A DNA stretch of 64,000 bases. Source: an uncultured Armatimonadota bacterium. GTDB taxonomy: Bacteria; Armatimonadota; Armatimonadia; Armatimonadales; Armatimonadaceae. Position numbers and translations under genes: made by a program. The notes beneath the pieces are model-generated. The model did not search any database. It was not told the DNA's origin and was given only the letters and a program-made list of their open reading frames with translations. This document shows, in pieces, positions 1 to 64,000 of the stretch; the stretch's first letter is position 1; the number at the start of each line of letters is the position of its first letter. The stretch is from positions 1-64,000 of the forward strand of contig CAIVZM010000028.1 in NCBI GenBank assembly GCA_903910385.1, read 5' to 3'.

Positions 1-81
1 CGTGACGGTGAAGACCGTCGCCCACCGCGTGACGGTGAAGACCGTCGCCCACCGCGTGATGGCGAAGACCGTCGCCCACCG
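1..81 (+). repeat. 27-bp tandem repeat, three copies, coding
   Basis: Copies lie at 1-27, 28-54 and 55-81. The first two are identical and the third differs by two bases. A fourth copy decays after about 8 bases. The period of 27 keeps the frame and encodes the RDGEDRRPP repeat. The array may extend to the left of the window. Confidence 0.85.
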
Positions 82-138
82 CGTGATGGGGATGAGCGAA
101 ATGCTTCGGAAGTCGATACAGCGTCAGAGCATCAATAA
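1..138 (+). CDS. C-terminal tail of a protein with 9-residue charged repeats (partial)
   Basis: The reading frame is open from the left edge and stops at a TAA at 136-138. It encodes three tandem copies of RDGEDRRPP, a degenerate fourth (RDGDER), and then a short acidic end (ASEHQ). Low-complexity Arg/Asp/Pro tails of this kind occur at the ends of RNA- or ribosome-binding proteins, but the globular part lies outside the window, so no function is assigned. An overlapping +1 frame is also open here but starts inside the repeat and is taken as a shadow. A hairpin just downstream fits the 3' end of the gene. Confidence 0.55.
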   Translation, partial: RDGEDRRPPRDGEDRRPPRDGEDRRPPRDGDERNASEVDTASEHQ

Positions 139-147
139 ATACCGCAC

Positions 148-201
148 CATAACCCCGTTGAGTTGGGAGGCGACGTTGCCTTCCGTCTTAACGGGGTTAT
201 G
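148..201 (+). terminator. Perfect 12-bp inverted repeat after the repeat-tail gene
   Basis: Arms cataaccccgtt (148-159) and aacggggttatg (190-201) pair perfectly. The 30-base loop holds a smaller GGAGGC/GCCTTCC hairpin. It starts 10 bases after the stop codon. There is no T-run, so factor-independent termination is uncertain; it may instead stabilise the 3' end. Confidence 0.45.
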
Positions 202-371
202 ACTCCTCCAGTATCCGGTCGCTACTCCGAAGCGGTTTTTCACAGCGTGAGGGATGCGCCTATGAATTGGGATGCCCTCTATTCACAAATTCAACATTGA
301 GGAATCAAAACAGGGCTATTATTGTGACTGGTTTCCCTGGCAATCTTGACTCATGAGGAATATGATGGAAT

Positions 372-1535
372 TCATAGGGAATTTGTTGGAACCCGGATGG
401 TAGCCAGCAAGGCGACCAGTACGGCGGCGAGAGGAACCAATCCCAGAGACAATCGCCAGGAAGCTCCTACATCTACAAACGCTCCCACGGCATAAGGTAG
501 TAAAGCGACGCCAATGGAGGCGGAGGCGATAGTCATTCCCAGAACGGTTCCTGCGGTATCGGGGAAACCCTCGCTTCCTTCCGCCAGAAGAACGCTGAAA
601 ATTCCGCTGAAGCAAAGCCCGGTCAACGCGACCCCGGTGAGTAGCATCTCCGGAGTCCGAATTATCAAGGTCATGGTTGCCGTCACGGCGGAAGCGCTGG
701 CAAGAAGAAACCTCAGACGTCGCAGGGGAAAGCGATGGATGATACTACCGGTCAGGGCGCGTCCCACCGTCATCGCAGCCCAGAAGAGGCTGCCTACGCC
801 CGCCGCATAGCCCGCTCCGGAAGGAATTTCCTTTTGTAACAGGGTCGGCATCCACGAGAAAAAGGCGACTTCCGCTCCGGCGTAAAACGCGGCGGAGGAA
901 CAAAAGAGCCACAGGGCGGGATGTCGGGCAAGCCGCCCCAGAATCGTAAAATCGATGCCGCTTCGTTCGCCCTCGGGAACAGTGCAGAACGACAGGGTAA
1001 CCAGAATGGCGGCGAATCCGATCCCGACAAGGAGAAACAAATAGCGCCAGGAACCGCTGATTGTCAGGAATGCCTGCATCAACGGGGTAGACACTACTGC
1101 CCCGACTCCAAAAGCGATTTGGATCGCATTCATATAAAACGGGCGACGTGTCGGGTGCAAATCGGAAAGTAGCGCCGATGCAACTGTCTGTGAAGCCGCC
1201 CCACCCGCTCCCAGCAATGTCGCCGCCAGCAAAGCCGCTGGAAAGGCGGTTGCTGTTCCAAATAACCCTGCGCCAAGGACTACCACACCCAAACACAGGA
1301 GACCAACAGGTTTTCGTCCCAGACGGTCGGAAAGGTAACCGCTGAGGAGTACTCCCACCATCCCTCCCCCGAACGATGCCGGGAAAAGCGCCCCCTGCGC
1401 CGCCGCGCCGACTTGGAACGCTGCCCCGACCGCCGGTAAAATCAGGCCAAACGCCGCAACATAGAGCGCATACATAAAACTGATGACAAAGGCAAGCGAT
1501 GTCAGAAGGCCGACCGGCAGGGGGCGTGATGGCAA
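372..1535 (-). CDS. MFS family transporter
   Basis: A 387-residue major facilitator superfamily permease of the inner membrane, with about twelve hydrophobic segments. The diagnostic loop 2-3 motif is present as GYLSDRLGRKP near residues 65-75, and the middle loop (EGERSGID) separates the two six-helix halves. The N-terminal half carries the usual G-rich helix 4-5 region (LLGAGGAASQ). The substrate cannot be read from sequence; the family covers sugars, aromatic acids, drugs and metabolites. The ATG at 1535 has GAGGAAA about 12 bases upstream and a possible -10 TACAAT at 1592-1597. It is transcribed alone, divergent from the membrane protein at 1851. Confidence 0.9.
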   Translation of the reverse strand: MPSRPLPVGLLTSLAFVISFMYALYVAAFGLILPAVGAAFQVGAAAQGALFPASFGGGMVGVLLSGYLSDRLGRKPVGLLCLGVVVLGAGLFGTATAFPAALLAATLLGAGGAASQTVASALLSDLHPTRRPFYMNAIQIAFGVGAVVSTPLMQAFLTISGSWRYLFLLVGIGFAAILVTLSFCTVPEGERSGIDFTILGRLARHPALWLFCSSAAFYAGAEVAFFSWMPTLLQKEIPSGAGYAAGVGSLFWAAMTVGRALTGSIIHRFPLRRLRFLLASASAVTATMTLIIRTPEMLLTGVALTGLCFSGIFSVLLAEGSEGFPDTAGTVLGMTIASASIGVALLPYAVGAFVDVGASWRLSLGLVPLAAVLVALLATIRVPTNSL

Positions 1536-1850
1536 GGGAGCGTTTCCTCTGGCGTTCGACGTCGTATTTCTTTCGCGTCCTGAGCCGTTCCATTGTAGGC
1601 TATTTTCCCGCGCAGGGAAACTGTCTCAGTATATGACCATACTTACGGAAGTAGCGCTTAATCGTTAGCGGGAACTAACAGGGAGCAATCGTCGCGAAGA
1701 GTATATATCCTGCGCCGTAATTATAAAAATTATGAGATCGAGAAAAAGATTGCGTTTTTTTTCACAAAGTATCGTATAATGAATTCAGGAAGTCGCATTG
1801 CTCCGTACTGTCTATAAAGAAAGCGTCGGAGCAGGAAGCGAGGAACGACA
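1536..1850. other. Divergent intergenic region, 315 bp
   Basis: The region separates the MFS gene (minus) from the membrane protein gene (plus). It holds a possible minus -10 box (1592-1597) and a plus -10 box (1775-1780). The middle, about 1680-1745, is AT-rich with a short AATTATAAAAATTAT quasi-palindrome. No further gene is seen. Confidence 0.5.
1750..1780 (+). promoter_or_regulatory. Promoter for the 1851 membrane protein
   Basis: A consensus TATAAT lies at 1775-1780, with a weak -35 (TTGCGT, 1750-1755) at a 19-base spacing. The expected start is near 1787, giving a leader of about 64 bases that carries a GAGG Shine-Dalgarno before the GTG start. Confidence 0.5.
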
Positions 1851-2444
1851 GTGAAAGCGTTTTGGCAACAACTGTTAAGAGAATTACCGGGGATTCGGCT
1901 CACAAAAGCGATCAAGGGAGTTCTCTGGTGTATCCTGCACGGTACCGCAGTCGGCGGATTTATCGGCGGGATTGTGGGGTTAGGGCTCGGCGCGATGGTC
2001 TGGCTGGTAGGCGCATTGATCGGTTTCCCGGTCGGCGTTCTCATCGGCGCGGCGGTGGGCGGTCTTTGCGGTCTTGCCGCCGGGGTTCTGGGGGGACGTC
2101 AGGGATGGATATTCGGTCCCGCTTTCACCATCGCCGGTATCGCGATGTTCCTCATCCAAAATAACTACCTGCTAAACTGGACTGGTGGAAATACCTTTTT
2201 TACTCCGATCAACATGGTATTTGTCGCTGGCATCTTTACGGTGGGAGCGATAATCGGGGGGTATTGCTACAACCGGGTCTGGAACGATGCGCCTGGAATG
2301 AACCGGGCCGCCTTTCAGGAATGGCGCGAACGACTCCGCCGTTGCGATTACGAATACACGACGTTAACGGATCGAATTTTCGCCGGTTGGGCAATTGTCG
2401 GAACGGTTGCCGCAATCGTGACCTTAGTACAACGCTGGCAATAA
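1851..2444 (+). CDS. Glycine-rich multi-pass membrane protein, unknown function
   Basis: 197 residues starting at a GTG with GAGGAA about 8 bases upstream. Residues 25-90 are two or three hydrophobic segments dense in glycine (AVGGFIGGIVGLGLG, VGVLIGAAVGG), a glycine-zipper pattern typical of tightly packed membrane helices. Further segments follow near 93-108, 120-140 and 175-193, with a charged loop (EWRERLRRCDYEY) between the last two. I do not recognise a named family. The neighbours give no functional clue. The annotation as an inner membrane protein is firm; the role is unknown. Confidence 0.75.
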   Translation: MKAFWQQLLRELPGIRLTKAIKGVLWCILHGTAVGGFIGGIVGLGLGAMVWLVGALIGFPVGVLIGAAVGGLCGLAAGVLGGRQGWIFGPAFTIAGIAMFLIQNNYLLNWTGGNTFFTPINMVFVAGIFTVGAIIGGYCYNRVWNDAPGMNRAAFQEWRERLRRCDYEYTTLTDRIFAGWAIVGTVAAIVTLVQRWQ

Positions 2445-2469
2445 ATCCGGTCGGTGAGACGATTGATAA

Positions 2470-2592
2470 CGCCCCATCGTCGGCGCCGCCACTACTGCCG
2501 CCCACGAGGATGTCAAAAAACGCGCCACCGAAGCCGAAAAGCAAAACCAGATGGGAATCATGGCGCGAGGCTTCCGACGTTACCACAATTAA
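2470..2592 (+). pseudogene. Possible gene remnant after the glycine-zipper protein
   Basis: The 170 bases after the 1851 gene look coding although no complete gene fits. One frame across 2425-2470 reads ..NPVGETIDNA. The next frame, from 2470 to a TAA at 2590-2592, reads PIVGAATTAAHEDVKKRAT.. and ends GFRRYHN. Joined by a one-base shift they would make a plausible charged C-terminus. It could be the eroded end of a gene or of an older version of the upstream gene. The evidence is only amino-acid composition and frame. Confidence 0.25.
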
Positions 2593-2617
2593 TACCTATA
2601 AACCGGAGAAAATTAGG

Positions 2618-3445
2618 TCAATTTTTGAGCGCGGCAGGAATGCTCACTTTAAAACCTCGTTTCATCATATCAGAAGAAATATAGTTAATAATGAACCTCG
2701 CCCGTCGCTTCCATTGTGGATCATTGCTGTTCATGTAAGAATCAGCATAAAGCTCGATGGCGTGTTGACCATTCGCCTGTCCCCCTGATTTTATATATTT
2801 GCTCCATACAATGCTCGCCTCTAAGGCCTTGTAGGAGTAATCTGTTGGGTGACTTGCAAGTAATGTTCGAACCATGCTCTCCGCTTTGTCTAAATCTGAC
2901 TGCTCGTGCGACACTGCAAGGATGGCGGCAACACTATAGCGCACCGCCAAATCATTCGGGTTAAGCGCTAATAATTTCTGCCCGACAGGAAGGTGACGCT
3001 CTTCTACTCCCAAGTACATCGGCAGGAGAAAACGAAGGCGAATGTAGTCATGAGCATTCGAGGTCGGTTTTATTGCTAATAGATGACTCGCATGGGTAAT
3101 CTGATTTTCTCGTACTTTTATCGGAATTCCGGCGGGCCTACGAAGCATTTGATACGTTAGATAAGCCCACGAGAATCGGTCATTGATGGGTTGACTTTCA
3201 TACGTTTCATTAGGTTTCGGCTCGAAACGTCTCCGAACCGACGATGGGTTGGCGCCCTCTTTTAACAGATGGTCTAAATTCGCCACAATAGTACCGAACT
3301 GTTTATCTTCAGTGACAATCTCCTCTCGCGTCCAGCTAAAATCTTGTGAACGCCAATAGGGATAAACGATGTCAGATGATGTTTGACCGACGCATAGGCT
3401 CATCACCAATAAGACGGTGAGCATCCCATACAAGAGTTTAATCAT
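2618..3445 (-). CDS. Exported protein with TPR-like helical repeats
   Basis: 275 residues. A clear signal peptide opens the protein (MIKLLYGMLTVLLVMSLCVGQ), possibly cut after GQ or retained as an anchor; the Cys at about 18 is not in a good lipobox. The C-terminal half has helix pairs resembling tetratricopeptide repeats (AVRYSVAAILAVSHEQSDLDKAE, then MVRTLLASHPTDYSYKALEA). TPR proteins are scaffolds, so this is probably a periplasmic adaptor. AAGG precedes the ATG at 3445. Its codon use is more AT-rich than its neighbours', which may indicate transfer. Confidence 0.6.
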   Translation of the reverse strand: MIKLLYGMLTVLLVMSLCVGQTSSDIVYPYWRSQDFSWTREEIVTEDKQFGTIVANLDHLLKEGANPSSVRRRFEPKPNETYESQPINDRFSWAYLTYQMLRRPAGIPIKVRENQITHASHLLAIKPTSNAHDYIRLRFLLPMYLGVEERHLPVGQKLLALNPNDLAVRYSVAAILAVSHEQSDLDKAESMVRTLLASHPTDYSYKALEASIVWSKYIKSGGQANGQHAIELYADSYMNSNDPQWKRRARFIINYISSDMMKRGFKVSIPAALKN

Positions 3446-3535
3446 TAACGGAACCTTTCAAGGTAGGTTTTCGATAGCGTCAGCGGGCATTATCTGGAAA
3501 TCCACCAGTATCGTAAGCAGTCATCCCCATAGTAA

Positions 3536-3864
3536 TCAATGGGGTGGAGGCGGGGCGGAAGGTAACTTAAAATAATCACCCACAAACTCACTGGAGGCAA
3601 GGGGAGCCAGATCGGTTTCAACGGGACCGATATATCCTTTCGTTCCGTACTCATCACCGACTTAGGGCTGACCTTGATAAGGGGTCATAAGCCTTGGATA
3701 CACAACGTAGAGGTTATTGCTTCGCGCCTGCCGTTTGGCGTAACCGTGACATGCCATGAACCGGGCATTCCGTACTGAGCGTGAGCGGCTGAGACTGGCG
3801 CTCACATGACGGCAGCAAATGCAAAACTTGCCGCTTTAACGCTTAAGCCAAAGGGAAAATGCAT
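3536..3864 (-). pseudogene. Decayed gene for a small secreted protein
   Basis: A strong AAGGAG lies 6 bases before an ATG at 3864. The frame encodes a signal-peptide start (MHFPFGLSVKAASFAFAAVM), is interrupted by TGA at 3802-3804, then continues in the same frame as APVSAAHAQYG (a perfect signal-peptidase site) and MPGSWHVTVTPNG to a stop at 3685-3687. Another frame resumes as DEYGTKGYIGP.. and ends in PSAPPPPH at 3536-3538. One nonsense change plus one frameshift explain the pattern. A consensus promoter precedes it. The family is not recognised. An alternative is a set of very short peptides, which I think less likely. Confidence 0.5.
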
Positions 3865-3926
3865 GAGTCGCTCCTTAGAAGGTCTTTCTTTGACCTGAGG
3901 TTTAGCTATTCATTGCCGTTGCAACT

Positions 3927-3955
3927 AACGTACTACAGTCCTTAAGAATTGTCAA
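3927..3955 (-). promoter_or_regulatory. Promoter for the decayed secreted-protein gene
   Basis: On the minus strand a perfect TTGACA (3950-3955) stands 17 bases from TACGTT (3927-3932). The -10 is weak, but the spacing and -35 are ideal. The ATG at 3864 lies about 55 bases after the expected start. Confidence 0.5.
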
Positions 3956-4091
3956 TGAATTAATTGTCCCAAATTTTAGGCAGTCCAAAAAATAGAAAGG
4001 GGTGGCCTATCGCCGATGCAATCCACCGCTCTTCACTACTTGTCTTCGCTATATCATTGCGGATGGGGTTGCGCTCTTTGTACACTTGCTC

Positions 4092-4120
4092 TTGACGCAG
4101 GACGAACGGTCTGCGACAAT
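4092..4120 (+). promoter_or_regulatory. Promoter of the GH130 gene, leaderless type
   Basis: TTGACG (4092-4097), a 17-base spacer and GACAAT (4115-4120). The predicted start, about 4126-4127, coincides with an ATG at 4126 that lacks any Shine-Dalgarno. Confidence 0.6.
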
Positions 4121-4125
4121 ATGCT

Positions 4126-5250
4126 ATGTCCGAATCATCCGTATCACCCCGCATCTCTTCGATGGTAAAGCCTGTTTTTACACGACATCCCGAAAATCCG
4201 ATCATTGTCCCAGGTCTATACGATTGGCGACGGGCGACGGTTTTCAATCCGGGCGTTTTGCTGGACGATGACGGTCGCTTTTATCTGTATGAACGCGCCG
4301 CCGGAGGATTGCGACCGTTTATCTGCGCTCTGGGACTGCTTTCCTCGGACGATGGCGTCCACTTTACACACGTTTCCGATAAGCCGGTCTTCACGCCGGA
4401 AATGGCGGGAAGCGAGTATGGGAGCGTCCAGGATCCTCGTGTTCACAAAATGGACGGGCTGTATTACCTGACATTCGCTTTCCGACCTTTTGCCTGGTCA
4501 TCGCATCCGACAGGAGTCGGGGTCCCGGAGTCGCATGAAACGGACTTTCCCGGAGTGGAACGCGTCCCGATGGCGGAAATCAATGTGGGGTCGGGAAACG
4601 TGCAGGGAGGACGCCCCGATAATTACACGCGGTCGGGGATCGCCGTTTCGGAAGACCGGGTAAACTGGCGATTCTTGTCCTGGGTCACTCCGGCGGACAT
4701 GGATGACCGGGATGTCATCCTGTTTCCGGAGAAGATCAACGGCAGGTATGCCGCTTTGCGCCGTCCCCTGCACTTTGTCGGGCCGGAATACGGCGTCAGC
4801 GGGCCTTCGATCTGGCTTTCGTGGTCGGATGACTTACTGACCTGGGATGACCCGGTTCTGGTAGCGAAAGCGGAATACGAGTGGGAAGACAACCGGATCG
4901 GCGGTTCCACCCCGCCCCTGAAGACGGAGCAGGGATGGCTTGTCCTGTACCATGGTGTGCAGACCGAAGATAAGTCTGTGAAGAGTGTGGTCTATCGTGT
5001 CGGGGCATTATTGCTAGACCTGAATGATCCGACAAAAGTGATCGCGCGAACGCCGGAAGCGATCATGGAACCGGAAATGTACTATGAACGCTTCGGGACT
5101 TATATCCCTAACGTCATTTTTCCTACCGGGAATATTGTCAAGGATGGACTGCTGTATCTGTACTACGGCGTTTGCGATACCGCAATCGCTCTGGCGACGG
5201 TTCCGATGGATGCATTAATGGAATATATCCTCGCCTACCGCAACCCCTGA
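4126..5250 (+). CDS. Glycoside hydrolase family 130 protein (mannoside phosphorylase-like)
   Basis: A 374-residue five-bladed beta-propeller enzyme. Family hallmarks in order: NPIIVPG.., FNPGVLLDDDGRFYLYER (residues 40-57), VQDPRVHKMDGLYYLTF (about 101-117, with the conserved Asp103 that acts as proton donor in GH130), DVILFPEKINGRYAALRRP, IGGSTPPLKTEQGWLVLYHG, EPEMYYERFG and YYGVCDTAIALA. GH130 members are mostly phosphorylases or hydrolases of beta-1,4- or 1,2-mannosides; the exact linkage cannot be read here. There is no signal peptide, so it is cytoplasmic. The ATG at 4126 matches a leaderless promoter; an alternative ATG at 4165 also lacks a ribosome site. Confidence 0.88.
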   Translation: MSESSVSPRISSMVKPVFTRHPENPIIVPGLYDWRRATVFNPGVLLDDDGRFYLYERAAGGLRPFICALGLLSSDDGVHFTHVSDKPVFTPEMAGSEYGSVQDPRVHKMDGLYYLTFAFRPFAWSSHPTGVGVPESHETDFPGVERVPMAEINVGSGNVQGGRPDNYTRSGIAVSEDRVNWRFLSWVTPADMDDRDVILFPEKINGRYAALRRPLHFVGPEYGVSGPSIWLSWSDDLLTWDDPVLVAKAEYEWEDNRIGGSTPPLKTEQGWLVLYHGVQTEDKSVKSVVYRVGALLLDLNDPTKVIARTPEAIMEPEMYYERFGTYIPNVIFPTGNIVKDGLLYLYYGVCDTAIALATVPMDALMEYILAYRNP

Positions 5251-5292
5251 AACGATTGATCTTAAACAGGTCAATCGAAACACGCTGGAAAA

Positions 5293-5327
5293 TAAAAAGG
5301 ACGCAGGGATTACCTGCGTCCTTTTTA
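5293..5327. terminator. Bidirectional terminator between GH130 and ccmF
   Basis: A 14-bp perfect stem, aaaaaggacgcagg (5294-5307) with cctgcgtccttttt (5313-5326), and a 5-base loop. The A-tract and T-tract make it work on both strands, ending the GH130 transcript and the ccm operon. Confidence 0.9.
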
Positions 5328-5345
5328 TCTGGGTATCCGGCGTCA

Positions 5346-7862
5346 CTATTTCTTTTTTCGACGAATGACCGGCGCGGGATTCGCCTTCCCTGCATTGTTA
5401 GCGGCAGGTTCAGGGTCTTCCAGACCGGTGATTCCTAATTCGCGAGCGCGTCGGCGATAGGCGACCAGTCCGCCCAGTGTGTAAAGCAACGAACCAATCC
5501 AGACGAAGCCAATGCCCGGTTTGGTGGAAACATCGATTTGCACCGCTTCCGCACGATTGTCCGCATTCAGCGTCCGGAGATGGATTTCTGGAGACGCGGC
5601 TTCCTGCTGTTCGCGGGAAGGCGGATCCAGTTTGAGCATGACTGTCCGTCCCTCAGGTCCGGCGATCTGTACAGGCTCCGAATAGACGCCGCCCGCCCGT
5701 TCCTGTCGCAACCGGGGAGTGACGGTTTCCGTCTTGCCATTATAGGTCACATCAATGGCGGTCAGGACACGGATTTCCGGTAGTTTCTTCATCTCCTCGG
5801 GCTTGCCCATCGCTTTTTCCGCCGCTTCATCGAACTTGAATTCGCGGAAAACGAATGAGTATTCTCCGATAGTCACTCCCTGCCCCAGTTTCAGCGCAAA
5901 CCCTTTGTTGGGACTGGGCGGAAGCATGGGAGCGTCCAAGCTGACCGGGCCGTCGGCGCTGTTCAGAGCGATATAGAGATCGCCCGCCGGGAACGGGTTG
6001 TTCCAGGGTAGAAGCCGAAGCAAATCATAGGGCGTCTTGACGTTGTAGATGCTCGGAAGAATTGCGGGTGGATTACCGAAGGTCGTATCTTCGTTGTTCC
6101 ACGGCGCAATATAGAAAGTCGGCGCGGCGCGCCAGATGTAACTACCTTTTCGGATTTCGATCATGAGGCCGTTATTGGCGCGATCATACGGCTGAGACGT
6201 TTGCCCCTTGTATGTCATATTAAAGCCAAGGACGTCCTTGGGCATATCGCGTACCAGCAAAACGCGTTCCGCTGTCTGCGAGAAAGCCACCAGACAGGCG
6301 ACCCCTGCCAGAGTCATTCCCACTCCCAGGTGCGCGACAAATCCGCCGATTGTCATACGCGCCTGTCGAGTTCGCGTTCGCGGAAGGATCAGCGCGATGT
6401 TGGATGCGATAGTGAAAGCGGAACAGGCGAAGAGAAGCACCATCAGGGGCTTGCGGATGCCCATATACCAGGCGCACCCTGTCATGATCCCGGTCAGAAT
6501 CAGGGACGCGATATAAGGCTTTAGCAGACGCTTGCCCAGTTCGGCGTCGTCAGTCATGCGCCAGCCCAGAAAGGGAGTGACCGCCATTGCCACCAGTAGA
6601 ATGATGGCGATGGGATACAGAGACTGATTGTAAAAATCGGTCTGCGCCGCCGCGCCTTTTTCCACCCACTGGGCGATATTGGTAGGGACGGTCATTTTTA
6701 ACGTGGGGAGAACCGCCTGCGCCGCCTGCCCGATCCCTTTGGTGATCAGTGGAGCGGACATTCCGATTGCAACCAGAAATCCGGTTAATCCCAGCAAGGC
6801 GGATGCCAGAAAGAAACCGAATTCACGGGTCAACGGTTTCTCATAAGCGGTCGGCTTGGGAATAGACTTCCATTGGAAGATCAGCAGTCCAAGCGGAATC
6901 AGGAAAGTGGACAGGACGCCGATCAGCAACATCGTATACCCATCCTTGCCCAGAGACGAGAAGGAGTGTACAGAGAAATCGGAAAGTAGTCCGGTACGGG
7001 TCAGGAATGTCCCATACAGCATGGTCGCGAACGGCAGGAAACCGATCAGCAGGTTGCTGACTTTGTAGCCGCCGTTTTTGCCTTGCAGTAACAACCCGTG
7101 AATCAGTGTCATCAGGAACAGCCACGGTACGAGCGAGGAGTTTTCCACCGGGTCCCATCCCCAGAAGCCGCCCCATCCGAGCGTTTCATACGCCCAGTAA
7201 CCACCCAGAGACAAGCCAAAGCCCAGGGTCGCGAAAGCGAAAAGCGCCCAGGGAAAAACCGCTTTCGCCCACCGGTCATATTCCCGGTAGACCAGACCAT
7301 ACAGACACCACGCGAAAACGGGCATGGTGGAGGCGAAACCGAGAAACAGAATCGGCGGATGAATGACCATCCACATATTTTCCAGAAGGGGATTCAGTCC
7401 CTTGCCGTCCAGCGGAATCGATCCTTCGCCCAATTTGAAGGGGCATTTGAGCAAGATCAAACCGAGCAGGAACACCTGAGTCAGTCCATAGATTGGCCAG
7501 ACTCTGTTCGTTTCCTTCCCTGCCCGGAACGCCAGAACCGCTCCGAGGACGCTTCCCCAGAACGCCCAGAGCAGTAACGACCCTTCCTGCCCGCCCCAGA
7601 AGGCAGCGAACAGATAATAGGCGGCGGATCGCTTGGCGGAATACTCCGCGACATACGAAACTTCGAAATGGTGGTTAGCGATCAGGTAGATCAGGTACAG
7701 CGAAGCGCCGATGACCATACCTGCCGCACCGACAGTACTGAGTCTCGCCCATTTCAACCATTTTTCCGCTTCCGCTCCTCCGCGCCGCGAGAGCGGAAAC
7801 AGCACATTCGCGACCACTGTAAAAATCAGCGCCGCTGTTAGCAGACCGTATCCTATTGGCAT
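5346..7862 (-). CDS. ccmF: Cytochrome c-type biogenesis protein CcmF (haem lyase)
   Basis: About 838 residues. CcmF is the inner-membrane haem lyase that joins haem from CcmE to the CxxCH site of apocytochrome c. Many transmembrane segments run to about residue 490 and a large periplasmic part follows. The tryptophan-rich WWD motif is present (GWGGFWGWDPVENSSL), with histidine sites in MWMVIHPPILFLGF and LIHGLLL. One more helix (VWIGSLLYTLGGLVAY) precedes a charged tail. I start at the ATG at 7862; an in-frame TTG lies 9 bases upstream, with AAAGG between. It is the last gene of the operon, ending just before a terminator, so no ccmG or ccmH follows. Confidence 0.93.
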   Translation of the reverse strand: MPIGYGLLTAALIFTVVANVLFPLSRRGGAEAEKWLKWARLSTVGAAGMVIGASLYLIYLIANHHFEVSYVAEYSAKRSAAYYLFAAFWGGQEGSLLLWAFWGSVLGAVLAFRAGKETNRVWPIYGLTQVFLLGLILLKCPFKLGEGSIPLDGKGLNPLLENMWMVIHPPILFLGFASTMPVFAWCLYGLVYREYDRWAKAVFPWALFAFATLGFGLSLGGYWAYETLGWGGFWGWDPVENSSLVPWLFLMTLIHGLLLQGKNGGYKVSNLLIGFLPFATMLYGTFLTRTGLLSDFSVHSFSSLGKDGYTMLLIGVLSTFLIPLGLLIFQWKSIPKPTAYEKPLTREFGFFLASALLGLTGFLVAIGMSAPLITKGIGQAAQAVLPTLKMTVPTNIAQWVEKGAAAQTDFYNQSLYPIAIILLVAMAVTPFLGWRMTDDAELGKRLLKPYIASLILTGIMTGCAWYMGIRKPLMVLLFACSAFTIASNIALILPRTRTRQARMTIGGFVAHLGVGMTLAGVACLVAFSQTAERVLLVRDMPKDVLGFNMTYKGQTSQPYDRANNGLMIEIRKGSYIWRAAPTFYIAPWNNEDTTFGNPPAILPSIYNVKTPYDLLRLLPWNNPFPAGDLYIALNSADGPVSLDAPMLPPSPNKGFALKLGQGVTIGEYSFVFREFKFDEAAEKAMGKPEEMKKLPEIRVLTAIDVTYNGKTETVTPRLRQERAGGVYSEPVQIAGPEGRTVMLKLDPPSREQQEAASPEIHLRTLNADNRAEAVQIDVSTKPGIGFVWIGSLLYTLGGLVAYRRRARELGITGLEDPEPAANNAGKANPAPVIRRKKK

Positions 7863-7950
7863 AGCCGCCAAACCTTTCCCTGTCTAAACCGGAACTGTCC
7901 GGATGGGCTTCCGTAACTATCTGAGGGCGTTTTTACCGCGCCGTAATTCG

Positions 7951-8334
7951 TTACCCGCGTGCCGCGTACGATTTCGTTTCCGTCCCCTGATACTTCGTGG
8001 GACATTTGACCAGCAGGTTGGTAGCGCGGAACGTCTGACCGTCAAACTTGCCCTGTGCGGTCACTTCCAGAGCCATCTGAAAGTTCGGCGGACGGGCAGA
8101 GGTGAAGGCGACCGGCATTCGGTTGCCGTCCTTGTCCACGATCGTAAAGGTCAACTGGCCCAGATCATCCGCGATGGTCGATTTATCCAGTTTCCCCATG
8201 ACCTGTACCGCTCCGGCGGATGCCTTCGCTTCCGTAAAAGAGACATACGGGATCAGATTCGTGACGAATGACTTCGCCCCGAACGCCATCGCCGCTATAA
8301 TTATGACCAGACCGACCCATGCGCCCGGTTTCAT
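7951..8334 (-). CDS. ccmE: Cytochrome c maturation protein CcmE, CxxxY type
   Basis: 127 residues. CcmE is the periplasmic haem chaperone that binds haem covalently after CcmABC(D) load it. It has one N-terminal anchor (residues 5-22) and an OB-fold domain (YVSFTEA.., VQVMGKLDKS, LTFTIVD). In most proteobacteria the haem-binding residue is the His of HxxxY. Here the position reads CPTKY (Cys111, Tyr115). The Cys form is known from the variant named System I*, found in sulphate reducers and archaea and associated with loss of CcmG and CcmH. The ATG overlaps the ccmD stop (ATGA). Confidence 0.92.
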   Translation of the reverse strand: MKPGAWVGLVIIIAAMAFGAKSFVTNLIPYVSFTEAKASAGAVQVMGKLDKSTIADDLGQLTFTIVDKDGNRMPVAFTSARPPNFQMALEVTAQGKFDGQTFRATNLLVKCPTKYQGTETKSYAARG

Positions 8335-8486
8335 CGAATCGCCTCCTCACCTTTTCGCGTCAGCGCCAGTTCACGATTGACGCGCTCTTCCAATGCCTTC
8401 ACCTTACGGTCAACGACAAAGATAAACCCGAAAATTCCCGCCCAGATCAATAATGCAACCGCGAGCAACGGAAACATCTCACCCAT
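8331..8486 (-). CDS. ccmD: Small haem-exporter subunit CcmD-like
   Basis: 51 residues, starting MGEMFPLLAVALL. It has one membrane helix (residues 5-25) followed by a basic, helical cytoplasmic tail (DRKVKALEERVNREL). This is the size, topology and position of CcmD, which helps release haem-loaded CcmE from CcmABC. The sequence is poorly conserved in the family, so the call rests on context: it lies between ccmC (9-base gap) and ccmE (ATGA overlap). Confidence 0.8.
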   Translation of the reverse strand: MGEMFPLLAVALLIWAGIFGFIFVVDRKVKALEERVNRELALTRKGEEAIR

Positions 8487-8495
8487 TTCGTTTAC

Positions 8496-9152
8496 CTACG
8501 CCATTTCCTCTTCTAACTGTTGCGCCATGCCCTTGACCTGCTCATAGCGGATGCCGATATTCTGGAGCCAGGCGAAGATGCCGATCAGGCACGCCGACAT
8601 TCCCCAGATCACTGTGTGGTATGCGGCGTCGAATTTTGTGTTGGTCGGGTGCAACGACGGCAGATATTTGGGAATGACATAACCCAGCAGGGGGGTCATG
8701 ACGCCCGCAAATACGATATAAGCAGCCGCCGTCGCCCCTTTCTTTTCCGGGTCTTCAATTCCCGCTCGCAAGACAAAATATGCCGCGTAGATCAATAGCA
8801 ACAAAAAGATACAGGTTTGCTTGGGATCCCAGTTCCAGGGCGCTCCCCATTGATACTGGGCGAATACCATTCCCGTGACCGTAGTCAGTCCGCAAAAAAT
8901 CGCGGCGAGAACCGCCGCTATCTTAGACTTCGCATCATCAAGAGGGTTTCGACCACGCGCCAGATACTTCCAGCCAAAAATCGCCGCCACGAACGCCGCC
9001 ACAATCGCCGCCATGGCATTGGGCAAGTGGAGCGCAACAATACGCGCTAGTTCCGGACGCGGGAATCCTTCCGCCGGTTTCAGATACAAAAAGGCTAGGG
9101 CGGTAAAAACGCCCGTCAATATTCCCAGTACAATTTTGGCTATGGTCGCCAT
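8496..9152 (-). CDS. ccmC: Haem exporter protein CcmC
   Basis: 218 residues with about six transmembrane helices. CcmC binds haem on the periplasmic side and passes it to CcmE. The WWD signature appears as QYQWGAPWNWDPKQT. The two flanking axial-ligand histidines appear to be His42 (ALHLPNA) and the one in SLHPTNT, with a third in AAYHTVIWG. The last 20 residues are acidic and cytoplasmic. It sits 3 bases downstream of ccmB, so translational coupling is likely. Confidence 0.93.
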   Translation of the reverse strand: MATIAKIVLGILTGVFTALAFLYLKPAEGFPRPELARIVALHLPNAMAAIVAAFVAAIFGWKYLARGRNPLDDAKSKIAAVLAAIFCGLTTVTGMVFAQYQWGAPWNWDPKQTCIFLLLLIYAAYFVLRAGIEDPEKKGATAAAYIVFAGVMTPLLGYVIPKYLPSLHPTNTKFDAAYHTVIWGMSACLIGIFAWLQNIGIRYEQVKGMAQQLEEEMA

Positions 9153-9155
9153 ATC

Positions 9156-9869
9156 TCAATCATTCCACAGATAATCGAAAAGCATTAATGCCGCTGTCAC
9201 CGAAATGACCGCGTACGATGCCAGAACCTGTAAATCGCCCATGCCCGTCTGAAAAGCGGGGGCGATTCCCAACCGGGTTCCTACTCCCAGCGCCGCTCGC
9301 GTTCCATGTATCGCCGCCACGAACAGCGGAGCAAGAGCGGGAAGCGACAGGGTCGCCAGCAAGCCGCTCTTCGCGGAAGCTTGAGCGACCAGCGCCCCGG
9401 CAAATGTCATTGTCGCCGCAATTCCGATACATCCTGATGCTACTACGCAAGTTAATAGCAATGCGTTCACATTGCGCCCAGCATCCAGCGCCGTAATGAG
9501 CATGGGCGTCGCGATAATCGCCAGACCCAGAATCAGTAAGGCATTTGCCAGAAACTTGCCGATCCATACCGCTGACGCTCGTGCGGTCAATCGTAACGCC
9601 AGCGCTGTCCCGCGTTCTTCTTCCAGCGCAAACGCCCTGCCGAGTCCCGTCGCACCGGTAAAAAACAGCAATATCCAGAGTAGCCCCGCCGCAACGGAAG
9701 CCCGCGATGGGTCATCGAGCGCCAGAGGCGGATTGCCCCGCAATGCCAGCGCCGCCAGAGTCACGCCCCCGATAGCGAAAAGCGCTGTCGAGGACAACGC
9801 CACTTTCGTCCTCCACTCAGTGCGTAATTCCTTCAGAAAGACGGCGTGAATCTCACGCACGCCCCACAT
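9156..9869 (-). CDS. ccmB: Haem exporter membrane subunit CcmB
   Basis: About 237 residues from the ATG at 9869 (MWGVREIHAVFLKELRTEWR), the usual N-terminus of the family. An upstream in-frame start would add 29 residues running into ccmA and is rejected. There are six hydrophobic segments. The FLKELRTEWR interface helix and the loop FALEEERGTALAL match CcmB, which pairs with the ATPase CcmA. It lies 4 bases after the ccmA stop. It is 10-15 residues longer than E. coli CcmB, mostly in the C-terminal loop region. Confidence 0.9.
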   Translation of the reverse strand: MWGVREIHAVFLKELRTEWRTKVALSSTALFAIGGVTLAALALRGNPPLALDDPSRASVAAGLLWILLFFTGATGLGRAFALEEERGTALALRLTARASAVWIGKFLANALLILGLAIIATPMLITALDAGRNVNALLLTCVVASGCIGIAATMTFAGALVAQASAKSGLLATLSLPALAPLFVAAIHGTRAALGVGTRLGIAPAFQTGMGDLQVLASYAVISVTAALMLFDYLWND

Positions 9870-9873
9870 CCCG

Positions 9874-10578
9874 TTAGCCTTTTCCAATACCGCCGGAAAC
9901 GAGCGCAGGCCCGCCAACAGCGATAAGCGTGGAGAACGTCTGGGAACGGGCGCCATTCGCCGTAATCGCCCGGTCGCCCAGTTCCGCTTCTTCCGGATCG
10001 TTAGTCGCCAGAAGCGTCACTCCCCCTTTTGCGCGTTGCCGTTCTATCGTCTGCGCTACCAGCCGGACGCCCTCTTTATCCAGCGCCAGAGAAGGCTCAT
10101 CCAGCAAGAGCAAGGGGGTATCCAGCATAGTGGCGAATGCCAGTCGAAGCCGCTGCCGCATCCCGGAGGAATAAACCCCCACCGGATCATCGCCTCGTCC
10201 GCCGAGACCGACCGCCACAAGCGAATTCTTGATCCCCGCCAAGGTGATGGGAAGGGTTCGGACTTCGGCAAAAAACGAAAGATTTTCCTGAGCCGTCAAT
10301 TCCGGGTAGAACGCTAGGTCGGGACCGGCATAACTGACTACCCTGCGCCTCGCATCCGGCTCCGCTATCTCCCGGTCGTCCACTGTGAGAGTAATAGTTC
10401 CGGAGGAAGGTCGTATCAATCCAGCGACGATTTTCAGGAACGTGGATTTCCCGGAACCATTTGCCCCTGTGACCGCTACAACTTCGCCGGATACCGCTTC
10501 CAGCGATATTCCCCGTAGAACGCGCCTCGCCCCGAACGATTTCCCGATATTCTCTACTGCGATTCTAATAGACGACAT
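9874..10578 (-). CDS. ccmA: Haem exporter ATP-binding subunit CcmA
   Basis: About 234 residues from the ATG at 10578 (MSSIRIAVENIGKSFG). Walker A is GANGSGKST, the ABC signature is YSSGMRQRL, and Walker B is LLLLDEPSLALD. CcmA hydrolyses ATP with CcmB and CcmC to release holo-CcmE. An in-frame extension of 53 residues upstream looks non-coding and would run across the TATAAT promoter, so it is not used. The last ~20 residues (TFSTLIAVGGPALVSGG) differ from typical CcmA. First gene of the operon. Confidence 0.9.
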   Translation of the reverse strand: MSSIRIAVENIGKSFGARRVLRGISLEAVSGEVVAVTGANGSGKSTFLKIVAGLIRPSSGTITLTVDDREIAEPDARRRVVSYAGPDLAFYPELTAQENLSFFAEVRTLPITLAGIKNSLVAVGLGGRGDDPVGVYSSGMRQRLRLAFATMLDTPLLLLDEPSLALDKEGVRLVAQTIERQRAKGGVTLLATNDPEEAELGDRAITANGARSQTFSTLIAVGGPALVSGGIGKG

Positions 10579-10597
10579 TGATTTCGGTCTTTGAGTG

Positions 10598-10625
10598 ATT
10601 ATACCGTGACCTGAACCGCGTTGAA
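10598..10625 (-). promoter_or_regulatory. Promoter of the ccm operon
   Basis: TATAAT lies at 10598-10603 on the minus strand, with a poor -35 (TTCAAC, 10620-10625) at a spacing of 16. The predicted start is about 12 bases before the ccmA ATG, so the leader is very short and has no clear Shine-Dalgarno. Confidence 0.5.
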
Positions 10626-10814
10626 GCAGTTTTTTCACGACTTCGCACTTTTTTTCACAAACATTCCCGCCCTTCTTATCCAGACTCAGCGCGATTGCGG
10701 GAAAAACATCGGAGGCGATAGGTGGGCAAAGTCGCAACCATTTGAGAGCGTCGCCGGTACTTTTTATATCATCGGAGACAGTCTCTCCGAAAAACAGGAA
10801 TCAGGAGTCTGAAA

Positions 10815-11174
10815 ATGCCGACCAGTGAAATTGAATTCGATAATCTGCGAGAGTTTTGCGATGAGTTCACCCGATCACATCAGGAAAATGCAGTACGGAT
10901 CGAAGTGGATAGTTCCGACCTCGGAGCGCAGGAAACGGTAAGAAGTGCGCCCTTTCTGGGCATATCCTATGAGGAAAAGGGCAGTGAAAAAGGCGATATT
11001 ACCATACTGGTAGGAACCGAACCTGACAACTTGACCGAAACCCGGATCAATAACGTTACGCATGTCTGGAGTCGCGCTGAGGAGAATGAAGGTCATGACG
11101 CTCTGGAAGTCGAAGACGATAGCGGAAATAAAATCATTCTCCAGTTACTATCATCCGCTACCGGGGTGCAATAG
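10815..11174 (+). CDS. DUF5335-like small acidic protein
   Basis: 119 residues, soluble and acidic. The layout (MPTSEIEFDNLREFCDEFTRSHQ.., then LGAQETVRSAPFLGISYEEKG, ILVGTEPDNLTETRINNVTHVW, ALEVEDDSGNKIILQL) resembles the uncharacterised DUF5335 family as I remember it. Function is unknown; such proteins are often near stress or sigma-factor genes. AGGAG lies 8-9 bases before the ATG, and the gene is followed directly by the sigma-factor region. It stands alone between two promoters. Confidence 0.55.
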   Translation: MPTSEIEFDNLREFCDEFTRSHQENAVRIEVDSSDLGAQETVRSAPFLGISYEEKGSEKGDITILVGTEPDNLTETRINNVTHVWSRAEENEGHDALEVEDDSGNKIILQLLSSATGVQ

Positions 11175-11304
11175 GGTGGAATACACGAAAACCGCTCTGG
11201 AGTGAATAGAAGTAGTACACGCCTTTCGAATCCCGTTTTGTATAACGCTTTACTGCGATTTATAATCATTGACGTCACGAGACGCAAATTCATTGGTCTT
11301 CGGT

Positions 11305-11331
11305 GAACTTTTTGCTATAGCGAACGTCGGT
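11305..11331 (+). promoter_or_regulatory. ECF-type promoter before the sigma-factor gene
   Basis: GAACTT (11305-11310), 15 bases, then GTCGGTT (11326-11332). The GAAC core with a GTC-type -10 is the common pattern for group IV (ECF) sigma factors, which often transcribe their own gene. No sigma-70 type box is clearer here. The leader would be about 40 bases. Confidence 0.5.
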
Positions 11332-11376
11332 TAGAACGAAAGCAGTTGGGAACGGAAATTCTTTAGGGGCTGAGAT

Positions 11377-11985
11377 ATGACGTTTGCGCGGAGTCTGAAT
11401 TTGACGCAAAGCGATACGGCGCTGATCTCACGTTGCCAAAAGGCGGACATCGCCGCCTTTAATGAAATTGTCGGACGGTACAAGGGAAGAATCTATAACT
11501 ACCTGTATCGAATGACGGGCAACGCGGAAGACGCGGAAGATTTGACGCAAGAAACGTTCGTGCGTATGTACACGGGCATCGCCTCCTTTCGCGCTGATGC
11601 AACGCTCTCAACCTGGTTATTCCGTATAGCGGGCAATCTGTGCGTGGACTCATTCCGCCGCAATAAAAAAGCGCGGGAGTTGACACGATCCCTGGATGCT
11701 CCCCTGCCGGGTGATGATGAAAACCATTTTGTCACGCAGGACATTCCCGATATGTCTCAAGCGCCGGAAACGGTCTTCGCCCGGAAGGAACTGGCAGGAC
11801 AGATTCAGCAGGCATTACAAAAATTGCCGCCGAAACTGCGCTCCTCCGTCGTTTTGCACGATATCGAAGGGTTGGCATATGAGGAAATCGCAATTGCGGA
11901 AGGAATTCCTCTGGGTACGGTCAAGTCGCGTATTTTCAATGCAAGGGTAGCCTTGCGGGATCATCTGAAGCCCTATTTACAGTAA
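11377..11985 (+). CDS. ECF sigma factor, RpoE-like
   Basis: 202 residues. Region 2 runs from about residue 20 to 85 (AFNEIVGRYKGRIYNYLYRMTGNAEDAEDLTQETFVRMY.., then ATLSTWLFRIAGNLCVDSFRR). Region 4 covers about 138-195 (ALQKLPPKLRSSVVLHDIEGLAYEEIA.., GIPLGTVKSRIFNAR). It directs RNA polymerase to a small regulon, probably envelope stress given the partners: a zinc-finger anti-sigma gene follows and an RseB-like gene after that. The gene is preceded by an ECF-type promoter, suggesting autoregulation. Confidence 0.93.
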   Translation: MTFARSLNLTQSDTALISRCQKADIAAFNEIVGRYKGRIYNYLYRMTGNAEDAEDLTQETFVRMYTGIASFRADATLSTWLFRIAGNLCVDSFRRNKKARELTRSLDAPLPGDDENHFVTQDIPDMSQAPETVFARKELAGQIQQALQKLPPKLRSSVVLHDIEGLAYEEIAIAEGIPLGTVKSRIFNARVALRDHLKPYLQ

Positions 11986-12150
11986 GTAAAATAGTATAAT
12001 GATCGCTTGGTAGAGGATGGTTGAATCGATTTGCCGGGTTAGCTATGGGTTAGCTATAAGGTAAGAAATAGACGGTTACATGCGAACGCATGAATCGTTG
12101 TTGATATAGTTCGGAATGCTGTGGATTCTGAGACGCAAACGAGAAAAACT

Positions 12151-12702
12151 ATGGCGACGATAAGAGATTGCAAAAAAATACAGGGTCTGCTCTCCGAATA
12201 TGTAGATGGGGCGTTGCCGACCGACCAAACATGGGAAGTCGATTTGCATATCGCCTCCTGCGCTGTTTGCGCTCAGGCGGCGCAAGAATTGTCCCGGACA
12301 GCGAATCTGCTGAGGGAATTGCCCAAATGGGAACCTTCCGTCAACTTTGAAGCGATACTGGCGAAGCGTCTCGCGGATGATGCGTTGAAACCTCGCCCAG
12401 AAACCTGGTTCTCTTCGCTGGCGGATATTGGTGGACGTTTCACGAAATGGTGGACATTGCCATCGCTTCGACCAGCGCTGGCGGTAGGAATCGCCGCTGT
12501 AGTGATCGGGCCTTTCGCTCTGATTCTTTCCCGACCTGCGAACCTGAACGTCTCCACGATTGAAGGTAATCGAAATCCGATTACCCGTGTGACGCCCAAA
12601 GCCGCCTCCGATACGACATCTCTGGATCAGCTTTTGCGGGAACACTCCGCCTACTCATCCTCGGAGACGCTGGGAGACCCGGCTGCGCTAGTATCTCTGT
12701 AA
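12151..12702 (+). CDS. Zinc-finger anti-sigma factor, membrane-anchored
   Basis: About 183 residues from the ATG at 12151; a GTG 30 bases upstream is an alternative. The N-terminal domain has the anti-sigma zinc-binding pattern (DCKKIQGLLSEYVDGAL.. then HIASCAVCAQ: His-x3-Cys-x2-Cys), which holds the cognate sigma factor. A single transmembrane helix (LRPALAVGIAAVVIGPFALIL, near 119-139) leads to a periplasmic tail of about 45 residues that would be the sensing and cleavage part. It lies 165 bases after the sigma gene; TATAAT at 11995-12000 may give it its own promoter. Repeated TTAGCTAT motifs sit in the gap. Confidence 0.85.
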   Translation: MATIRDCKKIQGLLSEYVDGALPTDQTWEVDLHIASCAVCAQAAQELSRTANLLRELPKWEPSVNFEAILAKRLADDALKPRPETWFSSLADIGGRFTKWWTLPSLRPALAVGIAAVVIGPFALILSRPANLNVSTIEGNRNPITRVTPKAASDTTSLDQLLREHSAYSSSETLGDPAALVSL

Positions 12703-12779
12703 CCTAAAGTAACCGAAATATTTCTGGAATATCGAAGTCGCTGAACGAATCGTACTTCCGTTTAAGACATAGCTCTTTT

Positions 12780-13892
12780 GTGAAAAGAATGAAATGTGAT
12801 GCTCGCATGAAAAGACAGATCCTGTCCCGCGCCCTGTTGATGGCGTTGTCGGGCATTGTCGTCTCACAGAGCGTCGCGCAGACGCCGGTTCCGGGAGCGC
12901 ATGCAGGCGTACCGGAGTGTTCATTTCAGGAATTACGGGAAAAACTCCGAAGCCGATTGGCGGCGATGTCGCCGCAGGAACGACGGGGAACCGAAGCCGC
13001 CTTGCGGATGATGGCTTCGGAGTCTCGCGTTGCATTTATCGCCCGTGAGGTTCGGGTCAATCCTAATGGTCTGGAAACGGAGGCATGGGTGCGGCGTGAC
13101 CCTGCACGCGGTTTTCGAATAGAGTCCATCCGACCTGCCGGGGAAATTTTTCTGGACGACCGCAAAAACTTCTATCTTTTCCAACCCAAAAAGAATCGCT
13201 GGATACAAAAAGCCTCCGCTATGAAAGCGATGCGCGAACATTCGGAAGAGCTTTCCCGACGGTTGGGAAAAAATGAGTTGAGGGCGCTGTGGCAAGGTCA
13301 GGATACTATCGCAGGACGCACTGCGGATATCGTTCAAATTGCGCCCACGGGCGGCGACGCCGGACCATCACGCCGTATCTGGATCGACCGACCGACAGGT
13401 CTGCGTCTGAAACAGGAAATCGTAGGGGCGGATAATCGCCTGCTCAATGTTTCCTATTTTCTGAGCGTCGACTTCACTCCCGCTTTCCGCGTTGATGATT
13501 TCACGCCGCCTGTCGGAGCGGCCATCGTTGTGGAAAACAAGCGAACTTTCCGTAACCTTGTCGAAGCGACGCGTGCAGGATTTACCGCCCGGGTTCCGAG
13601 TTATCTTCCGGGCGGCTTCGAATTGCGCGTTATCGAAGGTAGCCAGGATGGCGATGAAAAGAGACGTGTCACGCAGCGTTACGCCAACGGAGTGACGGTG
13701 CTATCGCTGATTCAAATCGCGGATACGCCCCAACCCGGAGAAGCCCTCGGCGTAACCCGGGGGGGCTTTTCAAAGAATCCACGGGGAGGTGGTGATCGCG
13801 CTTTTCTATGGCGCGATGCGGACTTCCGCTACATTTTGATCAGCGCTCTTTCGGACGACGATGTTCGACGGGTAGCGGAGTCCGTTCGTTAA
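12780..13892 (+). CDS. Exported RseB/MucB-like sigma regulatory protein
   Basis: 370 residues from a GTG at 12780; ATGs at 12789 and 12807 are equally possible because none has a good ribosome site. A signal peptide (RALLMALSGIVVSQSVAQ) is followed by a LolA/RseB-type half-barrel (VRVNPNGLETEAWVRRDP.. RIWIDRPTGLRLKQEIVGADNRLL) and a C-terminal domain (PSYLPGGFELRVIEG, VTVLSLIQ) like RseB domain 2. In proteobacteria RseB shields the anti-sigma from proteolysis until envelope damage is sensed. Placement directly after the anti-sigma gene supports the same role. Confidence 0.75.
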   Translation: MKRMKCDARMKRQILSRALLMALSGIVVSQSVAQTPVPGAHAGVPECSFQELREKLRSRLAAMSPQERRGTEAALRMMASESRVAFIAREVRVNPNGLETEAWVRRDPARGFRIESIRPAGEIFLDDRKNFYLFQPKKNRWIQKASAMKAMREHSEELSRRLGKNELRALWQGQDTIAGRTADIVQIAPTGGDAGPSRRIWIDRPTGLRLKQEIVGADNRLLNVSYFLSVDFTPAFRVDDFTPPVGAAIVVENKRTFRNLVEATRAGFTARVPSYLPGGFELRVIEGSQDGDEKRRVTQRYANGVTVLSLIQIADTPQPGEALGVTRGGFSKNPRGGGDRAFLWRDADFRYILISALSDDDVRRVAESVR

Positions 13893-13924
13893 AACGCCTG
13901 GACTCTCAAAACAGCATCCCCGGA

Positions 13925-14749
13925 TTATTCCGGTTTAGCGAATTTCGCGTCGGTCACGGGCAGGTTGTTCTTGATCTCTGTCACAGTTGTCAGGAGTTCC
14001 GTCGCCGCCACCTTTTGCCGCATCTGAAACGGAATCTTCATTCCGTCCACCGTGCGGTAGTCCGAGAAGTACGATTCGATGGGTAATGTCCCCTGTGGAC
14101 TTTCGGAAATCATGTCCATCCTTACCATCAGATTTGTCTGGGTATCGAAATATTGCACCAGTGGCTTTCCGTTAGTGGGGGTCAGGCGAATCGCATAAGC
14201 GTCCTTGCCCTCCACCTTACGGATGCCAAGCGCTTCTATTTTGCTATAGGATTTCCGCCAGTCGCCGCCCCGGTTCGCATCGTTATCCATCTGCCGCTGA
14301 AGTTGCGCTTTTTCCTTGTCCTTCATTGTACGAACGCCATTGATAGGGTCTTTCGACCAGGCGATTTTGCCGTCATAAGCCACTTCCGTCTTGCCGATGC
14401 CCTCGAAGGTCTGGGCTGTATAAAACTTATTAGGGCGCTTGATATAAACTTCAAAGACGCCTTTTATCCCTTGCGCCCCGACACTGATATTCCCTTTCTG
14501 ATAAGTTGTCTTCGTTTTTGCCAGACTCTCCTGACCGCCACTGGCGGCGAAGGCGCGATCCAGAATTTTTTCCGCTGTCATACCAGCGGGCAACGGGGCG
14601 TAAATACGGGGCGCCGCTGGTTTCGCTACTGGCGGGGTTACTGCAGGAGCTTGAGCGATAGCGGGCGTCGTCTGTTGTGATAAAAGAAACGCCGAAAGAA
14701 GGCAGGCGCTGAGAGAGAGACGGGCGGATAGATTCAGGCGATAGATCAC
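13925..14749 (-). CDS. Exported LolA-like lipoprotein-sorting domain protein
   Basis: 274 residues with a signal peptide (LSACLLSAFLLSQQTTPAIAQA) and a proline/alanine linker. From residue 55 there is a LolA/LppX-type domain (AEKILDRAFAASGGQESLAK.. KGVFEVYIKRPNKFY.. VAYDGKIAW.. YFDTQTNLMVRMD.. YRTVDGMKIPFQMRQ). These periplasmic folds bind lipids or lipoproteins. The start overlaps the stop of the upstream S41 protease by ATGA, so the pair is translated together. Converges with the RseB-like gene. Confidence 0.75.
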   Translation of the reverse strand: MIYRLNLSARLSLSACLLSAFLLSQQTTPAIAQAPAVTPPVAKPAAPRIYAPLPAGMTAEKILDRAFAASGGQESLAKTKTTYQKGNISVGAQGIKGVFEVYIKRPNKFYTAQTFEGIGKTEVAYDGKIAWSKDPINGVRTMKDKEKAQLQRQMDNDANRGGDWRKSYSKIEALGIRKVEGKDAYAIRLTPTNGKPLVQYFDTQTNLMVRMDMISESPQGTLPIESYFSDYRTVDGMKIPFQMRQKVAATELLTTVTEIKNNLPVTDAKFAKPE

Positions 14750-16218
14750 GGTTGCGAAACTTTCTGTGTTTTTGGTTGCGGCGCGGCAACGCTACGCTTT
14801 TTGGCTTGTTGCAGGTTTTTCGTTTTCAGGTAATTCAAAGCGGTCTGTAAAATAGGGTCTGCGCCCGAAAGTAGGGCGGCGCGGGTCAGAGTTACCGGGA
14901 CATTGGGAGTGACACCCTGTCCTTCGATAAGCATCCCTTTTCGGGTGCGGAAATCGGCGAAGGCATACTGGAGTTTTCCGCCGCCCGGTAAATTCTCTAC
15001 CTGAGAGGGCAGAGCCATACCGGCGGATCGTGAACCTATGATTGTCGCCCGACCCATTTCCTGCATACTTGCCGCCAGAATTTCGGATGTGCTGACTGAT
15101 CCTTCGTCGGTCAGGATGACCAACGGACGACCGAACGGTTTTTCGACAGGGAAAACGGGGAAGCGGATTTCACCATTACGCATTTTCATAACGCCCAGAT
15201 TCGTTTCCTCGGAAAGAAACTGCGCCGCAATCGCCGGGGCGATTGCGCCAATACCGCCGGGATTGCCACGTAAATCGATAATCATCCCGTCGGCGTCCCG
15301 CATTTCGCGTATAGCGGCGCGTACAGGATCAAGGATGGGGATCAGAAAGATATTGAACCCGATATAGCCGATATTCCCGGGCAAACGCCGCTTTTCGACA
15401 AGAACCGGGAAGGGTGGCAACGCGGCGAAACGGGTGATGACGCCAGGGTTTTTGCGGCGTGCCAGCGTCACCTTTTGCATCTTGTCGGCGCTGTCTCTGA
15501 CTTCGATTGTCACCGAACTGCCGACCGGTCCACTCAGGAGATTGTCAAAGATCAGGCGGACATATGTTGGCAGAGTCCGTTCGTCATTGGCGCGTTTTTT
15601 CAATCCTTCCAGAATCGAGGTCACACTCTTCTCATTGACCGCCGTTATGACAAAGCCGGAGCGAAGTTGCGCCGCCTCTCCCGCGCCGCCCGCGACAATA
15701 TGTGTAATGGTAGGTTGATTCTCGACCATTTGCACCGTAATTCCCGCCGTACCGTTGCGGTCGCCTTCACCCGAATCAGATGCCGGGGCGTTATCTGGGG
15801 TCGGGCGCGATGTCGCCGGTTTCTCGGAAGTGGGAATTTCGGGAGCGATAGCATCCGGCGCAGCGACACCAAAATGGGATTGTCGCAGTTCACTCAGCAT
15901 CTGATTCAAAAGCGCGTAGAATTCCGCGTCGGTTTTCGCCTCTATCGTTTTGGGCTGATAACGGCGGCGCATCAAATTCCAGTCGATTCCGCCAAAAGTC
16001 GGATCGAAGTAACGCTCATTGACCCGCGACCAGACGATCTCAAAAATTCGCTCCCGCGTTTTTGTATCCAGAGGAGAAGATAGCGTTCCCGGTTCCTGAG
16101 CGTTCGCGCCGCCCGCCAGAACGCATAGAATCGTAACGATCAGGATCAAGGACGATTTCCGGCGTTTTAGCGCAGGTGTCAGGAATTGGTATCGTTCCAT
16201 AAGGAGAGTGAGCATCAT
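14746..16218 (-). CDS. S41 family (CtpA/tricorn-type) periplasmic protease with PDZ domain
   Basis: 490 residues. A signal peptide (SSLILIVTILCVLAGGANA) is followed by a helical domain (WSRVNERYFDPTFGGIDWNLMRRRY), a PDZ-like domain (ITVQMVENQPTITHIVAGGAGEAAQLRSG) and the S41 catalytic domain: GYIGFN, DGMIIDLRGNPGG, and LTDEGSVSTSEILAASM with the nucleophile Ser. A Pro/Ser-rich insert (about 130-155) splits the helical and PDZ parts. Such proteases trim C-termini of periplasmic proteins. The start may instead be the ATG seven codons in. It probably forms an operon with the LolA-like gene. Confidence 0.88.
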   Translation of the reverse strand: MMLTLLMERYQFLTPALKRRKSSLILIVTILCVLAGGANAQEPGTLSSPLDTKTRERIFEIVWSRVNERYFDPTFGGIDWNLMRRRYQPKTIEAKTDAEFYALLNQMLSELRQSHFGVAAPDAIAPEIPTSEKPATSRPTPDNAPASDSGEGDRNGTAGITVQMVENQPTITHIVAGGAGEAAQLRSGFVITAVNEKSVTSILEGLKKRANDERTLPTYVRLIFDNLLSGPVGSSVTIEVRDSADKMQKVTLARRKNPGVITRFAALPPFPVLVEKRRLPGNIGYIGFNIFLIPILDPVRAAIREMRDADGMIIDLRGNPGGIGAIAPAIAAQFLSEETNLGVMKMRNGEIRFPVFPVEKPFGRPLVILTDEGSVSTSEILAASMQEMGRATIIGSRSAGMALPSQVENLPGGGKLQYAFADFRTRKGMLIEGQGVTPNVPVTLTRAALLSGADPILQTALNYLKTKNLQQAKKRSVAAPQPKTQKVSQP

Positions 16219-16234
16219 GTACTGTTATAGACGC

Positions 16235-16265
16235 AAAAAGCGGGCGGAAGATGCCTTCCGCCCGC
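16235..16265 (-). terminator. Terminator of the subtilase gene
   Basis: Perfect 11-bp stem, gcgggcggaag (16240-16250) with cttccgcccgc (16255-16265). On the minus strand it is followed by TTTTT. It lies about 47 bases after the subtilase stop and just before the S41 protease gene. Confidence 0.85.
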
Positions 16266-16311
16266 AGAAATTTAGAAATCTCTTTCGCTTGTAGCGATTA
16301 AGTCAGGTCGA

Positions 16312-19245
16312 TCAGTACACCTCTATGGCATTCACAAAGGCATTTGTTCCAACCGTGACCGCAAAGGAGATGTCCAGTTTTCCATTAGTGACAGTGACCG
16401 TATTGGTTTTGATCAGCGCTTTGTTGGCGGCTCCCGCTTCCGCGAACACATCCAGACCACTGTAAACCACCGTCCCGTTCATGGTGACATTGAATTTTCG
16501 CTTATTGATTCCCGAAAAGGGAGGGCTTGTTTCGGCGAAGTGTAATTTCACGGTGTACGTTCCATTTGGAACCGGGATGGAGTAACCGAAATTCGCATCA
16601 AATCGCAACGTCATGTAAAGACTGGGATCAGGAGAGTTGCTGATAGTAATTCCGGTACGCGTTACTGTCTGCCCGCTGAGGTAATAGGTATCCGCCAGGA
16701 ATACCGCGTTTCCTGCCGAAGTATAAGCCGATCCCCCGCTGTTGATACGGACGGCAGTCGCAACAACCGGTTTCTTGATCGTGAGAGGCGCGACAATTGA
16801 CAACCCGCCGCCTGTAGCTGTAATGTTGACGACGGTATCCGCATTGACCGTGACAGTCGTTACGGAGAAGGTCGCCGTATCGGAATTGGCGAGAACCGTA
16901 ACCGTCGCCGGAACGGTAGCCACTCCGGTATTGCTACTGGTCAGGGTGACAATGGTTCCGCCCACAGGCGCCGGGTCCGATAATTTAAGCGTTCCCGTAG
17001 AGACGGTTCCGCCGGTAACCGGATTCGCGTTAAACGTCAGCGTTTTCGGTATCGTGGGCAGGGAGATGCTCGCCGTATCGCTTTTGGTCGTATCGGCGAC
17101 GCTGGCGGCTTTTACCATGACGGTTGTGGCATTCGTTCCCGAAGCCGGAGCGGTATATTTTCCGTTCGCATCGATTGCGCCGGGACCGGAGACGATACTC
17201 CATACCACGTTCTGGTTGGTCGAACCGGTCACTGTTGTGGTAAAGGTCGTAGAACCGCCCCAGGCGAGGTTTACCGTTTTGGGACTGACCGCTACTGCAA
17301 CGGAAGGCGTCGCTTCTAATGCAAAATCCGTCGCCATCGTATCGCATCCATTTTCGACGACGATTGTCCGGTTCAGCGTAATGTTCTGCCACTTGCAGGT
17401 GAGCGTATAGGTTCCAGCTACCACGTTAGGAATCCGGTAGGTTCCATCATCCTTGGAGTTCGCCGTATACTTTTTGCGTCCCGCCGCATTGAGCTTCAAA
17501 GACGCGTTGAGAATCGGCGTTCCATAGTAGGTCACCTGCCCGGTAACGCCGCCGGGCGTATCGGGATTGACATCATTCAGATTGCGGCTTGCACCGAATT
17601 TGTCCGTGATGGTGGCTAATGCGTTGATTCTTCCGTAGCCGCCGGAGGGATGCCAACCGCCATCCGTACGTCCGATAAAGTTGTCGGCGCCACGTTGAAT
17701 AGCGCGAACGATTTTCCGGGGGGCGTCTGCGGATTGTTGCGTGAATCCTTTGGAAGCGGCGTAAAGAATCGCAAGACCTGCCGCGTGCGGCGAAGCCATA
17801 GACGTTCCCTGCTCATACGTGTAGTTCAGGTCTGTGATAGCGGGAACGAAATAAGTTGGGACGGTAGACCAGATCAGGGTGAATGCTTCTATATTGAAGC
17901 CCGGTAACCCTAGCTCACCGGTGTTCCAGTAGGAAGCGTCGCCGCCCGGCGCGGCAATGCCAACATACAGACCGCTATTGGTGTAGGATGCGGGAGACTC
18001 CGGGTAAGCGTCGCCGGTATTATCAGCATATCCGCTGGCGGCGACCGCTAAAACCTTGTTACAGGCAGCCGGGTAGCGACGGACATAATCGACGCCATCA
18101 TTGCCTGCCGCCGCAACGACCAGCATATTTTTAGACCAGCAGTAATCGATAGCATCCTGTAACCCTTGTGAATAGCCGCCATTGAGCGCGAGGCTCAGGT
18201 TGGCGACCATCGCGCCATGATCGGCTGCCCATATCAGAGCGTTGATGACATCGATATCGTCGCCGTCTCCGGTGGGGTCGGTCACCTTGAGCGGCATAAT
18301 TTGAGAAGGATAGCCAATGGCGGCGATTCCTGCTCCGTTGTTGGTCGCCGCGCCAATAATGCCGGATACGTGCGTGCCATGCCCGTAGTCATCCGCCGGG
18401 TCATCGATATCGTAGTAGAAATCGTATCCTTCCGCCAGGTCTAACTGACCACCGTTGATGACGTCGCTGGGTTCCGTATTATTTCCGGCGACGCCGCCCG
18501 CATTTACAAAATCGGGATGCAGGTAGTCGATGCCCGTATCAATCACGGCGATCTTCGGCCCTGGCGCTTTCTTTTTGTCCGCCGCTGAAAAATACTTGTT
18601 CGGAAAAACGCTCCAGGCTTCGAGGGCATGAATCAAAGGTAGATTCCATTGATACAGCCATTTATGACTTTCATCCAGTTTCGCCGATGTCGTGTCATAG
18701 ACGCCATAATACGAATCGTTTGGCGGGGGCAGGTTCAAGAGGCGAATGCGCTGTACTGGTTCCGCATATCGGACTTCCGGCATCTGGCGGAGATGCGCTA
18801 TCGCCTCGTCGCGTTTCGCGGGATCAGAAAGTCGGTATATCTGGAAGCCGAGTTTCTTCTGAGTATAGATTCGCTTGAGTTCAGGAACGCCTCGTTGTAT
18901 CAACTCCCTATCGGAAACAATCTGCGTGATTGGCGATAATTCATTGCTTGTTTGAGCGGCTGTCAGGCTTCCGCTCTTCTGCAACGGCGTTTTCAGGGGG
19001 CGATTGGGCGCATTGCCTTCGTCATGGAAGCGCACACGGATCGTATCCAGATACCGAAAGGCATGAGTGGAAGGGCGCGAAATGCGACCATTAGGCAACC
19101 GTAGAGGAATCTGCGCGCCTCGTAGCGATGGATTCCTGGTAACGACCGGTTGCGCATTGGCGGGCGCGGGAGCGCCCGAAATCAGGGAGAGAATGATGAA
19201 ATAGAGAAGACATGGCAAATTAGCGCTTTCTCGAACGGGTTTCAT
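16312..19245 (-). CDS. Large secreted subtilisin-like serine protease with Ig-like and malectin domains
   Basis: 977 residues from the ATG at 19245, which has AAGGAGG at the right distance. Order: signal peptide; N-terminal prodomain; S8 catalytic domain with Asp236 (AVIDTGIDYLHPDF), His292 (YGHGTHVSGIIGA) and Ser482 (GTSMASPHAAGLA); a carboxypeptidase-regulatory-like fold (GQVTYYGTPILNASLK); a bacterial Ig-like repeat (VSPKTVNLAWGGS); a second beta domain (LTSSNTGVATVP); and a C-terminal malectin-like carbohydrate-binding domain (AVRINSGGSAYTS.. TYTVKLHFAE). It likely degrades extracellular protein while held on glycan. It has its own terminator. Confidence 0.92.
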   Translation of the reverse strand: MKPVRESANLPCLLYFIILSLISGAPAPANAQPVVTRNPSLRGAQIPLRLPNGRISRPSTHAFRYLDTIRVRFHDEGNAPNRPLKTPLQKSGSLTAAQTSNELSPITQIVSDRELIQRGVPELKRIYTQKKLGFQIYRLSDPAKRDEAIAHLRQMPEVRYAEPVQRIRLLNLPPPNDSYYGVYDTTSAKLDESHKWLYQWNLPLIHALEAWSVFPNKYFSAADKKKAPGPKIAVIDTGIDYLHPDFVNAGGVAGNNTEPSDVINGGQLDLAEGYDFYYDIDDPADDYGHGTHVSGIIGAATNNGAGIAAIGYPSQIMPLKVTDPTGDGDDIDVINALIWAADHGAMVANLSLALNGGYSQGLQDAIDYCWSKNMLVVAAAGNDGVDYVRRYPAACNKVLAVAASGYADNTGDAYPESPASYTNSGLYVGIAAPGGDASYWNTGELGLPGFNIEAFTLIWSTVPTYFVPAITDLNYTYEQGTSMASPHAAGLAILYAASKGFTQQSADAPRKIVRAIQRGADNFIGRTDGGWHPSGGYGRINALATITDKFGASRNLNDVNPDTPGGVTGQVTYYGTPILNASLKLNAAGRKKYTANSKDDGTYRIPNVVAGTYTLTCKWQNITLNRTIVVENGCDTMATDFALEATPSVAVAVSPKTVNLAWGGSTTFTTTVTGSTNQNVVWSIVSGPGAIDANGKYTAPASGTNATTVMVKAASVADTTKSDTASISLPTIPKTLTFNANPVTGGTVSTGTLKLSDPAPVGGTIVTLTSSNTGVATVPATVTVLANSDTATFSVTTVTVNADTVVNITATGGGLSIVAPLTIKKPVVATAVRINSGGSAYTSAGNAVFLADTYYLSGQTVTRTGITISNSPDPSLYMTLRFDANFGYSIPVPNGTYTVKLHFAETSPPFSGINKRKFNVTMNGTVVYSGLDVFAEAGAANKALIKTNTVTVTNGKLDISFAVTVGTNAFVNAIEVY

Positions 19246-19607
19246 GGGCAAATTCCTCCTTGCCTTGTAAAACGGATCACGGGACGCCAGCATCGTACAT
19301 TTATACCCCTTACACCGTCTAACGGCGTTCGTTCATCTTGTTGACGGCGCAACCTTGCGACCAGAAGTGGGGTAAAGCGTGAAGATATCCCTTGCGATAT
19401 CCGCTTACAGAATACAAATTTAACTTGCTTTTTGTCAAATTGCCAGAAAAATAATCGATTCTCCCTTGCGTAGGGAAAAACCCGCTTCGATCATTCGTTG
19501 ACCTCGTGCCAATGAACCTTTATCTCCCCTACCCGTCTTTGTTTACATAAATCGCCGTTGGCAATGTCCTATCTCAATGCGACGGCGGGAAAAGTGAGAA
19601 CAACCGA
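19246..19607. other. Divergent intergenic region, about 360 bp
   Basis: The region lies between the subtilase gene (minus) and the Spy-like gene (plus). Weak promoter-like elements occur: TATAAA on the minus strand near 19300, and TTGACG and TTGTTT elements on the plus strand. No gene, repeat or strong hairpin is seen. Confidence 0.4.
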
Positions 19608-20306
19608 ATGAAAAAAAATCGATTAGCAGTGATGGCGATTTTCTCTCTGGGTTTACTGGCAGGCGCGGCGCAGGCGCAGGACGCTTCAGCGTCTCCCGCT
19701 CAACCACCGGCGACCGCTACACAGTCTCCGGCGAATGGTACACGTCAAGGCGGTCGTTTCGGCGGGCAACGTGGAGCGATGCAGATGCCCTACAAGACGG
19801 CTTTCAAGGCGATCAACCCGACGCCGGAACAGCAGACCAAATTCGATGCTCTGGAAAAAACGATGATGGCCGATCTGACTGAACTGCGTGATGTAGCGCC
19901 GGAGGAACGACGCGGCAAAATGCAGGAAGCCTCGACCAAATTTGAAAAGGGTATCGAAGCGCTCCTGACGCCGGAACAACTACCCCTCTACAAGGACGCT
20001 CTGGAAAAAGAGCGCAAAAGAGCGCAGGGCGGCCCTATGGCGCAACTGGAAGCGCTCAATCTGACTCCAGAACAGAAGAAACAGATCGAACCCATTGTCA
20101 AAGACACGATGGCGGAGATTCAGAAAGCGCGTCAGGACCGTACCGGCGACCGTCAAACGCAAATGCAACAGATGATGGGGATTCTTGCTGGAATGAAGAG
20201 CAAAATCCGCCCCCTGCTGACGCCCGCCCAACAAAAACAACTGGATGCAATGCAACTGGGTATGGGCGGTCGCGGCGGCGGTCGTGGCGGGCGTAACTCT
20301 CAATAA
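19608..20306 (+). CDS. Spy/CpxP-like periplasmic protein with LTPEQ repeats
   Basis: 232 residues. A signal peptide (MAIFSLGLLAGAAQAQ) precedes a Gln/Pro/Ala linker, then helical segments carrying repeated INPTPEQQ, LLTPEQLPLY, LNLTPEQKKQI and LLTPAQQKQL motifs. These LTxxQ-type motifs define the Spy/CpxP family of ATP-independent periplasmic chaperones or stress sensors. The family core is usually about 100 residues; here two copies seem to be joined. The tail is a flexible GRGGGRGG stretch. It is a single gene with its own terminator. Confidence 0.75.
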   Translation: MKKNRLAVMAIFSLGLLAGAAQAQDASASPAQPPATATQSPANGTRQGGRFGGQRGAMQMPYKTAFKAINPTPEQQTKFDALEKTMMADLTELRDVAPEERRGKMQEASTKFEKGIEALLTPEQLPLYKDALEKERKRAQGGPMAQLEALNLTPEQKKQIEPIVKDTMAEIQKARQDRTGDRQTQMQQMMGILAGMKSKIRPLLTPAQQKQLDAMQLGMGGRGGGRGGRNSQ

Positions 20307-20340
20307 GAGAAATCCTCAAGAGAGGGCGCTATCAGAGTCA

Positions 20341-20383
20341 ACCCGTCGGGATCAACCGTTAATGGTTGATCCCGACGGGTTTC
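20341..20383 (+). terminator. Terminator between Spy-like and AhpD-like genes
   Basis: A 17-bp perfect stem, acccgtcgggatcaacc (20341-20357) with ggttgatcccgacgggt (20364-20380), a 6-base loop, then TTT. It could act for both convergent genes, although only the plus strand has a T-run. Confidence 0.85.
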
Positions 20384-21583
20384 CTACTTTTCGTAAGCGT
20401 GACCGTAGGTCTCTTTATAAATTTTGACCGCTTCGTCCTCTGAGGGTAATCGAAGACCGTCGGTGAAACGGTTCATAAAGGCGAAGTTACAGGTCTGCAT
20501 GACCACTTCCGCCGCTCCTCGGCCCGGAAATTTCGCCTGTAACGCCGCGAAGTCCGCATCGCTGACTCGCGACGGTTCACGGGTCAACTTGCGGGCGAAA
20601 TCGACCGCCGCTTTTTCCTCGGCAGTCAGAGCGCGGTCATCCTTCTTCATCGCGACAAGTTTCGCCACATCCACATTTTGCTTTCGCAGTCCGAGCACCT
20701 GGTGCAGGGTGCAGTAGCGGCAACCGTTCAGGGTGGATACCGCCAGTGATACCTGCAATTGCGTCGTACGCGGAACGATCGCTCCTTCCCGCATTTCCAT
20801 CATCATTCCGAACCATGCTTGCCGGAGGTCCGGGACGCGGTTCATCGCCCGTTGCGAATTGGCGATTCCGATATTCCAGTTGTTGGTAGGCTTGGCGTTC
20901 ACCAGTTCGACGGTGGCAGACGCTTCTTCATCGGTCAGCAGGGTGACACGGGCAGGAGCGTACGGATTTGCCTTTTGGGCAGGAAGTTGCGGCGTCGCGC
21001 TTTCCAGCCAGGATTCCGGCGTTAACCCAAAACCGGCGGTCAGACGAGTAAAGTAATTGAAAAAACAGGTCACCATGGTCAACTCGACCATTTGCGCATC
21101 GTTGAATCGCGCTTTCGTTGTGGCGAATTCGGCATCGGAAACGCCATGGATATCGCCTGTCAAATCACGGGCGTAAGCGATTGCCAGTTTTTCGCGTCCG
21201 GCATCCTCCGGGTTTGTCGGCAAATTTCGGGCAAGACGGCGGAAATGGGCGGCGGCGTAGGGTGTTTTCAAAGCATCCGCAACTGCAATGCCCATCGCCA
21301 GTTTCGTCTGCGGTGAGATTGTCCCGCCAAAGATCATGGTGCGCACCAGTTTCGCCAGCATCGGCGCGGCGGTCGGACTGACCGAACCCATGACCCGCAG
21401 GTAATCAGGAATACGGTCGCCGGATTCCAGCATATCCTCTTTAGCGATAGTTGGCGCTATCATGGAGGGCGCTGCCATCGGGAATCGCTCGCCTGTATGA
21501 CCATATGCGATAAGTGAGGGTGAAACAGCCTCAGCGACAGTCAAAGCGATGGTCAATAAGAGTGTGAACGCAAATTTCTTCAT
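20384..21583 (-). CDS. Exported double AhpD/carboxymuconolactone decarboxylase-like protein
   Basis: 399 residues from the ATG at 21583. An upstream in-frame ATG would lie inside the terminator hairpin of the preceding gene, so it is rejected. A signal-peptide start (KKFAFTLLLTIALTVAEA) is followed by two CMD/AhpD-type helical domains. The second has the redox motif NGCRYCTLHQ. The first has no CxxC (VTCFFNYF only), so it may be structural. Cytoplasmic AhpD proteins reduce peroxides or organic radicals; an exported form with one active and one inactive half is unusual. The reaction is not known. Confidence 0.75.
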   Translation of the reverse strand: MKKFAFTLLLTIALTVAEAVSPSLIAYGHTGERFPMAAPSMIAPTIAKEDMLESGDRIPDYLRVMGSVSPTAAPMLAKLVRTMIFGGTISPQTKLAMGIAVADALKTPYAAAHFRRLARNLPTNPEDAGREKLAIAYARDLTGDIHGVSDAEFATTKARFNDAQMVELTMVTCFFNYFTRLTAGFGLTPESWLESATPQLPAQKANPYAPARVTLLTDEEASATVELVNAKPTNNWNIGIANSQRAMNRVPDLRQAWFGMMMEMREGAIVPRTTQLQVSLAVSTLNGCRYCTLHQVLGLRKQNVDVAKLVAMKKDDRALTAEEKAAVDFARKLTREPSRVSDADFAALQAKFPGRGAAEVVMQTCNFAFMNRFTDGLRLPSEDEAVKIYKETYGHAYEK

Positions 21584-21598
21584 AGGATCGTTCTCGAA

Positions 21599-21649
21599 AA
21601 AGCGACGCCCGGCGGAATAGAAGCGCATTAGCCTCCGTTCCGCCGGGCG
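21599..21649 (-). terminator. Terminator of the prepilin gene
   Basis: Perfect 12-bp stem, cgcccggcggaa (21606-21617) with ttccgccgggcg (21638-21649). On the minus strand it is followed by CGCTTTTTC. It sits 9 bases after the prepilin stop and only about 20 bases before the start of the next gene. Confidence 0.8.
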
Positions 21650-21657
21650 ATGAGATA

Positions 21658-22521
21658 TTAGAACTCCGATTTGAAAATCAGGGTCGACTGCTTGTTGGCG
21701 GTAATATCATCGTCGGCGACATTGGTTGGTAGACCGGGATTCAGGTCTGGCGGGCAACCAAACTGGGCAAATCGGATAGAACTTCGCTTCTGGAATTTGG
21801 CGTGACCATCACAGAAGAGAAGGTTCGCGCCGCCGTTGTGCAGGCTATCATAGTAGGCGTTCGTGAAGCCCGTCCAGAGCGTCTGTCCATCCTGAAGAAT
21901 GCCGCGCGGTTTCTCCTGAGCGACCCGGTTATAGTTTCGGACTTCATGAGCGAAGATCGTATCCGCAGGCGCAGGCATCGCCGCGATAGGTTTGGTGGCG
22001 ATAATGCCGTTCAGAAGGATATTTCCATTTCCCGCCTTTGCCTCATTTGGACCAGTCACTTCGCAGGTTCCGCCGCCCTCCGTACAGGTTCCGTCGGAGG
22101 AGCGCGGTTTGGTCTGGGGGCAGTGGAAAATCTGTGTGTTCTTGACATACGGCTGGACATCACGGGCCCAGATACGATGTGTTCCCGGATTGGTCACATC
22201 GTAGGGTTGCATCCAGCCAAACGGCTCCGAAAGACCCGCCGAGTGAGCGGAAATCGCGGGAGCCGGCCAGCGAGCGTCCGTGACGCCGTTGGTATTCAGG
22301 GTGGAGTTTCCGGGCATGACCTCATCGTAGTCCTGTGAATACATCATCAGACCGAGTCCGATCTGCTTCATGTTCGATAAACAGGCGGTCTGCCGCGCTT
22401 TAGCGCGAGCCTGAGCGAATACGGGAAAAAGGATAGCCGCAAGAATGGCAATAATAGCGATAACGACCAACAGTTCGATCAGCGTAAAACCTTGTCGTCG
22501 GCTTCGGGATAAAAAGTCCAT
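21658..22521 (-). CDS. Type II secretion/pilin-like protein, DUF1559 family
   Basis: 287 residues from the ATG at 22521. It has a prepilin leader cut after Gly in [20 protein letters not shown], the classic F-T-L-I-E motif with Glu5. The body has the [24 protein letters not shown] signature and a C-terminal [16 protein letters not shown] box, the H-x9-DG feature of DUF1559. These proteins are abundant in Planctomycetes and Armatimonadota, where they are thought to form pseudopili or envelope structures; the individual role is unknown. Possible -10 TAGAAT about 20 bases upstream. Confidence 0.88.
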
Positions 22522-22698
22522 TTGAAACTTTTCCAATCTATTCTATTAGGGATTGGCGCGATGTTTTCCCTCTTTGGAGATATCGCGCAGAATGATGAGC
22601 CGATTATAAGGCATGTTTGATCGAAGCAAAAGGTGAAAAGGGTTCCGGACGGGCGAATACAGGGTAAACTCTCAAGGCTTCTGTAAAGGTAAAGGCGG

Positions 22699-22704
22699 TA
22701 TAAT
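22699..22704 (+). promoter_or_regulatory. -10 box of lnt, near-leaderless
   Basis: TATAAT ends 9 bases before the ATG at 22714, so the transcript would begin about 2 bases before the start codon. No Shine-Dalgarno is present. Confidence 0.5.
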
Positions 22705-22713
22705 GAATTTACA

Positions 22714-24267
22714 ATGAAGTATCATCTCATTCCCTTCATCATTGCGATTCTGTCTGGCGTCTTGTTCGCACTTGCGCTACCCCCCTATAATGTTTCCCCG
22801 CCCCCCTATAATGTTTCCCTGTTAGGGATGCTGGCGCTGGTTCCGCTGATGCTGGCAGCGGCGAAGACGAAGCGACCGTTATGGGCTTTTGGGCTTGGCG
22901 CGACCACAGGCGGCGCGGCAGGGGCTTTCTATGTCGGCTTCCATGGGGCTGCAGTGTCACTGGACTATGCCTATGTGCCGTTTATCTGGATGGGTGCCGT
23001 CTTCGGAATCGTCGCTCTGTTCGTATCCTTTCTGCGGACACGAGGCGTGCGTGGCGTTCCTTTTATACTCGCTACGGCTTGTATGGGCGTTGTTGCGGAA
23101 GGATTGACCTACCTGACTCCGCTTCCGGTCAATATCGCTCTTTGTCAGTATCGCTCTCTGGATATGTTGCGAATTGCGGCGATGACGGGCATCTGGGGCG
23201 TGTCTTTTTTGCTATATCTGATCAATGCCACTCTTGCCGACTGTCTGGTCACCCTGTTTTGGGAAATGGATAAGCTAGCGCCGATATCGCAGAAACACTA
23301 CCTGAACAATAGCTATCATCGTCTACTTTTCTTTTGTTTCTCTTACACGTTGTGCATTGCCTCTATCGTGTTTGTCATCGGAGTGCAAAGGTACGAAAAA
23401 CAGGAATCGTCCGGAAGTTTGCGCGTCGCCGCAATTCAGGATTACAGCGGTGCGGAAGCGCAAGACAAAGACCCGTATGCGCCAAATCCGCCGGAGTACT
23501 TGCCGGACAGTGAGGAACTGATTCGCGCCGCTTCTGAGACTGCATCAGCGAAAAATTCGCATCGCAATGGGGATGATGAGGCGCAACTCATCGTTGGCGC
23601 GGAGAATGCCTACGGTTATTCGTTCACGCCCGGTAATCCGCATAGCGAAGCCAACCGACTGGCGCGAGAAACTGGACATTATCTGGTCGTGGGGCATGAA
23701 ATGAGCGTTCCCGGCATCCCGCGCCCTTACAATTGCGCCTCGTTGATCGATCCCAGAGGGGATACGCTTGGAACGCATCACAAAATCGCGTTGTTTCTGG
23801 GAGAACGGCAGACGATGCAGGCGGGAAACCGGGCGACTGTCGTTAAGACGCCGCTCGGTAATATCGGGATGCTGATTTGCTTCGATACCTGCTATACCGC
23901 GTATGTTCGGAGCGCCGTTCGGCAGGGAGCGCAAATTATCGCCGTTCCGAATTTCGATCCGCCGACGCCCCGCGCCACTCTGCACCATCTGCATGCCGCC
24001 ATGATGCCATTTCGGGCGGCGGAAAATGGCGTCGCTATCGTCCGCGCCGACCCAAACGGGAAATCTTCGATCATCGCCCCCGACGGCAGTATTATCGGCG
24101 AGGCGGAGATGTACGAAGCGACGGCGCTTATCAGGAAAGTTCCCCTCGGCGATGGTAAGGGAACAGCCTACACTCGCTTCGGAGATTGGTTTGTCTTTGT
24201 CTGTCTTGTCGGTGTTACTGCTACGGTTGCGCTCGTCTATCGTCGTGATAATCTCTCTCCCGTTTGA
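22714..24267 (+). CDS. lnt: Apolipoprotein N-acyltransferase
   Basis: 517 residues. Lnt adds the third acyl chain to lipoproteins in the inner membrane, a Gram-negative-type step. Residues 5-225 form about seven transmembrane segments; a C-terminal helix lies at 488-508. The nitrilase-like domain holds the probable triad Glu297 (IVGAENAYG), Lys357 (THHKIALFLGE) and Cys389 (MLICFDTCY). A charged insert (about 245-285) precedes the active site. A 21-bp tandem duplication near the N-terminus adds seven residues (PPYNVS twice). Probably translated from a leaderless mRNA. Confidence 0.88.
   Translation: MKYHLIPFIIAILSGVLFALALPPYNVSPPPYNVSLLGMLALVPLMLAAAKTKRPLWAFGLGATTGGAAGAFYVGFHGAAVSLDYAYVPFIWMGAVFGIVALFVSFLRTRGVRGVPFILATACMGVVAEGLTYLTPLPVNIALCQYRSLDMLRIAAMTGIWGVSFLLYLINATLADCLVTLFWEMDKLAPISQKHYLNNSYHRLLFFCFSYTLCIASIVFVIGVQRYEKQESSGSLRVAAIQDYSGAEAQDKDPYAPNPPEYLPDSEELIRAASETASAKNSHRNGDDEAQLIVGAENAYGYSFTPGNPHSEANRLARETGHYLVVGHEMSVPGIPRPYNCASLIDPRGDTLGTHHKIALFLGERQTMQAGNRATVVKTPLGNIGMLICFDTCYTAYVRSAVRQGAQIIAVPNFDPPTPRATLHHLHAAMMPFRAAENGVAIVRADPNGKSSIIAPDGSIIGEAEMYEATALIRKVPLGDGKGTAYTRFGDWFVFVCLVGVTATVALVYRRDNLSPV
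22780..22820 (+). repeat. 21-bp tandem duplication inside lnt
   Basis: Copies at 22780-22800 and 22801-22820 (the second ending in T where the first has C) encode PPYNVSP and PPYNVSL. The period keeps the frame. It is probably a recent slippage event at the C6 tract. Confidence 0.8.
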
Positions 24268-24306
24268 CCGGAACGTAATCTAAAGAGACTACCCAAAGTA
24301 ACGAAA

Positions 24307-24335
24307 AGGAGGCGATTCTATAAGAACCGCCTCCT
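24307..24335 (-). terminator. Terminator of the zinc-ribbon/coiled-coil gene
   Basis: Stem aggaggcg (24307-24314) with cgcctcct (24328-24335), extended by four more pairs after one mismatch. On the minus strand it is followed by TTTTC. It may also serve lnt, which converges on it. Confidence 0.7.
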
Positions 24336-24364
24336 GACACGATCCGTCAAATAAAATTGTAGAG

Positions 24365-25351
24365 TTATCTTGCTTTCTGAACCAGAACGGTGCGTTCGGC
24401 GAGTTCTTCTTCGCTTCTGAGGCGGGCGTATTCGGCTTCCAGTTCGCTAAAGGCAGTGGAGAATTCGCCGATTGCGGCACGGGCGCTGAAGACATCCAGA
24501 TTCCGTAGCGACTCCGTTGGGGCGAGCGCCGGTTGCAACGTCTCATCGACCGGGCCGATGCCTTTGACAACCAGAGCCGCCTGCTGGACAATCAATGCCT
24601 CTCGCAATTTGTCGCAGGTGTCGATAGCGTTACGAAGTCGATCCACGCAACGGGCGCCCTCGGTGATATGGGTCAGATCGACGCCTTCCCATTCTTTCAG
24701 ATAAGCGTTCCCCCGGTCACGCGCCGCTTCCAGCAAGCGAAGTCGGTGGTTCACTGATTCATGGGTCAGCATTTCCCAGTCGGCTGCAAGCGGTTCCAGA
24801 GTGTTCTGCCACCGCACGAGGGCAATCTCCCACAATTTGACATGGTAGCGTTCCCGTTGACGCGCCAGGAAGTTGGAGGCGGAATCCAGAGCGTAACGCA
24901 CTTTTTCCCACCGCTCGGCATTCCCGTCCAGAGCGGATTCCGTTTCGACGCGAGCGTTGGTTTCCGCAAGCCGCTTCTCTCGTGAGGCGATGTCAGAAAG
25001 CCGTTGCTGAATCGTCTCTTCAGTTTGGCGAAGACTGGGCGTGATTTTCCGTAAGGCGTTGATCGGATTTGGGAAGTCGGGCGAGCGCCACTCGCGATCC
25101 GCTCCCAGCAGGACACCCAGACTGACGCCCACTGCGACGCCGACCGCAACGCCCATACCCTGCATCAGGAACCCACCGATAATAGCGCCAATAAAACCGC
25201 CGAACGCCGCCCGCGTTCCATCGGTCATCGGAGCTTCCCCGCTCAGAGCGTCGGAACGCTCGGTGCGGGGGTCTGGAATCCCGCAGTTAGGACAACGGGC
25301 GTCCGAAGCGGTCACCCAGAAATCACAGGCGCAACAGCGTTTATACTTCAT
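24365..25351 (-). CDS. Zinc-ribbon, glycine-zipper and coiled-coil protein, unknown
   Basis: 328 residues. An N-terminal zinc ribbon (CCACDFWVTASDARCPNCG: CxxC-x10-CxxC) is followed by a hydrophobic glycine-rich segment (AFGGFIGAIIGGFLMQG.. VAVGVAVGVSLGVLLGA, residues 48-83) that could insert in the membrane, and then a long helical, charged region (100-320) likely to form coiled coils. This resembles proteins joining a zinc-ribbon head to a membrane-associated rod, but I do not recognise a family. It stands alone, with its own terminator. Confidence 0.65.
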   Translation of the reverse strand: MKYKRCCACDFWVTASDARCPNCGIPDPRTERSDALSGEAPMTDGTRAAFGGFIGAIIGGFLMQGMGVAVGVAVGVSLGVLLGADREWRSPDFPNPINALRKITPSLRQTEETIQQRLSDIASREKRLAETNARVETESALDGNAERWEKVRYALDSASNFLARQRERYHVKLWEIALVRWQNTLEPLAADWEMLTHESVNHRLRLLEAARDRGNAYLKEWEGVDLTHITEGARCVDRLRNAIDTCDKLREALIVQQAALVVKGIGPVDETLQPALAPTESLRNLDVFSARAAIGEFSTAFSELEAEYARLRSEEELAERTVLVQKAR

Positions 25352-25452
25352 TGGTCAGGCGCTCTTTCTCACGGGATCAAGACGCGAACTATCCCGCCAG
25401 ACTCCTCACCCGCTGAAATTTAGCGGGATATAGAAACAATGCCAAAAATGGG

Positions 25453-25482
25453 AAAAGGGATACGATTATTGTACCCTTTTTT
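25453..25482. terminator. Hairpin with T-run after the beta-barrel gene
   Basis: Left arm aaaagggatac (25453-25463) and right arm gtaccctttt (25471-25480) pair with one bulged A, around a loop of seven. T-runs lie on both strands. On the minus strand it lies about 110 bases after the stop of the 25591 gene. Confidence 0.55.
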
Positions 25483-25590
25483 AACAGGTATTATTCCTAC
25501 GCCAAAAACAATATTTTAGTTTCATCCGGTTCCCGGATAAACGCCACCCACCCGAGCGCCGTTCCCAATAGACCGAGTAAGAGTGACACC

Positions 25591-26256
25591 TCATAAACCA
25601 AAACGATAACCGGCGGACACACTCAAACCGGACAGGTTGAATCCGCTGAACTCGCTTGTCACGAAATAACGTGCGCGGAGGAAACCATTGCGGGAGATAT
25701 TCAATCCCACGAAAGCGCTCGCACCAACGCCCGATCGATACCCGGATTTGACTTCGAAGTCCTGTCGCGATGTACGAAGATTGGCAACGATAAAGTTGAG
25801 ACTGGCTCCTGCATACGGAACCAGAGAGTTCTGAGGCGAGGACAGGGCGCGTGCGTAGGAGACCCCGATAGGAATCAACAAAACGCGACTTTCCGCATTG
25901 GTATTGCTGATGATGGAAAAATCAGCCGCAACCCGCCCCTTCTCGGAAACGCTCTCCACGGCGCCGATGCCGAATCCAATAGAAAAGAATTTATCGCCGA
26001 ACGCTCTTCGCGTCTTGTCCTCTGAGGGTAGATAGTATCCGATATCTGGACCGATAAGCAGACGGAAGCGGGGCGGCTCTTCGGGAACATCCGGTTCGAC
26101 AACAGAGCCATTCTCCTCCGTTGTTGGCGGCGCGGCTTCCTTTGGCGTATTCTGTGCAGGCGGCGCGCTCGGATTCTCTTGAGCGAAAGCGGGAGTGACG
26201 CCCATAATCAGGGCGATACACACAGCAGAGACGGAGGCGATTGCAGTTGGTTTCAT
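25591..26256 (-). CDS. Outer-membrane beta-barrel-like protein
   Basis: 221 residues with a signal peptide (ALIMGVTPAFAQ), a proline/glutamate linker (residues 28-60) and a domain of alternating hydrophobic strands (FRLLIGPDIGYYLP, FFSIGFGIGAVE, RVAADFSIISN, ILIPIGVSYAR, LVPYAGASLNFIVA, GVGASAFVGLNIS, FLRARYFVT, GLSVSAGYRFGL). The pattern fits an eight-stranded barrel. It ends in YRFGL rather than the usual aromatic residue. Substrate and partners are unknown. It lies downstream of a LacI gene but about 140 bases away. Confidence 0.65.
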   Translation of the reverse strand: MKPTAIASVSAVCIALIMGVTPAFAQENPSAPPAQNTPKEAAPPTTEENGSVVEPDVPEEPPRFRLLIGPDIGYYLPSEDKTRRAFGDKFFSIGFGIGAVESVSEKGRVAADFSIISNTNAESRVLLIPIGVSYARALSSPQNSLVPYAGASLNFIVANLRTSRQDFEVKSGYRSGVGASAFVGLNISRNGFLRARYFVTSEFSGFNLSGLSVSAGYRFGL

Positions 26257-26394
26257 GCAGTTACTTTCTTGGTTCCCTCTTTTCTCCTTTCGTCTTTGAC
26301 CTTCTGGAAACCTCCTTATTTCACGTTCGCGAGCGCCTTTTTCCTACCGCTTGAGATATCGGGCAAATGATCGAAATCAAAGGCGGAAACGAAA

Positions 26395-27423
26395 TCAGGA
26401 AATCCGCGCCGGAGCGGTGGAGGCGCGTTCATCCAGGCGGACAGGCAATCTCCGCTCCTGCGGGACGTTTTCGACGCCGTCGATCAATGCTACCAGCATC
26501 TCGACTGCTGCTTCGCCAATTGCGCTGAAGGGTTGTGCAATCGCTGTCAGAGGAACGGGGAAACGTTCCGCTACTTCTGTGGAATCGAAACCCACAACAG
26601 AGATATCTTCCGGGATGCGTCGCCCGTGTTCCATTACCGTCGCCATGAACTCGCCTGCGAACGCCTCGCTTAGGGTATGGAAGACAGCGGTTATTGAGAG
26701 ATCCGCGAGGACGTGTTCCGTGAATTGTTTTACATCATTGGAAGCGATTACCGTTCCTCGAATAGCTGGATCGTTCTCCTGCGCCGTCGCTATCGCCGCC
26801 ATTGCACCCTGTAACCGCTCTTTCTGGTAGGAACGATGGATATCAGGTTCGACGCGAATCACAATATGTCGGTGACCCAGCGCAAGCAAGCGTTCTATCG
26901 CCAGTCGACCGCCGGACACATTATCACAATCCGCCAGATAATAGCCCTGAAGTTTCTCGGGCGCCGAGGAGATATAAACGGCGGGAATATGAGAACGGTG
27001 CAAATCATCCTGCACGGAGGAAGTCCAGACATCGCCCACGAGCAAGACGCCATCGGCGCTGCCGCCCAGAACATCACGACGAAGCGCTTCAGGGGTATCC
27101 ATGTGCGCTGTATACAGTACCAGATTACGCCCGTAGCGTTGCGCTCCGGCGACAATCCCGTCGAAAATCCTCTGATGGTACGGATCCATCTTCAGGAAGA
27201 TGAACGGGGTTACTAGGAGGACGCCGATGCGTCCGGTACGCCCGGTACGCAGTTCCCGCATTTGACTGCGCGGAACATAGTTCATGTCCTGAACGATCTG
27301 TAAGACACGCTGACGCGTCCCTTCCGGGATGCGGTCGATCTCACGACCATTCAGGACTTTGGAGAGCGTACTGAGCGATACGCCAGCAGCCTCCGCTACT
27401 TCCCGGCTATGAATACGGCGCAT
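26395..27423 (-). CDS. LacI family transcriptional regulator
   Basis: 342 residues from the ATG at 27423 (MRRIHSREVAEAAGVSLSTLSKVLNG), which has GAGGAA nine bases upstream. The N-terminus is the LacI helix-turn-helix with hinge (RQRVLQIVQDMNYVPRSQMRELRTGRTG). The rest is a periplasmic-binding-protein-like sensor (RIGVLLVTPF.., DGVLLVGDV, YYLADCDNVSGGRLA, HRHIVIRV, DISVVGFDSTEVA). Such proteins repress sugar-use genes until an inducer binds. The ligand is not deducible. It has a clear TATAAT promoter. Confidence 0.92.
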   Translation of the reverse strand: MRRIHSREVAEAAGVSLSTLSKVLNGREIDRIPEGTRQRVLQIVQDMNYVPRSQMRELRTGRTGRIGVLLVTPFIFLKMDPYHQRIFDGIVAGAQRYGRNLVLYTAHMDTPEALRRDVLGGSADGVLLVGDVWTSSVQDDLHRSHIPAVYISSAPEKLQGYYLADCDNVSGGRLAIERLLALGHRHIVIRVEPDIHRSYQKERLQGAMAAIATAQENDPAIRGTVIASNDVKQFTEHVLADLSITAVFHTLSEAFAGEFMATVMEHGRRIPEDISVVGFDSTEVAERFPVPLTAIAQPFSAIGEAAVEMLVALIDGVENVPQERRLPVRLDERASTAPARIS

Positions 27424-27494
27424 GAAAAGCTGTTCCTCTGAGACGCTTATCCCCATTAAATAGAAGGCGAACAGCGGAAAATCGCTTGCCGCCG

Positions 27495-27524
27495 ATTATA
27501 GACGTTACAGAATCGCTTTAACAA
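27495..27524 (-). promoter_or_regulatory. Promoter of the LacI gene at 26395
   Basis: TATAAT (27495-27500) and TTGTTA (27519-27524), 18-base spacing, on the minus strand. The leader is about 65 bases. Confidence 0.5.
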
Positions 27525-27533
27525 GGGACGCTT

Positions 27534-28637
27534 TCATCTGTCTTTAGCCTGCTGACTCGCTTCCAGGGCATAGACTTCCTGCGCGCTGTCTGGAACCCGT
27601 CCCTGCGCCCGATACAGGCGATAGGCGGCGACGAACTGATTTTGCGCTTCCGCGTTTTTCCCCTGCCATGCCAGAACTTTGCCCAGCATATAGGTCGTCA
27701 GCGGATTTTGCGGGCATTCCTTGAGGCTACGCGTAAAGGCGTCCACAGAAATGGTTAGACTGCGAGGATCAAGCGGCGACCAGATAAGATGACCGCCCGC
27801 TCGTTCGCCACGGTAGTAGAAAAACTGTGACCGGATAAAGCTGGTATCCAGCGGTCGCATCGACTCCGGTTTGACCTCTTGCGTCGTGCCGGTGAGACGG
27901 TAGGCGGTAATCCGGTGCGAATCGTCATACTGCGGCTCTACGAAACGGTAACCGTTCGCTCCATCCGACAGATACAACCCCTGATGCGGTAAATCCGGTA
28001 CGAACTTCGTTTTTCGGTCAGAGGAGATATCCAGCACACGATCGGCGCCGTCCGCCAACCGCACAATTGCGACAACATGGCTCAGGTTGGAAATCGCCCC
28101 TCGCTCGCTTTTCCAGACCATGGCGACGCCAGCGGGCACTCCTGCCTTTTGCAACATGCCCGCCGCCAGAACGGACTGGAGAAGACACTGACGCTCGCGT
28201 AATTCCGTGGCGGAGGTAAACTCAAAGCCCCGGTCTAAACTGAACAGCGGCAACGCCTTCTTGACCACGCGGAAAATCGTTGCGGAAAGTTCCGTTTGCG
28301 CCGCCGCTCGCTTCGTTACATCCGAAATAGCGCTGATCCTCGCCTTTTCTGAGGTCAGATAAGCGGAAACGCCTTTTTCGCTCAATCCTGTAGCGCGGGC
28401 GTCTTCTGCAACTTTACGCGATCCGGTATCGAAAGCTTTATAAAACGGGGGAATATCGCCTGCCGGAACGTTTGTCCATGCATAGGAGTCCCGTACAAAA
28501 CGATCAAACGCGGAAGAACCATAAGCGAACTGTTCGGCGGTAGTCAGCGTTCGTTCCTGAGCGTTCGCCGGATGCGTGAGGCACAATATCAGAGCCAGAG
28601 CAACGATTGGTTTTATCAGTCGGTCTATCAGTATCAT
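27534..28637 (-). CDS. Exported transglutaminase-like protein
   Basis: 367 residues with a signal peptide (ALALILCLTHPANAQ). The centre carries a likely papain/transglutaminase triad: Cys151 (ERQCLLQSVLAAGML), His187 (NLSHVVAIVRL) and Asp203 (RVLDISSDRK), in the order and spacing of bacterial transglutaminase-like domains. The C-terminal third is helical with a TPR-like repeat (TTYMLGKVLAWQGKNAEAQNQFVAAYRLY). These enzymes cut or cross-link peptides; the target is unknown. GGTGA precedes the ATG. Confidence 0.6.
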   Translation of the reverse strand: MILIDRLIKPIVALALILCLTHPANAQERTLTTAEQFAYGSSAFDRFVRDSYAWTNVPAGDIPPFYKAFDTGSRKVAEDARATGLSEKGVSAYLTSEKARISAISDVTKRAAAQTELSATIFRVVKKALPLFSLDRGFEFTSATELRERQCLLQSVLAAGMLQKAGVPAGVAMVWKSERGAISNLSHVVAIVRLADGADRVLDISSDRKTKFVPDLPHQGLYLSDGANGYRFVEPQYDDSHRITAYRLTGTTQEVKPESMRPLDTSFIRSQFFYYRGERAGGHLIWSPLDPRSLTISVDAFTRSLKECPQNPLTTYMLGKVLAWQGKNAEAQNQFVAAYRLYRAQGRVPDSAQEVYALEASQQAKDR

Positions 28638-29029
28638 TTATTATCACCAAAATATCAGACGGGAGCGTTTCCTCGCCCGTTCCGTATTTCCTGTTACATA
28701 CCATTTCTTCTGTAATGAAGGGGAAGCGCTTTGCCCGGGACGGAATATCGATGTTCCAAATCCCGATCCATATCTGCAACAGAGAGAAGCCAGGTTTCAG
28801 GAGTGTTTTGTAAAGGAAAATTCTCACATCAGGTATAACGATGATAACAGGCGATTTAACAGCCTGATCTGCAGTTAGATAACCTGCAGTTAGATAACCT
28901 GCAGTTAGATAACCTGCAGTTAGATAACCTGCAGTTAGATAACCTGCAGTTAGATAGTAGTCCAGAAATCGATCGAAGGAGTTAATTGATAGGTTAGGGA
29001 ACGTTAATGAGCTTCAAAGGAGATTTAAG
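28638..29029. other. Intergenic region upstream of the Crp-family gene
   Basis: The left part (28638-28868) shows nothing clear. The right part holds a six-copy 15-bp repeat (28869-28955). The crp-like gene has a strong AGGAG ribosome site; its promoter is not obvious and may lie within or just after the repeats. Confidence 0.5.
28869..28955 (+). repeat. 15-bp tandem repeat, six copies
   Basis: Unit ctgcagttagataac, starting at 28869, 28884, 28899, 28914, 28929 and 28944; the last is three bases short. The copies are identical. Each unit includes the CTGCAG palindrome. It ends 74 bases before the crp-like ATG and is not translated in any long frame. Confidence 0.95.
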
Positions 29030-29722
29030 ATGGATGACATTATCACGCACTTGCGCCGCTTTGAATTATTTGCCGGACTGGATGACGATTCGTTACGAGT
29101 AATCTCCGCTTCCTGTCGTCGCCGAAAATTTCCGCCGCGAACGACTCTTTTTCTACAGGATGACCCCGGTCAGACAATGTACATCGTGATTTCCGGGACT
29201 GTCAGCATCCAGACGGCGACCCCAGAGGGCGAGATTGTTCATATTGCCCAGCGTTCCGCAGGACAGGTCTTCGGCGAGTTCGCGATTCTGGATGGGAAGC
29301 CACGGTCGGCGGATGCGATTACCGGCACTCAGGCCAGCGAAATGATCATGATTGACCGTGAACCCTTCCTCAGGGTTATGAGTGAATCTCCGGTCATCGC
29401 CCTCAATATCATCGCTATTCTGCTAGATCGTCTTCGTGTTTATACTGCTCACACAACAGTTACCCAGAAGCAGGATGTCATGGGGCGTCTTTCGCTATTC
29501 CTGCTGGATCTAGCGCGCACTCTGGGCAAAAAAGGCGCTGGCGGCGAGTACACGATCAATCTCGGTATGACTCAGCAGGAAGTGGCGCAACGTATCAATG
29601 CATCCCGTGAGACAGTGACCCGCGCCCTGAGCAGGTTGGAGAAAATGAACGCTATTGAGAGGAAGGGTGGTGTCGTCATTCTTCATGATACGGACAAATT
29701 ACGGCGATTGGTCACCTCCTGA
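29030..29722 (+). CDS. Crp/Fnr family transcriptional regulator
   Basis: 230 residues. The N-terminal cyclic-nucleotide-binding fold covers about 10-125 (LFLQDDPGQTMYIVISGTVSIQ.., GQVFGEFAILDGKPRSADAIT, close to the phosphate-binding cassette). The dimer helix is at 125-150, and the C-terminal winged helix has TQQEVAQRINASRETVTRALSRLE. The recognition helix RETVTR matches E. coli Crp RETVGR, so TGTGA half-sites are expected, and two are present just downstream. No cysteine cluster is seen, so it is Crp-like rather than Fnr-like. AGGAG lies seven bases before the ATG. Confidence 0.93.
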   Translation: MDDIITHLRRFELFAGLDDDSLRVISASCRRRKFPPRTTLFLQDDPGQTMYIVISGTVSIQTATPEGEIVHIAQRSAGQVFGEFAILDGKPRSADAITGTQASEMIMIDREPFLRVMSESPVIALNIIAILLDRLRVYTAHTTVTQKQDVMGRLSLFLLDLARTLGKKGAGGEYTINLGMTQQEVAQRINASRETVTRALSRLEKMNAIERKGGVVILHDTDKLRRLVTS

Positions 29723-29740
29723 ACCGTGAGTCTGGATTGT

Positions 29741-29778
29741 TGTGATGTATATCACTTTCCTCGGTGATCTATATCACA
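29741..29778 (+). promoter_or_regulatory. Two Crp-like operator sites
   Basis: TGTGATGTATATCACT (29741-29756) and GGTGATCTATATCACA (29763-29778) are near-perfect TGTGA-N6-TCACA palindromes. Their centres, 29748.5 and 29770.5, are 22 bp apart, two helical turns. If the -10 is TACAAT at 29800-29805, the start near 29812 puts them at -63.5 and -41.5, the class II spacing. Confidence 0.7.
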
Positions 29779-29787
29779 TACATGATA

Positions 29788-29826
29788 ATAGAATCGTCTT
29801 ACAATATTGTTGTAAGACGATTCTAT
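29788..29826 (+). promoter_or_regulatory. 17-bp perfect inverted repeat overlapping the -10 box
   Basis: Arms atagaatcgtcttacaa (29788-29804) and ttgtaagacgattctat (29810-29826), loop TATTG. It contains TACAAT (29800-29805). With only three Ts after it, it is a weak terminator for the crp-like gene. A repressor site across the promoter is the alternative. Confidence 0.5.
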
Positions 29827-30003
29827 TTGGTATGTGGAAGAAGGATTATCACGGAGGGAAACTCCATACAATAGTTTTTCGGAGATAAGCACTTTGTAAG
29901 TAACGGGCAATGTTTGCAGACACCCTTCGCCACTACAGCGCCTGAGAAAAAGATCATTCCGTTACTTAAGTATCCCCTGACATATTGCAGGGGATTTTAT
30001 TTT
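29812..30003 (+). ncRNA. Candidate Crp-controlled small RNA
   Basis: Between the operator-bearing promoter and a strong terminator lies about 190 bases with no gene. The 3' part folds: taagtaacgg near 29897 pairs with ccgttactta near 29961, enclosing about 50 bases, and the terminator hairpin follows. A possible 18-codon frame starts with ATG near 29831 but has no ribosome site. The 5' end is inferred from the -10 box. The alternative is a long 3' UTR of the crp-like gene. Confidence 0.45.
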
Positions 30004-30005
30004 TT
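29972..30005 (+). terminator. Strong intrinsic terminator
   Basis: Stem atcccctg (29972-29979) with caggggat (29988-29995), then TTTATTTTTT. Only the plus strand has the T-run, although the next gene on the right is on the minus strand, so it ends a plus-strand transcript. Confidence 0.88.
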
Positions 30006-30030
30006 GTTCGTTGGATAGCGCGGACTGTCA

Positions 30031-31047
30031 TCATAGCGGCGCCGTTGTCCATCCACCCTCGAAGCGGTAGGGGATCGGAAGCGGAGCATTTGAAATATGT
30101 GGCTCCTCGATTTTGCGTATCAGCATTCTGACCGCCGACCAGCCCATTTCCAGCTCCGGCAAAACCATCGTATCAATAGCGCGGATTCCAAGCGCTTCAT
30201 ACGGGGAAACGCAGAATCCGATGATCGATAACGCACGGGGCGTCGAAACGCCCGCAGCAGTCGCCAGATGGATAGTCGCCTGTACCGCCTGAGTGTTATA
30301 GCAAACGATAGCGGTAGGGGCTTGCGACCCTTTCAGTATTTCTATGTTGGCATTCGTTAATGATTCCTGTCCCACATTCCCATGACGAAAAACGATCAAG
30401 TGTTGCACTGACTTTCTTGCCCTTTGCATTGCGGCATCATAGCCTCGGCGACGTGCGGAATCGCTATAGTGCCCTACTCCCTCCATCGTAGCATAAGCGA
30501 TACGTTCATGTCCCAGTTGCAGTAAGCGCTCTGTCGCTTCCTGACCGCCGCGTTCATCGTCGGGATAGACGCAATCGGCGCTCTGCATGGAATTGATCCA
30601 GACGGCGGGAAGTTCGTGGCTCTGGATCAATTCGATCATCGCTTTTGGGATATCTGCATTATAATTGATGAGCAGTCCGTCCGCCGACCATTCACGCAGG
30701 ATTTTGGGCATAAATCCCTGATCGGTTAACCGGGCATCCGGCACAGCGGCTACGGTTAGATGGAGATCATATTCCGCGGTTGCAGCAAGCAGGCCTGCCA
30801 GAAGTTCTGCTGGCAACAGACTGCGGGCCTGGTCTGTCCCACTTTGTAGCAGAGCAAGCGTTCCGGTGCGCCCCTGTCGCATCGCTCGCGCGGACATGTT
30901 GGGGCGATAGCCCAACTCGCGGGCGACCTGTAGCACCCGTTCACGCGTAGCAAGCAGGTGGGACTCGCCTTTGTTACTGAGGATACGACTGACTGTAGGA
31001 ACGGAAAGCCCGCTACGTTCCGCGATTTGTTTTATAGTGGTTCGCAA
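30031..31047 (-). CDS. LacI family transcriptional regulator
   Basis: About 338 residues. I start at the TTG at 31047, giving (M)RTTIKQIAERSGLSVPTVSRILSNKG, the usual LacI N-terminus; GGAAGG lies 8 bases upstream. A second TTG nine codons earlier would add an atypical leader. The helix-turn-helix is followed by the hinge (ARELGYRPNMSARAMRQGRTG) and a sensor domain (DGLLINYNADIP, YPDDERGGQEATERLLQLGHERIAYA, ALSIIGFCVSPYEALGI). The Ser/Cys at FCVS replaces the common FDD-type motif. Ligand unknown. Confidence 0.9.
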   Translation of the reverse strand: MRTTIKQIAERSGLSVPTVSRILSNKGESHLLATRERVLQVARELGYRPNMSARAMRQGRTGTLALLQSGTDQARSLLPAELLAGLLAATAEYDLHLTVAAVPDARLTDQGFMPKILREWSADGLLINYNADIPKAMIELIQSHELPAVWINSMQSADCVYPDDERGGQEATERLLQLGHERIAYATMEGVGHYSDSARRRGYDAAMQRARKSVQHLIVFRHGNVGQESLTNANIEILKGSQAPTAIVCYNTQAVQATIHLATAAGVSTPRALSIIGFCVSPYEALGIRAIDTMVLPELEMGWSAVRMLIRKIEEPHISNAPLPIPYRFEGGWTTAPL

Positions 31048-31247
31048 ATTTTCGCCCTTCCACTCAACAGACAAAGGGTTTTAGCTTCGATGGAAACAAT
31101 ACCCGACTATCAATTAAACCCCAGGTCAGCAAGAGGGAATCCATTTTTGAAGCGAGATAATTCGGGAAAAGGGATGCGGGGATGACACATCGCCGGGTGC
31201 GACTTCGCCGAAGCGGCATACCATAGGGAATGCCGCTCCAACGCCAA

Positions 31248-33593
31248 CTACGCTACCATCGTTTCCGGTTTTTCTTCTGCCGGCAGATTCGTTTCCAGAT
31301 AGCCGCATGCCCGGTTTGAGCACTTGACGCCGGTCACTTCTCCCTTTTCAAACTTTTCGATCAAGGGCGCCTGACAGACAGGACACTCGCGACCAACGGG
31401 CTTGGAGGGCAATGTGAAGCGGCATTTGGGGTAGTTCGTGCACCCGAAGAAGAAGCCTTTGGGCGAACGCTTTTGCGCCATTTCTCCCTCGCCGCAGGAG
31501 GGGCACTTCACTCCAGTCGTTTGCACCGTTTTATGGATATACTTGCATTCCGGATAGCCGGGACATCCCAGAAAGGTCCCGAAGCGACCTTTCTTCTCTA
31601 CCAGATGGCGCCCACAGTTCGGACAGGTAATCTCCGAAACCACAGGTTCCGGTTTCGCCTCGCCTTCTGCGCCTTCCGCAACCGCATCCTTGAGGATAAA
31701 TTTGCATTCCGGGTAGTTCGAGCAGGACAGGAATTTGCCGAAACGTCCGAAGCGCTCCACCAGGGGCGAGCCACAGTTGGGGCAGGTCTTGTCCGTTTCC
31801 CGGACTACTTTTTCCGTTGAGGCGTTCGCCTTTTTCAGGGTTTCGGCGAAAGGTCCGTAAAAGTCCTTCATCAGACTGACCCAATCCTGTTCGCCATCCG
31901 CGACTTTGTCCAACTGGTCTTCCATCCCCGCAGTGAATTTGACATCCATAATTTCGGGGAAGTGCTTGATCAGTAGATCCGTCACGGCGAAACCCAGATC
32001 CGTAGGGCGGAATTTTTTCTCCGTCAATTCCACATAGGCGCGATCCTGTATGACGGAAATAATGGATGCGTAAGTCGAAGGACGTCCGATTCCCTGCTCC
32101 TCCAACCCTTTGACCAAAGTCGCTTCGGTGAAGCGGGGGGGCGGTTCCGTGAAATGCTGTTTGGGCAACAGATTCAGCAGGTCCAGCGCTTGTTTTTCGG
32201 TGAGCGGTGGCAAGGGCGGCTTTTCATCATCGTCTACCTGGGCAGGGTTATCCTTGCCTTCTGTATACACTTTCAAAAATCCGTCGAATTTGATGGTAGA
32301 CCCTGTCGCCCGGAAGATATACTCCCTCGCCTGAATATCCGCCTGCACGACATCCATAATTGCCGGGGTCATCTGCGAGGCGACAAATCGTAACCAGATA
32401 AGCCGGTAGAGCCTATACTGGTCAGCGTTCAATCGACCTTTGATAGAATCTGGCGTCCGAAACACGGAGGTCGGTCGGACAGCCTCATGCGCGTCCTGCG
32501 CCGCACCCTTCGATTTATAAACGTTATATTTTTCCGGGGCGTAATTGGGGCCGTATTCCCGTTCGATAAACTGTTTGGCATCCGCCTGCGCTTCCACCGC
32601 GACACGGGTGGAGTCCGTACGCATATAGGTAATCAGACCTGTCTGACCGCCGTCCGCTCCCAGATCAATGCCTTCATACAACTGTTGCGCCACTGTCATC
32701 GTCCGCTTGGAAGAGAACCCTATTTTTCGCGCCGCTTCCTGCTGAAGCGTTGAAGTGATGAAAGGAGCATAGGGGCGGCGCTGACGCTCCGACTTCTTGA
32801 CCGTCTTGACCGTAAATTCCGCTCCAGAAGAACCGGGTTGAAAAGCTGGTAGGACGCCGTTCTTTTCCTCAGGAAACAGATAGCCCAAATCGTCGTAAAC
32901 GCGGCGGGCGTCATCGGCGTTTTTGAGTTCGATCTTTTTGCCCTGATACTGGATTAGCGACGCCTCGAACTTGCTGCGCGGCTGACCGACGGGGGACAGG
33001 TGCGCCGTGACGCTCCAGTATTCCACGGGAGTAAACGCCAGAATTTCTCGCTCGCGGTCGCAAATCAGGCGGACTGCTACCGATTGGACGCGCCCTGCCG
33101 ACAATTTTAACCGCTGGCTAATCTTTTCACGCAAAACGGGGGAAAGCTTATATCCCACCAGGCGATCAAGAACTCGACGCGCCTGCTGCGCGTTAACGCG
33201 TTCCATATTAATAGCGCGCGGATTCTTTAAGGCATCCTGTACCGCCGAACGGGTAATCTCATTGAACTGGATTCGTTTGATTTGCGATGGCTTGAGTTTG
33301 AGAGCCTCCGCCACGTGCCAGGCGATCGCCTCCCCTTCGCGGTCGGGGTCAGACGCCAGATAAACTGTTTCGGCGCCTTTCGCGGCAGTCCGGAGTTTAT
33401 CTAAAACATCTTTGCGATCCTTGAGGGGTTCGTATGTCGGCTTGAAATCGTTTTCAATATCTACGCCCATCCCCTTTTCCGGCAAATCTCGGACATGTCC
33501 CATCGACGCTTCGACCGCATAATCCTTACCAAGGAATCCTTTGATGGTCTTGGTCTTCGCCGGGGATTCGACTATAATCAACGATTTCGCCAT
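31248..33593 (-). CDS. topA: DNA topoisomerase I
   Basis: 781 residues from the ATG at 33593 (MAKSLIIVESPAKTKTIKGFLG), with AAGGCGG seven to eight bases upstream. The Toprim domain has the EsPAK and DREGEAIAWHV motifs. The strand-cutting tyrosine lies in GLITYMRTDSTRV. The C-terminus has four zinc ribbons (CPNCGSPLVERFG.., CPNCGRHLVEKKG.., CPSCGEGEMAQKR.., CPVCQAPLIEKFE..). It relaxes negative supercoils. The frame is open another 122 codons upstream, but that stretch contains the promoter and has no homology, so it is excluded. Confidence 0.97.
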   Translation of the reverse strand: MAKSLIIVESPAKTKTIKGFLGKDYAVEASMGHVRDLPEKGMGVDIENDFKPTYEPLKDRKDVLDKLRTAAKGAETVYLASDPDREGEAIAWHVAEALKLKPSQIKRIQFNEITRSAVQDALKNPRAINMERVNAQQARRVLDRLVGYKLSPVLREKISQRLKLSAGRVQSVAVRLICDREREILAFTPVEYWSVTAHLSPVGQPRSKFEASLIQYQGKKIELKNADDARRVYDDLGYLFPEEKNGVLPAFQPGSSGAEFTVKTVKKSERQRRPYAPFITSTLQQEAARKIGFSSKRTMTVAQQLYEGIDLGADGGQTGLITYMRTDSTRVAVEAQADAKQFIEREYGPNYAPEKYNVYKSKGAAQDAHEAVRPTSVFRTPDSIKGRLNADQYRLYRLIWLRFVASQMTPAIMDVVQADIQAREYIFRATGSTIKFDGFLKVYTEGKDNPAQVDDDEKPPLPPLTEKQALDLLNLLPKQHFTEPPPRFTEATLVKGLEEQGIGRPSTYASIISVIQDRAYVELTEKKFRPTDLGFAVTDLLIKHFPEIMDVKFTAGMEDQLDKVADGEQDWVSLMKDFYGPFAETLKKANASTEKVVRETDKTCPNCGSPLVERFGRFGKFLSCSNYPECKFILKDAVAEGAEGEAKPEPVVSEITCPNCGRHLVEKKGRFGTFLGCPGYPECKYIHKTVQTTGVKCPSCGEGEMAQKRSPKGFFFGCTNYPKCRFTLPSKPVGRECPVCQAPLIEKFEKGEVTGVKCSNRACGYLETNLPAEEKPETMVA

Positions 33594-33767
33594 AATTACC
33601 GCCTTACTACGCCGCTTTCGATAGATCTCCTGAACATTGAGTCTTTTGCAGAAACAGGAAAAAGGAGCTATTGCCTGAATCTTACTCTTGCCTAAGTCCG
33701 ACACCCGGTGAGAAAAGAAGTTCCCAACCGCAAATGCCGACAAAACGCCCGTCCTATAAAGCGCGGC

Positions 33768-33796
33768 ATTGTACCGCACGACCTTCTCGGACGCAA
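33768..33796 (-). promoter_or_regulatory. Promoter of topA
   Basis: Minus strand TTGCGT (33791-33796), a 17-base spacer, TACAAT (33768-33773). The leader would be about 170 bases. Confidence 0.6.
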
Positions 33797-33907
33797 TCCG
33801 GAGCGCAAATGCCTGAGCTTCGGGACGCATTTTTCGTCGGCGTTCGGAATAATATTGACCAAAGATGTTGACCAGCGCCTTACAATAGACCTCTTGCATA
33901 CGTCCGC

Positions 33908-33946
33908 ATCTTGCCCCATCATGCGCCAGCGCATGATGGGCAAGAT
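33908..33946. promoter_or_regulatory. Large palindrome upstream of the DarT-like gene
   Basis: An 18-bp right arm (33929-33946) pairs with the left arm (33908-33926) apart from one bulged C; the loop is CA. Core gcgcatgatgggcaa. There is no T-run on either strand, so it is more likely an operator or cruciform than a terminator. Confidence 0.5.
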
Positions 33947-33991
33947 ACACGGTTTGCATAATGACTTATGAAATTGGTCTAATATAAAGGA

Positions 33992-34648
33992 ATGAAAGCG
34001 AATGTGACGCCCTCATCATACTGGCACACCACTCCACTACATTATGCGCCTTATCTGCTGATGACCGGACAAATCTTTTCCCAGCGTCAGTTGCAGTCTC
34101 TCAGTCTTCCGATTACGCCCCGCAGGACAGCGGCGCGGCGGGATCGAAAATTAGGTCTCGATAATTTCGTCCATCTTTCGCTGGCTTCCGTAACGCCTTT
34201 ATTAAGAGATAAATTGCGGAAGGGGTATCCGCATGTCCTCCTTGCTTTTGATCCTGTTGTCTTTGATCTGCCCGGGGCCGCATTCTGCCGGTACAATGCT
34301 AAATCCTGGGGGCATCGTGAGCGATTCATTCCTGTGACCGACCCTGCCGAGAAAGCGGATATACTTACCGCGCATGCTAACGGTCGGTATCCCTCTCTGG
34401 AATTGATTCTTCCGGAACGTTTACCCCTGTTTCCCTACGCCCGCTGTCTGTATGTGGCATCTCAGAAAGATGCGGACTTCCTTTATTCCTTGCACTCGTT
34501 GTTACCTGTGCCAGGTATATCGCTCAAAGTATCAGCGGAACATTTCCCCCAGACCTGCGAGTATAATAGATCGCCGTTGGAGCAGTATGCTTCCTCTTGC
34601 CGTACTGCCGGGGTCATTCTTGCGCCCCCTGCTTTACCATTTGATTGA
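33992..34648 (+). CDS. Putative ADP-ribosyltransferase-fold protein, DarT/DUF4433-like
   Basis: 218 residues. The opening WHTTPLHYAPYLLMTGQIFSQRQL resembles the H-x-T..N-x-x-x-I-x-x-x-G-x-L start of DarT/DUF4433 and related transferases. A KLGLDNFVHLS stretch fits the following strand, NAKSW matches a substrate-loop position, and LELILPERLPL (Glu137) fits the catalytic EhLV-type strand. DarT modifies thymidines in single-stranded DNA and is normally paired with DarG. No macrodomain antitoxin gene is nearby, and the Arg contacts are not clear. I treat it as a distant member of the fold. TAATAT lies six bases before the ATG. Confidence 0.4.
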   Translation: MKANVTPSSYWHTTPLHYAPYLLMTGQIFSQRQLQSLSLPITPRRTAARRDRKLGLDNFVHLSLASVTPLLRDKLRKGYPHVLLAFDPVVFDLPGAAFCRYNAKSWGHRERFIPVTDPAEKADILTAHANGRYPSLELILPERLPLFPYARCLYVASQKDADFLYSLHSLLPVPGISLKVSAEHFPQTCEYNRSPLEQYASSCRTAGVILAPPALPFD

Positions 34649-34717
34649 AGTTCTCTGACCCGTAACTTTTCTCTGCGCGATATTGCCGTCAGTAAAGGCT
34701 CACTTCGGAGGTGACAC

Positions 34718-34906
34718 ATGTCTGGACTGCTTGAGGAGGGAAAGCGAATTCCCTCATTTACTTTGAAGACTACTCAGGGAAAGGAAGTGCGTTACGCATC
34801 TCTGTTGCGGCGTCATCGCATCATTTTGGTAGCGCTCTCCGGCGTCGATACCAATATGCGCCACTGGCTGGCTGTAAAAAATAAGGTAGTAAAACATGGA
34901 TTATAA
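34718..34906 (+). CDS. Truncated peroxiredoxin-like N-terminal protein
   Basis: 62 residues (MSGLLEEGKRIPSFTLKTTQ.., then KEVRYASLLRRHRIILVALSGV). The pattern is the N-terminal half of an AhpC/TlpA-type thioredoxin fold (GkriPxFtLkt..GkevxxxsLlrrhriILv), but the position of the peroxidatic or CxxC cysteine reads GVDTNM, so it is not redox-active in that way. GGAGG precedes the ATG. It overlaps the next gene by 11 bases. Either a split gene or a partner of the next protein. Confidence 0.5.
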   Translation: MSGLLEEGKRIPSFTLKTTQGKEVRYASLLRRHRIILVALSGVDTNMRHWLAVKNKVVKHGL

Positions 34907-35354
34907 AAGGGCGCGTCCTCGCACAGTAGGCTATATATTCCTATTGGGCTCTATTTTGGCTAATGTATCTTGCTACATACCCGCACTAAAAAATAATTTT
35001 GGATTTGCCCTGTTTTTTGGCGTAGTGAGCTTATTGGGTTTTGTAGCGGATGCTAAGGAACAAGGTAAAAAAAAAAAAGCGGACGAATTTCTTGAGCGAG
35101 AGATAAAGGTTCTGATAATCTCTGACGAGTTGAACGAAATCAGCGAGTCGCAAAATCTTCCGGAGCCTTTTTCCGCTCTTGTTGATTCCGATGGTAAAGT
35201 GCAGGACATAATCGGCGGCGCCCCGGCGTTTTATCTGGTTGGCAAAGATACGGAAATCAAAATTTCCTCTCGACGACCGCGAGGGCTGGAAGATATATTT
35301 CGTCTCGTGGACTCAATGCCAATGCGCAAAGAGGAAATGCGCCGCCGCGGATAG
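34896..35354 (+). CDS. Membrane-anchored protein with a peroxiredoxin-like C-terminal half
   Basis: 152 residues. Two hydrophobic segments (about 12-28 and 34-52) are followed by a lysine-rich linker and a C-terminal part (IKVLIISDELNEISES.. LPEPFSALVDSDGKVQDIIGG.. APAFYLVGKDTE) that reads like the second half of a thioredoxin/peroxiredoxin fold, including the cis-Pro in APAF. Together with the preceding 62-residue protein it would rebuild one fold around a membrane insertion. A run of 12 A (35067-35078) encoding the linker is a slippage hotspot. Function unknown. Confidence 0.5.
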   Translation: MDYKRARPRTVGYIFLLGSILANVSCYIPALKNNFGFALFFGVVSLLGFVADAKEQGKKKKADEFLEREIKVLIISDELNEISESQNLPEPFSALVDSDGKVQDIIGGAPAFYLVGKDTEIKISSRRPRGLEDIFRLVDSMPMRKEEMRRRG

Positions 35355-35415
35355 GCGAGAGCGTTCTCCTGCGCCATTGTAATGTCTGCAGTGACTTCAT
35401 CAGACGCACGATAGA

Positions 35416-35886
35416 CTATCCGACAGCGATAATTTCGAAGTTCGTCGCGCCGTCTGGCGTGTCTACCGAAACCTTGTCCCCCGCTTTTTTACCCATCAAG
35501 CGGCTTCCGACGGGTGAGGATGCGGACAGAGTTCCATTCAGAGGATCGGCTTCGGTGACGCCGACGATTTTATATTCCATTTCGTCGCCGTAGTCCAGAT
35601 CGAGCAGGCGGACAGTAGAACCCATACCCACAGTGTCGGAACCAGATTCAGCCTCTTCGACGATCTTGGCGCGGTCGAGGATCGCCTGAAGATTAGCAAT
35701 CTTTCCAGCGACCATCCCCTGTTGCCGCTTGGCGTCCTGATAATCGAAATTTTCTGACAAATCGCCCAGTGACCGGGCCTCGCGAATACGATCTGAAAGA
35801 GCGGGCATCTCCACATTCTTCAAGTGGCTTAACTCTTCTTCTACTTTACGCTTGCCGCCTATCGTAAGGACAATATCCTCTGCCAT
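35416..35886 (-). CDS. greA: Transcription elongation factor GreA
   Basis: 156 residues from the ATG at 35886 with GGAG six bases before it; an upstream ATG is not used. An N-terminal coiled coil carries the acidic tip (IREARSLGDLSENFDYQDAKRQQ, the conserved GDLSEN-Y motif that reaches into the polymerase channel), then a C-terminal FKBP-like domain (VGMGSTVRLLDLDYGDEMEYKIVG, ASSPVGSRLMGKKAGDKVSV). It rescues backtracked RNA polymerase by stimulating transcript cleavage. The leader contains a terminator hairpin. Confidence 0.96.
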   Translation of the reverse strand: MAEDIVLTIGGKRKVEEELSHLKNVEMPALSDRIREARSLGDLSENFDYQDAKRQQGMVAGKIANLQAILDRAKIVEEAESGSDTVGMGSTVRLLDLDYGDEMEYKIVGVTEADPLNGTLSASSPVGSRLMGKKAGDKVSVDTPDGATNFEIIAVG

Positions 35887-36008
35887 TGCTATCTCCGCGA
35901 GTGAGAGCATTGAACTGCACTCTCACTGTTACTGTCAGTCGCTTGCTCACTTATGAGTAGACATTATTTGTCGCTAGGAAGTTTTTCGCTTCCCTGTATT
36001 GGGGTGAG

Positions 36009-36038
36009 GAAAACGAAACGCCCCGTAAACACGGGGCG
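36009..36038 (-). terminator. Terminator hairpin in the greA leader
   Basis: Stem cgccccgt (36019-36026) with acggggcg (36031-36038), a 4-base loop, then TTTCGTTTTCC on the minus strand. It lies about 30-50 bases after the predicted greA start and about 120 bases before the greA ATG, so it would end most transcripts as a short RNA. Confidence 0.75.
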
Positions 36039-36075
36039 AGAGTCGATAAGAACCTTTTCTGTAACGCTTGCGGCG

Positions 36076-36104
36076 ATTATATCAGCGCCATTCGTACGAG
36101 GCAA
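36076..36104 (-). promoter_or_regulatory. Promoter of greA
   Basis: Minus strand TTGCCT (36099-36104), a 17-base spacer and perfect TATAAT (36076-36081). Start near 36069. Confidence 0.7.
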
Positions 36105-36153
36105 GCGAATCCCTTCTTCTCTGTTAAGGATAACATCCGTCACCTACTCCGAT

Positions 36154-36198
36154 AAATAGAATGCAACCTTTCATTTAAATAGAATGCAACCTTTCATT
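36154..36198 (+). repeat. 23-bp tandem repeat, two copies
   Basis: aaatagaatgcaacctttcatt occurs at 36154-36175 and at 36177-36198. A shorter echo (aaatagaatgagc) starts at 36229. Non-coding; lies behind the greA promoter. Confidence 0.85.
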
Positions 36199-36464
36199 GG
36201 CGATGTAGCCTTATTCTATTCGGATTGCAAATAGAATGAGCTGATGCTTGAAAATCGGAATGATTGATCGTCTTCTCTTTAATTTCTGTATGGAATTCGC
36301 TATCCTGAGATCGCGAAGATAAAATGGAGCAGGGGTTCTTATTTGAGAGATGATAATGAGCGATACTATCAAGTCGTTGCGATAGCATATTGTTGGCAAT
36401 TTAAACTCGTAATTAATATCGAAATAAAGCCCGGATGACCAAACGGGAATGGAATCTAGAACGC

Positions 36465-36494
36465 TTGACATCGCTAACAGCGAAATTGTATACT
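36465..36494 (+). promoter_or_regulatory. Promoter of the TonB-dependent receptor
   Basis: Perfect TTGACA (36465-36470), an 18-base spacer, TATACT (36489-36494). The leader of about 88 bases ends in a strong GGAGGA ribosome site. Confidence 0.75.
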
Positions 36495-36588
36495 CACGGC
36501 AGAGCGGGTCGGAATGGTCTGCTGCGACAAATGGCGGGGAATTCACCCGTAATAATTCCCGGCGGCGGTCGCCGGAGGAGGACACGAC

Positions 36589-39417
36589 ATGATAAGCGAT
36601 CGGTTGTCGTCGCCGCCGATCCGACCTGAAATACGCTTTAAATCAGGTGTGATTCGAATAATGCGTCAACGTGGGGCGTTCGTTGTCCTGTTAGCGCTGT
36701 TTGTCGCCTTGATGCCGGCTCTTGTGCCGGCTGTCTTCGCACAACCGCCACAAGCTATTCCGCCTCGTACGCCACGTCGCGCTACGGGTACTTTGCGTGT
36801 TATTGTTGTAAACGCTGCCCGAAACTCCCCCGCTTCTAACGTTAGCGTTCGAACGGATAGTTCCGAAGAACGACCGCGTAGCGCCCTGACCGGCCCGGAT
36901 GGCGTCGCTACCATTCGATTGTTTACGGGAACCTACGCCATTGTCCTCAATGGCGCCGTCGCATTGCCGGATCAACTGGAAACCCGCGAGGAATTTACTA
37001 CCAAAGGGCGACGAGAGAATATCGTCATCCGTGAAGATCAGTTAACCACTGTTACTTTCTATCTGGATGAGCGTATTCTTCAGGAAGAAATCAATCGTCG
37101 TATCGAGTTGATTGACCGTAACGAAACGGGCGAAGTGACTCGCCGCACCCGACGAGATTTTTTCGAATATCCGCTTGCCGCAGGTAACCGTCAAAGTTTG
37201 TCTCGCATCTCGCTCGGCGTTCCCGGTTTTGTTTACGATGCGGTAGAGCAGACCCATGTCCGTGGGGAAAGCTCGATAAACAAGGCGACTGTTCTGGATG
37301 GGGTATTACTGCCTTCCGTACCCGCCGGCGCAATGGTTCCGGTGATTATTCCTGATGCTCTGGATGCGTTCAATGCTCGGGTCGGCGGTTTTTCCGCGCA
37401 ATATGGTGGCGGGTCGGGCGCGGTTATGGAACTGGAATCCCGCAAAGTCCATGCCCGGCAACCAATTCTGGAGTTCGCTTACCGTAACGGTGACAATAGT
37501 ACCCATGAGTTGTATGGCAATTTTGGCGGAGTACTTCCTCGGATTGGCAGTTCTGCCAGTTTTATTAAAGGAATGGATTACACGGTAACGCTGAGCCAGC
37601 GTTACACCGATCAGGGAACGGAAGCTCCTGGAGATGTTTTCGCGGGTAAGTCAAATAACCTTGCATCTGAGAACTTATTCGCCAAGCTGAATTTTGACAT
37701 TGGAAAAAACTCGGCAGGGCAGAATCGCACCATTTCGACCCTGTTGAACTTCAGTTCTGGACGTAGCGGTATTGCAGCTCGCACTGGGTTGTATAACAAT
37801 TTTGCGCCCTACGGTGCAGGATTCGGTTTTCTGGGGCAATTCAGTAGCTCCGATCGTCTCCGCAGCCAGAACCAGTTAGGACAGGATTTTGGACAAAAAG
37901 ACAACAATAACCTGATTGTATTGCAGTTCAAAAGCAGCGATCCTGATGTGACGGATATTACAGGTCAGCGGCAGATCGATAGAGGCGTTTTCTCGTTGGG
38001 ATATTCATCCAATACCCGTACGGAACGTAATATCGGTGGCACGACACCTGTTGTCTCTGTAGGGAAGTTGCCCGAGAATAACTCTATTGACTTTTTGCCA
38101 ACCGTTCTGAACGATTACGAACATTTCTTTATACAGGGTGATGTCACTCCGAGGCCTTCTGGTCGTAATCAATGGAAAATGGGCATCGTATATCAGGGAT
38201 TTTTAGGGAAGGACTCGTTGCAGTTGATCCCGCAAAGTCAACTGGCGGTCAATGAACTTTTCCAGTTAGATCCTCGATTGGTAGCGGCAGGTTCTGTGGT
38301 TCCTGGAGGGAAGGATATACGAGGCAACTCTGTCTATAAACTTTCTGGCAATGATCCGCAAACGCCGATTATGTATGCGGACAAAGATGGGTACTATGCC
38401 GCCGCCTATATTCAGGATGCATATCAAGTCCGATCAAATTTTAAGGTCAATGTCGGGTTACGGGTCGATACTTACTCGCAACAGATCAAGACAAGTTCGA
38501 CTTTAGATGGTAAGGAACTGCGACTGCCCAATAGTTCAGGGACGGCGCTATCGCCCCGACTGAACATGGTTCTCAAGTTGCCAGAGAACGGTCCCTGGAA
38601 GTTTTTGGACTTTATTACTAAATCTCCCACGCTCGTTCGCGCCTCCTACAACCGAATTTTTACGCCTCCGCATATGAATCAGGGGGTTTTCCTGTATGGA
38701 CAACGCGGCAGCAACTATCTGGAGCCAAATCCGAATGTGCAGCTTGCGGATTCCGTTCAACCGCAGATAGTAGACCAGTTCGATGTCAGTGTCGAACGGC
38801 AAATGACCAATAACAGTATTCTGAAAATTGGCGCTTACACCAAATCGATCAAGAATACGCTTGTCGCCCGCGAGATAATACCTGCGGCGCAATACGGCTT
38901 GCTCAGCGTCTTTAACGTGGGTAAAACGAATGTCACTGGGACGGAAGTATCGTTTCGGGTTCTGCCCCCTGCGGTGGGAGTAGCCGGTATTCACGGTTTT
39001 ATTTCCTATGCCAACAGCGCATCGGCACGAGCCAATAATCAGGAATTCAATAACCTGGGTCAGCAGGTCGTCGGCTCTTATAATGAACATGATCAGGCGA
39101 ACACGCTGACTACCAGTGTGGCATACTCTTTCCGAAGTGGAGCCTCGATAGGATTGAGTTACTATTTTGGAGACGGTCTTTACTCGTCAAAGACCAACCT
39201 CTTGTTCGTTCCGATCCGTAGCGGGGATCGTCAGAAGGTATCGGAATTCAATTTGCGTCTCGCGACTCCACCCAGTTTCCTGTTCGGGAAAATCGGCGCC
39301 GAATTTATGGTATACAATCTGTTTGATTCGCGTTCCCGATTGGAATGGGCAGGGCCATATGGGACCAGATACCAGTTAGGGCGGCAGGTATATGTCGCAC
39401 TCACCGGACATTTTTAG
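36589..39417 (+). CDS. TonB-dependent outer-membrane receptor
   Basis: 942 residues. The ATG at 36589 has GGAGGA eight bases upstream; the n-region of the signal peptide is therefore long, with the hydrophobic core at 30-50 (AFVVLLALFVALMPALVPAVFA). A carboxypeptidase-regulatory-like domain (TGTLRVIVVNAARNSPASNVSV) precedes the plug (SINKATVLDGVLLPSVPAG.., DAFNARVGGFSAQYGGGSG) and a 22-strand barrel that ends in LTGHF. These receptors import large ligands such as glycans or metal complexes. The ligand is unknown. It heads the Ton gene set. Confidence 0.92.
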   Translation: MISDRLSSPPIRPEIRFKSGVIRIMRQRGAFVVLLALFVALMPALVPAVFAQPPQAIPPRTPRRATGTLRVIVVNAARNSPASNVSVRTDSSEERPRSALTGPDGVATIRLFTGTYAIVLNGAVALPDQLETREEFTTKGRRENIVIREDQLTTVTFYLDERILQEEINRRIELIDRNETGEVTRRTRRDFFEYPLAAGNRQSLSRISLGVPGFVYDAVEQTHVRGESSINKATVLDGVLLPSVPAGAMVPVIIPDALDAFNARVGGFSAQYGGGSGAVMELESRKVHARQPILEFAYRNGDNSTHELYGNFGGVLPRIGSSASFIKGMDYTVTLSQRYTDQGTEAPGDVFAGKSNNLASENLFAKLNFDIGKNSAGQNRTISTLLNFSSGRSGIAARTGLYNNFAPYGAGFGFLGQFSSSDRLRSQNQLGQDFGQKDNNNLIVLQFKSSDPDVTDITGQRQIDRGVFSLGYSSNTRTERNIGGTTPVVSVGKLPENNSIDFLPTVLNDYEHFFIQGDVTPRPSGRNQWKMGIVYQGFLGKDSLQLIPQSQLAVNELFQLDPRLVAAGSVVPGGKDIRGNSVYKLSGNDPQTPIMYADKDGYYAAAYIQDAYQVRSNFKVNVGLRVDTYSQQIKTSSTLDGKELRLPNSSGTALSPRLNMVLKLPENGPWKFLDFITKSPTLVRASYNRIFTPPHMNQGVFLYGQRGSNYLEPNPNVQLADSVQPQIVDQFDVSVERQMTNNSILKIGAYTKSIKNTLVAREIIPAAQYGLLSVFNVGKTNVTGTEVSFRVLPPAVGVAGIHGFISYANSASARANNQEFNNLGQQVVGSYNEHDQANTLTTSVAYSFRSGASIGLSYYFGDGLYSSKTNLLFVPIRSGDRQKVSEFNLRLATPPSFLFGKIGAEFMVYNLFDSRSRLEWAGPYGTRYQLGRQVYVALTGHF

Positions 39418-39611
39418 GCGATTTTAAAGGTGGGATTTCCGTTTATTCCGCAACGGTTCTTTCCCTTGTGTGCGGAAACGGGTAAAATAAAGACTGTCGC
39501 ACCGTTTCGGCGTGACCGTCGAATGCTAATCTAATGCGAATGGCGGCGACTGACCTGTAATGATGGTCGCATGTAATATCAGTTTGTACGGCAGGGGCGT
39601 GAAAACAGGCT

Positions 39612-40721
39612 ATGCGAGGATTTGAAGTTTTCCAACAGGGCGGTCCGGTCATGTGGCCTTTGCTGCTCATTTCTATTCTGGCGGTGGCCTTTGCTGTCGA
39701 ACGCCTGATCGCATATTATTATTTCGGCAGGACGGCTCCCGGTCTGGCGGAAGAAGTGATCGGTCTTTTGAAGCAAGGAAAGACCGCTGACGCCATGCGT
39801 CGAGCAGAAGAAACGCCAGGACCCGTGGCGACTTCCATCGTCTCAGTATTGCGAAATCGCAATCTTGAAACGCCCGATATTAAGCGGGAAGTAGCTGTCA
39901 GCACCGAAGATTACTTTGTTCGTCTGGAACGTTTCCTTCCTGCGCTGGATACGTTTACAACGCTATCTCCGTTGCTGGGTCTTCTGGGTACGATTCTGGG
40001 TATGGTGCGAGTCTTCCAGCAGTTCACCGGAGCGGCGAATGAAGAAACGAGGGCAGACATCCTGGCGGGCGTCGGTGAGTCGCTCTATGCGACGGCATTT
40101 GGTATCGCGATAGCTGTTTTCTCGTTTGCGATTTACAACTATTTTAGCGCCCGACAGCGTAGTTTGAGCATTGAGGCGGACCGGGCGGCGAACCAACTGA
40201 TCGGCTATGTGTCGTCGCAACGACCCGACACAGCGAAGGATAACGCGCCGCGCCGTCGTCAACCTCATTCCCTGACGAATGTTGGACGAACACTGAAGAA
40301 GACAAAGATCGAAATCATTCCGATGATCGATACCATGTTCTTCCTGCTCGTCTTCTTTATTCTCAGTTCCGTAGGACTCATAAAACTGCAGGGGCTTCCC
40401 GTGAATCTGCCGGAGGCTAACTCCGCGGACCGGCAACAACCTGCCAAAATTACCATCTCCGTCACCCCGGAATCACGAGTGAAAATCAATAATCGTGATG
40501 TAAAGGCCGGAGATGATATCGGCGCCATCCTGCAAAACGAAATTCGTATCCAGGCAGGCTCCAGTGATACCGCACGCGCCGAGGCGCAGGTGGTCATTAA
40601 TGCTGACCGCGATACGCCCAGTAGAGCGGTGGTTGATATACTGTCGAAAGCGGCGAATGTTGGCATCGGCAGAGTATCTGTTGCCACCCGTAAAGGCGCT
40701 GTAGCGCCAGGAACGCCCTAA
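39612..40721 (+). CDS. ExbB-ExbD fusion protein
   Basis: 369 residues joining two proteins that are normally separate. Residues 1-205 are a MotA/TolQ/ExbB channel (helices near 14-36, 112-134 and 155-178; LSPLLGLLGTILGMVRVFQQF signature region). A basic linker (205-228) leads to ExbD/TolR (229-369) with the membrane helix and the proton-path Asp240 (IPMIDTMFFLLVFF), then a periplasmic domain. The pair converts proton flow into force on TonB. No frameshift is needed; the fusion is in one frame. Separate exbB and exbD follow. Confidence 0.9.
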   Translation: MRGFEVFQQGGPVMWPLLLISILAVAFAVERLIAYYYFGRTAPGLAEEVIGLLKQGKTADAMRRAEETPGPVATSIVSVLRNRNLETPDIKREVAVSTEDYFVRLERFLPALDTFTTLSPLLGLLGTILGMVRVFQQFTGAANEETRADILAGVGESLYATAFGIAIAVFSFAIYNYFSARQRSLSIEADRAANQLIGYVSSQRPDTAKDNAPRRRQPHSLTNVGRTLKKTKIEIIPMIDTMFFLLVFFILSSVGLIKLQGLPVNLPEANSADRQQPAKITISVTPESRVKINNRDVKAGDDIGAILQNEIRIQAGSSDTARAEAQVVINADRDTPSRAVVDILSKAANVGIGRVSVATRKGAVAPGTP

Positions 40722-40888
40722 TAAATAACAGTCCAAAGGGCAAAATATCAAAACGCGGCGTAACGCAGAGTTGCTCTGCAAAGAAAAAGATCAAAGCTTT
40801 CTGAAGACGCTATTAAGGGAGTCGGGATTGACAACTTCGGTTGGCAGCGAAGGTCCGTGCGGCAGAGGAAATACAGGAGTATCGGTAG

Positions 40889-41518
40889 ATGAACCTTATT
40901 CAGATATTCAATTCGGGCGGCCCGGTTATGTACCCGCTGCTCCTGATGGCGGTATTGGCGATTTACTTTACCTATGACCGCTTTACCGCTTACAGCCAAA
41001 CCGGTAGCCTCGCGCCCGGACTGGTCGATGAGACCCTTGACCTGGTGAAAAAGGGACGTGAAGGTGACGCTCTCAAGCGTGCAGAAGAAGCGCCCGGTCC
41101 GGTCGCCGCAACCATTGCCACTATCCTGCGTAATCGAAACGCTCCGATTGAAGATATCGAGCGAGAAGCGGAAGTGACGGGCGAGGAATATTTAACGAAA
41201 CTTGAGCGTTTCCTTCCTGCGCTGGATACGTTTACAACGCTATCTCCGTTGCTGGGTCTTCTGGGTACGATTCTCGGTATGGTGCGAGTCTTCCAGCAAT
41301 TTACGGCGGCGGCGAACGATGAAAGCGCGAAACAACGCATTCTGGCGGGCGTCGGCGAATCGCTCTATGCGACGGCATTTGGTCTGATTATCGCTATCTT
41401 CTGCTTTGCAGTGTACAACTATTTCGCCTCACGTCAACGATCCATAGGTATCGAAACCCAGCAGGCAGCAACAAAATTGATTGCCACCCTGCATGGAAAA
41501 CAGGTCACCACACGATAG
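40889..41518 (+). CDS. exbB: ExbB-type proton channel
   Basis: 209 residues. Starts MNLIQIFNSGGPVMYPLLLM and has the same three-helix plan as the fusion's first part. Ninety-two bases (41207-41298) match the fusion gene at 91 positions, far above the rest of the gene. AGGAG lies about 10 bases before the ATG. It lies 167 bases after the fusion gene and is the second channel of the set. Confidence 0.9.
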   Translation: MNLIQIFNSGGPVMYPLLLMAVLAIYFTYDRFTAYSQTGSLAPGLVDETLDLVKKGREGDALKRAEEAPGPVAATIATILRNRNAPIEDIEREAEVTGEEYLTKLERFLPALDTFTTLSPLLGLLGTILGMVRVFQQFTAAANDESAKQRILAGVGESLYATAFGLIIAIFCFAVYNYFASRQRSIGIETQQAATKLIATLHGKQVTTR

Positions 41519-41659
41519 GACGTCGATTACAGACGGATCTGTCAATATCCGTCTGGTTGTTCGAATAAACGATGAAGGAAGAGCGAAGTGTGAGAAGGCT
41601 CACCGCTCATATCTAGGCAGCCATAGGGAAAGCCTTGAATTTTTATAGGAGTGAAGAAG

Positions 41660-42148
41660 ATGCGATTGGGACAGGGACGAACGCTAAAGAAGACAAAGAT
41701 CGAAATCATTCCGATGATTGATACGATGTTCTTCCTGCTCGTCTTCTTTATTCTTAGTTCGTTAGGGATCGTAAAATTGCAGGGCATCAACATTGATCTG
41801 CCAAAACAGGGTCAGCCATCTCCTGAAGTTATCAATGATCCCAAAAAACCGGTTGAAATCACGGTCGCAATTGCGGCGGATGGATCCGTGTCCGTCAACA
41901 AGCAATTGTTGCGACCGAATCAGAACATCGGGCCATTCTTGCAACGGGAAGTCATCAAGCAAAAAGGACCAACCTACGATATTACGGAGGCGACCGTGGT
42001 AATCTCGGCAGACCCAAATGCCCGACACGGAGAACTGGTTCGTTGTATCGATGAGGCGCATGCCGTGAATATTAACAGGTTTGCTATTGCAAACCTTTAT
42101 ACAGATGCCTCTGCGGCGCCGACTCCCGGCGCTCTACCCGCTCCCTGA
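41660..42148 (+). CDS. exbD: ExbD-type biopolymer transport protein
   Basis: 162 residues from the ATG at 41660, chosen because AGGAG lies eight bases before it; a GTG nine bases earlier overlaps that site. It has the single helix with Asp21 (IPMIDTMFFLLVFF) and the periplasmic domain (VEITVAIAADGSVSVNKQ). The first 85 bases are nearly identical to the ExbD part of the fusion. Between exbB and tonB. Confidence 0.9.
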   Translation: MRLGQGRTLKKTKIEIIPMIDTMFFLLVFFILSSLGIVKLQGINIDLPKQGQPSPEVINDPKKPVEITVAIAADGSVSVNKQLLRPNQNIGPFLQREVIKQKGPTYDITEATVVISADPNARHGELVRCIDEAHAVNINRFAIANLYTDASAAPTPGALPAP

Positions 42149-42319
42149 AACGAACGGAAATGGAACCCGGCGATACGCCGGGCGTAGAAAGGTGTATGAG
42201 GCGTTTTGGCTGCTACAGACGAAACGCCCCTGTTTAGTTTGTAAAAATAGCCTGATTGGTTTCCGTCGGATTGAAGGATTAGTACGCCCAGGGAATCCGA
42301 TAGATAGAGGTAAGCCATT

Positions 42320-44299
42320 ATGTCTGATTTAAAAACGCCAGAGGTTGCTCTCGCTGGAGGCGCGCCCAGTCGGGCGACGAGCCCCGATGAAGATTTCAGT
42401 CGCCGGATGGGGATTGCATTAGCCGCATCTCTGGGAATCAATTTTCTATTATTTGCTGGAACGGGTCTTCTTGCTGATTCTATGGAACGTGCTAAAGAAG
42501 CCGCTCCAGTTCAGATCACGATGCGTCCTGCAGTGATTGTTCCTGCAACGCCCACGCCCGCGCCCGCCGTAGTTCCCACACCCGTAGCTGCAACGCCTGT
42601 TCCTGCAACGCCTCGTGCAGAGCGGCCGACGCCAGCGCCAGCGACGCCTCGTCCCACTCCTGTGGCGGCGACTCCGATCCCGGTTCGACCGACGCCAGCG
42701 CCAGCGACGCCTCGTCCTACTCCTATGGCAGCGACTCCCCCGCCCGCCCCGGCATTGACGCAGAAAAATATCGCTCGAACGACCGCGGCAGTCGCTACCG
42801 CCGCAGTGGCTACCGCCGCTGTAACACGGACGGCGAATGCAGTCCAGCGACCATCCACAACTCAAGCGGTTGATATCAAGAACACTGCCCTTGCCGCTCA
42901 ACCGACGAATGTGACTCAGACCACGATTACCCCGGCGATGAAACGGGAATTAGAAACTCTGCGTCCTACCTCCGCTCAACCGCTCCTTGGAACGCAACGA
43001 GGAACGACATTCGTCGCCAAGTCTCCAACCTCATCCAGCGGAACTGTCAATATTTCCGCGACTACCGCCCGAACAAACTCTGTCAGCGGTCGAACGGTGA
43101 GCGCCGCTCCCGCATCCGTTTCCGGAACGTTGAATCCGGTAACTGTTCAACCGGAAGCCCGCTCGACTCTGTCCGGCGATACGAGGCAGATAACCACTGT
43201 CCGTGGAGTCGCCAGTAGCGCGAAGGGACGCACTTCGGTGGTAACAATGAGTGCGAAATCATCGGAAGTAAGCCCATCCTCTTTTGTCGTCCAGACAGGT
43301 GGCTCTATCAAGGCGGGTGTCGCTACGGCGCGGCAAGGCGGTTCTGGAACGACGGCGATTGCGGCGGTTGCAGGCGCTCCGACGGCTATCTCTACATCAG
43401 GTGAATATGCTGTTTATGCCCCTCAGGTAGAAACCCGAGGCGTGATCGGAATTCGTGGAACCGCGCGTTCGCCTGTGGGTAGCCGGGTTACGGAATTACA
43501 GCAGAAGGGCGATATCGGACAGGTTGTAGCTGGAACTGCCGTTCTCGCTGCCGCCCCCAGTGGACGGGCTGCGTCGACCACGCAAGCGCGTGCGGCGGCA
43601 TCCGCCGCGAATGTTGCTGGCGTCGAATTGGCGGCTAGACCGGGCGACGGCGTCGGTGGTGGCGCTGTGCGAGGAGAAACCCGTGATACTGAAGCTGTCG
43701 CCGTTCGCGGCTCCGGTGGTACGGGGCAGGCAAGCAAGTCCGTCCGTGTGGGCGGTGGCGTTGGCAATGGGCCGCGAGGTAGTGAAGCTGGGTCAGTTGC
43801 CGGGGTCGCCAATGGCGTTGCTGGCGGAACTCCCAGCAGGGGCGGGACTGTTGGCGCGCGCGCCGCTCAGGCAGGTTCCGTCAACGCGGCGGCGGGTGGC
43901 GGCGCAAAAGCGGTAGACAATGTTTCGGAGAAGACGACTGCTGTCGCTGCCAAAACAGTGGAACGCAAAGTCGTCAATCTTGATCCGGACCTCGGTCAAT
44001 CAGAATTGGATCTGCCCGGTAAAGTGAATACCCAGGTAGCGGCAAAACCGGTTTCTCGTGGCAGTTTCGATCTGCCGGACAACCTGCGCTCCATGCCTTT
44101 CAAGGGAAGCGTCACCATCCGTGTGACCGTAGATGCAAACGGTAGCCATACGGAAGAGGTTACGGACGGTTCCGGAAACGCCAGCATGGATCAGGCGGCC
44201 CTCGCTTATATGAAGCGCTGGCGATGGGAAGCGGCGAAGCAGGATGGCAAAACTGTCCGAAGCGTTACCACTGTCAAGTTGCCTATCGAAATAAAATAG
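42320..44299 (+). CDS. tonB: Long TonB protein
   Basis: 659 residues, against about 240 for E. coli TonB. A short cytoplasmic start and one membrane helix (MGIALAASLGINFLLFAGTGLLAD, about 30-53) precede a Pro/Thr/Ala-rich rigid stretch (78-145), a very long low-complexity Ala/Gly/Thr/Ser region (150-560) and a TonB C-terminal domain (DLPDNLRSMPFKGSVTIRV.. DQAALAYMKRWRWEAAKQDGK, about 570-659). It spans the periplasm to contact receptors. Follows exbD; a hairpin (42167-42183) lies between. It could serve as a second kind of TonB for a thick envelope. Confidence 0.85.
   Translation: MSDLKTPEVALAGGAPSRATSPDEDFSRRMGIALAASLGINFLLFAGTGLLADSMERAKEAAPVQITMRPAVIVPATPTPAPAVVPTPVAATPVPATPRAERPTPAPATPRPTPVAATPIPVRPTPAPATPRPTPMAATPPPAPALTQKNIARTTAAVATAAVATAAVTRTANAVQRPSTTQAVDIKNTALAAQPTNVTQTTITPAMKRELETLRPTSAQPLLGTQRGTTFVAKSPTSSSGTVNISATTARTNSVSGRTVSAAPASVSGTLNPVTVQPEARSTLSGDTRQITTVRGVASSAKGRTSVVTMSAKSSEVSPSSFVVQTGGSIKAGVATARQGGSGTTAIAAVAGAPTAISTSGEYAVYAPQVETRGVIGIRGTARSPVGSRVTELQQKGDIGQVVAGTAVLAAAPSGRAASTTQARAAASAANVAGVELAARPGDGVGGGAVRGETRDTEAVAVRGSGGTGQASKSVRVGGGVGNGPRGSEAGSVAGVANGVAGGTPSRGGTVGARAAQAGSVNAAAGGGAKAVDNVSEKTTAVAAKTVERKVVNLDPDLGQSELDLPGKVNTQVAAKPVSRGSFDLPDNLRSMPFKGSVTIRVTVDANGSHTEEVTDGSGNASMDQAALAYMKRWRWEAAKQDGKTVRSVTTVKLPIEIK
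42626..42751 (+). repeat. 63-bp tandem repeat in tonB
   Basis: Two copies start at 42626 and 42689 and encode PTPAPATPRPTPVAATP.. and PTPAPATPRPTPMAATP.. In frame and Pro-rich; it lengthens the rigid stretch. The last few bases of the second copy diverge. Confidence 0.75.
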
Positions 44300-44316
44300 G
44301 GAAGCCATTCCCTCTC

Positions 44317-44352
44317 AAAAGGCGACTTCGCTCGAAGCGAAGTCGCCTTTTC
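44317..44352 (+). terminator. Terminator of the Ton operon
   Basis: Perfect stem ggcgacttcgct (44321-44332) with agcgaagtcgcc (44336-44347), preceded by AAAA and followed by TTTTCT. Confidence 0.9.
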
Positions 44353-44390
44353 TGTCGGTACTCGGAATTTCGTCCTTGCGACTCCTCCAC

Positions 44391-44396
44391 TATACT
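44391..44396 (+). promoter_or_regulatory. -10 box of the HAD gene, leaderless
   Basis: TATACT ends five bases before the ATG at 44402. No Shine-Dalgarno. Confidence 0.45.
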
Positions 44397-44401
44397 GAAA
44401 A

Positions 44402-45079
44402 ATGATGCGTCTTCCTGACTACTCTGCGGTATTGTTCGATCTTGACGGGACACTGGTTCGCACCTTCATTGATTTTCCGGCGATGCGAGAAGATATGCAC
44501 TATCTTGCCAGGAAGCGGAATCAGGAAGCCGCAGTCGGCGATACCGATGATATCCTTGAAATGGCGGCGCGACTGAGGGAGCATGGCGGAGAATCTCTTT
44601 ACGCGGAAGCGATGCGCTTGCTGATTCAACGAGAGGAAGAAGGGTGCGCAAATCCGGAGAGAATCGACGGCGCTTCCGAGTTACTGTACCTGCTGAGGGA
44701 TAAGCTGGGCGTCAAAGTCGCAATTATCACCCGCAATTGTCGCTCGGTGTCGGAAAAGCTACTGGAACGGATGAATTTACCGCATGATTTGCTGGTGGCT
44801 CGCGAAGATACCGCCGAGTTCAAACCCCATCCGGAACCTGTATTGAGGGCATGCCGCAACTTCTTGACTCCACCATCGAAAGCGATAATGGTAGGAGACC
44901 TCTGGGCGGACATCGCTTCTGGAAGCGCCGCTGGCGTCGTCTCCACTATCGGCATTCGCTGGCCGTATCTTCCAAAAGATCGGTTTGACCGTTGCCCGCC
45001 GGATTTCCTCGTTGAATCACTGCTCGATGTGAGCCTTCTTCTGATAAACGAACGGACGCCCGATTCAGGGTCAGACTAA
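44402..45079 (+). CDS. HAD family hydrolase (phosphoglycolate phosphatase-like)
   Basis: 225 residues. HAD motif I is FDLDGTLVR (Asp nucleophile), motif II is IITRN, motif III is KPHPEP and motif IV is VGDLWADI. A helical cap lies at about 20-90. The substrate is a small phosphate ester but cannot be named. The 3' end overlaps the 3' end of the dGTPase gene by nine bases. The mRNA is probably leaderless. Confidence 0.87.
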   Translation: MMRLPDYSAVLFDLDGTLVRTFIDFPAMREDMHYLARKRNQEAAVGDTDDILEMAARLREHGGESLYAEAMRLLIQREEEGCANPERIDGASELLYLLRDKLGVKVAIITRNCRSVSEKLLERMNLPHDLLVAREDTAEFKPHPEPVLRACRNFLTPPSKAIMVGDLWADIASGSAAGVVSTIGIRWPYLPKDRFDRCPPDFLVESLLDVSLLLINERTPDSGSD

Positions 45080-46147
45080 TCCGCCTGTGCGCCATTCGCG
45101 AGGAAAGAAGTGGGTCAGGAACATCTCTCCGGCGTAGCGGTCGGTCATACCTGCAATATAATCGAGAACGATTTGAGCGCGATCATGGACATTCATCTCC
45201 GCTGCGGAAGCGCGATGACCGCCCATACGTTCAGGCTGCGCCATATAGAGACGGAAAAGCTGCTTCAGCATTTCGCTTCCCTTCGCTAACTCCTCTTTTG
45301 CGGCGTTCTTTTGCAAATAGACATTCTCGTAGAGATAGTCCTTGAGCGCATTGGTCGCTCCCAGTACGGGTTCGCCCATAGCGACCACCGGTCGATCCAG
45401 AGAAGTCTCTATCACGTTCAGGACCATTGTCGTGATACGGTCGCCATGTGTGTGACCGAGAATGTCCATAGCATCCTGAGGAAGATCTGCTGGATTCAGA
45501 ATGCCTGCCCGTGTGGCGTCATCGATATCGTGATTGACATAGGCGATACGGTCGCAAATCCGGACGACAGACGCTTCTAACGGCAAGCCCGCCATTTTCT
45601 CGGAGGTTCCTTCCGCGTCCTGTAAGTCCGCCTTGCCTTTGGAATGACCCAGGATTCCTTCTCGCGTCTCGAACGTCAGATTCAGACCTGCGCCCTGCTT
45701 TTCCAGAACATCCACAACCCGCAGGGATTGCTCATAGTGACGAAAATGCTCCTCGGGCAAATATTCGCGCAGGGCTTCATCCAGCGCTTCTTCGCCTTCA
45801 TGACCAAAGGGTGGATGTCCCATATCATGAGCAAGCGCAATCGCTTCGGTCAGATCCTCATTGAGACGAAGCGCTCGCGCTACCGTGCGAGAGATTTGCG
45901 CCACTTCGAGCGTATGCGTCAATCGGGTTCGATAATGGTCACCTTCCGGGTCCAGAAAAACCTGCGTCTTATGTTTCAAACGCCGAAATGCCTTACTGTG
46001 TAAGACCCGGTCGCGGTCCCGCTGAAACGCCGTTCGAATGGGATCTTCCTCTTCGTCTCTCAACCGTCCCCGTGAATCTGCCGCCTTTGTGGCATAAGGA
46101 CTCAGGGTATCCCGCTCCTGTCGCTCGGTACGCTCTCGAATCGTCAT
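45071..46147 (-). CDS. dgt: Deoxyguanosinetriphosphate triphosphohydrolase-like HD protein
   Basis: 358 residues. The HD metal site is seen in RLTHTLEVAQ and LAHDMGHPPFGHEGEEAL, followed by the dGTPase C-terminal pattern (EASVVRICDRIAYVNHDIDDA). N-terminal DPIRTAFQRDRDRVLHSKAFRRLKHKTQVF is family-typical. Members remove triphosphate from dNTPs to control pools. TATAAT (46154-46159) ends six bases before the ATG, so the mRNA looks leaderless. Confidence 0.92.
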   Translation of the reverse strand: MTIRERTERQERDTLSPYATKAADSRGRLRDEEEDPIRTAFQRDRDRVLHSKAFRRLKHKTQVFLDPEGDHYRTRLTHTLEVAQISRTVARALRLNEDLTEAIALAHDMGHPPFGHEGEEALDEALREYLPEEHFRHYEQSLRVVDVLEKQGAGLNLTFETREGILGHSKGKADLQDAEGTSEKMAGLPLEASVVRICDRIAYVNHDIDDATRAGILNPADLPQDAMDILGHTHGDRITTMVLNVIETSLDRPVVAMGEPVLGATNALKDYLYENVYLQKNAAKEELAKGSEMLKQLFRLYMAQPERMGGHRASAAEMNVHDRAQIVLDYIAGMTDRYAGEMFLTHFFPREWRTGGLV

Positions 46148-46153
46148 AAAAAT

Positions 46154-46159
46154 ATTATA
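46154..46159 (-). promoter_or_regulatory. -10 box of dgt, leaderless
   Basis: Minus-strand TATAAT six bases before the dgt ATG; no ribosome site. The -35 is weak. Confidence 0.5.
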
Positions 46160-46279
46160 CCTGTATCCCGGTAAAACGCGTTTAGCGTCCGCATGTCCCC
46201 GGACGATATAAGAGTGACTCGCTGATGCGACCGGGAAACTCGGTCAGACTTTACCGGCGAGAAGAAAGGAGGCAGCCTC

Positions 46280-46324
46280 ATGCGCATTCAGCGCAAGCCT
46301 GTCTCCGGGAACGGGCGCTTCTAA
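46280..46324 (+). CDS. Possible 14-residue leader peptide
   Basis: Reads MRIQRKPVSGNGRF. AAAGGAGG (46265-46272) lies seven bases before the ATG, one of the best ribosome sites in the window. The peptide is basic and has no known relatives. It is inside a structured region that ends in a terminator. Chance is possible for such a short frame. Confidence 0.3.
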   Translation: MRIQRKPVSGNGRF

Positions 46325-46389
46325 TCGCTTCCGCGCCGTCGGCGCGCAGATGGTACGAAGCGGCTTTGGAAGGCAATTATCCCGGAAAG

Positions 46390-46421
46390 GCGCGGGGCGG
46401 ACTGGTTCCGTCCCGCGCTTT
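46390..46421. terminator. Terminator hairpin after the DUF2752 gene
   Basis: Stem gcgcggggcgga (46390-46401) with tccgtcccgcgc (46407-46418), one G-T pair, loop ctggt. TTT follows on the plus strand and CTTTCC on the minus strand. It can end the DUF2752 transcript or the candidate RNA on the other strand. Confidence 0.65.
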
Positions 46422-46436
46422 CATAAGTTTCAACCT

Positions 46437-46895
46437 TCAGGGTAGGGGAACCCATCCCGCCAATCGCACTATCCAGACCCCAAAGATAAGAACGAGGCCG
46501 ATGTACCCGCTAATGGTTACCAGAGATTGCGGCAGGGAAATCCGCCGCAAGGCAGGAATGCGATAAAGCGATGCGCCAATCAAACCTGCGAATGCCAGCG
46601 GCCCCAGAAGATGAAAATGGATCGCTGCCGCAAAATTGCCGTGAGCGCAACAAACCAGAGAGCGAGTGATGCCGCAACCGGGGCAGGGAATGCCGGTGTA
46701 ACGTCGAAACAGACACAAAGTCGGAATTCCTGCGATTGTCGCCGCTCCAGCATCCGGCGCGGGAACGAACGCCAGTACGATCAGCAAAAATGGCGCTGCG
46801 CCTACCGCAATGAAAAATCGCTTGATCCGCTCCCGGAAAGGAACGGCATCCGAGCGGAGAGCCTCAGTTGGGGATTCGTTGCTCCGGGATGGCAT
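46437..46895 (-). CDS. DUF2752 membrane protein
   Basis: About 152 residues from the ATG at 46895 (an ATG four codons earlier is possible). It carries the DUF2752 hallmark CLFRRYTGIPCPGCGITRSL, with three or four hydrophobic segments (AAPFLLIVLAFV, FHLLGPLAFAGLIGASLY, GYIGLVLIFGVWIV). Function is unknown in the family. The start overlaps the end of the DUF4234 gene by about 30 bases, so the two are co-transcribed; such pairs are common. Confidence 0.85.
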   Translation of the reverse strand: MPSRSNESPTEALRSDAVPFRERIKRFFIAVGAAPFLLIVLAFVPAPDAGAATIAGIPTLCLFRRYTGIPCPGCGITRSLVCCAHGNFAAAIHFHLLGPLAFAGLIGASLYRIPALRRISLPQSLVTISGYIGLVLIFGVWIVRLAGWVPLP

Positions 46896-47238
46896 TCCAT
46901 ACCTCATTCAATTGATTTTGCTGAATCAAAGCATTGACAATGCCGAACCCCACGATATCCAGCGCAAGATATAAAACGCCGTTGTCAGTTTGACGAATAC
47001 CCACACGGTTTTGCATCTTGACGATTTTCTGTGCCATCTTATAATCCCAGTAAAGCGTGTAGATGCCGCAGGTCAACAAGAACAGGGCAACCTCTAACCC
47101 GGGGGATGTATCGGGCTCACCCAGAAATTCCTGAGTCTCGGCGGACGCCTGGTAGACCCAGTAAAGATAATAAACGCCAAAAGTCAGGATGCTTAAAATC
47201 AGAACTAATGCAGGTTCTCGCTTCTCTCCGAGTTTCAT
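46864..47238 (-). CDS. DUF4234 membrane protein
   Basis: 124 residues. It has the alternating pattern of DUF4234 (LILSILTFGVYYLYWVYQ.. LFLLTCGIYTLYWDYKMAQKI.. GIRQTDNGVLYLALDIVGFGIVNALIQQNQLNEVW), with two tyrosine-tryptophan rich helices ending in YWxY. Its role is unknown. Upstream of, and overlapping, the DUF2752 gene. Confidence 0.85.
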   Translation of the reverse strand: MKLGEKREPALVLILSILTFGVYYLYWVYQASAETQEFLGEPDTSPGLEVALFLLTCGIYTLYWDYKMAQKIVKMQNRVGIRQTDNGVLYLALDIVGFGIVNALIQQNQLNEVWNAIPEQRIPN

Positions 47239-47363
47239 AGATTCCTTTATCCTTTGAATAGTTTCCGTAATCAGTGATTCTGACGTAGACTTCCTGTGAA
47301 AGTTGCGTTTCCGTAGCCGAAATTCCGGTTAAGCCGAAAAGCTATTGCTCCTCCCGTTTACGA

Positions 47364-47369
47364 TATAAT
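47364..47369 (+). promoter_or_regulatory. -10 box of the MBL gene, leaderless
   Basis: TATAAT ends six bases before the ATG at 47376; no ribosome site. Confidence 0.5.
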
Positions 47370-47375
47370 CTTTTC

Positions 47376-48215
47376 ATGCCCCATAGGTTCGACGCTTCCG
47401 CTTCGCCGACGATTCGCGTTACAGTGCTAGGGTCAGGAACTTCTACCGGGGTTCCACTGATTGGATGCAGTTGTCCTGTCTGTCTCTCTTCCGAACCGCG
47501 CAATAAACGGTTACGTGCCTCTATTGCCATAGAATTGATAAGTGATACCGGTGCGGTGCGGACTATCCTCATCGATACCACGCCTGATTTACGTATGCAG
47601 GCGCTTCGCGCCCCGCTCAAACGTGTGGACGCCGTTCTCATGACTCACACCCATGCCGACCATATCTTCGGGATGGATGATCTCCGGCAGTTCAACTACC
47701 GTCAGCGAGACCCCATCCCGGTCTATGGTACTGCGTCCACACTGGCGACTTTGCGTCAGGTATTTTCTTACTGCTTTACCGAAGGGCAGATGGGCGGCGG
47801 TAAACCTCGTCTGGAACTCCAAGAGATAGAAGCCAGTCTGGAAACTCCCTTCGAGGTTTGTGGCGTTTCTGTGCGACCGTTGCCGGTATGGCATGGAAAC
47901 TTGCCAGTTCTGGGCTACAAATTCGGGGAATCTTTCGCATATGTGACTGACGTTTCACGTATCCCGCCGGAAACGATGGAGGCATTGCGTAACCTGGATA
48001 TTCTCATTCTGGATGCCGTGCGCCACGAACCGCATGCAACGCACTTTTCGCTTCCGGAAGCGCTGGATACGCTTCGCGAACTGAAGCCACGTCGCGCTTT
48101 CCTTACCCATCTGTCCCACGATTTTGATCACTATGCCACAACGGCGGCATTATCAGACGGCGTCTCCCTTGCATATGACGGATTAACGTTCGAAGTGACG
48201 GGAAGCGGAAAATAA
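47376..48215 (+). CDS. MBL-fold metallo-hydrolase
   Basis: 279 residues. Opens with VTVLGSGTSTGVPLIGCSCPVCLSS, the GTS and Cys pattern of the PhnP-like/RNase-Z-related group. The metal site is TAHTH-type MTHTHADHIFGMDD, then His in PVWHGN, Asp in YVTDVS and His in FLTHLSHDFDH. PhnP acts on cyclic phosphodiesters; the substrate here is not proven. DUF58 protein gene begins three bases after the stop. Confidence 0.88.
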   Translation: MPHRFDASASPTIRVTVLGSGTSTGVPLIGCSCPVCLSSEPRNKRLRASIAIELISDTGAVRTILIDTTPDLRMQALRAPLKRVDAVLMTHTHADHIFGMDDLRQFNYRQRDPIPVYGTASTLATLRQVFSYCFTEGQMGGGKPRLELQEIEASLETPFEVCGVSVRPLPVWHGNLPVLGYKFGESFAYVTDVSRIPPETMEALRNLDILILDAVRHEPHATHFSLPEALDTLRELKPRRAFLTHLSHDFDHYATTAALSDGVSLAYDGLTFEVTGSGK

Positions 48216-48218
48216 CTC

Positions 48219-49541
48219 ATGGTATTTACCCCCCGCTTTCTCTGGCTGGTAGCTGCAGGTATCCTTCCTTTGCTACTCTCGGGATGGTATCCCGCTCTGG
48301 TGATCGTTGGGGCGGTTTGGAATGTGGTTCTTGTCGCCGCAGCCATCGCGGACTACCAGTTTTGCGCGGTTCCGGAACGGTCTCTTGAAGTGACCCGACA
48401 GGCGGACGATAAACTTTCCGTAGCGACGGAAAACGCCGTGACGCTTCGTATTCGTAACATCACGCCGCATCGTCTTGTAATGACCATCCGCGACGAACCG
48501 CCTGCCGATTTCCCCCTATCGGAGGGAGAGATCCGGCAATGGAACGCTGTTCTCCCGGCATTTGGCGTTCGTGATTTTTGGTATTCTGTCACTCCTCCTG
48601 CCCGGGGAGATTTCCTTTTCGGTGATGTTTTCGTGCGGATATTGGGGCTGATGGGACTGATCCAGAGGCAGGGAAGGCTCTCCGCCACAGCAACCGTCGC
48701 CGTTTACCCTAATCTCAAAGCGGTCGGCGAATATGAATTGATGACGCGCCGCTTAGACCGTAGCCGCACTGGTCTGCGTCGTATCCGACTCTCCGGCGGA
48801 GGACGTGAATTTGCGGCGTTGCGTGAGTACACGCCCGACGATGAATACCGTACCATTGACTGGAAGGCGACCGCACGGCGCGGGAAAGTCATCTCCCGAA
48901 CCTATGAAGCGGAACGCTCTCAGGATATTCTCCTCCTGATCGATGAGGGACGATTGATGCGACAGGAAGTCGCGCATTCGCAAAAGCTGGATCATGTGGT
49001 CAATGCCGCCCTGATGTTGTCGCATGTCGTGGCAAGCGCCGATGATCGTGTGGGACTGCTGACATTCGCCGAAGAAGCCCGCGCCTGGATCGCGCCCCGA
49101 AGAGGACGGGCGCAGTCAGGCGCGATTCTAAACGCTCTTTACGCCTCTCGCGCGTTACCGGTGGAATCCGATTATCGCGCCGCTTTTCGTTTCCTGTCCG
49201 CACGCTGGCGCAAGCGTTCCCTCGCTGTTCTTTTTACGGATCTGAGCGACCCGGATTCCTCCAGCATTCTATTGAACGAAATTACAGGACTCGCTTCGAT
49301 GCATCTGGTCGTCTGCGTGGTCGTGCGTGACCCGCTGATTTCGGCTCGCGCCCGCCAGCCCGTTAGCGAAGCGTCGCAAGCGTACGAGCGGGCGGTGGCG
49401 GAGGAAGTGTTGGGGGAGCGACGTCGGGCATTGAATCTCCTCAAAAAACGCGGCGTTCTGGTAGTGGATGCCGAACCGAACGAACTATCCGCCGAACTGA
49501 TCTCCCGTTATCTGGAAGTGAAACAACGGTCGCTGATTTAG
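48219..49541 (+). CDS. DUF58 domain protein
   Basis: 440 residues. Two N-terminal membrane segments (FLWLVAAGILPLLLSGWYPALVIVGAVW) precede a beta domain (VTLRIRNITPHRLVMTIRDEPP) and the DUF58 core (EFAALREYTPDDEYRTIDWKATARRGKVISRTYEAERS) with a von Willebrand-like fold (DILLLIDEGRLM.., DRVGLLTFAE). These proteins are often next to MoxR ATPases and transglutaminases. Here the downstream AAA+ gene is broken. Translationally coupled to the MBL gene. Confidence 0.88.
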   Translation: MVFTPRFLWLVAAGILPLLLSGWYPALVIVGAVWNVVLVAAAIADYQFCAVPERSLEVTRQADDKLSVATENAVTLRIRNITPHRLVMTIRDEPPADFPLSEGEIRQWNAVLPAFGVRDFWYSVTPPARGDFLFGDVFVRILGLMGLIQRQGRLSATATVAVYPNLKAVGEYELMTRRLDRSRTGLRRIRLSGGGREFAALREYTPDDEYRTIDWKATARRGKVISRTYEAERSQDILLLIDEGRLMRQEVAHSQKLDHVVNAALMLSHVVASADDRVGLLTFAEEARAWIAPRRGRAQSGAILNALYASRALPVESDYRAAFRFLSARWRKRSLAVLFTDLSDPDSSSILLNEITGLASMHLVVCVVVRDPLISARARQPVSEASQAYERAVAEEVLGERRRALNLLKKRGVLVVDAEPNELSAELISRYLEVKQRSLI

Positions 49542-49623
49542 GCGTTTCTGACCGGTTGAGCTCCATATGACGCTATGTATTTAGCAGAATGTTCGCCATA
49601 CACAATAGTGATGGAGAAACGTA

Positions 49624-50155
49624 ATGGAAAATCCTGATTTCATTCTGAATGCCTTGAGCCAACCGCTTCCCGCGTTGCCATACATCGTTTCGCAAACCCT
49701 GAAAAAAGCGTTTCCGGAACGCGCTCTGCTGGAAGGCGACGCTTGTCCCTTTGACTTGACCCATCCATCGTTGATCGTCCCTCTCGATTTGACCGCAAAT
49801 ACCACTTTGAACTGCCGACTCCCCCGAAACGACACGACTATATCGCTCTGTGGAACAGTGAGCTACAGCAGGAACTACGCCTGAGCGAGGCGGGCATAGA
49901 CGCCATTGTTGGACTGACGGAAGAATCTCCTTCGCTTATCTTAAAGAGCTGTTCGTTTCTTCCATCATGGCATAGATTAATTCGCCGCATCGTGAGGGAG
50001 GAATGGATGATTTGATGCAAGCGCAGGTCGGCGTTTTGCGTGAACAGATGAACACCATGGCGCCGGAATATGTCGGTGACGCCTCTGGTGATGTCGATCC
50101 TATGTCGGAAGCCTTCAAAAACGCCGCTCGTATGATGCGCCGTTACCGTCGCTAA
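49624..50155 (+). pseudogene. Broken AAA+ ATPase gene
   Basis: The start (ATG 49624) reads MENPDFILNALSQPLPALPY to a stop at 49882. A second frame picks up HFELPTPPKRHDYIALWNSE.. GIDAIVGLTEESPS, close to the arginine-finger/lid region of AAA+ ATPases, where family members go on FSxAYLKELFxSA. A third frame gives YLKELFVSSIMA, then an in-frame TAG, then REGGMDDLMQAQVGVLREQM and ends at 50153-50155. Walker A and B are missing. At least two shifts and one stop; a large internal deletion is likely. Confidence 0.65.
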
Positions 50156-50198
50156 AACAGACGAGACAAAATATAATGGCGTTTGAGGAATAACCTGT

Positions 50199-50687
50199 TT
50201 GGAAGATCAAAATCATCGTCGCAGCGTCACGTTGCGCTTTCTGGCGGAACCGACCGATATCAATTTCGGCGGCAAAGTGCATGGCGGCGCGGTCATGAAA
50301 TGGATCGACCATGCCGGGTACGCCTGCGCCGCCCTGTGGAGCGGCCGATACTGCGTGACCGTGTATGTGGGTGGCATTCGGTTTTATCGACCGGTCTTTA
50401 TCGGTCATGTGGTGGAAGTTCGCGCCCGCTTGATCTACACCGGACGAACCAGTATGCACATCGCTGTGGATGTCTCTTCCGCCGACCCGCGTGAGGGCGT
50501 CCAGAATCAGACCACACACTGTGTGATTGTCTTTGTCGCCGTGGATGATGCCGGAACGCCGCAGGAAGTAACGCCGTGGAACCCCGTCGAATCTGAGGAT
50601 GTGGCTCTACGCGACTATGCCATCCGACTCATGGAACTCCGTAAGAGCATCGAAGAGCAAATGACGCCCTACCAGCCTAAAGGGTAA
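50199..50687 (+). CDS. Acyl-CoA thioesterase, hotdog fold
   Basis: 162 residues from a TTG at 50199 with GAGGA nine bases upstream and TATAAT at 50172-50177. [40 protein letters not shown] holds the family's active-site Asn and Asp region, then [34 protein letters not shown]. It resembles YciA/BACH thioesterases, which cleave acyl-CoA to the free acid. Its 3' end overlaps the GH95 gene by 11 bases. Confidence 0.88.
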
Positions 50688-52968
50688 GAACCGCACCCGC
50701 CGACAGGTGGTGCCTTCCCTGCGCTTCGCCCTGAACCCGCAATGCAAATTCGATATCCTGCGATGCGGTCAGGTGGGCGGAAGTTATCTTGCCTCCTTGC
50801 CAGATGATATCCACTGTCAATCCGCCCCGGGCGCGTAGTCCGGTAACTTCGCCATCCGGGTAGGCGGCAGGGAGAGCGGGAAGTAAGTGGATTTCGCGCA
50901 ACGCGCCGTCAAAGGCATGGCTTTGCAGGAGCATCTCCGCGACTGCGGCGGTTCCGCCCCAGTTACCATCCATCTGCATGGGCGGGTGATCATCAAAAAG
51001 ATTCGGAAGCGTGGATTTCGCCAGAAGCTGACTTAAATGATGATGAACGGCATTCCCATCCTCAAGGCGGGCGTAGATATTAGCGATCCAGGCGCGGCTC
51101 CATCCGGTGTGACCGCCGCCATGGGAGAGGCGGAACTCCAGTGACTTGCGCAGGGCTGCGGTAAGTTCCGGGGTTCCGCGCAGAGTCAACTGGTTGCCGG
51201 GATGCAGTCCGAAAGCGTGGGAGATATGTCGGTGTCCCGGCTCCGGCTCCTCGTAATCAACCGGCCACTCCTGAAGCCGCCCATCTGTTGGGCTTATTTT
51301 CAAGGGTTGGAGACGCGTTAATGTCTCCTGCATTTCCGCACGGAATTCGGCGTCTGCGTTCAGTATCGCCGAAGCGGCGATAGTGTGCGTCAGGAGATCG
51401 TGGATAATCATCAGGTCCATCGTCGCCGCATATGTGAACCAGCAACGGGAACCGTCCGGAGCGATAAAGGTGTTTTCTGGCGAGTGGGACGGGTTCGTCA
51501 CTAGATAGCCGTCTGGCCCCTCCACAAGAAAGTCACAAATGAAACGGGAGGCCTCGGTCAGAATTGGGTAAGCTTTTTTCTCCAGAAACGCCGTATCGCC
51601 GCCGAACTCATAGTGTTGCCAGAGGTGCTGACAGAGCCATGCCAGGCCCATCGGCCAGATACCGCACATGCCGTCCGCCGGAACCGTAAAGCCAAAGATA
51701 TCGGAAATGTGATGCACCACCGAACCCCGACATCCGTAATGCATTTGCGCCGTATGGCGTCCGGAAGGAACCAGAGACTCGATAAAGTCGAAGAGTGCGG
51801 TATGACTTTCCTGTAGAGCGCAGACTTCCGCAGGCCAGTAGTTCATCTGCACATTGATATTGGTATGGTAGTCTGATTCCCAGGGAGCGATCATGTACTC
51901 ATTCCAGATGCCCTGCAGGTTTGCGGGAAGCGTCCCCGCTCGTGAAGCCCCCAGAAGCAGATACCTGCCGTACTGGAAGTACAGCGCCAGTAATCCGGGA
52001 TCTTCGGCGCCCTCCCGGACTGCCTGAAGACGGACATCAGTTGGCGTTTCCGATTTATTCGCGCCGCCCAGATTCAAGGTGACGCGAGAGAAATACTTCT
52101 GATGGTCGGCGATGTGCACTGATTTCAATGCCTCAAAAGATTTCAGGGAAGCATGTTGTATGGCTTGCCGACATGCGAAATCGGCGTCTACGTCCCGGTA
52201 GTTGGTCGCACCCGATAAGAGGATCGTTATGGCATCAGCGCCGACGATTGTCAGGCTGTCGTCACCGACATGAAGGGAACCGCTGTCTGCGACCGCCTTT
52301 ATATGAGAGGCAAATCTTAGCCCCCTGATTTCCGTTTCACCGTTGCGTCGGTCGTCAATCTGACCGCTGAAGAGGAAAGAATCGTCGCCTTCCGCATAAC
52401 GTCGAAACTCATGGTTCGGGGCGAACATATCTTTGCCGTCCCACCCGACACGAGCAGGAAGTTCGCCACGCGTCAGTCGAATAACACAATTGACACTGCT
52501 TGGTTTGTTGGCGCTCAAGCGGACGACGATTACATTGTCTGGTGCGGAGGCGAAGACCTCTCGTGTGAAACGTACATCACCCGCCACAAAGCTCGTGGTA
52601 GCGATCGCAGTCTCCAGATCGAGTTCACGGCGGTATTCCGTCACCTCATTGCTGAAGGATTGGGCGATGAACAAATCGCCCAGTGACTGGTATGACTGAA
52701 TTTCGAAGGGGTTACCCAGAAGATATTTCCCGCAGAGTTCTTCCGCTTCCCGGTTCTTGCCAGCGAAGATCAGGCGACGAACTTCCGGCAAATGTTCCAG
52801 AGCGGCGGGGTTGGCGCATTCCTGCGGATGTCCGTCCCAGACAGATTCTTCATTGAATTGGATCCGTTCGGTTTCGGTCCCGCCGAAAACCATGGCTCCC
52901 AATTTTCCGCATCCCACCGGAAGCGCGGAATTCCAGTCCGGGGCGGGCTTATCGTACCAGAGTTTCAT
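50677..52968 (-). CDS. Glycoside hydrolase family 95 (alpha-L-fucosidase-like)
   Basis: 763 residues, no signal peptide. The start [30 protein letters not shown] and NEESVWDG.. are GH95 signatures. The catalytic (alpha/alpha)6 barrel spans the centre ([40 protein letters not shown]). A C-terminal beta domain ([16 protein letters not shown]) closes it. Known members act on alpha-1,2-L-fucose or L-galactose in plant or algal glycans. GAGGAAAT precedes the ATG. Confidence 0.93.
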
Positions 52969-53040
52969 ATTTCCTCGATTGTCAGGTGATAGCGCCGCTA
53001 TCGATTGCAGGCAGGAGGGAACCCTCCCCGGAACGCATGC

Positions 53041-54036
53041 CTAAAATTCATTGACGATAACGGAAATCGCTTCCCTGTCGATAGTTTCGAGTCGTGGCCC
53101 CATTTGCGCTACTACCTGCGCGGCGGCATACGCCCCGATGCGACCGGCGACCGGTAGAGGCAAATCGCAGGTTAAACCGTAAAGGACGCCTCCGGCATAC
53201 ATATCTCCTGCACCGGTAGTATCCACTGCAGTCACCGGGTACGAGGGAATCTCAAAGATCTCATCGCCGGATGCGATCAGTGAACCGGAAGCGTCCAGAG
53301 TCACCGCAGCGATTCCCCCGGATAGTTTCGCCAGTTCCCGCGCTGCGCCGTGCGCATCGGCGATTCCGGTCATGCCCGACGCTTCCTCACGGTTGGCAAA
53401 AACGACATCGATATGCTCGGTCAACAGTTTGAGAAAGTCGTCTTTATGTCTACCAACACAGAACGGATCGGAAAGGGAGAACGCGACCTTGACATCCGCC
53501 GCCTTCGCTTCGCGCATGGCATGCAAGACCGTTTCCTTCTGGTTTTCCGTATCCCATAGATAACCCGTAACGTAGATATAGTGGGACGCTCGCAAATCTT
53601 CCAGATTCACATCATCGGGTTGGAGTTCGCGGGACTGTCCCAGAAAGGTGCACATGGTACGTTGTGCATCCGGGGATACCAGAATCAGGGAGATACCAGT
53701 ATCGCCATCGCCTTCGCCCAGATTCGGTTGGACGCCTTGATTGGTCAGGCTTTCCCGGTACAGTTGACCATGATTATCGCGCCCAACCCGGCTGGTGAAA
53801 CAGGCAGTCCCTCCGAGTTGCGCTAATCCAATCATGGTGTTCGCGCCGGAACCGCCCGCCGCCGTATTGACCAGAGCGTTATACACACGAGGGACGATGT
53901 CACGTTGCTCGTCCTCGGAAATCAACATCATACTGCCCTTTGTCAGCGACAGTTCACTTAAGACCGAGTCCGGCGTTTCCGCTTGCAGGTCATAAAGCGC
54001 ATTGCACATACCGAAAACATCAAATCGTTTACTCAT
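53041..54036 (-). CDS. PfkB family carbohydrate/adenosine kinase-like
   Basis: 331 residues. N-terminal GMCNALYDL (nucleoside/sugar site), AAGGSGANTMIGLAQLGG, and C-terminal AVDTTGAGDMYAGGVLYG, the PfkB signature 2 with catalytic Asp. The MISEDEQ insert and spacing resemble the adenosine-kinase branch. The substrate is uncertain; ribose- or inosine-type substrates are alternatives. Upstream of GH95 by about 70 bases, the same strand. Confidence 0.85.
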   Translation of the reverse strand: MSKRFDVFGMCNALYDLQAETPDSVLSELSLTKGSMMLISEDEQRDIVPRVYNALVNTAAGGSGANTMIGLAQLGGTACFTSRVGRDNHGQLYRESLTNQGVQPNLGEGDGDTGISLILVSPDAQRTMCTFLGQSRELQPDDVNLEDLRASHYIYVTGYLWDTENQKETVLHAMREAKAADVKVAFSLSDPFCVGRHKDDFLKLLTEHIDVVFANREEASGMTGIADAHGAARELAKLSGGIAAVTLDASGSLIASGDEIFEIPSYPVTAVDTTGAGDMYAGGVLYGLTCDLPLPVAGRIGAYAAAQVVAQMGPRLETIDREAISVIVNEF

Positions 54037-54285
54037 AATTACGGTGATAGTATTCCTCGCAAGCCCGAAGTTTCCCTTCTCAGTCCGAGGTTCAAGCCGG
54101 GAAGCGTTGTGTGGAGAGAAATTATTGTGAGAGTAGCTTTAAGAATCTTTTACTGTACTCTACAGAGGAGTATCTGTCATGACAATGTAAGATGGCGTAG
54201 AAGTTGTCGTCAGTTGCCCCGGTCGGTCGCTCTGTTCTCTAAGTCGATCAAGATAGTAAGCGTTCAAAGAACAAGCGATCCGCCG

Positions 54286-55089
54286 TTATAAATCTCGTAA
54301 GTCCTCAATGATCCGACCCGGTCTGAGGTCGCCTTCCGCCGATTCGGCGCGGGCGCGAGTGGTGACGCCGGTAAGTACGAGGACACTGGGGACGCCGACA
54401 CGATTCCCGCACAGAATATCCGTGTCAAGGCGATCACCAATCATGACCGCTTCCTCAGGGGTGGCGTTTGCCATGCGAAGGATCGTCTCGAGTCCGAGCG
54501 GTTCGGGCTTTCCCACTACAATAGGAGTGATATCGGTACATGCCTGCAACGCTGCGACCATGGTTCCGGCTCCGGGGGAGACACGGCCATTTTCGATAGG
54601 ATACTGACCATCGCGGTTAGTGGCCACAAACATCGCGCCGCGTAAAATCGCCTGCTGTGCGCAGAAAAGCGAGTGGTAGTTAAAATTTCGATCCAGACCT
54701 ACCACCACGAAATCTATTCCGCTCGGTTCTGCGGGAAGTTCCTCGGGACGTTTCACAAGGACGCCAACGCGACTCAATTCCTCGGAAATTCCCGGCCCAC
54801 CCACCGCCAGCGCCGTTTTACCTTCAGCGCCGTGTTCCGCTACCAGATAAGCGGCGGAAGCGGATGCCGAGGTCACGATTTCCGCCTCCGTGCAGGGCAT
54901 ATTCAGACGGGTGAGTTTTTCGGCGTACACTCGGCGTGGCTGGGTCGAGTTATTGGTGAGAAAGTAGAGTAAGGGAGTACTCTCCTGCGCTCGCAGACGC
55001 GCTAACGTATCCGCCGCCCCATCCACCGCTTCTTCGCCTCGGTAGAGGACGCCGTCCAGATCGAAAACATAAACACGTGGCTTGTTCAT
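54286..55089 (-). CDS. HAD-IIA family phosphatase (NagD/4-nitrophenylphosphatase-like)
   Basis: 267 residues. FDLDGVLYRGEEAVDGAADTL is motif I and FLTNNST is motif II, with the IIA cap in the middle (GGPGISEELSRVGVLVKRPEELP.. FVVVGLDRNFNY), then GKPEPLGLETI and MIGDRLDTDI. It dephosphorylates small sugar or nucleotide phosphates; the exact substrate is not known. Confidence 0.9.
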   Translation of the reverse strand: MNKPRVYVFDLDGVLYRGEEAVDGAADTLARLRAQESTPLLYFLTNNSTQPRRVYAEKLTRLNMPCTEAEIVTSASASAAYLVAEHGAEGKTALAVGGPGISEELSRVGVLVKRPEELPAEPSGIDFVVVGLDRNFNYHSLFCAQQAILRGAMFVATNRDGQYPIENGRVSPGAGTMVAALQACTDITPIVVGKPEPLGLETILRMANATPEEAVMIGDRLDTDILCGNRVGVPSVLVLTGVTTRARAESAEGDLRPGRIIEDLRDL

Positions 55090-55166
55090 TATGGGGCAGT
55101 TTAACCTTCCGATAGGCGAACGTCAAGGCGAAGGGTGAGGTATTGAGGCGGTCAGAAGTGCGAGTT

Positions 55167-55454
55167 CTAAGGTTTGCGTGGCGTCGTTCCTCGTCGTGTC
55201 GCCCATGGAAGCGATTCGGCGTCCATCCGCAATGTTCGGGACGGAGGCAGAGGAACAGTCTCAGAAGCGACGCTTTCCCGCTCCGGCGGCGGTGAAGCGG
55301 CGCCATGCAATTCGAGCGTCGCCTGTGCGACCATTGTCGCAAAAGTGGCGTAGCAGGCGGCGCAACCCATACGACCGGTATCACGCAACTGACTTGCTGT
55401 CCAGCCACAAACGGGACACACGGAGTCGTTTATAGCAATCGGGGGAGTTTCCAT
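55167..55454 (-). CDS. McsA-like zinc-ribbon protein
   Basis: 95 residues. CPVCGWTASQLRDTGRMGCAACYATF (CxxC-x14-CxxCY) is the pattern of McsA, the adaptor of the McsB arginine kinase in Gram-positive bacteria. The rest lacks the second zinc site and the UvrB/C-motif helix, and the tail is Arg/Pro-rich. No mcsB or clpC is in the window. May be an orphan or a truncated copy. Confidence 0.5.
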   Translation of the reverse strand: METPPIAINDSVCPVCGWTASQLRDTGRMGCAACYATFATMVAQATLELHGAASPPPERESVASETVPLPPSRTLRMDAESLPWATRRGTTPRKP

Positions 55455-55898
55455 AGCGTGTAGATGAACTGTTCGTGAGAAGCGTTTCCCGGAAAGGGAG
55501 TCGCTATCCTGTCACGCTTCCACTATAACACAACCCGAACGCTCGCGACAATCGTCATCAACACAGACCTCGATAACAGATTTCGGAATGAATACAGGAG
55601 TATGGAGAGCGAAATGGACTCGTCCATTTCGTCCCCTTCGTCTTTGTCGGCGTGATAGAATATAAGTTAGGATTTTTAGGTCACTTTAGTAGGAGCTGTC
55701 TTTCGCTGTGCTGGACGCTCCCACATAAGTTTCGTTTTTCCGGCGGGAATTCGAGCGGATAAGGGTCACGAGCAAGTCGTTACGTGGCTTTTTTTGTCTC
55801 TGTTTTGAACCGCATTTACCTTTGGGCGCATCGCTGGAATCTGTTTTCGGCGGCGCTTTTGGCGTGAAGTCAGGGATATTGAGAGGGGAATTTAACAT
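55455..55898 (+). other. Intergenic region with possible structured RNA, 444 bp
   Basis: A GTCACG/CGTGGC hairpin (55765-55770 with 55783-55788, one G-T pair) is followed by seven Ts (55789-55795): an intrinsic terminator on the plus strand. Upstream a ggagc..gctcc stem (about 55691-55727) is seen. A small RNA or attenuated leader of the 55899 gene is possible; a promoter is not clear (TATAAG near 55661). Confidence 0.4.
55765..55795 (+). terminator. Intrinsic terminator upstream of the small zinc-ribbon gene
   Basis: Six-pair stem with a 12-base loop and a seven-T run, about 100 bases before the ATG at 55899. The stem is short, so strength is moderate. Confidence 0.55.
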
Positions 55899-56144
55899 AT
55901 GCAGGCAAAAATCGTCGGCGGCGGCGGCCGTCGTGAAATCGAAGTAATCTGTCCCGAGTGCAACCATCCGTCCCTGTTGCCCCCTTCGGCGGTTGTCCGA
56001 AACCAGTTTTTCTGTTCCCGGTGCGGTACGGCGTTAGATTTGTCCCAGTTATTTCGTAATCTGGCGATGGGCGCTCCCGCACAGACGAGCGGTCGCGATC
56101 AAAGTGGCCCCCGCTATAAATCGGCGCGTAAGGGACGACGTTAG
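55899..56144 (+). CDS. Small zinc-ribbon protein, unknown
   Basis: 81 residues. One zinc ribbon (ICPECNHPSLLPPSAVVRNQFFCSRCG) follows a short start; the tail is basic (YKSARKGRR). GAGGGG precedes the ATG. No partner is known. A strong terminator lies 53 bases after the stop. Confidence 0.6.
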   Translation: MQAKIVGGGGRREIEVICPECNHPSLLPPSAVVRNQFFCSRCGTALDLSQLFRNLAMGAPAQTSGRDQSGPRYKSARKGRR

Positions 56145-56196
56145 GATATCGGTTAAAAGCGGTTCCCGGCGAGGGGATTCCGGCTTTGCGGTGATG

Positions 56197-56239
56197 AAAG
56201 GCGGGGCGTCTGTTCGTTTGGAACAGATGCCCCGCCTTT
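56197..56239 (+). terminator. Strong intrinsic terminator
   Basis: Stem of 19 pairs (56197-56215 with 56221-56239; one G-T or mismatch), loop gtttg, ending in TTTT. Ends the small zinc-ribbon gene. Confidence 0.9.
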
Positions 56240-56267
56240 TGGGTATAACGCAAAAGGAGAAATGTGA

Positions 56268-56495
56268 ATGCAGATGGATGAAACGCGAAAGCGACAGTTA
56301 ATAGCCGGAATTGTGCTCGGTGCGGTGACGGTAGGCGTAGTTGTTTTGCTGAAGAATACGCCGCGTGAAAAATGGGGCGATACCTTTGGGAAGATTGCCA
56401 AAGATGCGCTTGGTCTTGCCAAAATGCGTTATGGCAACAATGAATTGATGCGTCTCGCTGAGCGCACCGTCAATAAAGTAATTGAAAGCGCTTGA
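56268..56495 (+). CDS. Small membrane protein, unknown
   Basis: 75 residues. AAGGAG lies eight bases before the ATG. One membrane helix (LIAGIVLGAVTVGVVVLL, about 10-28) then an amphipathic tail (FGKIAKDALGLAKMRYGNNELMRLAERTVNKVIE). No family is recognised. Confidence 0.65.
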   Translation: MQMDETRKRQLIAGIVLGAVTVGVVVLLKNTPREKWGDTFGKIAKDALGLAKMRYGNNELMRLAERTVNKVIESA

Positions 56496-56543
56496 GAAGC
56501 AGGAAGTGTAACCGGGAAGCATCTGATAAGATTTCCCGGTCAC

Positions 56544-56576
56544 GCTCCTGACAGTATAAGCTCCTGACAGTATAAG
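56544..56576 (+). promoter_or_regulatory. Promoter of tpiA built by a 16-bp tandem duplication
   Basis: gctcctgacagtataa occurs at 56544-56559 and 56560-56575. The first copy gives CTGACA (56548-56553) as a -35; the second gives TATAAG (56571-56576) as a -10, with a 17-base spacer. Neither copy alone has this spacing. Confidence 0.65.
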
Positions 56577-56609
56577 ATGCTCAAGCGGAGCAGGGAGGAT
56601 GGTAATAAT

Positions 56610-57431
56610 ATGGCGCGAAAGCCCCTGATTGCGGGCAATTGGAAGATGAACAAAGGAACGGTGGCGGAAGCGGAGTCACTCGTCAGTGATTTACTGAAAG
56701 CGCTACCGCAAACGGATGGTGTCGCTGCGGTAGACATCGCGATTTGCGTTCCTTTTACAGTCCTGCATACGGTGAATGCCGCTCTTGGCGGAGCATCACG
56801 TATTGCGCTCGGAGCGCAGGATGTATTCTGGAAGTCCGCCGGAGCCTACACCGGACGAATTTCCGCTCCGTTTCTGGCGGATGCTGGCGTAACCTATGTA
56901 CTGGTCGGGCATTCCGAGACGCGTGGACGGTTCGGCGTTCCGGAACCGGACTTCAATGAAGCGATTCTACGCCACTTCGGCGATACCGATGCCGTCGTCA
57001 ACCGAAAAATCCATGCGGCGCTTGATGCTGGCCTTATTCCGGTCGTTTGTGTGGGAGAAACTCTGACGGAACGAGAATCCGGAAGCGCTGAAGCGGTAGT
57101 GCGTTTACAGGTCGAAGAGTCTCTGACACGCGTCTCCGCTGAACAGGTTGCCGGTCTGGTATTCGCTTACGAACCGGTGTGGGCGATTGGCACGGGTAAA
57201 ACGTGTAGCGGAGAAGAGGCGGATCGTATTTGCGGCGTCATTCGCTCGACGATCCATGCTCTGTATTCGCCGGAAGTGGCGGAGGCCGTTCGTATTCAAT
57301 ACGGCGGTTCCATGAAGCCGGACAATGCTGCTGACCTTCTGTCCTATCCGAATATCGATGGCGGCCTGATCGGTGGCGCGAGCCTCAAGGCGGCGGACTT
57401 CGCCGCTATTGTCGCCGCCGCTCACCACTGA
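56610..57431 (+). CDS. tpiA: Triosephosphate isomerase
   Basis: 273 residues from the ATG at 56610 ([16 protein letters not shown]); an upstream start adds 11 unlikely residues. GGAGG lies about 11 bases before. The active site Lys is in NWKMN, His in [10 protein letters not shown] and Glu in [13 protein letters not shown]-terminal [14 protein letters not shown] and [14 protein letters not shown] bind phosphate. It interconverts glyceraldehyde-3-phosphate and dihydroxyacetone phosphate. Confidence 0.97.
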
Positions 57432-57514
57432 CCCCGAATGTCTCCGTGAGTCTGCCTGCCGTGAAAGTTCTTCCGGTCAGGCAGGCGCACGAAGATATGT
57501 CGGCGCTCGCCTAC

Positions 57515-58369
57515 TCAATTCGCGCCGATAGACTTCGGCTTCATATCCGGGGAAAGGTTATCTCCGTTCGGACGTGGAATATTGCCCCAGTAGCCATCCG
57601 GGTCTGTTCCCCGACAGAGTATGGATTGTTTCGTCCAGGCGTCATTGATTGAGCGGACGGAAGTCGGGCAGTACCGGGCGGTCAGGCCGCAACGGCGTCG
57701 GTCTGACAGATTCGGGTCTGATCCGTGAACCAGCATATCCGCATGCAGACTGATCTGCCCCGCCTTCAAAACATCGTAAACCGGGGCGGGATAGGCGCTG
57801 ATTTCCTCGATGGACTGTCCTAAAACCGTATTTTCCCCGGCGGGCTTCCATTCGATGTGCCCGACATTATGCGTCTGCGGAATGAACTTCATTGCGGAGT
57901 TTTCCTGATCCGCATCGTCAATCGCCAGCCAGACAGTCACGGTGCGGGAAGGGGTAAAAGGCCAGTAGGAGGCATCCTGATGCCAGGGGACGCGCTTGAT
58001 GTCATGCGGTTGCTTGCAAAAGAAGTGACTTCCCCACACGACAAAATCCGGCCCCAGAATATCCTCGACATAATCCAGAATCTTCGGATGCGTAATCAGG
58101 TCGTAGATGCCCTCGCAACAAATGTGGTATCCGTTGATGGCGTAATTCCCGTCCCGACCGTCTTTAAGGCGGCTCATTTCGTCCAGGAGATGGTCGAAAT
58201 ACGCCCGCCATCGGTCCGCTTCCGATTTGTCGAACAGTTCGAGGGGCATAATGTAGCCCTCACGGTTATAATAGTCGATCTGATCCGGCGTCAGGATTTT
58301 GGGGTTCGGATTATGTGTAGGGGCGAACGATAAATCGCGTCCATCGTCTTTGATATGATTGGCAGGCAT
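57515..58369 (-). CDS. Phytanoyl-CoA dioxygenase family protein (PhyH-1)
   Basis: About 284 residues from the ATG at 58369. The Fe(II) triad appears as HQDASYW (His-x-Asp) and the later His in SLHADMLVHGS. The Arg in RRRCGLTARYC should bind 2-oxoglutarate. The family hydroxylates small molecules. A TATAAT six bases before the ATG suggests a leaderless mRNA, so it may be expressed apart from the gene upstream, which ends only eight bases away. Confidence 0.87.
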   Translation of the reverse strand: MPANHIKDDGRDLSFAPTHNPNPKILTPDQIDYYNREGYIMPLELFDKSEADRWRAYFDHLLDEMSRLKDGRDGNYAINGYHICCEGIYDLITHPKILDYVEDILGPDFVVWGSHFFCKQPHDIKRVPWHQDASYWPFTPSRTVTVWLAIDDADQENSAMKFIPQTHNVGHIEWKPAGENTVLGQSIEEISAYPAPVYDVLKAGQISLHADMLVHGSDPNLSDRRRCGLTARYCPTSVRSINDAWTKQSILCRGTDPDGYWGNIPRPNGDNLSPDMKPKSIGAN

Positions 58370-58376
58370 GACCAAA

Positions 58377-59138
58377 TTATACCTGCGAATCCGGTAATAT
58401 TGAAGTTATTAGCGATGATTTGGTCGCCCATTGGACTCCTTCCGGCAAAGGGTGCGCGGCGTATTCCAGGTGGACGATGCGGCGTTGACGGGTATCAGCC
58501 TCGTGTGAGGCGGAGGAGGCATGCAAAAGCAAAGGGCGCATCAGCAGAATATCGCCCCGTGTCGCGCATACGGTGACGGGAGAATGGGACTGTCGCCATC
58601 GATCCGTTTCGGTATCCGTTAACCGCCCGTGTGCATGAGAACCGGGGATTACCTGAAGCGCCCCGTTGTCCGCATCGCAGTCGTCAAGATGGATTCGGAC
58701 GGTCAGCATTCGTTCCAACACTTCGATAGGAGGCAGGGTATGCCAGACGCCGTCCTTCCGTGACCATGCACGATATCCTATCGCATCCTCGCGCTTTTCC
58801 CGTGTCGGAATCATGAGGTCTTGATGCCAGGGAACCAGCCAATTCGCGCCCGGCGGTTTGTCGAAGAAAATGCCGCGTACCGGAAAGGAATTCGCGCCCA
58901 GTAGTTCGTCAATCAATCTGCACAGAAGCGGCGATACTGCGATTTCCGCGACTGTCGGAATCTCCAGTATATTTCGCATCGCGAACAATCCGCCTCCCCG
59001 TTGCCGATTCCGAAGCGAAGGGGAATCTGTACGGGCTGTACGAATCGAATTCGCAAGGGCGTCCAGTATCTTTTCATCAAAGGGACCGGGAATTACTGCG
59101 AATCCGTTCGAGTCCAATCTGTTCGCAAGTTCTGTCAT
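58377..59138 (-). CDS. Phytanoyl-CoA dioxygenase family protein (PhyH-2)
   Basis: 253 residues. The triad is HQDLM (His-x-Asp) and a His in LLLHASSAS; the Arg in RQRRIVHLEYA would hold 2-oxoglutarate. Only distant similarity to the next gene, so this is not a recent duplication. Minus-strand TACACT (59146-59151) ends seven bases before the ATG. Substrate unknown. Confidence 0.87.
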   Translation of the reverse strand: MTELANRLDSNGFAVIPGPFDEKILDALANSIRTARTDSPSLRNRQRGGGLFAMRNILEIPTVAEIAVSPLLCRLIDELLGANSFPVRGIFFDKPPGANWLVPWHQDLMIPTREKREDAIGYRAWSRKDGVWHTLPPIEVLERMLTVRIHLDDCDADNGALQVIPGSHAHGRLTDTETDRWRQSHSPVTVCATRGDILLMRPLLLHASSASHEADTRQRRIVHLEYAAHPLPEGVQWATKSSLITSILPDSQV

Positions 59139-59241
59139 TTTGAATAGTGTACCGCGATGAAATGCACCGTAATTTAGAGGTTTTGCGTTATAATTGCCCT
59201 ATACCACTGCTTCCGAAAATCGGATTGTGAGAAATACCTTT

Positions 59242-61050
59242 ATGGAAACGAAAACGACTCTTCCCGCCCGTACAGATATCGCTGAGGCGTATCAGTGGAA
59301 TGCGACCAGTGTCTTTGAATCACGCGAACGATGGGAGACGGCGGTAGAGAAATTGCTCGCCGATATCCCGAAGATTGAAGCGTTCAAAGGGCAGTTGGGC
59401 GAAGGCGCGAACGTGCTGGCAGATGCCGTTGATACATGGCAGGAGCTTCTGTCGCAGTTCGGTAAGATTCGGGTCTATGCCGGAATGGCGTCCAGCGTCG
59501 ATACCGGTGATGCGGCGGCGCTGGCGATGCGCGGTCGAGCGATGAGCGTCGCCGGACGATTGCTCTCCGCCGGCGCGTTCCTTGATCCCGAATTGATCGC
59601 TTTAGGTCAGGAAAAGGTTGATTCATGGATCGCGCAAGAACCGCGTCTTTCCTATTTGAAGCAATATGCGGACAATCTTTTCCGATTACAGCAGCATGTC
59701 CGTTCCGCCGAGGTTGAGGCGATTCTGGGCATGGCGTCCGAACCGCTCGGCGCGATCTCCGGCATCTACGGGCAGTTGACCGACAGTGATATGGAGTTTC
59801 CCGCCGCAAAAATGGAATCGGACGATGATTTCGTTATCGCGCAGAGTACGATGGAGTCCACCAAGCATAGCGCAGATCGCGAACTGCGACGAACTGCCTA
59901 TGAATCCTATACCGGCGAATATCTGGCGCACAAGAATGTCCTGGCGGCGAATCTGGCGGCGTCCTACAAAGCCGATGTCTTTCTGGCGCGGGCGCGAAAC
60001 TACCCCACCGCGCTCGAAGCATCGCTATTCCGTAATAATGTCCCTCGCGCCGTCTATGACGCCCTGATCAACACCTTCCAGAAGAATCTTCCGACCTGGC
60101 ACAAGTACTGGGGCGTTCGTCGGAAAGCGCTTGGCGTTGAGCATCTGCACCCGTATGATATATGGGCGCCGCTGACCGACAAAAAGCCGAAAGTCCCTTA
60201 CACGCAGGCAGTGGAATGGATCGCCGAGGGCATGGCTCCGTTGGGCGAGGAGTATGTCTCCGTCCTGCGGTGCGGCTGTGGCGAACACCGCTGGGTAGAT
60301 GTCTATCCGAATCAGGGCAAAGCGCAGGGCGCGTTTTCATCCGGGGCGAAGGGGACACATCCCTTCATCATGATGAGTTACAGTGATGACCTCGAAAGCA
60401 TGAGTACGCTGGCGCACGAACTGGGTCACTCCATGCACTCCTATAAAACGCGAGGAACGCAACCGACGATTTACGCCAACTATTCGATGTTCGTCGCGGA
60501 AACGGCTTCCAACTTCAATCAGGCGCTGGTGCGGGCGCATCTGTTCCAGACCAATCCAGACAGGGACTTCCAGATTTCGCTGATTGAGGAAGCGATGAGC
60601 AACTTCCATCGCTACTTCTTCATCATGCCCACTCTCGCCCGGTTTGAACTGGAAATGCATACCCGTGTCGAACAGGGCAAGACGCCGACCGCCGCCGATA
60701 TGATTTCCCTTTGCGCCGACCTCTTCGCCGAAGCCTACGGGCCGGAAATGACCACCGAGCGGGAACGTGAAGGAATCACCTGGGCTACATTCCCGCACCT
60801 GTATATGAACTACTATGTGTTCAACTATGCGACAGGAATTTCCGCCGCCCACGCTATCGCACGGCGCGTTCTGGACGGCGTTCCGGGCGCAGTCGAATCG
60901 TACCTGCAAGCCCTGACCGTCGGCAATTCTGTCTACCCGGTCGAGACGCTGCAAATCGCTGGAATCGACATGACCACTCCGGAACCGGTCGAACAGACCT
61001 TCGCCCTTCTTGCGGAACTGGTAGACCGTCTGGAAACATTAACCACCTGA
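59242..61050 (+). CDS. pepF: Oligoendopeptidase F (M3 family)
   Basis: 602 residues from the ATG at 59242 with GAGAAA before it; an upstream TTG is rejected. The zinc site HEXXH is seen in LAHELGHSMHS, with the third ligand Glu in MFVAETASNFNQAL. It cleaves peptides of about 7-17 residues in the cytoplasm. TATAAT (59189-59194) gives a leader of about 40 bases. Confidence 0.95.
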   Translation: METKTTLPARTDIAEAYQWNATSVFESRERWETAVEKLLADIPKIEAFKGQLGEGANVLADAVDTWQELLSQFGKIRVYAGMASSVDTGDAAALAMRGRAMSVAGRLLSAGAFLDPELIALGQEKVDSWIAQEPRLSYLKQYADNLFRLQQHVRSAEVEAILGMASEPLGAISGIYGQLTDSDMEFPAAKMESDDDFVIAQSTMESTKHSADRELRRTAYESYTGEYLAHKNVLAANLAASYKADVFLARARNYPTALEASLFRNNVPRAVYDALINTFQKNLPTWHKYWGVRRKALGVEHLHPYDIWAPLTDKKPKVPYTQAVEWIAEGMAPLGEEYVSVLRCGCGEHRWVDVYPNQGKAQGAFSSGAKGTHPFIMMSYSDDLESMSTLAHELGHSMHSYKTRGTQPTIYANYSMFVAETASNFNQALVRAHLFQTNPDRDFQISLIEEAMSNFHRYFFIMPTLARFELEMHTRVEQGKTPTAADMISLCADLFAEAYGPEMTTEREREGITWATFPHLYMNYYVFNYATGISAAHAIARRVLDGVPGAVESYLQALTVGNSVYPVETLQIAGIDMTTPEPVEQTFALLAELVDRLETLTT

Positions 61051-61074
61051 CAAAAAGAAGGTGAGTCTCTGACG

Positions 61075-61200
61075 ATGACGGAAGTGGATGAGGAGAAACG
61101 ATACAGTTTTGTGATTGGACCGATGCGTTCGGGGAGTGAGAACCCGGATGACTCGAATGCCCAGTCCCGTAATCTTGCTAAATCGGTAACGATGGAATAA
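61075..61200 (+). CDS. Possible 41-residue protein between pepF and fluC
   Basis: MTEVDEEKRYSFVIGPMRSG.., acidic and polar, no membrane segment. It ends in TAA nine bases before the fluC start. The ribosome site (AAGGTGAG) is 12-14 bases away, which is poor. Coding-like codons support it. Confidence 0.4.
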   Translation: MTEVDEEKRYSFVIGPMRSGSENPDDSNAQSRNLAKSVTME

Positions 61201-61208
61201 ACGTAAAG

Positions 61209-61607
61209 TTGAGAGAAGCCCTACAGAAGATTTTGATTGTCGGAGCAGGTGGGTTCGTCGGGGCGAACGCCCGATACTGGTTCGGTATGTGGGCGGTGCA
61301 GCGATTTGGCAACGCTTTTCCCTGGGCGACATTCCTGATCAATATCAGCGGGTCGTTTCTACTGGGATTCTTGATTATGTTTCTGATGGCGAGGGCGCCA
61401 TCGGCGGAAATGCAGAACTTGCGTCTATTGCTGGCGGTTGGGTTTCTGGGCGCTTATACCACCTTCTCGACTTTTGAATATGAAACGCTTGCCCTGACGC
61501 AATCAGGCAATATCGGTCGCGCGTTCCTGAATGCGCTCGGTTCGCTGATTGCGGGGTTTATTGCCGTTTATCTGGGTGAGGTTGCCGCAAAAGGGGCGCT
61601 CCGTTAA
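61209..61607 (+). CDS. fluC: Fluoride channel FluC/CrcB
   Basis: 132 residues from a TTG at 61209. Four helices with GGFVGANARYWFGM, ATFLINISGSFLLGFL and GFLGAYTTFSTFEYE, the fluoride-channel signatures. It exports fluoride as a dimer. No fluoride riboswitch is seen upstream. Confidence 0.93.
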   Translation: MREALQKILIVGAGGFVGANARYWFGMWAVQRFGNAFPWATFLINISGSFLLGFLIMFLMARAPSAEMQNLRLLLAVGFLGAYTTFSTFEYETLALTQSGNIGRAFLNALGSLIAGFIAVYLGEVAAKGALR

Positions 61608-61642
61608 AGGAAACGCCTGTTCGAAACCGGAGATATGTCGAA

Positions 61643-62338
61643 TTGACGCCCTTGAAATCCGAGTTAATCAAACGGCTTGACCGCTATCCCCTGACCGAGA
61701 CCCGTTGCATCATCGCCGGCGCAGAATGGCGGATTACCGAAGTCAAAGACCATAGCGCTCTGCTTGCGGCGACCAAAACGGATGAGGATCTGCAAAATTT
61801 CCCGTATGGTCTGTCGCTCTGGGCATCGGCGGTTGGTCTGGCGAAGCGTCTCGCACGACAACCGGATTCTGTGCGTGGAAAGCGCGTTTTAGAGATTGGT
61901 GCGGGTGTGGGACTGGCGGGGTTGGTAGCGCAATCGCTCGGCGCTCTTGTGACTCAGACCGACTATCAGGTGGATGCCCTGACGCTGTGTCAGCATAACG
62001 CGACAATCAACGGAATCTGCGATATTCAGGTTCGTCCGGGCGATTGGCGTGAATTCCCTGCGGATTTGTTGGGCGCGTTTGATCTGGTTATCGGTTCGGA
62101 TGTATTGTATGAGCGATCCCTTCACCTGACGCTGAGCGCATTGTTACCGAAGCTTCTCGCGCCGCAGGGACGGATATTGCTGGCGGATCCGTTGCGCCCG
62201 CAGGCATTCGATTTTATGGCGCTGCGTGAAGTGGAAGGATGGCTTATCGCTATGGAGGCTGTGACGGTTCCCTGGGACGGCATTCCAAAAGAAATCGGGC
62301 TATTTTCTCTCATTCCGCCGGATTCCTCAACGTCATAA
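61643..62338 (+). CDS. SAM-dependent methyltransferase (Methyltransf_16-like)
   Basis: 231 residues from a TTG with GGAGAT eight bases upstream. Motif I is VLEIGAGVGLAGLVAQ, followed by TQTDY (acidic end of strand 2) and DLVIGSDVLYE, which in the METTL21-type group marks the lysine-methyltransferase-like branch. Substrate unknown. Follows fluC by 35 bases. Confidence 0.83.
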   Translation: MTPLKSELIKRLDRYPLTETRCIIAGAEWRITEVKDHSALLAATKTDEDLQNFPYGLSLWASAVGLAKRLARQPDSVRGKRVLEIGAGVGLAGLVAQSLGALVTQTDYQVDALTLCQHNATINGICDIQVRPGDWREFPADLLGAFDLVIGSDVLYERSLHLTLSALLPKLLAPQGRILLADPLRPQAFDFMALREVEGWLIAMEAVTVPWDGIPKEIGLFSLIPPDSSTS

Positions 62339-62463
62339 GAAGCTCAGAGGTGGAATTTATCCGGAGAAATTCGAGGGGAAACGAAAAGTTCATGGAACAC
62401 TTTACGTATAGGGCTTGTCTGAATAGACGTGATCTCCTTTTCTCTCCACGTGCTGTAGTGGGA

Positions 62464-62498
62464 GCGGCGAGGACAAGTACCTCGCCGCCTTTCTTTTG
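62464..62498 (+). terminator. Terminator between methyltransferase and folC
   Basis: Perfect nine-bp stem gcggcgagg (62464-62472) and cctcgccgc (62480-62488), then CTTTCTTTTG. Confidence 0.8.
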
Positions 62499-62522
62499 TC
62501 TTAGCTTCCTTGCTGATTCCCT

Positions 62523-63848
62523 CTAATTTCGCAATTCTTCCGGCGTTTCGCCCACCAGATACAGAGAGCCCGTTACCACCACCACTTCGCCTGATTTCGC
62601 CTGTCTCCATGTCTCCAGAATCGCTGACGTTGCAGGTTCAACGATGGATACCGGGAGGTTCAAGCGCTCCGCCGCCGTGACCACTTCCGTTATGTCCACC
62701 GGTCGGAAGGAAGGGCGTGTCGCGATTACCTTATTGATCAATGGCGCCAGAATTTCTAAAAATGGTCCCGGCGCATGACCCTGTTTCGCTCCGGTAATGA
62801 GAGTGTATTTCTGATCCTCGCCAAATTCGGCGCGTAATGCTATCGCCAGCGTTTCCGCTCCCTCCACATTGTGCGCTCCATCCAGCAGTAATGTCGCGCC
62901 GCCGGTCGGTCGGCCATCGCGAACCATTTGAAAACGCCCCGGAATAAAGGCGTTTCCTAACCCTTCCCGAATCGCCGTATCGGAAATCGTGACGCCCCGC
63001 ATCGTCCGTAGTATCTCGACCGCCGCTACCGCTGTCGCGGCGTTTCCCGCCTGATATGTTCCCCGCAACGACGGGTGAACATCTTTCAGAGTTCCTGAGG
63101 GCAAACGTAATGTCAGACTGCCGCTGGCATCACGCTGATAAGAGATCAATCTCCGGGGATCTTGATGCTGATCTTCCGGGGCGACGGTATACAGAGGGAC
63201 GCTTTTTTCCTGAGCGACTCGTTCAATCACCTCTTTCGCCTCCCCGGGAGGCACCGCTGTGACTGCAATTGAGCCCGTTTTCAAGATTCCCGCTTTTTCG
63301 AAGGCGATTTTCCCCAGCGTATCTCCGAGCAGGTGCATATGATCCCAACCGATACTGGTTATCACGGCGCAGAGCGGCGGCGGAATAACGTTGGTTGCAT
63401 CCAACCTACCGCCGATACCTACCTCAACCGCCGCGAAATCGACCGCACTTTCCGCAAAATAGGCGAACGCGACCGCCGTTTTCAGTTCGAATTCCGTCGT
63501 CTGCCCTAACTCAGTAGCGGCGAGCGCTTCGATATGGGGACGAAGGAGCGTGACCCACCGGGCGAATTCTTCGCGGGGGATCATAGTCCCGTTTATCTGG
63601 ATACGCTCGCGCATATCGAAGACATAGGGAGAGAGGTAGGTTCCTACCCGGTAACCTGCGGAACGCAGGATTGCAGCGATAAAGGTGGTGGTGGAACCCT
63701 TGCCGTTGGTTCCAGCAATATGGATACAACCGAAGCGATTCTGCGGATTACCCAGACGCTCGAGGAGCGCAATAAATCGTTCGCGATCCAACCGAATCCC
63801 AAACTGTAACAGTCCGGACATGTACTGTACGGATTCTTCGTAGTTCAT
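62523..63848 (-). CDS. folC: Bifunctional folylpolyglutamate/dihydrofolate synthase
   Basis: 441 residues from the ATG at 63848 (MNYEESVQYMSGL). ATP-binding P-loop IAGTNGKGSTTTF and the Mur-ligase features EVGIGGRLDATNV and TSIGWDHMHLLGDTLGKIAFEKAGI. It adds glutamate to folates. TACAAT (63857-63862) is eight bases before the ATG, so near-leaderless. Confidence 0.95.
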   Translation of the reverse strand: MNYEESVQYMSGLLQFGIRLDRERFIALLERLGNPQNRFGCIHIAGTNGKGSTTTFIAAILRSAGYRVGTYLSPYVFDMRERIQINGTMIPREEFARWVTLLRPHIEALAATELGQTTEFELKTAVAFAYFAESAVDFAAVEVGIGGRLDATNVIPPPLCAVITSIGWDHMHLLGDTLGKIAFEKAGILKTGSIAVTAVPPGEAKEVIERVAQEKSVPLYTVAPEDQHQDPRRLISYQRDASGSLTLRLPSGTLKDVHPSLRGTYQAGNAATAVAAVEILRTMRGVTISDTAIREGLGNAFIPGRFQMVRDGRPTGGATLLLDGAHNVEGAETLAIALRAEFGEDQKYTLITGAKQGHAPGPFLEILAPLINKVIATRPSFRPVDITEVVTAAERLNLPVSIVEPATSAILETWRQAKSGEVVVVTGSLYLVGETPEELRN

Positions 63849-63949
63849 CAATAGGGATTGTAGCGCAAATCAGGCAAAAGCAAAGAATATGTGAGGCGAA
63901 CCCGCCGATTTTGAACCAAAAGAGCGTTCGTGGCTCATTGTTTGAGCGA

Positions 63950-64000
63950 TTAACCGAGTCGCTTCGTAAACCAGAGAATAAGCCCGTCATCTACACAGAC
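63950..64000 (-). CDS. Possible C-terminal end of a minus-strand gene (partial)
   Basis: The frame from the right edge reads VCVDDGLILWFTKRLG and stops at 63950-63952. It would lie upstream of folC on the same strand. Too short to identify; chance is possible. Confidence 0.25.
   Translation of the reverse strand, partial: VCVDDGLILWFTKRLG

Follow-up and report, generated by a model that had tools for sequence, protein, structure and literature searches.

The 308-bp gap between a crp-like gene and a convergent gene for a LacI-family regulator in this Armatimonadota bacterium very probably contains an activator-dependent class II promoter (29741-29805), at which a protein of the Crp type is predicted to bind and to activate transcription. 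The product of this promoter is probably a candidate non-coding regulatory RNA of about 190 nt. As far as can be judged from sequence alone, a promoter and a terminator belonging to the same unit are both found within the intergenic gap (Table 1). Positions refer to the window, i.e. the whole stretch of 64,000 nt of DNA that was analyzed, in which the G+C content is 54%, compared to 39% in 29723-30006.

Table 1. Features of the gap and its two neighboring genes, in window coordinates
Feature	Position	Strand	Remarks
crp-like gene	29030..29722	+	230 aa; Pfam PF00027 and PF13545 above cut-off; recognition helix SRETVTR
Crp-type site 1, TGTGATGTATATCACT	29741..29756	+	centre 29748.5; -63.5 from predicted start
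Crp-type site 2, GGTGATCTATATCACA	29763..29778	+	centre 29770.5; -41.5, class II position
Perfect 18-nt inverted repeat, 5-nt spacer	29787..29827	.	arms 29787-29804 / 29810-29827; -24.2 kcal/mol, z -8.75
-10 element TACAAT	29800..29805	+	starts 22 nt after TCAC of site 2
Predicted transcription start	29812	+	from -10 position and class II spacing
Predicted small RNA, ~190 nt	29812..30005	+	no ORF >21 codons
Predicted internal hairpin of RNA	29840..29880	+	z -3.9 for excised stretch
Predicted 10-bp stem TAAGTAACGG/CCGTTACTTA	29897..29968	+	encloses C-rich loop ACACCCUUCGCCAC; z -1.3, not significant
Intrinsic terminator	29972..30005	+	ATCCCCTG stem (29972-29995), then TTTATTTTTT; U-tract on + strand only
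LacI-family regulator gene, convergent	30031..31074	-	PF00356, PF13377

Both Crp-type sites deviate from TGTGA-N6-TCACA at a single position, with a centre-to-centre distance of 22 bp, which confirms the near-perfect pair described in an earlier note on this DNA. Taken singly, such sites are near chance level, since 23 were observed and 17.8 expected in the 64-kb window when up to two mismatches were allowed. This would agree with motif-like sequences having clustered by chance in an AT-rich gap that has no regulated promoter, but the frequency of pairs relative to a reversed control and the position of the -10 element both argue against such a cluster, which we consider highly improbable. The pair pattern, defined as GTGA-N6-TCAC-N6..11-GTGA-N6-TCAC, occurs once in the 4.47-Mb genome, against about 0.006 occurrences expected from base counts, and is present in 20 of the 291 genomes of the phylum, whereas the reversed pattern used as a control had no match across the same 291 genomes. 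Because this control was empty, the tandem pair must be regarded as being beyond chance.

The proposal that TACAAT serves as the -10 element of a promoter with class II geometry held up as well, given that the same spacing recurs at single sites of the host and at the pairs of relatives. By itself the hexamer is a 5/6 match, and an equal score is reached at about 1.3% of positions in the AT-rich gap. When all -10-like hexamers up to 60 nt away in either direction were collected for the 24 distinct pairs outside the window, 10 of 19 were found to start exactly 22 or 23 nt past the second TCAC (binomial p 9e-8). Similarly, at 48 other sites of the host genome an exact TATAAT occurred no more than 60 nt away in seven cases, in five of which it was located 20-24 nt past TCACA (p 7e-5; the single-site statistics cover 50 of the genome's 86 sites). 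Four of these five well-placed hexamers belong to perfect sites, and half of the perfect single sites carry one. Both binomial p values are approximate, as hexamer positions were taken as uniform and pairs as independent. A promoter scan of the region found neither a -35 match nor a sigma-70 type promoter on the + strand around TACAAT, and the lack of a -35 element is expected at a promoter that depends on an activator. The Crp-type site near -41.5 overlaps the -35 region, with the -10 element at the matching distance. In E. coli, class II Crp promoters with tandem sites have one site at -41.5, an upstream site on the same face of the helix, and a -10 without a -35 element; the layout here is the same, the difference being that the predicted transcript is apparently non-coding. 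It is the 22-nt spacing, shared with other pairs and with single sites, that makes an activator-dependent class II promoter very probable.

Another reading of the same segment would have Crp act as a repressor, as at Spot 42: the -10 element would be GATAAT (29784-29789), transcription would start at about 29796, and the two sites, then at -25.5 and -47.5, would block the promoter. GATAAT is a 5/6 match too, and the RNA would have a perfect 5' hairpin, GUCUUACAA-UAUUG-UUGUAAGAC (-11.3 kcal/mol, z -5.2). However, such a promoter ought to be strong without an activator, no -35 hexamer is present 16-18 bp away, and the -10 position rule derived from the other pairs indicates 29800, so that repression appears distinctly unlikely.

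Within the same family, tandem pairs were found in four of the six genomes that harbor the window-type regulator (the host included) and in none of the six that lack it. No pair was detected beside the inspected same-family homologues of the crp-like gene when their whole loci were scanned for the palindromic motif. That the pairs of relatives mark one conserved target was considered and rejected, because the downstream gene encodes a TPR protein in two genomes (G005/G009) and an unrelated protein in another (G007). In other families of the phylum (L069-L071, L081, L091-L095), very regular tandem pairs of the GTGAAATAATTCACA type with a spacing of 23 bp are located upstream of genes whose products are probably exported; the -10 element follows 22-23 nt downstream, and this arrangement is a recurring promoter architecture.

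A feature that is absent from the earlier description is the inverted repeat at 29787-29827, which overlaps both the -10 element and the predicted start and has no long U-tract. Perfect hairpins with arms of at least 16 nt (16-18) are found at four places on the contig, i.e. at 5292-5328, 20340-20381, 29787-29827 and 44317-44351. Convergent genes flank each of the first three, the fourth follows right behind a gene, and the three outside the gap look like bidirectional terminators. Since these other long perfect hairpins are at gene ends, the repeat in the gap can be read in the same way, and by analogy it is probably a (bidirectional) terminator or the 3' hairpin of the crp-like mRNA, which perhaps also ends the lacI-type mRNA from the opposite side. 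An RNA beginning inside the repeat, at 29812, would be without the left arm, and hence would not be terminated there.

With the terminator at 29972-30005, the + strand has two terminator-type hairpins about 170 nt apart, and the presence of the second suggests a transcript that begins past the first. Alternatively, the entire stretch could belong to the crp-like mRNA as its 3' untranslated region, ending in two tandem terminators, the Crp sites then serving some other purpose, such as a roadblock or autoregulation, or being relics. Both hairpins are indeed on the + strand downstream of the crp-like gene with no gene in between, and small RNAs derived from 3' untranslated regions are known elsewhere (PMC13250501). 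Nevertheless, the geometry of the promoter fits the rule of the other pairs, and the phylum's other tandem pairs are situated upstream of reading frames; a mere 3' untranslated region is therefore unlikely.

What the promoter drives is suggested by the sequence behind it. Among the 24 tandem pairs found elsewhere, 22 have an outward ORF of at least 80 aa within about 320 bp downstream, whereas behind the window's pair no such + strand ORF was found within 1500 bp. The frames in the predicted RNA all comprise 11-21 codons and none is preceded by a ribosome-binding site. The lack of a downstream reading frame, together with a terminator that has its U-tract only on the + strand, favors a non-coding RNA of about 190 nt. 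It would be conceivable that the RNA is instead a short mRNA or has a dual function, encoding 18 aa (MWKKDYHGGKLHTIVFRR) from 29832 or 21 aa from a GTG at 29834, given that ORFs are present inside the RNA and that dual-function RNAs under CRP control exist, namely VcdRP (PMC8672173) and Spot 42, within which SpfP is annotated; yet a Shine-Dalgarno sequence is absent ahead of both starts, and we judge a coding role very unlikely. The fold of the RNA as a whole is unremarkable (z -1.3).

Of what had been claimed for the region behind the promoter, the gene-free stretch and the strong terminator are borne out by the sequence, while the RNA of about 190 nt stays a prediction, as neither BLAST in the 291 genomes of the phylum nor a covariance model in 26 genomes retrieved a homologue. 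The DNA and covariance-model searches returned only the window itself, i.e. one distinct sequence, and the same-family genomes contained nothing alignable to the RNA stretch. The genomes searched include no further genome of the same genus, and for this reason the missing conservation carries little weight against the RNA. No Rfam family, including Spot 42 and CyaR, matched at its gathering score in the window; the matches below threshold mostly involved models of microRNA precursors aligned to the inverted repeat. A literature search on Armatimonadota found no reported small RNA. The host encodes a full-length Hfq (96.7 bits), which is present in 19 of 21 genomes of the phylum. A duplex-based target scan of 87 neighboring genes was discarded, since without accessibility it gives long, unspecific duplexes.

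The protein encoded by the crp-like gene consists of a cyclic-nucleotide-binding domain and a Crp-type helix-turn-helix, and is 27% identical to E. coli Crp overall. Its recognition helix, ASRETVTRAL, aligns with CSRETVGRIL, so the match to the E. coli helix that had been reported proved correct (SRETVTR versus SRETVGR). Among proteins of known structure it comes closest to 7pza and to M. tuberculosis-type CRP entries such as 3d0s, and the phosphate-binding cassette GE...RSA is kept (GEFAIL-DGKPRSA aligned with GELGLFEEGQERSA). The host has a second Crp-family protein, L031 (G000:C80:7990-8559), whose recognition helix, ASRESVNK, is close to ASRETVNK of M. tuberculosis-type CRP, and a homologue with similar flanks (L032) is found in G002. 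L031 may, from its helix, also bind TGTGA-N6-TCACA and could be the activator. Within the family, pairs are seen only where the window-type regulator occurs, which is suggestive but thin, and the adjacent regulator is placed only slightly ahead of L031 as the predicted activator. As for the ligand, a class I cyclase was not found in the genome, and there are only two matches to class III nucleotidyl cyclases (L053, L054). Active class III cyclases have the motif IGD; one of the two matches has SIGSS in its place and is without the second metal-binding Asp, and the other makes up the N terminus of a large fusion protein, which, judged by eye, looks as though it bears TIR. Since both look atypical, the ligand is uncertain and cAMP is a candidate only. 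Two genes for LacI-family regulators (26395-27456 and 30031-31074) flank the crp-like gene, each at a distance of about 3 kb or less. Upstream of the crp-like gene, by about 75 bp, the 15-bp unit CTGCAGTTAGATAAC is repeated perfectly 5.9 times (28869-28956); the copy number of this perfect tandem array in the promoter region could be variable and could affect expression of the regulator.

Among known systems, the earlier note had drawn a parallel to Spot 42 and CyaR. CyaR is an intergenic RNA with a Crp-activated promoter, whereas Spot 42 is repressed rather than activated by Crp (PMC4098024, PMC8672173). The comparison with CyaR is therefore fair in outline and Spot 42 is the wrong parallel, and neither gene is beside crp in E. 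coli. The candidate RNA resembles CyaR in being intergenic and having a predicted Crp-activated promoter, but CyaR is 87 nt long and lies beside trhP, while the candidate is about 190 nt long, lies beside the crp-like gene and has no sequence or Rfam match to CyaR; it would work like CyaR but falls outside the CyaR family. With Spot 42 (spf) it shares predicted Crp control and an intergenic location, but spf is between polA and yihA and the candidate has no Rfam match to it. AsCRP of E. coli is likewise encoded at the crp gene, but on the opposite strand over the 5' part of crp, whereas the candidate shares the strand of the crp-like gene and lies downstream of it. Mcr11 of Mycobacterium tuberculosis is located beside cAMP-related genes and is controlled by AbmR, the product of the neighboring gene (PMC8628891). 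The candidate would similarly be a small RNA at a cAMP-related locus under the control of the adjoining gene's product. However, AbmR is an ATP-binding regulator not described in PMC8628891 as belonging to the Crp family, Mcr11 is transcribed in the opposite direction, and the candidate matches no Rfam family at all.

Taken together, the gap between the crp-like and lacI-type genes probably contains an independent transcription unit. Crp-family dimers would occupy both tandem sites; at this promoter, which has a -10 but lacks a -35 element, the dimer at -41.5 would contact RNA polymerase in the class II manner, and the dimer at -63.5, on the same face two helical turns upstream, would boost recruitment. 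Read-through out of the crp-like gene would be stopped at the inverted repeat, which the RNA, lacking the left arm, would pass. With a start near 29812 and an end at about 30003-30005, the transcript would be about 190 nt long, structured and U-tailed; it could be a regulator in a Crp-type response and is possibly bound by Hfq. More tentatively, and with rather less than even confidence, we envisage a compact feed-forward module, in which a lineage-specific small RNA is encoded directly downstream of the gene for the Crp-type protein that activates it, and starts within the terminator of that gene. Should the RNA be transcribed, Crp-type control of a small RNA would occur far outside the enterobacteria as well, in a little-studied phylum in which Hfq is common. 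The rule that emerges from the pairs, i.e. GTGA-N6-TCAC sites 22-23 bp apart followed by a -10 element at 22-23 nt, can already be used to list Crp-type promoters of the phylum.
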